Positions 1 to 64,000 of a stretch of 64,000 nucleotides of DNA are shown here, piece by piece. Location of the stretch: NCBI RefSeq assembly GCF_964204865.1, contig NC_135250.1:22373395-22437394 (forward strand). The letters run 5' to 3'. Under the pieces are notes generated by a model that saw only the letters and a list, made by a program, of their open reading frames with translations, ran no database searches and was not told the origin of the DNA. This DNA comes from Styela clava. Its lineage: Eukaryota > Chordata > Ascidiacea > Stolidobranchia > Styelidae. Numbering within the stretch: the first letter of the stretch is position 1; every line of letters begins with the position of its first letter. A program made the translations under genes and the position numbers.

Positions 1-786
1 TATATAGTTATTTAAATATTGATGTAATGGAGCAACAACTATACATCAAATGTTTTTCAAGTTAACCCGGACTGTTGTAGCTATTGTTCAAGGGATGGCA
101 TCCAACTAATTTCAGATTTAATTTTCTGCTTTGGTAATTCTACATAGTATTTTACGGTTCCCATTCATTTTTGACTAACATTTACCACAAACAGTCATTT
201 ATTGAATTTAATTAATACTAACCCAAATCATATTTACAAACTAGCACTATCAATATTGGGTAAAGCAATCAAAAGTGGGGCATCATGTATCGAGATTATA
301 ATCTTGAATTGTAGGATGTCATAATGCGAGAAGTAGTATAATACCAAGAAAAAAATGGATAAAAATGATACGAAATATTCGTCATAAACGGCCACATATT
401 CCTCATTGTAAGTATGATTAGTTGCAATTCAAGAGTCCCGCTGCACACTAACACAAATATATGTCTTTAACATAGTTGTAAACTGCTTGTCTGACGAAAT
501 CTGATTTAGGTCAGATGAAACGTCACAGAAATATATTTGTGTTAGTGTGCAGCAGGTATCTTGAATTGCATACGGTATTTTATTCCTGCTACAGCATTTT
601 TGCATTATACCCAGGGATCCACTAGCGCAAAAGCATTGAGAAAGGACTGGGAGTTAATTTCGCGCAACATCTACTGATAGGTATATTTGAATTACCCGCT
701 AGATAATAATCTTTGTTGCGTCACAATGATTTGTATTGTACGCTAATTTATTATTATTATTTTGGAGCAAGTAGAAACAAGCTATC
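1..786. other. Non-coding left edge
   Basis: No convincing coding exon is visible. The stretch contains the fold-back element at 424-569, and from about 717 the sequence belongs to the segment that recurs inverted at 35143-36057. Confidence 0.5.
424..569. repeat. Fold-back (MITE-like) element with 43-bp inverted arms
   Basis: Arms 424-466 and 527-569 are inverted repeats of each other with only a few mismatches, separated by about 60 bp. Each arm contains the block GCACACTAACACAAATATAT or its complement. The shape is that of a short non-autonomous DNA transposon or fold-back element. No clear target-site duplication was found, so the family is not assigned. Confidence 0.7.
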
Positions 787-2202
787 ATGGATGCCAGTTC
801 GTTATCATCTCACGAAACCACAGTTGGTGAACTCCAAGAGTTTTTTGTTGTTCAAGAGTATGACAGTGCTGGTGGCTGCAAGAGAGGTTTTTATCAGATA
901 TTAGATAGATATAACCGACATCACTATTCTGTTACGAGGGAGATTGATTCTGGCAAAACTCCAATCGTGATTCACCTGATAGATAACAAGAATAACGAAG
1001 TATTGAGAATGGAACCGAGGCTTAGGTAATTGAAAAATAATATTTAGTAAATAAATTAGAAAATTTCAAAGTGAATACTTTTACTAGACATGACACATGC
1101 AAAACATGTCTTTAATCTTAATCACCAATTCAGTTTTTTACTTTAAATCCAGATTTACTGGTATTCTGGAGTACCCTGTGAATTAGAAATCAAATCGATT
1201 TTCGATCCGAATTCTCGAATACTTAAATTGATGATATTATGTTTGTTTATTATCACTGATCCTTATATCAGTATACATACGACATTGAACAAGGGAATAT
1301 TAATGTTGGGCACGAAATGGGCAGACAGATCGTTTTGATATTATGGTGCTACAAAATAGCGCACCTAGTGGTTCCGCGTTCGCGTTCGTTACTATCTAAT
1401 GGTCAGTCGAAGTTGAGACGCCTACGATTCCGTGCAACAGATATATATTTCCACTTCAGTGTTCTGTACCGGTACTGTGAAAGATCAGATATCCGTACTA
1501 CTTCGTTTTGACTTTCGGGCCCAAATATTTAGGCATTGCACTCTTGAATTATAACGAATTGAACTCAAAAGGAGAAACGCCCAGCCCCCATTTTTTTCTC
1601 ATCAAAGTTGACAAAGTATTTCTTACCTAAATGAAGACTTACTCATTTGTGAGTTTGATATTTTCGTTGGCTTTCTTGTGATCAAAATTCCCCCCTTTTC
1701 TAGTTTCGATGAACTTTTTTGATAATGAATTTCTTATTTGTTTCCTATTTTTAATGAACTTTATTTCCCTTTCTCGTGAACTTACGTATTGATTTTTTTC
1801 TCAATAGGCCTTGCCATGGATTTTGTTGTTGCTTCAAAGACTGCAGTCACAGTATGGAAGTTTCTGCTAACGGTGAGCTACTTGGAGTGATTCGTCAGGG
1901 GGTGAACTGCTTTCTGCCAAAGCTATCTGTTGAAAAGTCCGGACAAACATTCTTTATTATTAAGGAACCTGGTTGTCCGTGCTGTTGGGTGCGATGAATT
2001 AGTGTTCAACATCTTTCTTTTGGATAATCCTCAACCTGTAGCATGTATTGTAAAACTGTTTGACACATGCATGTCAGAGATACCTATGTTTAAAGTGATA
2101 TTTCATGGAAAAGATATAGATTTGATTTCAAAATTTCTCATCTTTTCTGCTACATTTCTAATAAGTATTTTGTTTTTCGAAACAGTTGATACGGGAATAT
2201 AA
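787..2202 (+). pseudogene. Phospholipid scramblase (PLSCR family), frameshifted and 5'-incomplete
   Basis: Two exons are recognisable. The first, about 787-1025, ends at an AG|GTAATT donor. The second starts at 1808 after TTTTTTTCTCAATAG and runs to the stop near 2202. The first encodes the start of the scramblase barrel, ending in the family pattern R-x-L-R. The second begins with the Cys-rich palmitoylation-type block (CHGFCCCF), then the strand around NCFLPKL, a second Cys cluster (GCPCC), and the C-terminal calcium-site/membrane helix region (FLISILFFET near the end). Scramblases are membrane proteins that move phospholipids bidirectionally when calcium rises. At about 1985-1992, inside the second Cys cluster, the reading frame shifts by one base, so the exon cannot be read through. 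The exon for the N-terminal part is not identified. Either a young pseudogene or a single-base sequence error; the intron holds a dispersed repeat copy. Confidence 0.75.
1300..1560 (+). repeat. Dispersed repeat family A, copy 1
   Basis: A block with the order GTGGTTCCGCGTTCG, GGTCAGTCGAAGT, CCGGTACTGTGAAAGATCAG, CTTCGTTTTG. It recurs at about 4600-4810, 46640-46910, 51040-51450 and, inverted, at 35190-35480. Most copies lie in introns. No coding capacity is visible; it may be a SINE or short non-autonomous element. Confidence 0.65.
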
Positions 2203-3718
2203 CCTCTTTTATTATTCAGCGGTATCACGTGACGGAAGAGCAAAGGTTAGGGTAGCGATGTATGCAAACTTGTATCGAGAGTTTTCTGTAAAGCTGGCTT
2301 AGTTGAATATATTGTACTCGTGCGCAACTCATCTAATAGTTCGTTGACTGGCATCTAAAATTTTCAATTCATTTCTAACTCAAACTGGATAATTACTATT
2401 TTTTTTTTATATTTTAAAACGTTGGGGAGGTATTTTTTTTTCGAATCTCACATTTTTGCATCAGGAGCGACGACATTCTACAAAACCTCCTTATATTAAC
2501 ATAAGTTGGACAAGAGCGAATAAAACAGACCGGAAATTGGTGGTAGGACAATAACAAGATTTTACCAAAATGTTACATTCATTAAAAAAGGGTTTCATTT
2601 CTTAGCTATAATTCTAAAACTCGAGGTCGATGTTATTATTGATCAAATGAATAATGATTTCGTCAAAAAGTGGGATCGTAATTTCGAATTAATAGTTGGG
2701 TACTTAAATGTGTCGATTAGTTCTGTGCCAATTTTATAATCAATTCATATTCAATGAGCTGTTTTAGAGGCATGGCAAATTGCGATTATTACTTTTCTCA
2801 GTAATTAGTGTAAAATACAGGATACGCCATAAAAGATCATGACCGATCGATGAAACTTGATCTTGGAAATACAACGTAATCGTTACATTATCAAATGTTT
2901 GTTTGGCAAATGCGAGTCAGTCTACTAGAACTTGATGTGTTTTAGAAACTAGGAATCTGGGAGTAATTGCTAGTTGAATAACACAACAGCAAATATAATA
3001 TTATAATTCAAAATGATAATTTACGTTTTAGAATGCTGAATATTATTATATATAATTTGATTTTTTCTAAGCTGGCTGAAAATAATTGCATAGAATATTT
3101 CTCGTGTGTAATTTTATCAAAAAACGATATAATGCGCTTTGCATATATATAATACATATAAATATTTTAGCTCATTTGTAGTTAAATTTATATGTTTTAT
3201 GTAGCAGTGAGAATTGATCTTGAGGTCAAACACCAACTTTAAAGCTCACCAACATTGAAAACATTACCGGTATAGGCGTGAAGTAAACATTATGAGCATC
3301 TTATATTTTGCAGTTCTCGATATGCTTAGATGAATGTCATCTATTGTTCAACAAAAATAGATAAGTTAAGAATAGATTTCAATATTATGTTTTTGTAATG
3401 AGCTTCTGACTATCATATATAAAGAAAATGCTAATTCAGCGATAATTGTGGACAAACCCATACAACACCTAAAGCTTATCTAAGAATAGATTTCACTCAG
3501 CATGTGTTTCAGTAATCTTGTGAATAAGTTGGTACAAAAGCTCTTGCGGAGAGAGGTATAAACTTCATAGTAAATGTAACATGCGCCTTGCGTGTCAATT
3601 TCAGAATGTTTGAGAATCCGTAAAGTAAAATAGCGAGAATCCAATTTCAAAACGTTTGTCGTCATTTTGTGTTTAGTTGCTCACTGTAATATATATAGAA
3701 CAAAAAAAACATTATAGC
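2203..3718. other. Intergenic, nothing recognised
   Basis: AT-rich sequence with many stops in all frames. No motif, repeat arm or RNA gene was recognised between the scramblase relic and the sulfotransferase start. Confidence 0.5.
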
Positions 3719-6700
3719 ATGGAAAATAACGTTGACCTTAACTCAATGCAGCTGATTTTAACGGAACATATGAAGAAGACGTGGATGGGGGCTAAAGGCT
3801 TAGAAGATTACAAAGGATATCAATTCATGCCTGGATTTGGTCTTGAAGCCACTAAGTATGCTTACGATGAATGGAAGATTCCTGAAAATTCAGTTTTTAT
3901 CTCAAGCTTTCCAAAAACAGGTAAAAATTTATTTTTGTTCATTTATTCATTTGAAAAAAAAAAAAAAAAATAAATAAACGGGTTTCGGTTTTACGCATGA
4001 AAGAAAGTCCGGTTTGTAATGTATATAACAAAGTGGCAAAAGTATACAGAAATTTAAATGAAATTTTACAATATTATCCTAAATTATCTATTTTTTTACT
4101 GAATGCATGGATTTATCACTTTGCGCTCAATTTTTAAAATTGTTTTTAAAGCAATACTTTATCAATTTCGTTCAAATTATTTAGGTACGGCATGGTGTTT
4201 GGAAACTGTGAAACAAATATTGTACGGCAGAGATAAACATCTTCTAGATATGTATCGTACTGTTCCGATGCCAATGTTTCTGGTGGAAATGAGTGTTCGT
4301 AAGTAAATTTAATTCCATAAATTGAATGCAAGTATCTAAACCACGAATAGCGAGTCAGATCGAGTCATTCTTTGCCAGAGTCTTCAGTCAAGTCCGAATA
4401 ACTGCAAAGTTCTAAAGCTTTCCATCACTATAATTGTATTGATTTTAAATAAAAGTCAATTTCAATAAAACCACTCATATTTTGAAGAAAAAGAGCTAGC
4501 CATACCATATATCATTTTTTGATGGGAAGTGTTCTTTAACTACTGGAATTGCTTTGAAATATTCAGTAGTCTAGGATTGTTGTTGTCGCTAGAAGGCTAT
4601 TATTATCACTTATTAAAAAAAATTCTGCGGGCTCAATGGGACAATGTTTTTTTTATGCGTGATGTTGTCTTGCGCACCTTGTGGCGATTCCGCGTTCGTG
4701 ACCTGGTGGTTAGTCGAAGTCGGCAATACTGCGGTACCGGTTCTGTAAAAGATCAGATACCGGTACCGGTACTTATTCATTTTGACTTTTGTGTCCAAAT
4801 AAATCAACTGTTTTACTAAATGCGGAAAGCAATATCTGCACGTGTGTATACTGTTGCTAAAAAATAAACTTCCAAAAAATTCTTTAAATTATTAACTTTT
4901 AGCGGGAAAATTTGATGTGTTCGACAAACTACCTCATTCAACGCAAGTGTTTGCAACTCATTTAACAGAGGAACTTTTCAACTATGAGAAAATGAAGAGA
5001 TCAAACAGCAAGGTGTGTTGACAGTATGGATATATTTAGTTTTGATCGAAGTTTGAGAAATTGACATGATGTATAACGTAAATATGTATCAATAACGATA
5101 ACGTTGCCAGTACCGTTCAAATGTCCCTACTTTTATTATATACCGTAAATGTACTGTGTCAACTTAGCTTTACTTAATTTACTGTATCTGGTTTTCTTTA
5201 TCACTGCACATCAAAACCACTTCACATTATACGCACGTGGGCGGCCACAACCCTATAATTCCCCAAACCTATTTTCGCCAGAAACGCGTATCCAGTATCC
5301 AGTATCCAATTGAGGAGGGGATTCACCTGCCCATCGTTGGTCTGATGATTTTTAATTAAAGAATGTTTGTTAAATAATTCAACAGTACCATAGGGTATTC
5401 ACAATCCGTAAATCAATTCTTTTCGATCAGATATTCGTACCTTGTGTCGCTGTTCGATAACCAGCTTCGGTTCCCAGTGGCTTTCCTTACAATAATTACT
5501 GTCTCTCGAGTTTTCAAGAAGTTCAGTACAAGTTCTGGTGAATTTAGAATTAATTGTTGGTTGTGGCAGTATGACGGGTCATATAGGCAAAATATGTAGT
5601 GGAATCCAGACTGAAAAATTATTTCAATGTTATATTATGGAATTGCTATACTTTTTACTTTCGCAGATGATATACGTCATACGTAATCCCAAAGACCAAG
5701 CCGTTTCCTGGTTGCATTTTTCCAGGAAATTACCACTGCCTGAGGAAACAAAGAAGCAAATGGGAGAAGAGTGGAATGAATTTTTCCATAACTACGTACT
5801 TGGTATAAATAAGTTGATTATGAAATTAATGAAATCATTTTCATGCATGGAAAAATGTGAAATTAATGGCACTCTCAACGCAGATTTTACGATGTGGTGC
5901 ACCAGAGATAGAGTCAACGAACGTACGTTTCACGTTCATGTTCACGTACTATACTTACATTTTACGTACTGTCGCCTGTTGATTTCCGTCTTAATTAAAA
6001 GACATGTTGTCAAAAATATCGCGGTTCGGAGTGGTGAGATACTATTTTGGTAACTTAGCTCAACCCACTTCTAGAGCAACCCACGCTTGAATCATATGTG
6101 TAGCGAGCTACCCTGGTAGGTCTGAGCATTTCGAATCGAATCGTAAATTTTCGAATCAGTCCAGGCGAAAATTTTAAATCTCCACCAGCTTGTTATTTGT
6201 TGTCCGCTAAAGGTCGAGATCATTCTTCCATTTTTTTAAGCAATCTCCCGTCGAAATGTTTTTAAAAGGCATTTCTTTTCTTCCTAGTAAGTTATTGTTG
6301 AAACATGTTTCTTATTGTATGTAACTCAGCAAACAGACTGAATGATGACCATTTAAATAAAAACCTTGTGTTTATTCAAATATCTTCCAATTATTCGAGA
6401 TTCGATTCGCTTCGGAAAAATATTCGAATCGATTGTGAAATCATCAGGTATTAAATGTCCCTAGTATGTCTATGGACAAGAATAACATTGCTGTACGAAT
6501 GCACTAGTCTAGTGTAGTTATTTAAAATAAAATATTGATAGATTTACATTCAAGATATTCTTTCCAGGAAAACATCCACAATGCAATAAAGAAGGTCAAT
6601 GGTATCCAGACCACATTAAGGAATGGATGAAATATAAAAAGGATGAAAATTTTCTTGTGGTTGTTTACGAAGATATGAAAATGGTGAATATTTGTGGTAA

Positions 6701-7830
6701 TGTTAAATTTTTTTACGGCTCAAATTTTTTAATTCCTTGGGCAGAATGAACGCCACCATTTCAACTACAATAATGAATTTAACAACAACAATAAAAATTT
6801 ATCGAAACGTTTATCTACACTTGATTTCTGATAACATAAAAACGCGCGGGTTAATCATATATAATTAAAACTATCATTGAGTTTGAACAAGCCTGAGTGG
6901 GTTAAAATAGAGCCAAATGCTGTTTTCAATCATACTATAGAAATTGTCCTTGCGACTTGTGGGCCAAAAGCGGCCCGCGAATAAAGTTTTTCGGCCCTCA
7001 AACGACCTGACCTCACTTTTAATGCATAAAAACAAAAAGTTGGTTAGTTATTCTTGTATTATTGATGAGTTTTTTTATGGTATGTTGTGTGTGAGAGTGG
7101 TGATCTTCCACCTGTGAAAATATGATTTACAATATTATGTGATGATAATTTAATGTGTTTATGTGTTTTTAGTTGAATTAATATCTGAAACTAATTCCAG
7201 AATTTTCAAAATGAGATTCGTCGAATCGCGAATTTCTTAGCTGTAGATCTCAGCGACAATAACGTCGCTAATGTTGCTGAAGTATGTTCTATCAAATCGA
7301 TGAAGGAACATGCAGATGTTGAAAAATCTGGATTTTTGAAGATGAATGTCCGAAAAGGTATGATTATGCCGGTTCGGTAATGCAGAGGAGAATTTTTGAT
7401 CCAATGCGCATGACGTTCTAGCAATAATACCTACTTATAGTTGATTGATTCCTGAATATTTTGGTCGAACAAATCAAACCAACAAGTCGTATTGACTGAT
7501 GCATTCAAATTCTGACTCTTGCAAGAGACAAATATGAGACTATTCGAATACAAACAAATTTTAATTTTTCCATCTCTTTGTAGTAAGTATACGAAGGAAA
7601 GAATTATTCTTAAACACTGGCAAGCTGCTACATTTATGGGGTCATAGGCTGGTAGTTGGACGCAAACCTGATTTATTAGTTTGTCACCATGGACCGACAT
7701 CTTATATCTTTTTTTAGGAGAGATCGGTGGGTGGAAAAATCAGTTCACGGTGGCGCAATCTGAACTAATGGATAAGCTGATAAAAGAACAACTAGGCGAC
7801 ACTGGCATCGAATTCACATATGAAATGTAA
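3719..7830 (+). CDS. Cytosolic sulfotransferase (SULT family), seven exons
   Basis: Joined exons 3719-3920, 4185-4298, 4903-5012, 5667-5802, 6568-6683, 7201-7357 and 7718-7830 give a 315-residue protein, typical of cytosolic SULTs. All junctions are GT-AG and phases agree. The enzyme moves sulfate from PAPS to hydroxyl or amine groups of small molecules. The 5'-phosphosulfate loop SFPKTGTAW has its Lys at residue 66. The catalytic His is H125, in ATHLTEEL. The 3'-phosphate site YVIRNPKDQAVSW begins at about 145, with R148 and S156. The C-terminal motif RKGEIGGWK is at 277-285, followed by FTVAQSE. The PAPS loop is split across exons 1 and 2. Start ATG 3719 was chosen because it opens the conserved N-terminus; the in-frame upstream ATG at 3677 lies in less convincing sequence. 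Substrate cannot be told from sequence: phenols, iodothyronines, steroids and amines are all possible. Intron 2 carries a family A repeat. Confidence 0.93.
4600..4810 (+). repeat. Dispersed repeat family A, copy in sulfotransferase intron 2
   Basis: Shares GGCGATTCCGCGTTCG, the GGTTAGTCGAAGT block and GATCAGATACCGGTACCGG with the copies at 1300-1560 and 46640-46910. The order of blocks is the same in each copy. Confidence 0.65.
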
Positions 7831-7904
7831 TCGTTTGGGAATACAGTGATGACGACTAGAGCAAATGGACTGAGAACATATTTATTGTTGTTTTATTAAC
7901 TTTC

Positions 7905-8190
7905 AAGACATCGGAGTGTTTTTACTAAGTCTCGTTTTTTACATTCCAAAAATAAATTATTCGGTGAGCAAGCATATTCAAAAAGACTCAAGTTTTAATG
8001 GAAAGGGGATAGGAACGTCATAAAAGTCAACACAGAAAAAATATCTTACGATTTACTGACCACAGAATAAAAATTTGTGAATCCAGTCACCTGTGTTACT
8101 TTGGATTAATGAAAAAATCTGGAAGTCAAAGAAAGTAATTTTGGTTAATAGCACAAATTCCATCTACAAGAAACGAAAATCGATCGATCT
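7905..8190 (+). repeat. Dispersed repeat B, left part, 3' of the sulfotransferase gene
   Basis: The stretch from GTGTTTTTACTAAGTCTCG to CAAATTCCATCTACAAG recurs at about 63180-63425 with scattered differences. The 63 kb copy continues into a segment that is itself repeated at 54870-55550. A polyadenylation-like AATAAA lies at about 7951 and could serve the sulfotransferase transcript. Confidence 0.65.
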
Positions 8191-8326
8191 CTTTGCGATC
8201 TAGATACCGTCAATTGCTATGTCATAATCACAGTTTAAGCACGTGTTTATCGTAACAATCCAATTATATCGGTATTTAGAAAGGCAGAAATTTAGTTAAA
8301 AGTCATATAAGAAAGCTTAGAGAAGT

Positions 8327-8490
8327 TGTAAGAAATGTTTCCTCATTTTAATTATGGGCACTAGGCTGTGTTCCAGAAAAGTGTTTCGTAATATCTATTT
8401 TCGCAATCATGCCAGTTCCGCGATAATCATTCAATCTTATAAGCGTAGTACATTCGTTTTCAGCTAAATGGAGTGATTATTATCCAAAAT
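8327..8490 (+). repeat. Truncated left LTR of the BEL/Pao element
   Basis: Matches 10703-10870 almost base for base over its first ~140 bp, then the two diverge. The breakpoint near 8488-8520 marks the internal deletion. Confidence 0.75.
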
Positions 8491-8520
8491 TTGATTCTGA
8501 TTTGATTTGATTCTAATGAT

Positions 8521-10388
8521 TCTGATTGTTATTCATTTACATATGCTTTCCTTGATTATGGCTCGTCACGTTCATTTTGCACCACTGATCTTGCTAAGAG
8601 ATTAGGCCTTCAAGGTGAAACTGAGGAGTGTACTATTCACACTGCCAGTGGTTCAAAGCCTCACTCAGGAAAGAGAGTATCTCTCACTATTACTGGTATT
8701 AATGAGCCTAACGAAATATGTGTAAATAATATTTTAACTTTTGATGGTATTCCTGATTTACGTGACTCTATCCCACATCAGGAAGTAGTGGAACAGTATC
8801 CACACTTACATGGTTTATACTTCCCTGAAGTAAATGGCACTATTGAGGTGCTGATAGGTTCTGATGTATTGGGACAATTTCCCATCTCAGACACATGTGT
8901 TGGTGAACAAGGCTCACCAACTGCTTACCATACAATTTTAGGTTGGGCTCTAGCAGGTCCTGACAAAAATGCTCAAATTTCAAATTGTGTCGAGTCAATT
9001 TTTTGAAAGCAGGTTATAGTTCTGCAAATTCTATTGAAGAAAGTACTAATTTATCTATGTGTCATGTTTGTGGTCATGATTTTGTTGATTTATATGCTGA
9101 TCCATGTACTACAGAGTTTTCTGTCGATGACAAGAAAGCATTGAGCATTATGGCAGATACAATGAAAATGATAAACGGTAGGTATCAAATTGCCTTACCC
9201 TGGGTATCTGATAATGTAACCCTCCCTAATAATCGTTTTTTAGCAGAAAAAAGGCTAATGTATCTCAAGCGAAAATTCCAGAAAGACCCAGATCTTTTCC
9301 AAAAATACAAAGATAAAATACATGAATACATCCAGAATGGTTATGCAGAATACATACCCATACATGAATTGCCACACAGTAACAGAACATCATATTTACC
9401 ACATCACTATACTGGCCAAAAAGTTCGGGTAGTATTTGATTGTTCAGCCGAGTTTCAAGGCACTCGTTTGAATAACAACTTGTTATCAGGTCCTTTCAAT
9501 ACTAATACGTTGGTTGGTGTTCTTTTGTGTTTCCGACAGGAACCCGTTGCGGTAATTTGTGACATCCGTCAAATGTTTCATAGAATTCGGGTAAATCCAC
9601 CTGATTGTGATTCCATGCGATTTCTTTGGTGGCCCAATGATGATTTATCTCGAGACCCTGTTGAGCTAAAAATGTTGAGTCATATATTTGGTTGTAAGAG
9701 TTCTCCATCTGTTGCTACATTTGCGCTACGGAAGGTAGCTGATGATAATTTATCCAATGCTGACTCTGTCACTATTGAAACTGTTAATCGTAATTTTTTC
9801 GTGGATGATTGTTTGAAAAGTTTGCCTACTGCTGACCAAATCGTCAGTTTGATATCTCAACTACGTAAGCTATTAGATACATGTGGTTTTCATCATGCCA
9901 AGTTCATAAGCAATGACCAAGCTGTGTTAGATTCGATACCTGATGAAGATAAAGCCCCATCTATGGTAGATTTTGACATTCAAGGTGATTCCTCAAATAA
10001 GACACTCGTTGTGCATTGGCGCATCGATGCTGACAAATTTGTAATTCGTATAAATGTTGAGCCTCTTCCTCTAACACGGAGAGGTATTTTGTCAATGGTA
10101 AGTCAAGTATTTGACCCATTAGGATTTGTCCAACCATTTATTTTGCCCGCAAAACTTATTCTTCGCGAGTTGTGCGATGAAGGTTATTCCTGGGATGATA
10201 CCATTTCTGGCCCACCTAGAGAAAGTTGGGAAAATTGGATCGCTTCATTATCCAACTTAAATAATTTGTCTATTCCTCGTTGTTCCAAGCCAGCTGACTT
10301 CACACCCACTGAGGTACAGTTGCATTTGTTCTGTGACGCTAGCAGAGTTGGTTATGGTTGTTCGAGTTATTTGCGTATGATTGATTGA
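8521..10388 (+). pseudogene. BEL/Pao pol remnant: A17 protease, reverse transcriptase, start of RNase H
   Basis: The first part (8521-9006) resembles the Pao-type retropepsin region, with the downstream motif ILGWALAGP. The expected D-S/T-G triad reads D-Y-G (about 8554-8562). The frame then breaks by one base in a T-rich run at about 8998-9006. The longer open part (8985-10388) carries BEL/Pao reverse transcriptase hallmarks: VRVVFDCSA, VICDIRQMF (palm Asp), the F-V-D-D catalytic box at about 9798-9809, then LTRRGILSMVSQVFDPLGF. The start of RNase H (HLFCDASRVGYG) is cut by the stop at 10386-10388. Integrase is missing. Frameshift, altered protease triad and truncation mean it is dead. Confidence 0.88.
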
Positions 10389-10702
10389 TGCAGCAAATGA
10401 CTTCATGTCGTTTTTGTTAGAGGCCATATAGTGACACGCACATATACACACATTGTACATAACATGCACCTATTCACAACATACATACCACAACAGGAAT
10501 TATGCTTGTACCACATTCCTACCCTTTCCTCAGAGATTCTCGTTTACCATTTTTATGTATCTCTAATGGTGCTCATTCTTTCAGATTAATTATTTCTGAT
10601 TAATTTTTGTGTGTTTCACACATTGTGTTGTTTGAACATTTCTTTTATTGCTTTAAAAAATTACATAAAATGCTTTTCATTTTCTCTAATTTGGGCCCGG
10701 TA

Positions 10703-11338
10703 TGTAAGAAATGTTTCCTCATTTTAATTATGGGCACTAGGCTGTGTTCCAGAAAAGTGTTTCGTAATATCTATTTTCGCAATCATGCCAGTTCCGCGAT
10801 AATCATTCAATCTTATAAGCGTAGTACATTCGTATTCAGCTAAATGGAGTGATTATTATCCAAAATTTGATACTAATGATTAATTCCATGTATTATTCCC
10901 ATGTTTAATACATGAGGAGTCCCAAATAGATATCTTATTGAGCCAACTTGGCTTTATATTCTGACCAATAATCTGGCATCTGTAAATTCTCCCGCACGCC
11001 GCTCTCTTCTTTCTGAGTTTTTAGTGAGCGCACCTCTGTTTCTTAATAAGCTCCGGAATTTGTCAATTTGTAAGCCGTATTTTTCATGTTTGTTTTATTT
11101 ATTTAGCTAATATTTGGAGTGATGATCATAAATTAGATTAAATTGTGTGTAATTACTGAAATAAACTGACTCATCGATGTTCATTACTACTGCGATAATG
11201 CAATAAAGTCAAAGCAACAAATGTTGGATGAACTATTTGGGATCGGGCTCTTCAAGTATTTCTGGTGTTACTCGCACATTGGATCACACGATATCACTCC
11301 ACATCATAGTTAGGTGATAGCACCGTTTATTACCTACA
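10703..11338 (+). repeat. Right LTR of the BEL/Pao element
   Basis: Begins TGTAAG, ends CTACA, contains an AATAAA box near 11160 and is followed by GAAGT, the same five bases that precede the left end. Only its first ~165 bp have a partner in the left LTR, so the right boundary rests on TG...CA and the duplication. Confidence 0.7.
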
Positions 11339-11343
11339 GAAGT

Positions 11344-13450
11344 GAAACAGCAAACGACGCTGAAAACAGACGTTTCTTGGGTTAAATGCGAGTATTTCGT
11401 ATTTATGCATTGAAAAGAATCAAACTCCAGCGATTTGTCTTCTTTGCCAACGAACTATTCCAATTTTGAGGGAATTAGTCATTAAGCGCCATTAAGTGTC
11501 AAACAATCATGTTTCAAAAAAAAATGTCAAATGAAAGCGAATCCACAGAACCCCTGCGAAACCGTTGCGAACTTTCGGGCGCTGCACTCTTCGGGCACGC
11601 AAACTTCCTTCCGATTCTAACTTTGGCCCGCGGCCAATATAGTTTGGGAACTCCTGATCTGGAACTTAATTCAAAATATAAAAAGGCGTACTTACAACTC
11701 TTCCTTATTCTACCGTTAGTCCTACCAGGTCAAACATGGATTTATGTAATTTGCACAAAAATGACATGACAGAAACCTGTTCTCAATGACAAGTCGGGGC
11801 CGACAAAACTGCATTCTTCCTCAATTGCGTTCGCGCAAACCAACATTCTTGCAACCATTAATGATGTAGGAAAATAATAGTTGACTGCTTCTATTACACG
11901 TCATGGTTACCTAAGCGTAATTTATATGTTTAAATCGTTACTATCAGTTATCTTTTAAAATATAATTAGTGCCGATTTCTGGCTGAACCTATAGGTTCGG
12001 AATAAAAATCATAAATTTTGTAATAAGTATGAAATTTAATTGATACGTCACCATGAATTGAAACATCGATGAATTAAAGCGTTAGTTTTAAAAATCAAGC
12101 CACCCTGGTGTAACATATTTCAAAATTGAAGATGATTGAGTGTAGAAATACTATTGATATATCCAGCGATGAATGGATGTCCCAACACATTGAGAAAGAA
12201 AAATTCAATCACATCGATGACGACAAAGATGAAAAGCCGTTTATGACATCATAATGAAGTACTAAAGACCAGTAAAAAGACTAAATTGTAACCTTAATTA
12301 AATATATTGTTTGCGGCGGTGTGTGAATGTATATGCAATCAACTACCGGTATTTGAAACCAAATGTTGTGTAAGGATCACACGGCGTACAGTTTGCATAA
12401 TAGTTTAATGCATAAACGTAACAACAGAAATAATAGAACTCTAAACTCCAACGGTAAATCTCAGATCCATGGAAATGTAACGATAATAAAATAGATCGAC
12501 ATACGTTTTTCTTTATTATGACCGTCTATATAAGATTTCAGCTCTTGCTCAGAAGTCAGAAAGTATATCATTAATAAGAATTTAAAAATATTAAAATTCA
12601 GAGCCAAGGTGAAACGAACAACTAAGATTTTGAATACATATAAACCATATTTGTTTATACAAGTCTTTAACTTGGCCTGCGCTTGGTCACGAGCAATGTA
12701 AAGTATAGGTGTTCAGCATGAACGCAACCAGTGAAAAGTTAAAATTGGAAATGACACTGAGTAAGATTGACATAGTTTATTGCAAAAAGCTACTATGCAA
12801 AATGCTAATATTAAATTTACAAAAACCTCATTTCACAATGCTACAGATAAAACAGTATTTTACAAGTTGCAAAGTTTTAAAACTTCCCAAAATCGGTATG
12901 TGAAGTAAAAATGAATTCCCCACAAAACAGATGATGACACAATCTATACATGGTAACCATTAAAAATAATGTCCCGTTGTAGGAAATTAAAAAAAAAATC
13001 ATGCTCTAAATATTTTTAGGTTATAGCATTTTGATGAATACCTAATTATAAGGGACTTAACAGACTAACAAAACTAAGTCAAGTCCGTTGTTACATACAA
13101 GATAATCAAACATGATACGTCTCACGTCACGTCATGACTGTGTATGCGGTACAATGGCGAACAGAGTAATGAGTTATATTATTATAAAAACGAGTAAGTA
13201 TGCTCTTTCGAACCACGTCTAATAAGACATAATTATGACTTATAATAGTAACTATTTTACGGAACCAGATATAAAACGAATGTTGCGTAGTCTATTGTCA
13301 ATTAAATACTGTTTTGCAATATTTTCAGAATATTAGAGAAGTAAATTCTGCATATAATATATATAATTCTGCATAAAATCTACATTATTTTTAGAGAAGT
13401 TGTTTATCCATAACCTACTTAATTTTTGTGAGGCACTATATCGGGCCGGA
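11344..13450. other. Intergenic, little recognised
   Basis: No exon could be supported. Around 11560-11680 the sequence has the GC-rich character and TTTGGGAACTCCTG end of a hAT element, but no matching left end was found. The rest is AT-rich and stop-laden in every frame. Confidence 0.45.
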
Positions 13451-18501
<5,051 letters not shown>

Positions 18502-18589
18502 CTGTAATCAAAATGATGAATTGTTATATTACATACAAAAAAAAACGTTATCGATATATTGACAAAGCAATGCGGTATATGCTCTAGAT

Positions 18590-19803
18590 CAGTGGTTCCC
18601 AACCGCCGGTCCGCGGACCGATGCCGGTCCGCGAAGCTTTTTTGCCGGTCCGCTAGAAATTTCGTTTTTTTTTTTTTTATGCCGTCTCAACCGCTTTACC
18701 GTAGACAAAGTTGCGTTGGCTCATTACGCAATTCTCTTCTGCCGTCATATTGCGACGTCTTTCGCGACATGTTGGCGCCGTCTTACGCGACATGTTGGCG
18801 CCGATCACTCACATTCTTCGCTTTTCCAGCTCCGATTCATCGCGAATGCGCTTCATCAAATCTCGCAAATTTAGGAAGCCTAAAAATCGGCACGCGTGCT
18901 TTTTCTGTTCTGCGTGCTTTTCCTAATTAATATGACCATCCATATAAAACGTAATGGATATATCCTTGTTTAAACTAGAAAACAGTCAAGAACAGTATAA
19001 CAATCCGGTAAGATATGAACTTGTTGCGACCCCACAGGTGGTCACGAAACACGCAAAAAAAGGATGGGCCGCAAAGATCTTTTCCAGACACAGTAGGATT
19101 TTGAGCTTGTCGCCAAGTTATCGACGACTTTGTCATTGTAATGCAAATTCATTTCGTTTGACGCGTCGATTAACTGCAGAGGGATTATGATGAACCCAAT
19201 GAAAAAGAAAAGGATTAAAAAAGAATTACTTATCACAATTTTAGATATCTCTTGATAACGAATACCCATCGCCAAGTAATCGAGCAATCAAACTGTTGTC
19301 AGGATTTTCAGCCAGTTACTGCGTTATGCGAAAAAACATTTTCATCACTAGATTCAATTAAAAAGAAGCAAAGAAATCGGCTGCAGAGCTATACGTATTG
19401 CAAAAACTTCTTTGAGGCCTCGTTTGCAATCTTATATCGGAAACGAAACAGCAGCAAAATTCTCACAGGAGTTAATTGTGCATGTTTTAATGTGCGTGCG
19501 TGCCTTTCTTACGCATAATGGATGCCCAGCACTGCATTTCATTACGCAAATATATGGTATTATTTTATGTTTCACCCATTTTTAATATTTTGTCGGCACA
19601 TTATTTGATAGTTATTCTCCGTGTGAAAGGTTTTAAAGTGTGCTTTTTTGTCTAGAAGCATATTGAGTGCCCGACATTGCATTATTTTACGCAAATATAT
19701 GTTATTCTTTCCAGCGTTACGGCCATTTCAATTTTTTCCGGTCCGCGAGTACATTTAATCTACTTTTACCGGTCCGCCTGGGTAGAAAGGTTGGGAACCG
19801 CTG
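18590..19803 (+). mobile_element. hAT DNA transposon with remnant transposase C-terminus
   Basis: Left end CAGTGGTTCCCAACC and right end GGTTGGGAACCGCTG are inverted repeats with one mismatch. The eight bases CTCTAGAT stand on both sides (18582-18589 and 19804-19811), a perfect hAT-type duplication. Inside, the plus-strand frame at about 19315-19380 reads ALCEKTFSSLDSIKKKQRNRL, like the C-terminal dimerisation block of hAT transposases. An upstream frame near 18990-19190 may be another relic. At 1,214 bp with disrupted coding it is non-autonomous. It lies upstream of the first recognised HPPD exon, in intron 1 or the 5' flank. Confidence 0.93.
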
Positions 19804-19805
19804 CT

Positions 19806-19922
19806 CTAGATGCCACTTCGGTATACGATCTCACTTGCTAAACATGATCTCAATCGCATACTGACATTCTCATAGAATTTAAATTACACCACCGCTGAGA
19901 TCGCATACCAAAGTAGCATCTA
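19806..19922. repeat. Inverted repeat beside the hAT element
   Basis: The 27-bp arms at 19806-19832 and 19896-19922 are complementary (AGATGCCACTTCGGTATACG against its complement near 19922) with about three mismatches. The left arm overlaps the hAT target duplication, so the hAT inserted at or in one arm of an older MITE-like element. Between 19923 and 20574 nothing else was recognised. Confidence 0.6.
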
Positions 19923-20574
19923 TGCTGTCTGTATGGCTGCAGATTCAGATATTTATTTTCACCTTGTAATGTCAAGCAATAAACGCACACAAAAATAAAA
20001 AATAAAATAAAAAAACGGCAACACATTGATCCATAGCAATTGATTAGGGGTCGCGAAAGACTCGTTGAGTCATCTAGTCAGCGACACCTGAATTAGGCAG
20101 AAAATTAATCATGAAAAGAACAACAAATTCGTAATAAGAACTAAAAATATTAGGAGAACCATTCTGATTCATTTCGTATAGATGGCGTATTACCGAAATC
20201 TAGTGATTGGAAAAATGTCTCGCTGAGTGCTAACACAGCAAAATTTTGCTGACTAATATCATAGCACAGAATATAAAAATTGACGCTGCTGCCTAGCAAC
20301 GAGGGTCGTTATGGAAGCAGTCAACAGTCAGTAAAATTACTGACACGATGAAAAACCGGTATGCATTTTGTTAATGTCACAGAATAAGTAGTCAGAATAT
20401 GACTTTACCAAGCAAGTAACAAGTGAAAGCTGAATAAATATTGCATAACTTTTATGACAGAGGTTGCAGTCATGAAATAGAAGAGCATAAATGGCAGATT
20501 GGGGAAGCCTATACGAAAACGTACATAAGTGAAAAATGAAAGTTCAGACACAATATGAGGAAGTCTTCTACTTC

Positions 20575-23400
20575 TTACTGGTAAGCATCGGGATATATAT
20601 TTTTCAAGGCCTGTTTGTACAAATTAAAATTCATTGTACTGGCACTATCAGGAAACGAATTCCATAGTTTGACACCAACAAATTTGATTGAATTTTGAAT
20701 GAGTTTGGTGGAAAAGCGATTTACATAATAAGAATATTTGGTCGAGGATCGTGTTCCATATGAGTACACATCACTCTGCTTTGAAAAATCGTTGGTGAAT
20801 GCTGGCGGGAGTTTTTCGTTGTGGTGTTGGCGCATTCACTTCAACAATTCAATTTTGTGAATATCAACCATTTTAATTATACGGAGGCTACGATAAATAG
20901 GACTAAGACGAGTGCTATCCTACATCTGAAATAGCACGAATCACTCAATTTCGTTGCGATGCAATAAAGTTTTACCTGCTGAGACCCATGCCACCATGCC
21001 ATATTGAAATAAAGAATAATAGATTATACGTAAAGAGGCTAGCGATGTAAAATGTCGAAGCTTGTATAGTATTCCCACTGACTTGGCTAATTTAACAGCC
21101 AAGTTGTATATTTGAACATCCCACTTCATTTTGTTATCTATATATAAACCAAGTTATTTATATGAACTGACATTTTCAAGTTCTGTACCATCAATTTGGA
21201 TTGCCAGACTATTTAGAGCTTTACTTTTATTAGGTGATATTAACATAGTTTTTGTCGATTTATCGATTTTATTGGCTTTCATCCAATTTGCTACTTTGCA
21301 ATTTTAGTGTTCACTCCCAATTGATAGGCCACACATGATTTTTCACTGTCGAGAAGATTGGTATCATCGGCAAACAATTTGGAAAATAATGAAGAACAAT
21401 GAGATATGTCATTAGTAAATACTAAAAATAGAAGAGGTCCCAAACAACTACCTTGTGGGACCCCGTGAGTCACCGGTAAGGGAAGGGAACGATTTGTACC
21501 TAATTGAACATACTGTGATCTGCCCCCTAAATAAATAGTAATGACTTTATTTGCTACCCCTAATACCGTAACGACTCAGCTTGTAAAGCATGATGTCATG
21601 ATTTACGGTATCGAAGGCCTTCCATAAATCTAAGAATGTTGCACTAACAAACTCCTATTTTTCTAGTTTGTCGTATATAAAAGATAATAAGACTGTTTTT
21701 GAAACCGTATTGAGATTTATTTATGACATCGTTGACAATTCATTTGCGGTAGCCAAACTCATAAAAATGGACTTGCTCACGCGATTATGAAGAAGATGTT
21801 TGAAATTACCCGAATAATTAGAAGACTTCTTAGAGAGGCTGTACCCAATGGTTGAGAAGTACTCGGTAAATTTGGTTGAAATCAAAAAGCCATCACTTGT
21901 GATATTGCCATTTTTCAGACAGATTTCCTCAACTTATTGCTTTGATTTATTATGTGTGTACGTGATTTGGTTAACGATTTTCCATGTTGATCTAGGGCAG
22001 GGGTGGGCAACCTTTCGGCTCGTGTGCCAAAATCGGCTAAATTTAAGGACAAAATTCTTCCGCGTGCCGACCAAAATTAAAAACAATTCTTTGCTACTTT
22101 CAAAGCAAAAATACACAATAATAATCCCTCTTAAACATATACAGACAGATTCCTTATTCAGAAAATATTAGGCCGACAAATAGACTTGATTACTTTTCAT
22201 ATTCTATATCAGTGAGACTTCTGCTGCTGCATTACCGCTGATAGAGATTTTACATTGGGTTTATATTTTGTAACTTTCAGAGAAATAACCGAACTACTGG
22301 TTTCATATTTCGGGCTACTCCTAATACGAGACTTAATAGTGTTCATAACTGAGAACAGATTAACAAGCGTATGTAGATAAAAACAAGGAGAGTAATGCAG
22401 TTGCAAAGTTTTTAAGACACGAAGAATTTTCTGGAATGGCATCTCAATCAAGCAATAGTTAGTTTTCTGCACGTTTCTCTTGTATTCCCTTCCCTAATCG
22501 CTTATATTTCTTTCGAAATCAATTTATAACAGTAAGATAGCAATTAACACTAACCAACATGAGCTGTAGCCTACATAAGTGTACACCTTCATAAATCAAG
22601 CAGAATTGAAGAAAAAGGGTGGCACAGACGAACTATATTACGTAAGAATGTACCCAAATGAATGCTGTGCTCTTCTCGACAAAATTTATTACGTTTGTTA
22701 CGTTATAATATATTTGTTTGTAGCCACGTGTGATGAAAGTACAAAAAGAGTTTGAATAACGGATTGTTAAAAAACGAAAATGAATTAATGAACACCGAGT
22801 TTCATCAGATAATTCAGAGTCTTGAAACTTTTTATCTGAAGGAGAGTGATCTCGTTTCCGAGGCCTCGCTCGCGTGCCGAATAAATAGGCTCGCGTGCCA
22901 AATTTGGCACACGTGCCAGGGGTTGCCCACCCCTGATCTAGGGTCAGCCTACCTCTGTTTTGGGAAATAAGGTTTTGGTAATAAATTTGTTTTGATTTAT
23001 CGACTGCTCTTGTCAAAACATTTTGAAAGTTTTCGAATTGGAGCATTGAGCACTGTTTCCCTTCAAAAAGTGGGATGTGAATAATTTATTTTCGTATCGA
23101 ATGCAAGAAATCAATCCTTTGGTTGGCCAAGGCGTTAATCATATTCTTTTCTGACGACGTGAAAGTGGTCGTAACGGGACATGTCGATAAATCAGAGGAA
23201 CGAACGATTGTATAAAACTGTCAAATGCACTATCAAAGTTTTGTATATGCCAAATCGGTTACTGAGAATGTCAAATACATCTGTACGAAACCAGTCAAGT
23301 GAGAATGAGGATATGTCCCTTGACAATACACAATCATTTGTGAATGTTGGTTTTACCTGGAATATTTTTTGACCACCGAGACTTGCAGCGCAACATATAC
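20575..23400 (-). pseudogene. Non-LTR retrotransposon (jockey/CR1-like) ORF2, decayed and interrupted
   Basis: Read on the minus strand from about 23400 down to 20575, family landmarks appear in order. They are a post-endonuclease linker near 23100-23300 (PWPTKGLISCIR), then KSKQIYYQNLISQNRG (about 22980) and TWKIVNQIT (about 21985). Reverse transcriptase follows with FLDLWKAFDTVNHD (about 21620), GVPQGSCLGPLLFLVF (about 21450) and the FADD box (about 21365). The C-terminal region has KSVGILYKLRHF (about 21075) and the YSYGTRSSTKYSY tail domain (about 20750). Several stops and frame changes break it. A hAT element splits it at 21998-22935. It is related to the copies at 26.1-34.9 kb and 60.6 kb. 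Confidence 0.85.
21998..22935. mobile_element. Non-autonomous hAT element nested in the LINE
   Basis: Left end CAGGGGTGGGCAACC and right end GGTTGCCCACCCCTG are a perfect 15-bp inverted repeat. Flanking ATCTAGGG is present at 21990-21997 and again at 22936-22943, a perfect 8-bp duplication. No transposase was recognised. Removing it brings the two halves of the LINE back together, which orders the events: LINE first, hAT second. Confidence 0.95.
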
Positions 23401-24202
23401 GTGTACATCGTTTATTTTCACATGGCACAATGGGATGATAAAATACAAATATAAACTATTTTATATTCTCTTAGGACGCAAAACAATCACCAAAAATCGT
23501 AACGAATTTTGTGGCTTACTTTTTCGCCTTTATCTGAGTAGTAGCTCTGAAAATAGAATGTTAGAATATGTCAAATATGAAGCCAATTAAGATAAAATTA
23601 ACCATCAATCAAACTCGTGCAAAAGCCAGGCCAAATGTGACACATTGGAACACCTAAGAGAGATGGCATTAATTTGTCAAATGAAATGTATAAGCTCATT
23701 AACGTTTGAATTGATTACTTTGCATGAAGACTTTAATAAATGTAATAAATTTAAATATAACTCACCATGATTGTCAAATTTCGTATTTCAATTTACAAAA
23801 TAAAATAGGTTAAAATCTAAAACAGAAGTAAATATAAGACAATCAGAACCATTATATGTCGGAAATGATTCATACATCGAGTTATATTTGTTTGTTATGT
23901 ACTTTTAGCAGAAAATAATCTGGTACACGACAGGTAGGACTTTTGTACCATCGTCTATAGTAATTTATACATCTTCATCGCCCCCTGGCACTACAAAAAA
24001 ATGTAAAGTCAGCAACGAATATATTACAGATCAAATAAACAAAAAGACAAATCACAGTTCATAGTGTTTTTTAATGAGATGGATGAGCTTGGTGGTTTTC
24101 AGCAAGTTTTTAATATTTGGTGATATTTTCGTCAGGCACAATCTCTTTGGTGTTTTGATAGCAACAGTGTCACGAATGAAACCCTTTTTCCGCCAAATAA
24201 GA
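23401..24202. other. No gene seen
   Basis: AT-rich, stop-laden in all frames. It may include the decayed 5' part of the minus-strand LINE, but no motif could be assigned. Confidence 0.4.
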
Positions 24203-25098
24203 CAGTGGTTCTTAACCTGGGTTCGATCGAACTTCTGGGGTTCGGTGGAGCTGTTTCAGGGGTTCGACGAAGGTCATCTGAAACAGTTGTATATTATGGG
24301 ACGTATCTATCACCTAGCATACTTATGCAATTATGCCAAAATAACTGTAGTTCATCGCAGGTATTCAAAAAAAAAAGGTTAGTGGACTTGTCGGTGTTCT
24401 ACACCTCAGATTCTAGTATATTTTATTGAAAGCTCATATCTTCACAGATATCGTACGCTTGGTAATTATCTATGATAGCGCTTTTAGTTGCTTTATGCCT
24501 GTGATTTTGGAATAACTTAGGTTGTTATGACAAACCAAGATTTTGCGTGACCCGTATTCATAATCTACCGTACTAATGAAATTTAACTCGGTTTTACGGA
24601 TAAATTGAAGATTGGCATTGAGTGTACATAAATGAATGCAAAATCAGAGCGCGTTTGAATTTTACTAGGTGATAAATTTGCAACAAAGAATACTATATCG
24701 GCGAACACTTTTATCCGCATTTCAATCCAGTTTGAGAAACGAATGACATGAACTTCCAACGTTTTTGAGGCATATTATCATCTTTTGGATTTACAAGTTG
24801 CTATTTTTTTTTATCAGTTTTTCGCCTTTTCACCCGCATAACTTGCAAATAAAAAAAACGCTCCCCCCGCCGCCGACACTATAGTGACAAAACATTGAAA
24901 TATTAGAGCGGGCTAATAGTCCGTTCCTAAGGTTACACCACCCACAATGTACATTTTCTATAACCTTGTACGAAGTTAGCTTCCCCTTCATGAAGTTAGC
25001 ATTGGGCTAATTTCAACCGTTACAATACGATGGGGTTCGACGAAAGCTTGAAGAAAAGCGCATGCGTTCGGCATGCTCGAAAATATTAAGAACCACTG
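24203..25098. mobile_element. Non-autonomous hAT element, third copy
   Basis: Starts CAGTGGTTCTTAACCTGGG and ends TATTAAGAACCACTG, giving a 13-bp terminal inverted repeat. Flanks AAATAAGA (24195-24202) and ATATAAGA (25099-25106) match at seven of eight positions. It carries the GGGTTCG-rich subterminal sequence common in hAT elements. No coding sequence was recognised. Confidence 0.85.
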
Positions 25099-25106
25099 AT
25101 ATAAGA

Positions 25107-26059
25107 GGTCGGAAATGAGAGAATTCAGAATTCTACCTCCTCAAAAATCGCAGGATACTTGCCAAAATACATCATAACGATCATCGGTAAAATTCATCTT
25201 CGATTCCTCATTATGTACCACGGCCTCCAGTCCGGTTACTAGTTCATTGAATTAATCAGCCATTTATTCGTTTCAGATTCATGGACAATATATTGGGGGT
25301 AGCCGTAACTGACCAATGGTCACGCCAGGGTTCGGTAACCTTCTGTCTCCCGCGGGCCAAAATTAAGCGTTGCAAGTCTTGGGGGGCCCGCACATATTTT
25401 TTGAAAGTTAAAAACGGAACAGAGGGCGTATACTGTGACCATTAGTCGTCTTATTGAAATAAAAAAATTACAAATAACAATTAATGTGACACTTTCTTGT
25501 AGCTGCATCACGCTTGATAGCTTTTCAACATCGGCTGCACATCGCTATAGTTCACTGAAGCGTCGCGGGCCGAATTATACTCGCCCACTTTGGGGGTCAC
25601 TGGTCTAAACTCATCTCAGCTTGAATAATTGAGGTTTTGTTCTGAGGTGAAATCAATTACCGAACCTTGAAATTATATGTAAATGACACGCTTCCAAAGT
25701 CACAGCCACACTGACTTGAACATAACGGTTATACAAGTAGTCAGCCTTTTTTTTTCATTGATCAGCATAGGTAGCGTAATGTTTTCACAAGCTTACAAAT
25801 GCCTGCATTTAACTCTGATCTGCCTACCGTTACGATGATGAACTCGTTTAACCTCTTCCATTTTCAGGTGCATTTTATTACAGAAATTGGATAAAATTAT
25901 CTGGAATTCGTCGTTTTAGATAGAAATCCGTGAGAATTACAAGATTCAGTTTGATTTCAGGCCCCAAAGCGAGAATTTTATTACGCAATATTTGACTTGT
26001 ATATAGATTTGTTCGTTGATAAAATCAATATCTCACACTGCGGGATTTCGTCATATTGT
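25107..26059. other. No gene; degenerate repeat fragments
   Basis: A short piece at about 25205-25260 (CCACGGCCTCCAGTCCGGTTACTAG) resembles the reverse SINE tail. A GC-rich patch at 25320-25600 with CCCGCGGGCC and CGCGGGCCG ends looks like a degenerate hAT element. No duplication was found around it. Confidence 0.4.
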
Positions 26060-26290
26060 GTTACACAGTACGGCCGATCTCCGACCTGACTTTTCTAATT
26101 TTACAGAAGCAATGGACTCGCTACTTTACAAATTAGAAAACATAAGAAAATCCCATTCATAATTCTAAGGGATTTGAATATCAACCTAATAGCTGAAGAT
26201 AATTTGACAACTCGGTACACTTCGGTACATGGTACATGCTTCTGTTTCACCTGGCCATTCTCACCATAAAGCGTCCAACAAGAGTAACTT
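26060..26290 (+). pseudogene. LINE endonuclease, 5' half of the element split by the satellite
   Basis: Frames on the plus strand read DFSNFTEAMDSLLYKLEN (about 26089-26142), then after a frameshift IPFIILRDLNINLIAEDN (about 26148-26201). The latter is the GDFN-type active-site strand of an APE-like endonuclease, with Arg in place of the usual Gly. After further frame changes PTRVTSTSHTLIEHIYTN runs into the first satellite unit. The order matches jockey/CR1-type endonucleases up to the HIYTN strand. Confidence 0.75.
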
Positions 26291-29200
26291 CCACTTCGCA
26301 TACTTTAATTGAACACATTTACACGAATGAATGCAACTGATCGTTGGTCACGATCTTATATTATATTACATGACATATCATATCACTTTAAACTTTCACT
26401 TCGCATACTTTAATTGATCACATTTACACAAATGCAACTGATCGTTGTTCACGATCTTATAATATATTACATGACATATCATATCACTTTAAACTTGCAC
26501 TTCGCATACTTTAATTGATCACATATACACAAATGCAACTGATCGTTGTTCACGATCTTATAATATATTACATGACATATCATATCACTTTAAACTTTCA
26601 CTTCGCATACTTTAATTGATCACATTTACACAAATGCAACTGATCGTTGTTCACGATCTTATAATATATTACATGACATATCATATCACTTTAAACTTCC
26701 ACTTCGCATACTGTAATTGATCACATTTACACAAATGCAACTGATCGTTGTTCACGATCTTATAATATATTACATGACATATCATATCACTTTAAACTTT
26801 CACTTCGCATACTTCAATTGATCACATTTACACAAATGCAACTGATCGTTGTTCACGATCTTATAATATATTACAAGACATATCATATCACTTTAAACTT
26901 TCACTTCGCATACTTCAATTGATCACATTTACACAAATGCACGATCTTATATTATATTACATGACATATCATATCACTTTAAACTTCCACTTCGCATACT
27001 TTAATTGATCACATTTACACAAATGCACGATCTTATATTATATTACATGACATATCATATCACTTTAAACTTTCACTTCGCATACTTTAATTGATCACAT
27101 TTACACAAATGCACGATCTTATATTATATTACATGACATATCATATCACTTTAAACTTTCACTTCGCATACTTTAATTGATCACATTTACACAAATGCAC
27201 GATCTTATATTATATTACATGACATATCATATCACTTTAAACTTCCACTTCGCATACTTTAATTGATCACATTTACACAAATGCAACTTATCGTTGTTCA
27301 CGATCTTATAATATATTACATGACATATCAGATCACTTTAAACTTTCACTTCGCATACTTTAATTGATCACATTTACACAAATGCAACTGATCGTTGTTC
27401 ACGATCTTATAATATATTACATGACATAGCATATCACTTTAAACTTGCACTTCGCATACTTTAATTGATCACATTTACACAAATGCAACTTATCGTTGTT
27501 CACGATCTTATAATATATTACATGACATAGCATATCACTTTAAACTTGCACTTCGCATACTTTAATTGATCACATTTACACAAATGCAACTGATCGTTGT
27601 TCACGATCTTATAATATATTACATGACATAGCATATCACTTTAAACTTTCACTTCGCATACTTTAATTGATCACATTTACACAAATGCAACTGATCGTTG
27701 TTCACGATCTTATAATATATTACATGACATATCATATCACTTTAAACTTTCACTTCGCATACTTTAATTGATCACATTTACACAAATGCAACTGATCGTT
27801 GTTCACGATCTTATAATATATTACATGACATATCATATCACTTTAAACTTTCACTTCGCATACTTTAATTGATCACATTTACACAAATGCAACTGATCGT
27901 TGTTCACGATCGTATAATATATTACATGACATATCATATCACTTTGAACTTTCACTTCGCATACTTTCTTGATCACATTTACACAAATGCAACTGATCGT
28001 TGTTCACGATCTTATATTATATTACATGACATATCATATCACTTTGAACTTTCACTTCGCATACTTTAATTGATCACATTTACACAAATGCAACTTATCG
28101 TTGTTCACGATCTTATAATATATTACATGACATATCATATCACTTTGAACTTTCACTTCGCATACTTTAATTGATCACATTTACACAAATGCAACTGATC
28201 GTTGTTCATGATCTTATATTATATTACATGACATATCATATCAATTTGAACTTTCACTTCGCATACTTTGATTGATCATATTTACACAAATGCAACTGAT
28301 CGTTGTTCACGATCTTATATTATATTACATGACATATCATATCACTTTAAACTTTCCCTTCGCATACTTCAATTGATCACATTTACACAAATGCAATTGA
28401 TCGTTGTTCACAATCTTATATTATATTACATGACATATCATATCACTTTAAACTTCCACTTCGCATACTTTAATTGATCACATTTACACAAATGCAACTT
28501 ATCGTTGTTCACGATCTTATAATATATAATAAATGACATATCATATCACTTTGAACTTTCACTTCGCATACTTGAATTGATCACATTTACACAAATGCAA
28601 CTGATCGTTGTTCACGATCTTATAATATATTACATGACATATCATATCACTTTAAACTTTCACTTCGCATACTTTAATTGATCACATTTACACAAATGCA
28701 ACTGATCGTTGTTCACGATCTTATATTATATTACATGACATATCATATCACTTTAAACTTTCACTTCGCATACTTTAATTGATCACATTTACACAAATGC
28801 AACTGATCGTTGTTCACGATCTTATATTATATTACATGACATATCATATCACTTTATCTTTCACTTCGCATACTTTAATTGATCACATTTACACAAATGC
28901 AACTGATCGTTGTTCACGATCTTATATTATATTACATGACATATCATATCACTTTAAACTTCCACTTCGCATACTTTAATTGATCACATTTACACAAATG
29001 TAACTGATCGTTGTTCACGATCTTATAATATATTACATGACATATCATATCACTTTAAACTTTCACTTCGCATACTTTAGTTGATCACATTTACACAAAT
29101 GCAACTGATCGTTGTTCACGATCTTATATTATATTACATGACATATCATATCACTTTAAACTTTCACTTCGCATACTTTAATTGATCACATTTACACAAA

Positions 29201-32200
29201 TGCAACTGATCGTTGTTCACGATCTTATATTATATTACATGACATATCATATCACTTTAGACTTTCACTTCGCATACTTTAATTGATCACATTTACACAA
29301 ATGCAACTGATCGTTGTTCACGATCTTATATTATATTACATGACATATCATATCACTTTAAACTCCCACTTCGCATACTTTAATTGATCACATTTACACA
29401 AATGCAACTGATCGTTGTTCACGATCTTATAATATATTACATGACATATCATATCACTTTAAACTTTCACTTCGCATACTTTAGTTGATCACATTTACAC
29501 AAATGCAACTGATCGTTGTTCACGATCTTATATTATATTACATGACATATCATATCACTTTAAACTTTCACTTCGCATACTTTAACTGATCACATTTACA
29601 CAAATGCAACTGATCGTTGTTCACGATCTTATATTATATTACATGACATATCATATCACTTTGAACTTTCACTTCGCATACTTTAATTGATCACATTTAC
29701 ACAAATGCAACTGATCGTTGTTCACGATCTTATATTATATTACATGACATATCATATCACTTTAAACTTTCACTTCGCATACTTTAATTGATCACATTTA
29801 CACAAATGCAACTGATCGTTGTTCACGATCTTATATTATATTACATATCATATCACTTTAAACTTTCACTTCGCATACTTTAATTGATCACATTTACACA
29901 AATGCAACTGATCGTTGTTCACGATCTTATATTATATTACATGACATATCATATCACTTTAAACTTTCACTTCGCATACTTTAATTGATCACATTTACAC
30001 AAATGCAACTGATCGTTGTTCACGATCTTATATTATATTACATGACATATCATATCACTTTAGACTTTCACTTCGCATACTTTAATTGATCACATTTACA
30101 CAAATGCAACTGATCGTTGTTCACGATCTTATATTATAGTACATGACATATCATATCACTTTAAACTTTCACTTCGCATACTTTAATTGATCACATTTAC
30201 ACAAATGCAACTGATCGTTGTTCACGATCTTATATTATATTACATGACATATCATATCACTTTAAACTTTCACTTCGCATACTTTAATTGATCACATTTA
30301 CACAAATGCAACTGATCGTTGTTCACGATCTTATATTATATTACATGACATATCATATCACTTTAAACTTTCACTTCGCATACTTTAATTCATCACATTT
30401 ACACAAATGCAACTGATCGTTGTTCACGATCTTATATTATATTACATGACATATCATATCACTTTAAACTTTCACTTCGCATACTTTAATTGATCACATT
30501 TACACAAATGCAACTGATCGTTGTTCACGATCTTATATTATATTACATGACATATCATATCACTTTAAACTTTCACTTCGCATACTTTAATTGATCACAT
30601 TTACACAAATGCAACTGATCGTTGTTCACGATCTTATATTATATTACATGACATATCATATCACTTTAAACTTTCACTTCGCATACTTTAATTGATCACA
30701 TTTACACAAATGCAACTGATCGTTGTTCACGATCTTATATTATATTACATGACATATCAGATCACTTTAAACTTTCACTTCGCATACTTTAATTGATCAC
30801 ATTTACACAAATGCAACTGATCGTTGTTCACGATCTTATATTATATTACATGACATATCATATCACTTTAAACTTTCACTTCGCATACTTTAATTGATCA
30901 CATTTACACAAATGCAACTGATCGTTGTTCACGATCTTATATTATATTACATGACATATCATATCACTTTAGACTTTCACTTCGCATACTTTAATTGATC
31001 ACATTTACACAAATGCAACTGATCGTTGTTCACGATCTTATATTTATATTACATGACATATCATATAACTTTAAACTTTCACTTCGCATACTTTAATTGA
31101 TCACATTTACACAAATGCAACTGACCGTTGTTCACGATCTTATATTATATTACATGATATATCATATCACTTTAAACTTTCACTTCGCATACTTTAATTG
31201 ATCACATTTACACAAATGCAACTGATCGTTGTTCACGATCTTATATTATATTACATGACATATCATATCACTTTAGACTTTCACTTCGCATACTTTAATT
31301 CATCACATTTACACAAATGCAACTGATCGTTGTTCACGATCTTATATTATATTACATGACATATCATATCACTTTAAACTTCCACTTCGCATACTTTAAT
31401 TGATCACATTTACAAAAATGCAACAGATCGTTGTTCACGATCTTATAATATATTACATGACATATCATATCACTTTAAACTTTCACTTCGCATACTTTAA
31501 TTGATCACATTTACACAAATGCAACTGATCGTTGTTCACGATCTTATATTATATTACATGACATATCATATCACTTTAAACTTTCACTTCGCATACTTTA
31601 ATTGATCACATTTACACAAATGCAACTGATCGTTGTTCACGATCTTATATTATATTACATGACATATCATATCACTTTAAACTTTCACTTCGCATACTTT
31701 AATTGATCACATTTACACAAATGCAACTGATCGTTGTTCACGATCTTATATTATATTACATGACATATCAGATCACTTTAAACTTTCACTTCGCATACTT
31801 TAATTGATCACATTTACACAAATGCAACTGATCGTTGTTCACGATCTTATATTATATTACATGACATATCATATCACTTTAAACTTTCACTTCGCATACT
31901 TTAAGTTTAATTGATCACCTTTACACAAATGCAACTGATCGTTGTTCACGATCTTATAATATATTACATGACATATCATATCACTTTAAACTTTCGCTTC
32001 GCATACTTTAATTGATCACATTTACACAAATGCAACTGATCGTTGTTCCCGATCTTATAATATATTACATGACATATCATATCACTTTAAACTTTCACTT
32101 CGCATACTTTAATTGATCACATTTACACAAATGCAACTGATCGTTGTTCACTATCTTATATTATATTACATGACATATCATATCACTTTAAACTTTCACT

Positions 32201-34372
32201 TCGCATACTTTAATTGATCACATTTACACAAATGCAACTGATCGTTGTTCACGATCTAATATTATATTACATGACATATCATATCACTTTAAACTTTCAC
32301 TTCGCATACTTTAATTGATCACATTTACACAAATGCAACTGATCGTTGTTCACGATCTTATATTATATTACATGACATATCATATCACTTTAAACTTTCA
32401 CTTCGCATACTTTAATTGATCATATTTACACAAATGCAACTGATCGTTATTCACGATCTTATATTATATTACATGACATATCATATCACTTTAAACTTCC
32501 ACTTCGCATACTTTAATTGATCACATTTACACAAATGCAACTGATCGTTGTTCACGATCTTATAATATATTACATGACATATCATATCACTTTAGACTTT
32601 CACTTCGCATACTTTAATTGATCACATTTACACAAATGCAACTGATCGTTGTTCACGATCTTATATTATATTACATGACATATCATATCACTTTAAACTT
32701 TCACTTCGCATACTTTAATTGATCACATTTACACAAATGCAACTGATCGTTGTTCACGATCTTATATTATATTACATGACATATCATATCACTTTAAACT
32801 TTCACTTCGCATACTTTAATTGATCACATTTACACAAATGCAACTGATCGTTGTTCACGATCTTATATTATATTACATGACATATCATATCACTTTAGAC
32901 TTTCACTTCGCATACTTTAATTCATCACATTTACACGAATGCAACTGATCGTTGTTCACGATCTTATATTATATTACATGACATATCATATCACTTTAAA
33001 CTTCCACTTCGCATACTTTAATTGATCACATTTACAAAAATGCAACAGATCGTTGTTCACGATCTTATAATATATTACATGACATATCATATCACTTTAA
33101 ACTTTCACTTCGCATACTTTAATTGATCACATTTACACAAATGCAACTGATCGTTGTTCACGATCTTATATTATATTACATGACATATCATATCACTTTA
33201 AACTTTCACTTCGCATACTTTAATTGATCACATTTACACAAATGCAACTGATCTTTGTTCACGATCTTATATTATATTACATGACATATCATATCACTTT
33301 AAACTTTCACTTCGCATACTTTAATTGATCACATTTACACAAATGCAACTGATCGTTGTTCACGATCTTATATTATATTACATGACATATCAGATCACTT
33401 TAAACTTTCACTTCGCATACTTTAATTGATCACATTTACACAAATGCAACTGATCGTTGTTCACGATCTTATATTATATTACATGACATATCATATCACT
33501 TTAAACTTTCCCTTCGCTTACTTTAAGTTTAATTGATCACCTTTACACAAATGCAACTGATCGTTGTTCACGATCTTATAATATATTACATGACATATCA
33601 TATCACTTTAAACTTTCGCTTCGCATACTTTAATTGATCACATTTACACAAATGCAACTGATCGTTGTTCCCGATCTTATAATATATTACATGACATATC
33701 ATATCACTTTAAACTTTCACTTCGCATACTTTAATTGATCACATTTACACAAATGCAACTGATCGTTGTTCACTATCTTATATTATATTACATGACATAT
33801 CATATCACTTTAAACTTTCACTTCGCATACTTTAATTGATCACATTTACACAAATGCAACTGATCGTTGTTCACGATCTAATATTATATTACATGACATA
33901 TCATATCACTTTAAACTTTCACTTCGCATACTTTAATTGATCACATTTACACAAATGCAACTGATCGTTGTTCACGATCTTATATTATATTACATGACAT
34001 ATCATATCACTTTAAACTTTCACTTCGCATACTTTAATTGATCACATTTACACAAATGCAACTGATCGTTGTTCACGATCTTATATTATATTACATGACA
34101 TATCATATCACTTTAAACTTCCACTTCGCATACTTTAATTGATCACATTTACACAAATGCAACTGATCGTTGTTCACGATCTTATATTATATTACATGAC
34201 ATATCATATCACTTTAAACTTTCACTTCGCATACTTTAATTGATCACATTTACACAAATGCAACTGATCGTTGTTCACGATCTTATATTATATTACATGA
34301 CATATCATATCACTTTGAACTTCCACTTCGCATACTTTAATTGATCACATTTACACAAATGCAACTGATCGT
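26291..34372 (+). repeat. 101-bp tandem satellite derived from LINE endonuclease, about 80 copies
   Basis: The unit repeats at 101-bp spacing (for example 30481, 30582, 30683) for about 8.1 kb. Each unit contains CTTCGCATACTTTAATTGAT, CACATTTACACAAATGCAAC, the hairpin-forming GATCGTTGTTCACGATC and ACATGACATATCATATCAC. Translated in the right frame it gives HTLIDHIYTN followed by a diverged ILHDISYHF, i.e. the stretch of a LINE endonuclease ending in the catalytic S-D-H region. Unique LINE endonuclease sequence abuts both edges. Differences between units are mostly single bases. Early units (26938-27235) include about 86-bp variants. Because 101 is not a multiple of three, no long frame persists, so it is not a coding array. 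Confidence 0.97.
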
Positions 34373-34413
34373 TGTTCATTTTCTCATATTAAATTATATG
34401 ACATATCAGATCA
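31170..34413 (+). repeat. 1,622-bp higher-order duplication inside the satellite
   Basis: Private variants recur in the same order 1,622 bp apart. ACAAAAATGCAACAGATCG is at 31412 and 33034, and the six-base insertion giving CTTTAAGTTTAATTGATCAC is at about 31902 and 33523. TTCGCTTCGCATAC, TGTTCCCGATC, CACTATCTTA and GATCTAATATT follow in both. Sixteen units of 101 plus the 6-bp insertion equals 1,622. Variants before 31170 lack partners. Confidence 0.88.
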
Positions 34414-34915
34414 CTTTCCTGTTATGTAATCTAGATTCTAGTGCACCTAAATGCAAATTCAAAACTCGCATGAGACGCAAAATGTCCACTTTGAACACAG
34501 AAATATTTAGATACGATGCCTAATTAAAATATATTCAATGCATTTGTATTGACACAACAGTAAACTGAAAACTTCAATGAAGTATTTGGTATTTTCTTAT
34601 CTACCATAAAGGACCTAATTTATACCCATGCTCCTATGGTCTCATGATCGCGTAAGAAAACTAAACTGCTATCAAAGCCTTGGACAACAGAGGGTCTTCA
34701 TAAATCCATCAACATGGTTCATGGTTCTCCAAGTCAACGTGCATTCTACAAAAAATATCATACCACTTTAGTTAACTTCTTAAAAATAGGAAAAATGGGA
34801 ATTTTAATCACCAGAAGGCCAACAAAAATATTTAAGTTATCAAACTTACAAACGAGAATATCTGTCGGAGACCGAAGACTTATCGATCGAAACTGCGGTT
34901 TCGATTTATGACTCT
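34373..34915 (+). pseudogene. LINE endonuclease/linker, 3' half of the split element
   Basis: Immediately after the last satellite unit the frame reads LYDISDHFPV (about 34396-34425), the intact S-D-H-F-P endonuclease end. Further on come a basic linker, KPWTTEGLHKSINMVHG (34675-34725) and RAFYKKYHTTLVNFLK. The latter match the segment between endonuclease and reverse transcriptase in the same LINE group (compare PWPTKGL in the copy at 20.6-23.4 kb). Reverse transcriptase is missing; the element ends near 34915. Confidence 0.78.
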
Positions 34916-35142
34916 ATGGTGACACCGCGTGTCTCATCACTAATTAATTAATAACTCGCTAATCTCGCTAATTATACGACATAATTCATCCAAAATCAAT
35001 AGGCTTCTGGTCCGAGATATGATGAATGCACATGCAAAATTTGGAGTAGATTCAACCTCGCCTTCAGCTAACAAACAGACATACAGATAGACAAATACCT
35101 ATCAACATACTTACCGATCTTAAGATCGATAAGTAATAGTGA
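34916..35142. other. Short spacer with CAGACA-type repeats
   Basis: Contains ACAAACAGACATACAGATAG and the palindrome CGATCTTAAGATCG. It may be a retroelement tail. No gene. Confidence 0.35.
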
Positions 35143-36172
35143 CTTTTTCATTTAGGTAAGAAATACTTTGTCAAGCTTGATGATTAAAAAATGGGGGTCG
35201 TGCGTTTCTCATTTTGAAGTTCAATTCGATATAATACAAGAGTGCAATGCCCAAATATTTGGTCGCGAAAGTCAAAACGAAATAGTACGGGTATCTGATC
35301 TTTCACAGTACCGGTGGTACGGAACACTGAAGTAAAAATATATATCTGTGGCACGGAAAGGCGTCTGACCTTCGACTGACATTAGATTAGACAGTAACGA
35401 ACGCGAATGTGGAACCACTAGGTGCGCAATTTTGGAGCATCATAATATCCAAACGATATGTATGCCCATTTCATGTCCAACAGTAACATTCCATTGTTCA
35501 ATGTCGTATGTATACTGATATATTGATCAGTGATAATAAACAAATATAATATCACCAATTAATGAGTATTTGAGAATTCGGATCGACTAGAAAAATTGAT
35601 TTGATTTCTAAATCACGTGGTACTCCGGAATACCGGTAAGTCTGTATAAAAAGGGAAAAATGAATTAGGTGATTAAGATTAAAGACATGTTTCACGTCTA
35701 GTAATAGTATTAACTCCAAATTTTTCATTTATTTTCGGAATTATATTTTTCGAATACTTAAGCCTCGGTCCCATTCTCAATACTGCATTATTTTTGTTAT
35801 CTATCAGGTGAACGACAATTGGAATTTTGCCAGAATCAATCTGTCTCGTAACAGAATAGTGATGTCTATCTAATTTTTGATAAAAAAACTCTTGCAACCA
35901 CCAGCACTGTCATACTCTTGAACAACGAAAAACTCTTGGAGTTCACCAACTGTGGTTTCGTAAGATGAGAACGAACAGGCATCCATAATCGCTTGCAGTC
36001 CCAGTTTATACTTTAGAATAAGATTATTAAAATAGCACATAATACAAGTCATTGTGACGCACCAAAAATTAATATTTTTTATTATAAATTTGTTTGTATA
36101 TTTTGAAGCGTAAAAACTTATTTTATCATTTGTACGGGCTCTGTTAAAGACTAAGAAGGCACAGGAGTACAA
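35143..36172 (-). pseudogene. Inverted second copy of the scramblase exon, frameshifted
   Basis: The minus strand from about 36057 to 35143 matches the plus strand at about 717-1645, including the scramblase exon, its donor and the intronic family A repeat. The exon reads GLQAIMDACSFSSYETTVGE, then loses its frame where copy 1 has AAGAGAGG and this copy AAGAG (about 35880-35890). It recovers in another frame as HHYSVTRQIDSGKIPIV. No downstream scramblase exon is present. This copy keeps a few more N-terminal residues (LGLQAIM) than copy 1, which has an in-frame TAG just upstream. Confidence 0.85.
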
Positions 36173-36429
36173 TTTAGTGCAGATAATGAATGTATTTGAA
36201 TATGAATAGAGATGGATAATAATTTCTGACTATTTCTTGTGTATGAAGTATATCACGATACATGGTCAAACCCCTGAAACCAACAACTAACATTTTGTCA
36301 GCCTATATCAGTTTGTACATTTCATTTTAATAATCTAGTCATCCATAAATTCCGATGTTACCAACAGTTAATCGCTAAGATTGTTTACGTACGTACATTT
36401 AGTTTACTTTATTCCTTGTTCATGTCTGT

Positions 36430-36510
36430 TCTGCCTGAGAGATTAAAAGGCTATAAATTCATCTAAGTATTTGGTCATGAAGCAACTTATTATCCCAACA
36501 ATGAGGGAGC
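36430..36510 (+). pseudogene. Sulfotransferase exon 1 relic
   Basis: The frame reads LKGYKFI, a stop, then VFGHEATYYPN. This lines up with YKGYQFMPGFGLEATKYAY in exon 1 of the sulfotransferase at 3719. There is one in-frame stop, and no following exon was found. It lies about 370 bp from the inverted scramblase copy, so both may derive from the 1-4 kb region. Confidence 0.5.
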
Positions 36511-38040
36511 TATATGGCCGGCCGTTTATGACGGATATTTTGGATCATTTCCATCAATTTTTCGGCTTTGTATTATACTCCTCGCATTTGACACCCTACA
36601 ATTTACGATATTGCTAGTGTGTAAATAAATATATGATTTGGATTAGTACAAAACTCAGTATACTATTTAGAATGGTCAAAGAGCTATGTAGATACCAATA
36701 CGTGATGTTCTTTTATTGCCACGACTTGTTGATACTCAAGAATTCCTTTGAAGTTCATCAATATATTCCACGACGTTACATAGACTGACAACTGAATTTT
36801 GTAAATGACGAGACTGGACAAATGGTTTCTTAAAATTCTTACGATTTTGAAGGGAAAATTAGAATGCCTAATAATTTACACTATGGCTCGTATTGTTACC
36901 AATTTTATAATTGTGGAAACACGATCTTCTATACTAACACCCTTCCAAGTCTTGTCAATATCAGCTTAGGCCTACTTCAAACCCCGAGGCATATAATCAA
37001 GCGCTTTATCAGGTAATATTTGATTGCTGAAATAAACTACCGTATACACAAAACAAACATAAAATTAATAAACAATAGATACAGTATTTAAATAGCATCA
37101 CGATTGTATCAGATTTGGGATATTTATACATTATGGTCTGTTACGTGTACTTCATGTATTATGTGCGTGAATTTGTTCAGGAAAACATAACGTATTGCAC
37201 GCTAAAGTTGGAAATTGGACGCATGCGATGATGTCCAGGTGCGCACGAATTAAACGCCACAACAGTAAAAATATTTTTCGTTCGAATGACTGGTTATATT
37301 TTCGAATATCAGTCAACACTTTAGGTGCTACGTTCTGTAAAATGAAGTATTGTAACTAGACTAGTGAATCAGCATAAAACTTTTTGAATATTTGGATTAT
37401 TTTGGTTTAAACTGGGTGTCGAGTTTATATAGTTTCGATACAACACTTTTCCAGATCAAATTCATTTTTGAGACGCTTAGTCTGACCAAAGTGAGACTTC
37501 CTAAAATAAACACTTCATGCAACTATGTCAACAGAGTAGAATTATATTTATCTGAAGAAATACAGAAATATATTTGTGTCGGACCTCCAGAAGTATGCGC
37601 ACCAAGATGGCGCACAACCTGAACATAGTCAGGTTGTGCGACATCTTGGTGCGCATATTTTTGAAGCACCTTTGTGTCAGTGTTAAGCAATATTATACAG
37701 TACTTGTCTCCATTCTTTCTACATCATCTTCGCATTATACGTCTACGGATTCACCATCACAAAAGCATGAAAGCATAGATAAACCGCATTAACGGTAGAA
37801 AATTCAGAATCAGTTATAGACATCGTTATATGACATCGTTAAATATTAGATAGGTATTTCATACTTGAATTCATTATGATGAACAGATAGTAGAATGATT
37901 TGCAGAGTATAATCACCAAAATCCAATATTTCGTTTCTTTATTTATGATACTGAAAAGTATTTAAAAAACGTGAAAAATTGTTTTGTTTTAGTTGTCCCG
38001 CTTTAATTTAATATCTATTAAATTTGGCCTATACCAGAAA
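36511..38040. other. Intergenic
   Basis: No exon was supported. The only clear structure is the long hairpin at 37595-37656. Confidence 0.5.
37595..37656. repeat. Near-perfect 28-bp hairpin
   Basis: Arms 37595-37622 and 37629-37656 are complementary at 27 of 28 positions around a six-base loop ACATAG. Each arm contains CGCACCAAGATG or its complement. A related motif, GCCATCTTGGTTCGCATAC, appears at about 55951. Probably a palindromic MITE end or fold-back rather than a gene. Confidence 0.85.
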
Positions 38041-41000
38041 ATGCTCAAGTCAACACTAGTCGCTCTGCTATTGACTCTACTAGCGCGGAAGTCGTACGAC
38101 CCGATGATAACGAACGATGTATCGGAAGAATACGATTTTATTGTTGGTGAGTGATCATTGATTTTATCTGAAGCCCAATAAGCGTTTGTTCAGGTACGAA
38201 AGTAATATATATATATTAGGACTTGAGAATTAGTATTATTATCATTACACACTGAATCAGGTATTAGTATATACGATTTCTGTGATACTGCGTCGAACAA
38301 TTCTGTTGAAAACCAGACGTGATGCTTTCTTCAAAACTCACTCCCAGCTAAATTTCCTTCTCTTTTTTTTGTAGTTGGGGCAGGTGCATCTGGAGCTGTG
38401 GTTGCGAGAGGACTCTCAGACAAAACTGGGATGACGTAAGAATTGTATTATGATTGAAAATTGGAAGAAACTTTAATTGGTTTTATTATTGCGGAGTAAA
38501 TATTTCGAGAAACAAACATCACTTACCAATTTTTACCCAACTAATTACATATTTTCAATAGGCGTTTGCTTCCAGCATTTTTTTTTTGGATATTTTCTAA
38601 CAATATATAAATATAGATGTAATATTAAACGAGTAAGAGGAAAACGGTATGTTCTGCATATTCGCAAAATTTTGACTCATTCATAAATTTCGCTACATTT
38701 GAAAATTTCTTCAAATATATGGGAGTTTAATTAACTATTATTCTTAACTATCCATGACATTTTATTTCATTTTATGTTTAACTTGCTCTACCGTAGAACC
38801 TAATATGAATACCAAGCAAAACGGAATCTATGAGCAATATTCTAGATTACTTTTCGTTTAACAACGGTCTTTATTGTGTTCAGGGTGTTGCTATTGGAAG
38901 CGGGTGAATCAGATTATAACAATCCTTTAGTTCCTAGTGCGATCAAATATGGCGAGTTGCAACAATCTCCTTATAATTGGAACTACGACGTAGCAAAACA
39001 AAAATATTCGTTGCTTGAAATAGGAAAGGTAATCAAGATAGATACATTTTGTTTTTAACCCTCCAATCATAAAAAGGTTCTGTGTAAGCTTCCATTGCTG
39101 GGTAATTCCGAAATATATGATGTGCGCAACACCTGCCGGCACACTGAAAGTTCGTATGCGACAAAATGACGCAAAAAAACAACTACCACATTTGAATGCT
39201 TCTTTCTATGTGGGGTTTTGAAAACTTCGCGCCAAAATGGGACTCTGTAGGTTTTTGAACGTACAGAAATATGTTTATTTCCAGTTTGTCATTAAAAGCG
39301 CTTATAACTAAAATTTTTAAATGTATGCCTTCTGTTAGAATGCAAAATATCCTGGAGGAAAAATTCTTGGTGGATCAACAGCAATAAACGGAATGAATTA
39401 TGTGAGAGGAAGTCCACATGATTATGATTCTTGGGAAGATCATGGAGCAAAAGGATGGAATTGGAAAGATGTCGAACCATTTTTCAGAAAAAATGAAAAC
39501 TCTGTCGATGATAAAATGTCAGAAAAAGCAGGAAGAGGAGGTTTACTAAATATCAGTATTTCATACGAAAATCCCTTTACTGCAAAATTGAAGACGGCGG
39601 CAAAAGAAATCGGTAAGGACGTATAAGAATGAAACAGACAGTTGAGCAGCTGTATCCAACTAAGATTTTACCTTTAAATCATATGTATATAATTAGTTAG
39701 TTTGTTGATGAAAATTTACGGGAGTGTATTTACCTTATTCTTTATATGAAGGTATAAGGGAAGTTGACTATTTTGATGAAATTGAAGGAATATCGCGATT
39801 TGTTTGTACCAGATACAAGGGATTAAGACAATCGTCTTCAGAGGCGTTCTTGCGATCGGGATATAAAGAACGGTAAAACGTGTTGATCTTTGATCTTATA
39901 AGAAATATACATCTGACCATAGAGTTTAAGTTGCGTTCAAAAACACTACGTATCCAACATTTAATTTCACTCGACCAGTTTATTTTATCCAATGCAATTC
40001 GAAATTCCGTTTGAATTTTTAGAAATCAACTTTATTGTAAGATCGTAGTAAGCTCTCACAATTTCCCTGATAACCCGGACGCATTTATGGTACAAACCTT
40101 CATTTTTTAGGTATCTAATCATTTTAGTTCTTAATTATTGAAAGAGAATACTGATTTTGCATTCAAAGTAAAAAAAATTAAATGCAAGTTGTTTTGGACT
40201 AAAAACTTCAATCTCATGTTTCTTTCGCAAATTAGTGGACACAGTATCATATCAGAATATATTTTATAGACAAAAAAGTTTGCACATCGTAACAAATGCA
40301 CTTGTAAGCAAGATTCACTTTGTTACTGGAACAAGCGGTAAACAAAAAGCTACAGGCGTAAGTTTCATTGAAGATGGGAAAATAGGCAACGTTAAAGCCA
40401 GAAAGGAAATAATTTTATCAGCTGGTGCACTGAGAACTCCACAAATATTGATGTTGTCGGGGATCGGTCCGAAAAATCATCTTGAAGAGATGGAGGTAGA
40501 CTCTTACTTTCATAACGTTTGCGAGAAAAGAATTAAAATGTAATATAGTTATTTAATATCTAATTTTCAATATCCATTAAAGATTGTTCAAAAAAGTAGG
40601 CGGAAAACTTTTATATATATATACACGGAACAAATGCTTAGTCTTGCAATATAAAGAAAGATAGAAGTGACTCATTGCTCAGATGGGAGATGGAAACAAA
40701 AAAATTGGTTCTTCCGAGACAGCTTGTGCCAATCACAAGCAAAAAATTGTCTTTATTGAATTATTCATTCCAAACTTTATGGCGTTGTTTTCAAGAATAG
40801 TGATAGGATGAAAGTTTTCAACTTTTGAAATATAGCTGATCATCTTTCATTATAGATATCTTCGTTATGGAAATGCATTTTTTTCGCAAATAACAGCTAT
40901 TACTAGAGTTTGGTAAAAAAAATATCATAAACCACGGCACAACTTTTCAATGTCAAACTGCAGTGTTTTTGCCTTCCAGATAGAAGTTGTGAGCGATTTG

Positions 41001-44000
41001 CCAGGCGTGGGAGCTAATTTTCAGGATCATTTCGGGCACTTCGTCCATCACGCCATAGAAGACAGTCAGTTTGCATCACATACGGTAAGCTGAAGTAGTA
41101 TTTCGCAGATATTGTGGATATGAATACGACAGTCTGAATATTTATGCGATAGTGGATGAATGCCGCATTCGCAAATTAAATTGAGACTACTGTTTAGACA
41201 CCGGAATCTATCACGGAATACATCATGAACGGTACCGGACACAACTCAGCGGCCTTGGGTGGCAGTGTCGTTCTTCATCATAGGACTAAGTATTTTGGAA
41301 CTAATGTTTCACTTAGCAACAAGTAAGTGAATATATATTTTACAAAGCAACTTGAACTATGTATGTATTAAAAAGTTGCTACCATTTCGATATATTTTGC
41401 GTAGCATTGGTGTTGTTGAAATTTTTCAAACTAGTTGGACCATAAATAATTTTCTAATAAAAGCAGTCAGAATCATTTCATCTGAGATACAAATTATTAA
41501 AACCATGCGATTTTTGTTAATTTTTTTTTGGACAAATTTGTCAAAATCAAACAAATAAATCCTTGTGATACGTAAAATAAATACAATTTCTCTTTTTCTT
41601 TTCAGAAAACGGCCATTCCCTAGTATTCAAGCACTTTTCACCTCAGCAAATATACCTGTCGTTTTCGAGCCGACGAAAAACGTAAGAAATTCATTAATAA
41701 TATATGAGAGTTTTCTTGATTTCAAATTTTCACCTCTAATGACTCGAACTGATTTTTTTAGTCATATAAAATATCAACTTGCTTTTAATTTTATGATTCA
41801 TGATTGGTCATCATGTAGGCCCTACTGTGTTTCATTCAAGAAAACGAGAGATATTGATAACATCTGAAAGAGCTAGACTACGACAATTTTATAAAGCAAA
41901 TTATATAGAATTTTATCAGGATTGTGGTGCAAACATAAAGAAATTAAGGAATCTGGCATTTCAGGAAAATATAATATCCTCCAAAAACATATTTTAACGC
42001 CGGATGTGTGTGTGCTTCCACGGAGTATATAGTCTCACGGTTTAACTATATAATATGTTAATATTTCAACTGATTTTATATTTAGCATACGTTTCATACC
42101 TTATTACTACTAGCAGTTTTGCATCCCAAATCAAAAGGTGAAATTCGGTTAAAGTCGACGAATCCGACTGACCAACCTATCATTGATCCAAATTATCTGT
42201 CGGAAGAAGATGATATAAAGATGTACATTGAAGGTAAAATTGTTTTGTGAAAAATAAATGTTATTATTGATCTATCTTAAAACAGGAGAGCTACGCTCAA
42301 ATATATGAATACGTAGCGACACCTAGTGGCGAATTCGGATGACGTCATAGCACTAAAAACGAATCTCATGTAGCACACAGATATATTTGAAATAAATAGA
42401 AGCAATAGCTTTTTAGGGAAAAATTCCATCCTCAACAACTGAAAATTTCAAAGCAAATGGTCCAGTAATCAATGAGAAAAGCGTTTTTTTCATAACGATA
42501 CCAAGAGGAATTCAAATAAAAAGAAGAAGAATACCAGCATAAAATAACGATTGTTATGTCCACTTACGAGTCCAATAATGAGACTATTCTACAAATATGA
42601 TATTTATACTGTTTGTATACTGTCCAGTAGATGGCAGTGGCGTGAAATACTGTTCCCCAACTTGCTGTGTCGGTCTAATTAAGTTTGATCACTCCAAATG
42701 TATTATTAAACGCTATTTTGACAAATGGCACAAATACCCGCGTAACTATATTTTATTTTCTTGATACAAAAAACATAATTCACATTTGGATTATTGGACA
42801 AGCTTGGTCCATCGTGATCAGATCTCACAAGGAGAAAAATACCGACAAAACAAAGAGAACGATTCTCAAATATAAGGGCACGAAAGCCAAAGAGAAGCAG
42901 CAGTCTACCTTACTCTATACAGTACTTTACCTATGTTCAGTATGGTACAGTTTTAATCTAAAATCAAATCAAAAGTCTGGCAACAACAATTTTGCAAAGA
43001 AATTTTTCCGGCAAGTCGAAATCGCGCCAAGCAAGAAAGAAATAATTGACATATCGTGCATACGCGCACATAAACGCATAAAATCTTGCCTTTCTGGTGT
43101 TTCAACGTAGTTTTTATAAACTCCTTTTTAAGGATTTAGAAAGCTTGAAGAATTTGAAATGACAAAAGCTATGAAAGAAATTGGATTTAGGCTGGTAACA
43201 CCTCAAGTATGCAATGGATCGCTCTACACTAACCCTCCCAGGTAATATCTGCCTCCTTTTGTTGAAAAATTTTCAGGGTTTCGTGAAGTATTCATTCACT
43301 TACGTCTATCCACATGCAACAGCAGGTAAAGCATATCAAAGTTTATTGAAGGTGATTTATTAAAAAGCAAAAACCGTCTGAGTTTTGCAGTGGATGGATG
43401 ATATAAACTTCAGCGTGATAGTAAACTGCAAGTCAATATTGAATCCAAGTTCATTATGCTTTCTTTATAAAAAAAAAAAACTGACTGAATATATAAACTG
43501 AATTTAACAATTAGATATTCATGTGCCAGATTTCAAGCAATTACTAAATCTACTGACACTAAACCACTACCCTAACAAAAATTTTATTTTCAAGGCCCGA
43601 CGAATTTTATCGATGTTACGTTAAAAGTTTTGGGTATGCAGCACATGCATGTTGTACTGCTAAAATAGGACAAGAAGGTGATGAAATGGCAGTTGTTGAC
43701 GAAAGACTTAGGTAGGTCAATCATTTCTTTTCGATATATATTGGTTATTTACAATCAAACTATGGCAAAGTTATCATAACTGAACTTGTATATGTTTCTA
43801 TACAATTTTATGTCGATCCAATAAACACAGAGTCCTTATTTACTACAGGGGTTAGTATTTTTGTTGGAGCGGTCCGCATTATTTACCTCTTTTTTTTGTT
43901 GTGAAGGGTCCGGCATGTTGAGGGCCTAAGAGTCGCCGATGCATCAGTCATGCCCCATGTGACGTCATCTAATACACAAGCTCCTTGTTACATGATTGGA

Positions 44001-44048
44001 CGGAAGGCGTCAAAAATGATGAAACAAGATTGGAACATGAATGAATGA
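38041..44048 (+). CDS. Secreted GMC-family FAD oxidoreductase, 13 exons
   Basis: Exons 38041-38146, 38375-38435, 38884-39028, 39339-39612, 39752-39872, 40270-40495, 40980-41084, 41198-41322, 41606-41681, 42086-42233, 43133-43241, 43595-43711 and 43907-44048 join in phase to 584 residues. That is a normal length for choline/glucose dehydrogenase relatives. The N-terminus is signal-peptide-like (hydrophobic residues 5-15). The FAD dinucleotide fold VVGAGASGAVVARGL starts at about 35, with GAGASG at 37-42. GMC signature 1 is PGGKILGGSTAINGM (about 109-123) and signature 2 is GALRTPQILMLSGIG (288-302). The likely catalytic His is H516 in YAAHACC; the usual G-T-C-K-M-G after it reads C-T-A-K-I-G. 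The second active-site residue is N560 in SSNTQAP. Such enzymes oxidise alcohols or sugars using FAD; the substrate here is unknown. AATAAA at 44078 is a plausible polyadenylation signal. Confidence 0.93.
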
Positions 44049-45688
44049 AATGCATTTTTTCATGGATGAAAATGATAAATAAAGAATATGATATATAATG
44101 CAGTTGGTTCTGTTGTTACAAAACGCACGAAATTAGAATAGTTGTAAAAAGCGGTTTAAAAGGAGTGAAAGCAAAATAGATAGGTTGAATAATTTTTTTT
44201 AATTTCAATCAGATCGGCAGTATAATATATTATATCTTATTCTATGAACTTTGATGAAGCATAAATCAGCAAATTTTGTTGTATTCAGTAACCAACGGAA
44301 GGTTTGGGTTGCAAAATTTTAGGAATCCCTTACCGAGTCGCGACCAAAGAGTAATATTCGACCCTTTGTTTAAAACCTATTTCAGACGCCCAATCGAGCC
44401 TAATTTTGAATACCCATTTTTATTAATGTCATACGACCCCCAAAATTTACCCAATATACAATAATTATATACCATTGGAAAGGTATTTTAGAGTACTATA
44501 CGCTAGATGTCACTGGAGGACCGTAAACTAAAACACCTCTTTCAAGAGGTCTCTCGTAACGTTAAAAAATAACAAAAATATTTACACTCTCTCATTCTAT
44601 CAGCTGTTGGACATCTATAGCTATTGTAAAGCTGAAATGTGACTATACAGTTGACTGCACATTGAATTTCTCTTTCATATGATACTAAACGCTTTTCCAT
44701 AGCGCGCGTTGTTCAAGCGTTTTGTAAATTTTCCGTTTGAGAAGTCACCACATCGAATCAGGCCAGGCTAAGCTTGATAGATCGATCGGTTGTTTGTTTG
44801 TGCTTTATCGCGTTGAAAGCTTTTGTGAGTCCTAATAAAACATTTATTATGAATCATAAAAGCTTATAATCGTCAGACAAGGAGAATTTGCGAGATAAAA
44901 CGCCTAACTTTTTTTCGGTGAGGCAGCTGCGATCAAACGACTCGATATTTTTATAACTTCCTGGCGTTGTGAGATGTCCACTCTCCTATGTTATATAGCA
45001 TATACAATGACCTTCAAAATAAGACCTTATCATACTAACTTTTGTTATTGGTTAGCGCGCAACGCCAAGGTTTATGGAATCATTTTCTTGTTGTGCGACG
45101 TTTTTATATCGCAGCGGGAAGTACACGCGTGATATGTAAGCGAAATTTTATCACTTCTAAATGTCATATAAGGTTCATTCTCATATCGTTGTGTGGGGAA
45201 TAAGATTTCCTTTCAAGCAAGACCATAACAAACATTCCAGACCTCATGATATACACACAGCATTGCAAAACGTCTGAAACGTCGCGCATGCGTCAGACCG
45301 GGAGGATTAGGTTTGGTTAACAAAACGTATAGCCTATTATCAAAGTCTGTTTCATAAGACAATTTCATCGAATCATCGCTTTTTCACACTAACTAGGTTT
45401 GGAACCATGATGCCTTTTTTGGTTTCTCGTAATTCTTTCTCTCTTGAGTCCAATGCGATTGTCTTGTATTGAGCTGTGTTTCACTGTGGTTTTTCTTTTA
45501 CGATATAAAAGTTTGTGACATTTCAGTCTAGTGGTTATCTAGAAGTACCCATGACATCACAACAAGTCAGAAAAAGATCAGAAGTTGGCCATAGAGTAAT
45601 GAAACAACAAATTTCTAATAAGAGAAACTCACATTTTTGTTTCATTTCAATTCAATATCAAATTCAACTCAAAATTTTGATTGATTCC
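44049..45688. other. Intergenic between the GMC gene and lectin-like paralogue A
   Basis: No exon was supported. From about 44345 the sequence is the left part of the tandem duplication unit whose second copy starts near 49637. Confidence 0.5.
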
Positions 45689-48166
45689 TCAGTAGAAATC
45701 ATAGCATTCTCCACGAAGTATTTCCATTCTCATGCTCAAATGTCCGTACCAACGCTGTGGATAGAGTCGCACGTAGCGGCAAACCAGTGGATTGGGAAAT
45801 ATATTGGTGACTTTAGTATTTCGGTCATTATTTCCTTGAAATACCTGGTAAAGTACATTAAATACCACGTTAAATAAAGAATTGAATGTTCAAACCTACA
45901 ACAAAGTGTGCCTACCTTCTCTTGATCATTTTCCATGATAGTTTGGAAACAGTTTGTAGAATTTCCGCACTTGATTTTATACGCAGTCACCCATTGATCA
46001 TAACTTGCTGGTCTACCTTGTGTTACAACTCCGGAAACCGCATTAGGCATTCTTAAATCGATTTGAATCCAGTCTCCGATTTGAGCTAAAACAAAAAAGA
46101 TCAATCAAAAAATAAAATTTTGGTACTCCCGTAGTATGTGTACCAGGTTAGGGTTAGGCCATAATTATATTTCGATTTACCGTATTTAAGTTCTATTACG
46201 AGTTCGGGGACCGTTTGTATCAGCCAAGTAAATACACCCCCTGCCCATAATAATCAGTCCCTTTACACAACTTGATGTAAAGTAGGCAAACAAAATTGGT
46301 TACCTCCATACTGGTACACACAGTTCTGGAGCGCCGAAATTTAAACCCAGCGTTTGAAAGAAAAAAACATGATTCAACAATTAGTATAAACTGGTGCGAG
46401 ACTTTCTTCTACATCTCAAGTAATACTTTTATAAATGATCCGGAAAAAATATTGGTATATATTTTACCTAATATTTTTTATTATTTGACACGACGAGGAC
46501 CTATATATCGTTTCGTTACTATGTTGTTGATGATTTTAGTATTCATTTTGTTGTTGTGAAAAAAATCACTTTCATCTTTAACTACTGGACCACTTGGTAT
46601 GAAAGTTCAGTGGTTAGTGATTGTTGTTGTCGCACAAAAGCAGTTACTTTTATTTAGTTCCAAAATTCCTGTGGGCTCTATCGGATTCGAGTTCTAATTT
46701 GGATTTTTTGTATGATGACGCCATCAAAATTAAAAATTGCGTTTGTGGCGGTTCCGCGTTAGAAATCGTAGCAATCTGGTGGTCAGTCGGAGTCGCGAAA
46801 CACGGTGCCGGTACTGTAAAAGATTCTATACTCGTACTAAGGGCTACTTCGTTTTGGCCTCCGTGTTCCCTATATTTGGAGATCACTCGCTTCTATTATT
46901 AAAATGCTGCATTGACACCCACGGAGTGCATAACCTGGCGATATCAAGACATGGTAATAGCATCATTTTACTCAATAGATTGAAAAAACTCACGTTTCCG
47001 AGAAATCCATGCTCCATATGATTTTGGGTTTGATGCAGGCTGTTCATCTAATCTTCCATATTGTCCATGATGAAAACTTTCCCAATCGGAAGAGGTTGAG
47101 ATATCCGCATCCGCAATGTCTCTGGACTTCATGCCCATTGCGCAAAATTCGACTGTGGGAAACATTTGATGTATTACTCGATTATTAGACCATTTAGGAA
47201 TTTGTGTGATTTGGCCAGTAATTTGACTTCAATTATTTTGACTTCAAATGCTTTGATGATTTTTTTTTTTCAATTTGTGAAAAAATGGATTATTTCATTA
47301 GTGTTGTTTTTGGAATTTGTAAGTGGTCATCTCAAAATCATATTTATAGAGGATAGTCTATTCAAAATATTGAACTCAATTTTTATGGCTATTGTTCAAC
47401 TCAGTTTGCGAATTCCGGCAGCTATCTTCGTCTATAATGTTTTGCTCACGACTTGGCTTAGTCAATTTTATAAATATAATCCGCCGAAAATAGCCAGAAT
47501 TTATATAATACAATTCTTACGTTTCTTATTCGGTGTGAAGACTTTCTTCATCATGATAATTGTATCTGTAAAACAGGTTACATAGTTGCAATAGAAAAGA
47601 CTAATTCAAGTTTATCATTTTTAAAAACGTTTTTTTACAATAATCAGAAAAAATATGCGAAAATGGGTTTAATTATTTTTCGTTGCTCTGTTTTATTGTG
47701 CATATACTGTTCTATCTGTATCTCACTTCAACAAATGGCAATTCAGATAATGCAATTTTAGCAGATGTCTAATAAATACAGTTTATTATTATTTTAATAC
47801 TTAGAAAAACTCATTCCTATTTGGCAAATGCTTTTACTAACGTCAGATACATAGAAACAAAGTTACCAATTTTTCTTAATTTAAAAGTACGCCGAGGTGA
47901 ATTCAATTTTTACCTTCTAATTGTTTTACTCTTGCTTCAAGTGCTTCCGATGTCCCTGTTGCGCCAGTGTCACCTTTCGCACCTTTGTTTCCTTGAGAGC
48001 CAACTGGGCCTCTCTTGCCTGGCCTTCCTTGACATGTTGCCGTATTGCAAGAGTTTTGTTTGTCAGACATGAGAGCAGTGCAAAACTCAAAAACATTGGG
48101 TATGTCACAGGAGGCGAGCATACCCACTGAAGTGAGGGATAGTAACACAACCACGAACTTACCCAT
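45689..48166 (-). CDS. Secreted collagen-like/F5/8C (discoidin) protein, paralogue A
   Basis: Minus-strand exons 47914-48166, 46994-47152, 45916-46085 and 45689-45844 join in phase to 245 residues. In order there are a signal peptide (1 to about 19), a Cys-rich spacer (C20, C29, C40, C45) and eight Gly-X-Y triplets (47-71, GRPGKRGPVGSQGNKGAKGD). A short heptad region follows (EALEARVKQLE, 74-84), then one F5/8 type C domain from about 86 to the end. The domain shows EFCAMGMKSRDIADADIS, IGDWIQIDL, VSGVVTQGR, and the closing CRYVRLYPQRWYGHLSMRME. The layout suggests a secreted oligomer held by a collagen stem with a carbohydrate- or lipid-binding head, as in soluble recognition lectins; ligand unknown. 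Exon lengths equal those of paralogue B exactly. Introns hold dispersed repeats. Confidence 0.92.
46125..46285 (+). repeat. Dispersed repeat D with GGTTAGGGTTAGG core
   Basis: Contains GTACTCCCGTAGTATGTGTA, GGTTAGGGTTAGGCCATAAT and TTCTATTACGAGTTCGGGGA. The same order is found at 50745-50885 (in paralogue B) and, folded back on itself, at 55790-55935. It lies in an intron of paralogue A. Confidence 0.6.
46640..46910 (+). repeat. Dispersed repeat family A, copy in paralogue A intron
   Basis: Carries TTCCTGTGGGCTCTATCGG, GGCGGTTCCGCGTTAGAAAT and GTGCCGGTACTGTAAAAGAT in the family order. The equivalent intron of paralogue B has a copy at 51220-51450, so insertion predates the gene duplication. 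Confidence 0.65.
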
Positions 48167-48330
48167 ATTGGATTAATGAAGCGAATTAAACTATTACTAT
48201 CGAAATCGATATCAACTAAACCCCCTAATATAGCATTGGAACAATAAATATATTTTGAAATTTCAATATCAGAAAAATTTCATGGTAAACACGGTACACG
48301 ATAAATTCTTATAATGCATCGCTGCCTTAA

Positions 48331-48919
48331 CACAGTGTTTCCCAAACTTTTTCGTTACATACCTCCATATACATATTTGGGATTACACTATTCATCCCTC
48401 ACTACGCATAAAAACATTGTTTTCGTTTGTCTAAATTTTCCTTTGCACTTCGACTCGCCCACACACAATAGCTTATTATATATCGATAATTACGTATTGA
48501 ATATAATAATACTAAGTAACTGAACAATATTTGTAAAATACACCAGATACAAAGAAACTCCTCCACGGCTGGGAAACGTTGCCTCAACAGCTTTAGGAGC
48601 GACTCTCATTTACATTCGTCTTTCGAATTTACATTCACATGTCTTGCAGCCATCAACAGTATGACCAGGCGTAGATTGTCCGCATTCCTCACCTCTCTGC
48701 TTTAGTATTGCATGACCATTTTTGGTATTGAGCTCATTTAACCTGACAATGTGATTTTGAATTCCATTACACTTGGGAATTATTCGTCATGTCTCGAAAT
48801 ACTCTCGACATGCGCGTGTACGGTGATAGCATCACTGTGGCAATTTGTGGTTAAATTACTAAGGGCACAAAGGTCTCGTTTATTCAGATAATCTAATCCT
48901 AGGCCTCGGATCCAACACT
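48331..48919. mobile_element. Degenerate hAT element upstream of paralogue A
   Basis: Begins CAGTGTTTCCCAAACTTTTT. The right end is mutated (CCTCGGATCCAACACTTG). The better-preserved sister at 52888-53515 shows the ends clearly. Both copies lie at the same distance upstream of their lectin-like gene, so the insertion was duplicated along with it. Confidence 0.65.
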
Positions 48920-49229
48920 TGACCTACCAATTAATCACGCAATCATTTTCTTTGAAAAAAGTCTAACAATATATTTTCTGATCATTTTCTTCACATTTAT
49001 TTTGTTGTTTTTTTTACAAATATTTTTCAGCTGTTTCTCACTGGCGAAACCAAATTATAAACCTCTTATGCCTGAACTTTCGTTCATCTCGCCTAACAAC
49101 AATTTTTCTTTAGCCTTCAAAAGAGTTCGTGATGTTGAGTGTTCAAATATTATCGATAAATCTGCTATTTCCAATAAGACGCATTCTAATGTTCAATCAT
49201 TTTACTTGGATAAAAAAAAATATGTTTCG

Positions 49230-49640
49230 GACCAATCTGTCAAAATCCAACAAATAAAAAGATTTGTGATTTGTAAAAAAAAAAAATTTTTTTTTTTCTC
49301 GAAAACGGCCATTCCCTAGTATTCAAGCACTTTTCACCTCAGCAAATTTACCTTTTGTTATCAAGCCAATGAAAAACATAAGAATTTCATTCTTAATATA
49401 TGAAAGCTTCACCGGTTTCAAATCCCACTTCCGAACTTTGAACTTCTTTTTTATCCATATAAAATATTTTATACAGTCCAATAACAAGTTTATAAATTGA
49501 TAATGTTGGCATTATTAGATGCAAATGTTGAAAACTTGCTTTCTATTTTATGATTCATGATCAATCATCATATACTGTACTTGATTCGAGAAACATCGAG
49601 AAAGCTCGATGAGAGACACAATCTGAAAGAGCTCCCAAAG
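49230..49640 (+). pseudogene. Decayed copy of GMC oxidoreductase exon 9 and flanking introns
   Basis: The stretch AACGGCCATTCCCTAGTATT through GAAAAACATAAG matches GMC exon 9 (41606-41681), and matching intron sequence continues to about 41876. The exon has lost both splice sites: the acceptor AG reads CG, and the donor GT reads AT. A ~75-bp insertion is present. At about 49637 the match jumps from the position equivalent to 41876 to the one equivalent to 44345. GMC exons 10-13 are therefore absent. Confidence 0.85.
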
Positions 49641-50310
49641 AGTAATTTTCGACCCTTGGTTTAAATGGTTAACATAGCTGGGGTTACCATATTTTTGTGA
49701 CTTCAAAGCGGGACGCCTCCAAAGACAACGTCCCCTTAGCTGTGATTTTGTAACTTTACATTTTCCGATTTTACTACATAGTCCTACATTTAAAGCTATC
49801 CCGGCTGTCTTTATTGACCATATTGTCATCGAGAGTTCATGCGCATATTCTCTGTCCAAATATCGGACGTATGGTAAGCCTAAACATAGCGTATAGCCTA
49901 TAATCAAGCGTCTTTGTGTCTAACCTTGTTTCTAATAAGTATTATTAGGGGAATTAGTGTTTCATAAGACAATTTCGTCGATTCGTCGCTTTTCCACACT
50001 AACAAGATTTGGAATTATGGTGTCATAATTGTTTTCTCGTAATTACTCCTCGCTTCTACAAATCCGCATGGTTGTCCTTCTCTCTTGAGTCCGCTGCGAT
50101 TATCTCGTATTAAGCTGTGTTTCGCTGACGTCATCCACTTACGCTATAAAAGTGTGTGACTTTTCAGTGTAGTGTTCATCTAGCAGTGCCCATGACATCA
50201 CAACAAGTCAAGATAAAAAAAGTTGTCCATAGAGTATTGGAATAACAAAATTCACACTTTGGTTTTGTTTCTCTTTAATTCAAATTCAAATCAAAATCTT
50301 GACTGATTTC

Positions 50311-52721
50311 TCAATAGAAATCGTAGCATTCTCCACGAAGTATTTCCATTCTCATGCTTAAATGTACATGCCAACGCTGTGGATAGAGTCGCACGTAGCG
50401 GCAAACCACTGGATTGGGAAATATATTTGTGACTTTAGTATTTCGGTCATTATTTCCTTGAAATACCTGGTAAAGTATATTAAATACAACGTTAAATACA
50501 AAATTAAATATTTAAACTTACAACAAAGTGTGCCTACCTTCTCTTGATTATTTTCCATGATGGTTTGGAAACTATTTGTAAAATTTCCGCACTTGATTTT
50601 ATACGAAGTCACCCATTGATCATAACTTGTTGGTCTACCTTGTGTTACAACTCCAGACACCGCTTTAGGCATTCCTAAATCGATTTGAATCCAATCTCCG
50701 ATTCGGGCTGGAACAAAAGAGTTCAATCAAAAACTAATATTTTAGTACTCCCGTAGTATGTCTAACAGGTTAGGGTTGGGCCATAGTTTTATTCCTATTT
50801 TCCATATTTTAGTTCTATTACGAGTTCGGGGACTGTTTGTGTTAGCCGAGTGAATATACCCCCTGTCCATAGATTTCAGTCCCTGTACACAACTTGATGT
50901 AAAGTAGGCAAACAAAATTAGTTACCTCCATACTGGTACACACACGCCTGGTGCGCCAAAATTTTAACCCAGCGTTTAAAAAACAAAAACATGATTTAAC
51001 AATTAGTATAAATTGGTGTGAGATTTTTTATTTTTTATTTTCGAATATAAGGACTGCTTCGCTTTGGTCCACGTGTCCATATATTTGAGCGTTGCTCTCT
51101 TGTGTTATTGTTTTTAGTAATCGTTTTCTTGTTGTAAAAATCGCTTTTTTCTTCAACTACTGAACCATTTGCTCTGAAATATCAGTGGTCAGTGAATGTT
51201 GTTGTTACTTTTATTCATTACCAAAATTCCTGTGGGCTCTATCGCTTTTCAATATGAATTTTTGTGTGATGACGCCATCGAAAAAAAACATTGCGTGTGT
51301 GTGCGGTTCCGCGTTCGCTATCGTGGCGATCTCGTGGTCAGTCGAAGTTGCGAAATTCAGTGCCGGTAGTGTAAAAAATTTGATACCCGTACTAGGCTAC
51401 TTCATTTTGGTTTTCGTGTCCCATATATTTGAGCATTGATCTCTTCTATTAAAAAAAACACTGCATCGATACCCATTTTGACGATATTAAGACAGGATAA
51501 TAACAGCATTTCACTCAGAAGATTGGAAACTTTAAAACTCACGTTTTCGAGAAATCCATGATCCATATGAAGTTGGGTTTGATGCAGGCTGTTCATCTAA
51601 TCTTCCATATTGTCCATGATGAAAACTTTCCCAATCGGAAGAGGTTGAAATATCTGCATCCGCAATGTCTCTGGACTTCATGCCCATTGCGCAAAATTCA
51701 ACTGTGGGGAACATTTGATGTATTACTCGATTATCAGATCATTTAGGAATTTGTATTAATACTCCGATTGTCAGTAATTTGATGTAATGAATTTTAGTTT
51801 TTAATTTCAAACATTTTTGCATCTCAACAAATTTTGCATCTCGAAAAAAAAATAAATGCTTTGATGAACTTGAGCTTTAAAAAAATCCGGAACATTTTAT
51901 TATAGGGTTGTTTACGGAACTTGTAAGTGGTTATCTCGAAAACATATTTATAGATGAAAATTTTTTCAAAATATTGACCTCGATTTTTATGGTTATCTTA
52001 AACCTATTTTCTAAATTCCGGCAGATATATTTGTCTATCACGTTTTGCTCACGATTTAGTATAGTCGTTTTTATAACATAGTTCACTGAAAATAGCTAGA
52101 ATTTATATATATATATATATATATATGAATTGTTACGTTTCTGATTCGGTGTGAAGACTTTCTTCATCATGGCAATTGTATCTGTAAAACAGATTACATA
52201 GTTGCAATAGAAAAGACTAATTCAAAAAATATGCAATAATGTGTTTAACTGTTTTTCGTTTTTTTTCATAAACCGGTTCAATTTGTGTTTTGTATCTCAC
52301 TTCTACAAATGGCAGTTCCGATAATGCAATTTTAACATGTGTCTAATAAATACAGTTTCTTATTATTTCAATAAATATTAAAAATTAGGTAAATTCTTTT
52401 ACTAAACACAGATTTATAGAAACGAAATTTATTTTCCTAATTCAAAAGTACACCAAGATAAATGCGACCTTCTAGTTGTTTTACTCTTGCTTCAAGTGCT
52501 ACCGATGTCCCTGTTGCGCCTGTGTCACCCTTCACACCTTTGTTTCCTTTGGGGCCAACTGGTCCTCTCTTGCCTGGCCTTCCTTGACATGTTGCCTTAC
52601 TGCAAGAGTTTTGTTTGTCGGACATGAGAGCAGTACAAAACTCGAAAACATTGGGTATGTCACAAGAAGCGAGCATACCCAATGAAGTGAGGGAAAGTAA
52701 TACAACCATGAACTTCGCCAT
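50311..52721 (-). CDS. Secreted collagen-like/F5/8C (discoidin) protein, paralogue B
   Basis: Minus-strand exons 52469-52721, 51543-51701, 50538-50707 and 50311-50466 have the same lengths (253, 159, 170 and 156 bases) as paralogue A and also give 245 residues. Signal peptide, Gly-X-Y stem (GRPGKRGPVGPKGNKGVKGD), heptad region and F5/8C domain are conserved. Differences are scattered, for example GMPKAVSGV for RMPNAVSGV and CGNFTNSFQ for CGNSTNCFQ, where one domain Cys becomes Ser. The first donor has changed from GTAAAA in A to GTCGCA here. If it is not used, translation reads on for a few residues to a stop at 52437 and the head domain is lost. The gene may thus be active, weakly spliced or newly silenced. 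Spacing to A is 4,555 bp, same orientation. Confidence 0.88.
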
Positions 52722-52887
52722 ATTGGACTACTTAATGACTCAGATTAAACTAATACTACTGAAATTGATTTAATTCAATCAAATCGCTTAATCTAGCATT
52801 GGAACAATAAATATATTTTGAAATTTCAATATCAGAAAAATGTCATGAGTAGACAGTAAATCCTTATATTGCACAGATGCCTTAACA

Positions 52888-53515
52888 CAGTGTTTTCCAA
52901 TTTTTTTCGTTTCACACCTCCATATGCTTATGTAGGATTACTTTATTCCTCCCTCGCTACGCATAAAAACATTGTTTCCGTTTGTCTAGATTTTTGAGGA
53001 TCTTTCGCACTTTGACTCGCACACACACAGTTATAATATATATAGTTTATAATACATCGATAATTACGTATTAAAATAACACTAAATAACTGAACAATAT
53101 TTGGGAAAATACATCAGATACAAAGGAACTCCTACTACACGGTCCTTAACAGTTTTAGAAGCGACTCTCATTTACATTCTTTTTTTTCTAATTTAAATTC
53201 ACATGACCTGCAGCCATCAACAGTATGACCAAGCGTAGATTGTCTACAATCCTAACCTTTTTTGAAGCTTAGCTGCTGCTTCCGTATCGCATGAACATTT
53301 TTGGTATTCAGCTCACTCAACCTGACAATGTCATTTTGAATTTCATTAAACGCGGGAATTATTCGGCATGTCTCGAAAGACCCTTAAGGTCATCTGCGAC
53401 ATGCGCGTGTACGGTGATAGCATTACTTTGACAATTTGTGGTTAAATTACTCAGGGCACGAAAGTCACGTTTATTCATGTAATCTAATCCAATGCCTCGG
53501 GGTTGGGAAACACTG
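52888..53515. mobile_element. Non-autonomous hAT-like element upstream of paralogue B
   Basis: Left end CAGTGTTTTCCAATTTTTTT and right end GGGGTTGGGAAACACTG form an imperfect terminal inverted repeat of CAGTGTTTCCCAA type. No convincing 8-bp duplication remains (CCTTAACA against TTTTAGTC). It is the sister copy of 48331-48919. Confidence 0.65.
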
Positions 53516-53639
53516 TTTTAGTCTAAATCAAGATAAACAAGAGTAAAGATTACGGCTGCGAAGAGTGATGGTGGACAATAACAATGTAATACCAACACGA
53601 ATATTTTTCATTTGTTTCTCGCTGGCGAAACCAAATTAA

Positions 53640-53900
53640 AAACCTCATATATATGCCTGAACTTTCGTTCATTTCACATAACGACGATTTTTCTTTAGCC
53701 TCCAAAAGAGTTCGTAATGTTGAGTGTTTAAATATTATCGTTAAATCTGCTATTCCCACTGAGACGCTTTCTAATGCTCAATCATTTTACTTGGATAATG
53801 AAATATGTGAAACGATATATATATCTTGTTTATATTTATTGCGATTGTTTCCATTGTTAAAATCTATGACAATAAACTTACATAATCAGACTCGTTAGAC
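53640..53900 (+). other. Conserved duplicated open stretch of unknown nature
   Basis: The frame from MPELSFISHNDDFSLASKRV onward stays open for over 70 codons. Its sister at about 49068-49250 (MPELSFISPNNNFSLAFKRV) stays in the same frame without indels for about 50 codons. No family was recognised. It could be a small gene, an old retroelement piece or non-coding duplicated flank. Confidence 0.3.
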
Positions 53901-53929
53901 CAGGACTGTTTTGGCTTGAATGACTGACT

Positions 53930-54240
53930 ACCTCAGCAGGCTCGACGTATCGCGCTCAGCGTTATACGCTCGATGCCGCATGTGTGATTACCCTGCGTGG
54001 GTTCGAATCCAATGCGAGTTAAGTTATGTTCCAGAGGATTGCTGGACTCCTGGTCTGTTACGGCTTCCTCCACTATCTTGATCGGCGGCCATTTACTGCC
54101 AATTCCATGCATCTAAATACAACTAACAGCCTAACTGTTCCCACACCCGACGAGAGGATGTGGTTATCCATATGATTAGGCCGTATTATATAGGCTTTCC
54201 TCTACCCCGATATAAATATGTAAATCTTATTCTAACTGTT
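53930..54240 (+). repeat. tRNA-derived SINE, second copy
   Basis: Has the B-box-like GGGTTCGAATCC near 53999, then GAGGATTGCTGGACTCC, TCGGCGGCC and a tail, CTACCCCGATATAAATATGT, in the same order as 13998-14345. Diverged by many substitutions and a shorter middle. Confidence 0.72.
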
Positions 54241-54350
54241 TGATGACACCTTTTCTTCAATCAGTTTTTTGTACGGCAGTCACATTTATTCACATTCTTT
54301 ATATAATTTCCTAAACAAGTGATCATCATTTCATTTCTAATCCAATTTTA

Positions 54351-54703
54351 TCACCCGAATTCAATAGAACACAATTGTACGCTATTGCTCGTGTTGTAAC
54401 AGTTGAGGAATTCCTTGAAATTCGCGGGTATTCGACGCTGGCATTTGTTTTGGTGTTTGTGACTTCTGTCATTATGGTATGACACAAATGGTATGAGAAA
54501 TAAGGTAACCAATGTAACTTGGATGACAACAGCGCAAATCACGGCAACAAGTGCAATGATTGTTGTATCGGCAGTCGTTTCGACGATGAGGCATCCTGTA
54601 TTGGGAACATCAAATTTTCTCGTATAAATTTGAAACGAAGTAAATGGTACAGCAAAGTTAATCTCAAGTAATACAGCGGATGTTGAACTTAAGAACTGTG
54701 AGG
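54351..54703 (-). CDS. Terminal exon of an unrecognised single-pass membrane protein
   Basis: On the minus strand an open frame follows a CCTCACAG acceptor at about 54704 and runs to the TGA at 54351. It encodes about 117 residues. An extracellular-looking segment (FLSSTSAVLLEINFAVPFTS, ending KFDVPNTGC) leads into a hydrophobic span of about 27 residues (TIIALVAVICAVVIQVTLVT onward). A polar, basic cytoplasmic tail follows (NDRSHKHQNKCQRR, ending CSIEFG). The composition is gene-like, and an out-of-frame shadow does not explain the helix-then-basic layout. No family was recognised; a ZP-type or other adhesion protein end is conceivable. A possible upstream exon (CYPLTEKVVNL near 56200, minus) was seen but cannot be joined. 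Confidence 0.45.
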
Positions 54704-54869
54704 CTCGTTACGTCATTTTTTCCATATGTTTATCGCAGTATAGAAGTCGATGTCTTAACCAGATAGGAGAAAAGATAAACAAGATCATGAAACTGTAAAT
54801 ATGAAGATTGAACTTCACAAAAAATTGGAAAAGTTTATCGTTGGAAGTGATGTACTAATGTAGCACAAA

Positions 54870-55550
54870 TTCCATCTACAAAAAACGAAAATTCTTTTAC
54901 AGGTTAATCGGATCAAATATGTGTGCGCATTCGTTACATCTTTGCGGCTTGACTATTTTAGATGGGCCCATGGCTACGTGTACCTGTGTATGGTCTGAAG
55001 TAGTTCCACAATTTTGTTGGAGAAAGCAATCAAGCTCTCAGACTCAGTCTATTGAAACTCAATGTTTGTATGTTAGTTTCAAAGTACAACAAGGATTCGA
55101 ATTAGGAAATGAGGATGTCAAGTTATGAACCATCACGGTAATAGGAATAAGTGTTTCAAATGTAGTTTTATTCGATCGGGATATCTAAGTATTTCTGAGT
55201 TACAATATTTTGGATTTTGTAATCAGTAAAAAATGCTTTTCTTCCTTCATGACCGATGATTCAATTAAGTTGAAACTTTTCAGTATCTGAATATGGAAAT
55301 AGTTCTAGAATGCAATTACTCATTATCAAATTACCTCTGTGTCATATGATATCCAGAATTTCGCTGCCTTATTTTAATTTATTTGGAAAAACCAGTTCAC
55401 GGTGGCTCTCCTATGAAATCCGATATCCAGAATTTCGCCGTTTTATTTCAATTTTTAGTCCACAAAGCTTGACTTGCTGTTTCACTGTCATCATTCTCGC
55501 TGGTTTTGCAATATCAGTGACAGTACTGTGGTTAGGTATTTGACCTTCGA
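54870..55550 (+). repeat. Dispersed repeat B, right part (copy 1)
   Basis: From AAATTCCATCTACAAAAAAC through TCAAGTTATGAACCATCACG to CAGTACTGTGGTTAGGTATT the sequence parallels 63390-64000 with scattered substitutions. Within it, at about 55384-55405, TGGAAAAACCAGTTCACGGTGGC nearly equals part of the last sulfotransferase exon (7734-7756). That may be a captured fragment. Confidence 0.7.
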
Positions 55551-55789
55551 GACAAATATGTTTCAGCGTTGATTTATTGTTTAAGCGTGCATCGTGAGAG
55601 TGACGTCACGGCTGTCTTTGGCCTTGATTTTCGCATGTTCATGGTATGTTTAAAATTCTTGTCATTGATTACATTTGCCATTTGTATTCTGACGCCCTAT
55701 CGCCTATAGTCGTAAAACCACAAAATTTGGACAATGATCGCGTTTCTAATGCAAAGCGTTATAAAAGAATTTTTGGACATCGGAACGTA

Positions 55790-55935
55790 ACATGGGTAAC
55801 AGGTTGTTAGGGTTAGGCGATAATTTTTTTCCAATTTTCCTTATTTTAGTCCTATTATCAGTTCGACGACTAGCCAAGAGCCTCTCGTAGTATTTATACC
55901 TAAAATTATGGCCTAACCCTAACCTAGTACACATA
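55790..55935. repeat. Palindromic form of repeat D
   Basis: GTTAGGGTTAGGCGATAATT near 55806 and its complement AATTATGGCCTAACCCTAAC near 55905 form inverted arms about 25 bp long around an AT-rich middle. The middle shares TAGTCCTATTATCAGTTCG with the intronic copies at 46125 and 50745. A MITE-like origin fits. Confidence 0.65.
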
Positions 55936-56803
55936 TTACATTCCGATGTCCGCCATCTTGGTTCGCATACTTCGGGAGCCCCGAATATGTTAGTCAGCAG
56001 ATTTCCAAATTTTTTGTTAGCAGGCTTAAAATCTTACTTGGCGAATATATATCAGTTTAACAAGTACAATTTTAGTTTTAAAATGTTCATATTTATTGTC
56101 TTTGGGCAGTTGTCGTATGAGTAATTCGAATAGAGATTTTTTCATGCCATGGTTGCCACAAACATTGCAACACCAAAAATATTCATCTCAACTTTTACCT
56201 ACGAAGGCAAGTTTACAACCTTCTCAGTGAGTGGGTAACAGCTACAGCAACATTAAAATTCTATATAGTATTTAATATTTGCACAATAGCATTTCGTCTT
56301 TATAGGTAAAGGATCATCTGGCATGGCGAAATTTAATAGCGATCTTGTTTCGAAAGACTCTATGATAAATTACTTTCTTCTCGTTCTATTGACGGATGTT
56401 GAAACTCCCTCATATATATTATAAAAAGTTTTTTATCCTTCTTTCAAAGAAGATATACGATCTATTCAAATACACCGAGTTAAGGACTCAGAGTAAAAAT
56501 AGAATAGCAATATTATAGCATGTAGCAATGTTAAAACGATTTAAAATTTTTAGCGTAATAGGCTACTTGCTTTTTTGCGTTGAAACTGATGCACACCTAT
56601 AGGCTATACTTTATGCTAAACTAGCTTGGTAATGTACATTTCAGGCTAAAATTAATTTCCCGACATTTATTTAACAAGAAGAAGTGATAATACAACCAAT
56701 TCTCTAATGGTATAATACTCTGTTTTAGTCTCTAGAATAACGATTATTTGCTATTCGCAGATTACAATTAGAAGGTCCGGAAATATTCTTAGACATTTTG
56801 GCA

Positions 56804-59800
56804 ATGAGAAGTGTGCGCAGTCTGCTTGATTCATTCCCGTTACGAGTTTTCAAAAATGTCGCCGAGTATTGTCTTGTAGTTGTTATATTGGTAGCAATTG
56901 GAGATATTCTTCGTTTATTCGGCATAAGTATCTTAAGTAGGTATGAATTATGTTGTTCTGTAAATCATCTAGCATTTGGCTAACTATATGATGACATTAC
57001 ATGAGAAAGGCCTTTCAACCCCAACTCATTGCCTATTAGCACTACTTCTTACAGAGTGTACACGAGTTAGTTCAACAAACAATTCAAGTACCTAAAGAGA
57101 ATTATGCCGTATCCAACTACTCGCCTGCAGCTAAACAAATTGTATTCAGAAATCAATCGTATCAAATATACCAAATACGATGTAAACTTGGTCAATAGTT
57201 TTGATTTTAAACATGGTTTGGCACAGATACAATTCATTAATCATTAAAAATTGACTTACATCGAAATAATGGTGGTAGCGCAAATCTCTCATAATAACCT
57301 ATGTCAGGGTGGTCCGAGGTTGTCTTTTATTGTCCAAACCAGTGGTTCCCAAACTTGGGTCCGCGAAAAAATCTGTAATATGGCTAAGAGCTTGATAATA
57401 CAAAAATCAAGTGCCTGAATTTGCAAAGACACATTTGTAGTCCTTTGCTGCTTTGCAATCACCGCTGGAGACACTGATTCTTAACTTTCTGTTTCGATCA
57501 CGCTGACCCATTGTGATGTCACAGAGCTATGAGCATGTGTTATCACAGAGAGAGTTCAATTCATGCCACCACAAGTGTACTAACTAAAGAGCTATATAGG
57601 TGACGCTGCCCTTCTGCACGTTTTCCAAATATCGAAACAGACTAGATGTCACACCTGTCATTGGAGTTGCGCTTCATATTCTTTTGATAGTTTCACTATA
57701 CAACGCATTGTTTTTTTGCTGTGATATTTTAATGTTCTGTTTTAGTGCACAAGGCCAGGAATCATTAAATACATTGCAAAGGTTGCGTCATGGATTTTTT
57801 TCGAAAAGTTTGGGAACAACTGGTTCGAACACATTAATAATTATTTGTCATTTATCAAGATAAAACATGCAAAAACTCAAACTCACGAAAACGTGCAAAA
57901 ATTGTACTATATCTACATTTAGTGTAAGATTTCAAACTCATTACGGAGAAAGTGCCATCAGGAAAATTAGACGTTTTAGAATTTAGATTGTCACCGACAC
58001 AACTTGCAGACATATTAAGCGAGCATTGTGATATTTTCCCTCCCACATCCAGTCAAAAATCTGTTTGAATTGGTCAGCTTTCCTTTCAAACTTATGTTTA
58101 CAAAATAACTTACAAATAACTGCAGATTGGACACCCGGCAGGAATAATATCGTTCGGCCATTGCATTATTATTTAGTTATCTAGCAAAGCCAACTTAGGC
58201 TGATAGATTCGATTTTTAGTTGTCTATGAAACCTATTTCGTTAGCATATATTCCCGACCAAAATAATAGAAAGCCAGTTAACAATTTAGACTAGTCAATC
58301 ACATTATTCAAATTATTTTTACTTCCTTCAATCCACATGTAGGGAAAACAGTCTATGAATGGTATCGATAAATTCCCTTTGTAATTTTAAACTTTTAAAA
58401 TTTCATGAACACCCTGTACTTCATATTCTACAGAGTTAATGTCTAGCAAGCATGGAATGGAACCAACGCTTGAAAATGTTCCTAAATTGTGAGTTATTGT
58501 TACGATAAGGGCTACCGGCATTTTTGACTTGTGCTCAGAAATTACTTCAACTAACATCATTGTCAATACGCAAGCTTTCTAATGTTGTAATTAATCTACT
58601 TCGATTTTAAATAGTTGCAACTAATTAATTATACAGCATTACATAAAACAAAAATTTGACAGTTTCTAATTAGAAGTCTTACGTCCCTACTCGCGTTGTT
58701 GGAATCATTGGCTCCTATTTATTCTAGACATATGCATTACTCTTGTCTCATACTTTGCCAAATATGAGTGAAATTGTTGATTTCTAATTTTAACTCATTT
58801 TCATGATTGAGAAAAGTAATAAATCCATGCAACGCGTTGTGTGACCAACTTTGTTTTATGTTGTTCTATATTTCAGTACATTGGGATCACTTCGACATAT
58901 CGGAAAAAAATATTATCAAGATATTTTCAGAAGTGCGGTAATCGGACTTAAGGCACCAAATTCCACAGTTTATTATCAAAAAACCTTGAAAAAACGCAGG
59001 TCAGATATATTTAAGAATTTTTTTTAAAAATTAATTGCATATTCGGTATGGCTGCTATTTATACATAAATGAACGACTGTAAAACTAATAGACATCTCAT
59101 GTTAAAATCGTATGGCCATCACATCACCCAATTGGGAGAATTCCGTACCGGAAAGATTTCGTTTCTTCAAAAAAAGTTTTTTTTTATATATATTTGGTTA
59201 TATATCAACGGTTGGATTTAAACACTCATTTTGTTTAGTAGCGTAATTTCGTTTTTTTTTTATAGTTTCGAAGGTTTATCTCGTTGATGTAAGCTTATTC
59301 TGTAAAAACAAATTTTCTTTGATGTAGCCTATATTTGTTTTAGAATTCTAGATTTCAGTAACCCAGGACGCCCTCTTGTTCTCGTATTTGGATCATGTAC
59401 CTGACCCCCATTTCTGAAAGGGGTTGAGCGTCTCCCTACTCTTATGGAGGAATATTGTTCAAAAGTTGATTTTGTTGTGATATACACTCAAGAAGCACAT
59501 GCGACGGACAGTCATTGGCATTTAAAAGACATGAAGTAAGGGAAGTAAGAAACAGCGTTAGGTCCAAGTCATTAAACTCCAAGTGGAGCCACATACCATA
59601 TAGGTCTTCAAAAAATTCCGATATCCATGAATTGATAATTTCGACTCCGAATCCGATGGTTCCAAAAAGCATTACGTTTTGTAATTTTTCTCAGGCACCA
59701 CATTTTCCTTCATAAAAGTCTTCATGATCGTCAGTCTGCCGCAGAAATTCTTAAAGACTACTTTTCGTGCCCTTTGGTGTTGGATGGAATAGAAAATGAA

Positions 59801-59947
59801 GCAACGAAGCATTATGGTACGGATCCGGATCGAATGGCAATCATCTACAACGGTTGCTTAGAATATATCAGTGCAAAAGGACCTTTTGGGTTTAAAGTAG
59901 AAGAAATGCTAATTGCTTTAAATCACATATTACAACGAAGTGAATAA
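56804..59947 (+). CDS. Iodothyronine deiodinase, selenoprotein with in-frame TGA
   Basis: Exons 56804-56940, 58877-58999, 59344-59535 and 59695-59947 join in phase to 234 residues if TGA 59402-59404 is read as selenocysteine (residue 107). Deiodinases are membrane-anchored thioredoxin-fold enzymes that remove iodine from thyroid hormones. An N-terminal membrane helix lies at about 24-40 (CLVVVILVAIGDILRLFG), then a linker (GLKAPNSTVYYQ). The active-site strand reads NPGRPLVLVFGSCT, Sec, PPF, precisely where the family has its Sec. VDFVVIYTQEAHATDSHW (the E-A-H motif) follows, then LHKSLHDRQSAAEIL, LVLDGIENEATKHYG, IIYNGCLEYI and GPFGFKVEE. The start at 56804 is the first ATG after a stop in that frame. 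A TTG- or exon-extended start is possible, since CTATTCGCAG just upstream could be an acceptor. Intron 1 carries a hAT element. SECIS-like structures lie at 60255 and 60481. Confidence 0.92.
57340..57822. mobile_element. Non-autonomous hAT element in deiodinase intron 1
   Basis: Left end CAGTGGTTCCCAAACTTGGG and right end AAGTTTGGGAACAACTG are inverted repeats with one mismatch over about 17 bp. Flanks GTCCAAAC (57332-57339) and GTTCGAAC (57823-57830) agree at six of eight positions, an aged duplication. No coding sequence. Confidence 0.8.
59402..59404 (+). other. Selenocysteine codon (TGA) of the deiodinase
   Basis: In frame within exon 3, between FGSCT and PPFLK. It is the only in-frame stop before 59945, and it occupies the family's Sec position. 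Confidence 0.9.
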
Positions 59948-60249
59948 GAATTTTTATACCACTCAAGTTATCAGTATGGCCTTCAATGTTGCAGTACCAA
60001 TGGGGCATTCGCTATTATAATGCTCAATACCATGTTTGTATATATAGCAAGTAAGCTACCCCCTTATTTTCGAACTGCCAGTAAAAGATATTTCAATAGG
60101 TATATCATCTAGAAATCTTTGAAAGCCAGCAACGTTAAACAAGGCTGTCCTATTGTCAAAATCATCATTTTTTTTGTTTTGTTCCAAAGTTATTTGTATT
60201 TTTGATTTTTTTGCTATATTATAAAAAATGTTATTTAAAATATCAAACA

Positions 60250-60318
60250 TGTAAAGAATTCATGAAGGTACATAAGAAACATGCGGAAAGCAACCTTTGG
60301 TACCAGATGGTTCATTTC
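60250..60318 (+). promoter_or_regulatory. SECIS-like element 1
   Basis: Core ATGA at 60262-60265 is followed after 11 bases by AAA, then a small stem TGC-GGAAA-GCA. The 3' strand CTTTGGTACC follows and then AGAT at 60305-60308. Helix II pairs GGTAC with GTACC and AAG with CTT, with two internal mismatches. GAATT/GGTTC closes helix I. Tandem G-A pairing of ATGA with AGAT plus an A-rich internal bulge is the form-2 SECIS pattern. It lies 315 bp after the deiodinase stop. Confidence 0.82.
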
Positions 60319-60475
60319 TATGCATGCTAACTGTTTTTATAACATTTCCAAGTACATATACACAACTCTCCTAATGTGCATATTAATAAAACCATGTTTT
60401 TTTTCGTTCCAAAGTTATTTGTATTTTTGATTTCTTTGCTACATTATGAAAAATGTTATTTAAAATATCAAACAT

Positions 60476-60541
60476 GTAAAGAATTTATGAAGGTACATAA
60501 GAAAATTGCGGTAAGCAACCTTTAGTACCAGATGGTTTATT
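60476..60541 (+). promoter_or_regulatory. SECIS-like element 2
   Basis: Core ATGA is at 60487-60490, AAAA bulge after 11 bases, minihelix TTGC-GGTAA-GCAA, helix II GGTAC/GTACC and AAG/CTT, and 3' AGAT at 60530-60533. Substitutions relative to element 1 sit mainly in loops or extend the minihelix (TTGC/GCAA is four pairs here), so folding is preserved. Confidence 0.8.
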
Positions 60542-60619
60542 TCTATGCATGCTAACTGTTTTTATAACATTTTCAAGTACAAATATATACGCAATTCTCC
60601 TAATGTGCATATTAATAAA

Positions 60620-62142
60620 ATTACCAAACAAGAGAGCAATACTCAACTATATGCTGCCGGTGCTTATGATATTTGTTCACATTTCTTGAAGAAAATTGCT
60701 GACATAATCTCGCCAGTTATTGCGCATTTTTTTAATACGTCTATAAGGATAGGTATATTTCCATCTGCACTGAAACTTGCCAGAGTTATTCCATTGTACA
60801 AATCCGGCGATAAAACTAACCCATCTAATTACCGACCTATATCTGTCTTATCATGTTTGGCAATTGTCTTCGAAAAACTTTTGTACTGTAGATTAACTGA
60901 ATTTTTCGAAAAAAAACAAACTAATTAATAAATTCCAATTCGGATTTCAGACAAATCATTCGACAAGTCATGCAATTATTGATCTAATTAAATATATTTA
61001 TGACAAATATGAAAAGGGAGATCATGTTTGCTGTGCTTTCTTAGATTTGAAAAAAGCTTTCGATACCGTAAGTCATAACATACTCTTACACAAACTTCAT
61101 CATTACGGTGTGCGAGGTTGTGCTAATTCTCTTTTAAAAGATTACCTACATGGCCGATTCCAATATGTGGAAGTCGAAAATAATCGTTCGGAGGTTCTTC
61201 CTATTGACTCCGGTGTGATCCAAGGCTCTTCACTTGGCCCTTTATTATTCCTCGTATTTATAAACGACATCTCACGATGTTCGAATTTGTTGACAAAATT
61301 GTTGGCGGATGATACTGGTCTCCTAGGTAGTTCCAAATCATCGACTAATCTTCAAAATTGCTTCAACCTAGAATTAAAAAAAGGTCTATGATTGGATGCT
61401 CTGTAATAAGCTAACTATCAATATAGAAAAATCTAAAGTAGTCCACATACGTCCTAGTCCTAGCAACGATCAGAAAACACCTCTGATAATCAAAATGAAT
61501 GAAACTGAACTTGAATCTGTTCCCTCGTATAAATATCTTGGATTGAACATTGATCACCGTTTACGGTGGGATCTGCATGTCAAAGAGTTACATAAAAAAC
61601 TTTCACGCTCAGTAGGTATACTAAGCAAACTTCAACACTATACAGACCGGAGTACACTCAAAGTGGTATATTATTCACTTTTCCAGACTTACATTCAATA
61701 TGCAATTGCTGCCTGGGGATCTGCCACTGAAGCGACCTTAAGAGCTATAAACGTTTTACAGAATAGAGCCATTAAAATCCTATATGGACCGTCCACTCGT
61801 GTTAACATGAATACCATGTACCATAAAACTGGCGTACTCAAACTTGATGATATCTACAAACTAGAAATATTTAAATTAATGCATCAATACCATATTTGTT
61901 GCCTTCCACAGGCATTTTCTAAATACTTTGTAAAGCAGAGTAGTGTTCACGATCACAATACTAGATCATCTGCAATGTCATTCTACTTTGTACCACGCCA
62001 AACCTACTCAAAGACACAAAAATCACTCAAATACACAGGTGCGATTATGTGGAATGCTGTACCTGGTGAAATGCGAAGCATGTCTTATCCTCTGTTTAAA
62101 ATGAAGATGAAAAAATTTTTTTGGTCCAAGTATCTCGAATGA
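60620..62142 (+). pseudogene. 5'-truncated LINE (jockey/CR1-like) reverse transcriptase, two frameshifts
   Basis: Plus-strand landmarks in order are KIADIISPVIAHFFNTSIR (about 60691), IPLYKSGDKTNPSNYRPISV (about 60790) and FLDLKKAFDTVSHN (about 61038). Next come IQGSSLGPLLFLVFINDIS (about 61218), the catalytic box L-A-D-D (about 61304) and YKYLGLNIDHRLRWDLHVKE (about 61528). RSVGILSKLQHYTD and VHDHNTRSSAMSFYFVPRQT follow, and the stop is at 62142. One extra base in an A-run at about 60910 and another shift near 61380 break the frame. It resembles the minus-strand copy at 20.6-23.4 kb. It begins almost directly after the second SECIS/polyadenylation block, so it may have inserted there. Confidence 0.9.
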
Positions 62143-63140
62143 TGACAATAGTTAATTTATATTCCTTGAGGTCTTTCCAAACCCTGAAATCAATTCAACA
62201 TAATATGAGCTAATAACTCGGTCCATAATATTAGTATGTACTTCTGATGGTTCATTTTCCAACAAATTTTTACCAATATTTGTGTTTATTCATTTTATTT
62301 TACAACATGCCAATCTTATTGCCAGATTTACCGAAATATACTCGTTTCATTTGATTCCCACTCCCCTTAACATGAACTAGATATGGGTCAACTCATTGTT
62401 GTAGTTCAGTAGCTATGAACTTTGTATTATATATATACAGATATATTGCAAATCTCAGCATTTGTCATGTTAAAAGTAACTTTTTTTATTACACACTTGA
62501 AATGACACTTCAACACCTAGTCACATTGTTTCTTTTTTGTTATATTGTGCAGTCCAGTGCGTCTGTACAGACGATAGAATATTATTCATCACGTTACCGG
62601 TACCGTACGGTATTTCATATTCGAGTACCGGTACCGGTACGGTACTGTGCGCATGTTAAACATCTGCTTCAATAGATTTATGTCATTTATACCTGTTCTT
62701 TCTTCATTGTCTCCCGTTGTCCAGTCCACTACAACTAGATGATTATCATAATTTGGTTGTGATAACTGAGCCACTACAAATTCCCGTATATTTCCCCATA
62801 ACACGCTTTTATTCAATGCCTGTAAGCTACGAAACGGAGAATACCCCTAATTACTATCTGATGTATTGCGTGGCTCTCAGATACACCCTAGTGTCATGAC
62901 GATTTCTCGTTAAACCGTATTAGTATATATTTACGGCTAAACTATACTATGCTATATTGATCTACTAAAATTATATGTTAATTAGATAGTTGAATCTTGG
63001 GTGCCGCTGCTAGATAACCAACTTTGGTTCCCCACGGTTTCCCTTCCCCAGTAAAATTATGTTTTTGAATTTTTGCTTATTTTTTGTATCATTCATTATT
63101 TTACTGGTTGGAAAAAATAAACTTGACTATTGACTATGCG
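62143..63140 (+). repeat. LINE 3' region with inserted repeat
   Basis: The end AAAATAAACTTGACTATTGA CTATG at about 63112-63137 is typical of the 3' tail of such LINEs. A CCGGTACCGGTAC-rich patch at 62595-62645, related to family A, interrupts the region. No gene was seen. Confidence 0.5.
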
Positions 63141-63174
63141 TATGAAGGTCGAATAACAGTACCGGTAGCCTACG

Positions 63175-64000
63175 CATCAAAGTGTTTTTACTAAGTCTCG
63201 TATTTCACATACAAAAAATGAATTATTCTGTGAGCAAGCATATTGAAAAACTCAAGTTTAACGGAAAGGGGCTATAAAAGTCATAAAAAAATTTTACGTT
63301 ATACTGGCTACAGACATAAAATAACCAATAATACTCTCGATTATTGAACAAAATTGGAAGCAATGAAAATTATTTTGGTCAATAACCCAAAAGCTCAAAT
63401 TCCATCTACAAAAAACGAAAGTTCTTCTTCAATCCATCAGATCAAATATGTGTGCGCATTCGTGGCAACTTCGTGACTATTTTAGTTAGATGTGTCCGTG
63501 GCTAAGGAAGGATTACACGTCTACCTTTATAGTATAAAATGGTTTCAAAAATTTTGGTGTGAAATACAATCAAGCATTCAAACTCAGTCAATAAAACCTC
63601 AATGTTTGTACGTTAGTTGCAAAGGACCACAAGGATTTGAATTAGGAAGTGAGGATGTCAAGTTATGAACCATCACAGTAATAGGAATGAGTGTTTCAAA
63701 CGGGATTCTATTCGATCGGGATATCTAGGTTAAAGCATTTCCGAATCACAATATTTTGAACCTTGTAATCAGTAAAAAAAGCTTTTTTACTACATGACTG
63801 ATGATTTAATCAATCTGAATATTGGAATAGTTCGTGAAGGCAATTAGTACTTATTTTCAAATTACCTCTGGGATTAGATATCCAGAGTTTCGCTGTTTTA
63901 TTTCAAATTTTAATCCACAGAGCTTGACTTGCTGTGTCACTGTCGTTCTTTGTGTTGGTTTCGCAAAATCAGTGCCAGTACTGTGATTAGGTATCTGACC
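63175..64000 (+). repeat. Dispersed repeat B, long copy, cut by window edge
   Basis: Its left third matches 7905-8190 and its right two thirds match 54870-55550. It runs off the end of the window at CAGTACTGTGATTAGGTATC. This copy shows that the two shorter pieces belong to one repeat longer than 825 bp. No coding frame was recognised. Confidence 0.7.

Follow-up and report, generated by a model that had tools for sequence, protein, structure and literature searches.

A tandem array of 101-bp units expanded in situ within a decayed LINE copy of Styela clava

Background

How satellites originate is commonly debated on arrays that have lost both their source and their edges. One stretch of the Styela clava genome raises the question of whether such an origin can be read at the source itself. 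The window analysed here comprises 64,000 nucleotides (RefSeq assembly GCF_964204865.1, contig NC_135250.1, positions 22,373,395 to 22,437,394, forward strand), and its coordinates are used throughout. An initial annotation, made from the sequence alone, had described an array of about 80 copies of a 101-bp unit as the expansion of an internal piece of one LINE, and had taken it for a satellite captured at birth. We asked where the array came from, whether it is confined to this locus, how it grew and how old it is.

Results

The array and its parent element

Tandem Repeats Finder (TRF) reported a single array at 26286-34417 with a period of 101, 80.0 copies and 92% matches, in line with the initial estimate; splitting by a fixed anchor gave 81 units over 26286-34418 (Table 1). 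Besides the 86-bp units, units 57 and 73 are 107 bp long with an identical 6-bp insertion, and six further units depart from 101 bp (96 to 105 bp). The array contains 48 distinct unit sequences, 22 of the 81 units are identical to the consensus, and interior units differ from one another at a mean of 2.8 positions per pair.

Table 1. Coordinates of the array, its parts and the neighbouring repeats in the window
Feature	Position	Strand	Remarks
Left remnant of parent LINE, ORF2 endonuclease	26077..26285	+	Frameshifted; 20 of 196 aligned bases substituted relative to the majority of six sisters
Whole array	26286..34418	+	81 units of 86-107 bp, most of them 101 bp; source about ORF2 residues 278-310
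Unit 1, left end, 105 bp	26286..26390	+	4-bp insertion; LINE state C6; derived states at sites 62, 63, 92 and 101
Four consecutive 86-bp units (units 7-10)	26896..27239	+	Shared 15-bp deletion, unit sites 45-59
Block duplication of about 16 units, source	31076..32675	+	Second copy begins 1622 bp further downstream, with 10 of 1600 bases mismatched; 99.4% identical
Block of about 16 units, second copy	32698..34297	+	Match to 31076-32675
Unit 81, right end	34318..34418	+	LINE states at sites 6, 62, 92 and 101; reads TLIDHIYTNATDRCSFSHIKLYDISDHFPVM into the right flank
Right remnant of parent LINE	34419..34794	+	Reaches about ORF2 residue 445; 53 of 364 aligned bases substituted (34419-34786)
Dispersed repeat, about 290 bp, abundant, not LINE	34850..35138	+	Directly after the LINE remnant
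Second LINE copy of family A, 5'-truncated	60653..62431	+	96% to sister copy L022 over 1783 bases; does not include the unit

The genome searched was the window's own assembly (376.6 Mb, 379 contigs). The unit matched it at 89 places: the 81 units of the array, single copies in seven LINEs on other contigs, hereafter the sisters, and one match at 76% that lies in a more distant LINE. Identity of the unit to the sisters was 92-94% for five and 87% for two copies on C18, and reached 94% over 100 bp in L021-L023. Alignment placed the unit once, and colinear with both flanks of the array, in six of the seven sisters, as expected for an internal piece of one element with parent flanks preserved on both sides; in L024, the right flank and part of the left aligned. 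The sisters are near-identical, with 0 to 1.4% pairwise differences in the unit region among six of them, L024 being left out as its left part could not be aligned.

The sister L022 has uninterrupted open frames for ORF1 (341 codons) and ORF2 (1051 codons). Pfam placed Exo_endo_phos on ORF2 residues 103-309 (1.3e-13) and RVT_1 on residues 611-855 (3e-33); PHD (4.3e-4) and Exo_endo_phos_2 (9e-4) both fell below Pfam's cutoffs. Translations of the units mostly correspond to ORF2 residues 278-310 or 278-312, and the unit thus encodes the final portion of the endonuclease domain, which bears out the proposed endonuclease assignment. Against human L1 ORF2p (8sxt), the IDH and SDH of the unit, as counted along the alignment, fall opposite D205 and S228-D229-H230, in a part where confidence is low; we take these L1 residues to be catalytic. 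The parent LINE is presumably of a CR1/L2-like group with an APE-type endonuclease. A comparison of the window's reverse transcriptase with viral contigs gave no confirmed relative.

Pfam and PDB searches of the short decayed flanks, singly or joined by hand, returned no endonuclease match, and the assignment was therefore taken from the ORF2 of the sisters. In translation, the left edge of the array carries PTRVTSTSHTLIEHIYTN and the right edge LYDISDHFPVM followed, in another frame, by KPWTTEGLHKSIN, so that the edge peptides quoted initially are indeed present. Site 92 is T in 76 of the 81 units, so that SDH has a Tyr codon in place of Asp. The interior consensus reads DISYHF, not DISDHF. 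Identity of the flanks to the sister copies is 84-86% on the left (six copies, L024 matching only partly there) and 80-81% on the right (all seven). Homology to the LINE spans about 26077 to about 34794, slightly inside the extent of 26060-34915 first given, and a different repeat of about 290 bp starts at about 34850. No LINE match was found beyond this repeat, up to position 36000. The repeat itself had 3039 first-look candidates in the genome, of which 40 were scored, and three copies lie close together at C14:16753 kb.

The two C18 copies, at 2218-2325 and 7343-7450 of L026, are 5,125 bp apart, are identical over 661 columns and share an 8-bp duplication, TTAATTGA, inside the unit region. 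At the same place L025 has 2 extra T, and units 57 and 73 of the array have their 6-bp insertion; the site is a possible hot spot of micro-duplication.

Expansion at a single locus

A pattern spanning the unit-to-unit junction was searched assembly-wide with up to 3 mismatches. It gave 79 matches, every one in the array, and its backwards control gave 1. The array has 80 junctions, and the unmatched one has lost 1 base where unit 26 ends.

With a 901-base LINE query, at least 22 copies covering the unit were listed besides the array locus: seven at 98-100%, including the query L022 itself, and 15 at 65-75%. Two partially covering copies (C10:3175418 and C10:4430960) are excluded from the 22. 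None of these 22 listed copies is expanded at the unit site, the greatest excess over the length of the query stretch being no more than 8 bases; those at C9:1498358 and C19:9092810 are shorter than it, by 75 and 43 bases. Since the unit occurs once in the sisters, the junction occurs only here and these 22 copies are unexpanded, the array is an in-situ expansion at one locus, neither an insertion nor a genome-wide satellite. Both kinds of counter-evidence proposed at the outset were sought, and neither told against the origin in a LINE: the sisters do not lack the unit, carrying it once at 87-94%, and the junction search, with all 79 matches in this array, revealed no second array.

That an already existing satellite, or a copy thereof, was inserted by chance into or next to LINE fragments is extremely improbable. 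No point in its support was found. Against it stands the LINE sequence of the unit itself, which six sisters hold colinear with the two flanks and all seven with the right one, and the junction is seen nowhere else in the assembly.

Local growth of the array

Interior units at lag 1 and at lag 16 were more alike than in 2000 of 2000 permutations (40 lags tested); the strongest of the other 38 lags were lag 11 (30/2000) and lag 2 (68/2000). The signal at lag 16 arises because a block of about 16 units was duplicated (Table 1). The run of 86-bp units is a local sub-expansion of one variant. Similarity of neighbours, the 86-bp run and the block duplication together point to unequal exchange or slippage, acting locally, as the probable process of growth.

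Growth by rolling-circle copying of an excised circle, followed by reinsertion, would explain the 22 consensus-identical units as the product of a burst. We regard it as decidedly improbable in place of unequal exchange, as the array lies at its source, its variants are locally clustered (at lag 1, in the 86-bp run and in the block), and the assembly search detected the junction nowhere but here. A 101-bp circle would also be very small.

The array is known from one assembly, and its copy number could be an assembly error, since long near-identical arrays are hard to assemble. Nevertheless, a true locus with far fewer units is very improbable. The 48 distinct units, the private variants and the structured block duplication are, in our judgement, unlike simple assembler looping, and the contigs from which copies were retrieved, 18.7-31.3 Mb long, suggest a long-read assembly.

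Unit 81 retains LINE states lost from the interior consensus, which supports an in-situ origin from the LINE, although the signal is exclusive to this unit only for C101. State C6 is found in 12 units, unit 1 among them; unit 20 shares T62, and units 11, 45, 55 and 71 share G92. Unit 81 further carries five changes missing from the interior consensus (sites 63, 64, 68, 75 and 80), four of them in no other unit and the fifth, T63, also in units 59 and 75.

The founding duplication and its age

At the founding junction the LINE sequence ...ATCACTTT is followed by one extra A and then by AACTT(C/T)CAC..., the start of the unit; that is, ...CACTTT is joined to AACTTCCAC... with one added base. The first duplication would have occurred at a junction without useful homology, by end-joining, repair or slippage. 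A microhomology-mediated event using the shared ACTT was discarded as a mechanism, because the unit retains both ACTT copies.

Changes were polarised with subfamily B, which is about 74% identical, using the majority of L028-L033 (L035 and L036 were not used). The window copy shares 147 sites with family A against B and 18 with B against A, and is therefore an old member of the A lineage. Measured against the majority of six sisters, unit 81 has 7 substitutions in 101 bases and the interior consensus 6 in 100, site 101 being omitted as the junction. The interior consensus differs less from the sisters than the combined flanks do (73/560; Fisher p 0.045; last unit p 0.097). This excess similarity is not predicted by equal neutral ageing and may reflect chance or the small sample.

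T48C is the sole derived change of the unit common to the interior and the last unit, and C6T, T62C, C63G and G92T arose with or after the duplication, as did the base at site 101, which lies at the junction. Two other readings were discarded: G79A is not a change preceding the duplication, as subfamily B has A, which is ancestral; and the sister comparison rejected T80 of unit 81 as an ancestral state, while G92 did prove ancestral.

Because five changes of unit 81 are missing from the interior consensus, whereas interior units differ at 2.8 positions per pair, the founding duplication was probably not recent, and the fresh birth envisaged initially needs revision to that extent. One of the six derived changes of unit 81 is shared; on these few sites, the first duplication probably fell in the early or middle part of the parent copy's existence, with 0.4-64% of the lineage (95% interval) preceding it. 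The array interior appears to have turned over more recently than that.

Duplication during insertion, with the reverse transcriptase slipping or switching template along the LINE RNA, would have supplied the seed from the start. With T48C as the only shared derived change, the duplication would be early, even at insertion. We consider this origin unlikely: the same T48C suggests some time before the duplication, unless it was present in the source RNA beforehand, and no dimer of the unit was seen in the 22 other listed copies covering the site.

A candidate hairpin

The adjacent changes T62C and C63G remove the imperfection of an inverted repeat (sites 50-55/61-66), whose 6-bp stem then pairs perfectly around a loop of 5 bases; another stem is extended by G92T. 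The predicted single-stranded DNA folding energy moves from -5.3 kcal/mol (z -0.22) in the sister unit to -8.5 kcal/mol (z -2.82). An energy of -8.5 was reached by 930 of 20000 random five-substitution sets, and by 827 of 20000 when two substitutions were adjacent; of the 243 combinations of bases at the sites concerned, 15 folded with as low an energy.

It is conceivable, if quite unlikely, that a perfect hairpin in one founding copy triggered the take-off of the array. T62C and C63G would then resemble the template-switch correction of a quasi-palindrome, and unit 81, which does not have them, would be the copy that never multiplied. If true, the gain of a hairpin would turn a harmless duplication into a satellite. 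Against such a trigger, the 86-bp units lost one arm yet multiplied. Given this, the random sets and the fact that the idea was formed after the data were seen, the hairpin is a weak hint only.

Other features of the window

Exons of an iodothyronine deiodinase lie at 59350-59944 (+), with PF00837 at 4.4e-14 on 59639-59944 and an in-frame TGA between GSCT and PPF, as expected for selenocysteine. The truncated LINE copy of Table 1 is just downstream of them and adjoins a two-copy, 225-bp tandem repeat (60172-60620). Direct repeats of 175 bp with 98% identity (8327-8501 and 10703-10877) enclose protease- and reverse transcriptase-like open frames (8506-10385, +), and the whole resembles a BEL/Pao-type LTR element. 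Two similar open frames, 45739-46104 (-) and 50361-50726 (-), about 4.6 kb apart, are apparently a local duplication; an F5/8 type C (discoidin) domain was found by Pfam in the first, on which the search was run. A MITE-like sequence at 423-570 has 49-nt inverted repeat arms, 88% complementary, around a 50-nt spacer. Rfam gave no family at the gathering threshold in the whole window.

Discussion

We consider it highly probable that the array arose as follows. A family A LINE encoding endonuclease and reverse transcriptase would have inserted here, and was then truncated and decayed. The 101-bp stretch encoding the end of the endonuclease was presumably duplicated in tandem, and one of the two copies, derived at sites 62, 63 and 92, would have multiplied by repeated local exchange, that is, by unequal crossing-over or replication slippage between 101-bp repeats. 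Growth would have included tandem copying of single variants and of the block of about 16 units, and the outermost right unit seems largely to have escaped homogenisation. We infer the order as founding duplication, end-unit escape, local copying and block duplication.

Satellites related to LINEs are already in print. Passages of PMC9659126 describe PROsat of Phodopus and Pvc 20 of Phoca, both related to LINE-1 ORF2, and the chicken HinfI/SCR1 repeat, related to CR1 3'UTR and partial ORF2. Like the present array, these are tandem units related to a LINE ORF2 fragment; for them those passages give sequence similarity, whereas the present array still occupies its source, and its two LINE flanks, unexpanded sisters and junction are known. 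The same passages describe minisatellites within or beside transposable elements, which are likewise tandem arrays from a transposable element copy; with a 101-bp unit, 8.1 kb of length and a higher-order duplication of about 16 units, the array is compared with them by kind and not by size. According to parts of PMC12628747, satellites arise from segments of transposable elements, untranslated regions being named for LINEs, and part of PMC8392823 describes a CR1 fragment that is not tandem.

As described in parts of PMC7004042, Lathyrus satellites grew from subrepeats of Ogre elements, where short arrays inside retroelements sometimes grow, a likeness to the present case. There the start was existing 3'UTR subrepeats of dispersed LTR elements, whereas here it was coding sequence in a single non-LTR copy; unlike the Ogre 3'UTR, the unit site has no subrepeats in the 22 other listed LINE copies. 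With LINE-ORF2-related satellites already published, the kind of event is known, and the present example is unusually traceable. An equal in-situ case was not found in a non-exhaustive literature search, from which we make no claim of absence from print.

The term satellite, as first applied, fits in part. The array is tandem and is homogenised with higher-order structure, a feature of satellite DNA seen in its lag-1 and lag-16 signals and its block. Classical satellites, however, occupy many loci or a large block at high copy number, frequently within heterochromatin. As this array is confined to one locus of 81 units and 8.1 kb, nascent satellite or minisatellite is the more exact label.

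Conclusions

At this locus the parent element, both breakpoints, the end units, unexpanded sisters and a subfamily that polarises the changes all survive in one genome. The order running from founding duplication through end-unit escape and local copying to block duplication is thus directly testable in other individuals and in close species.
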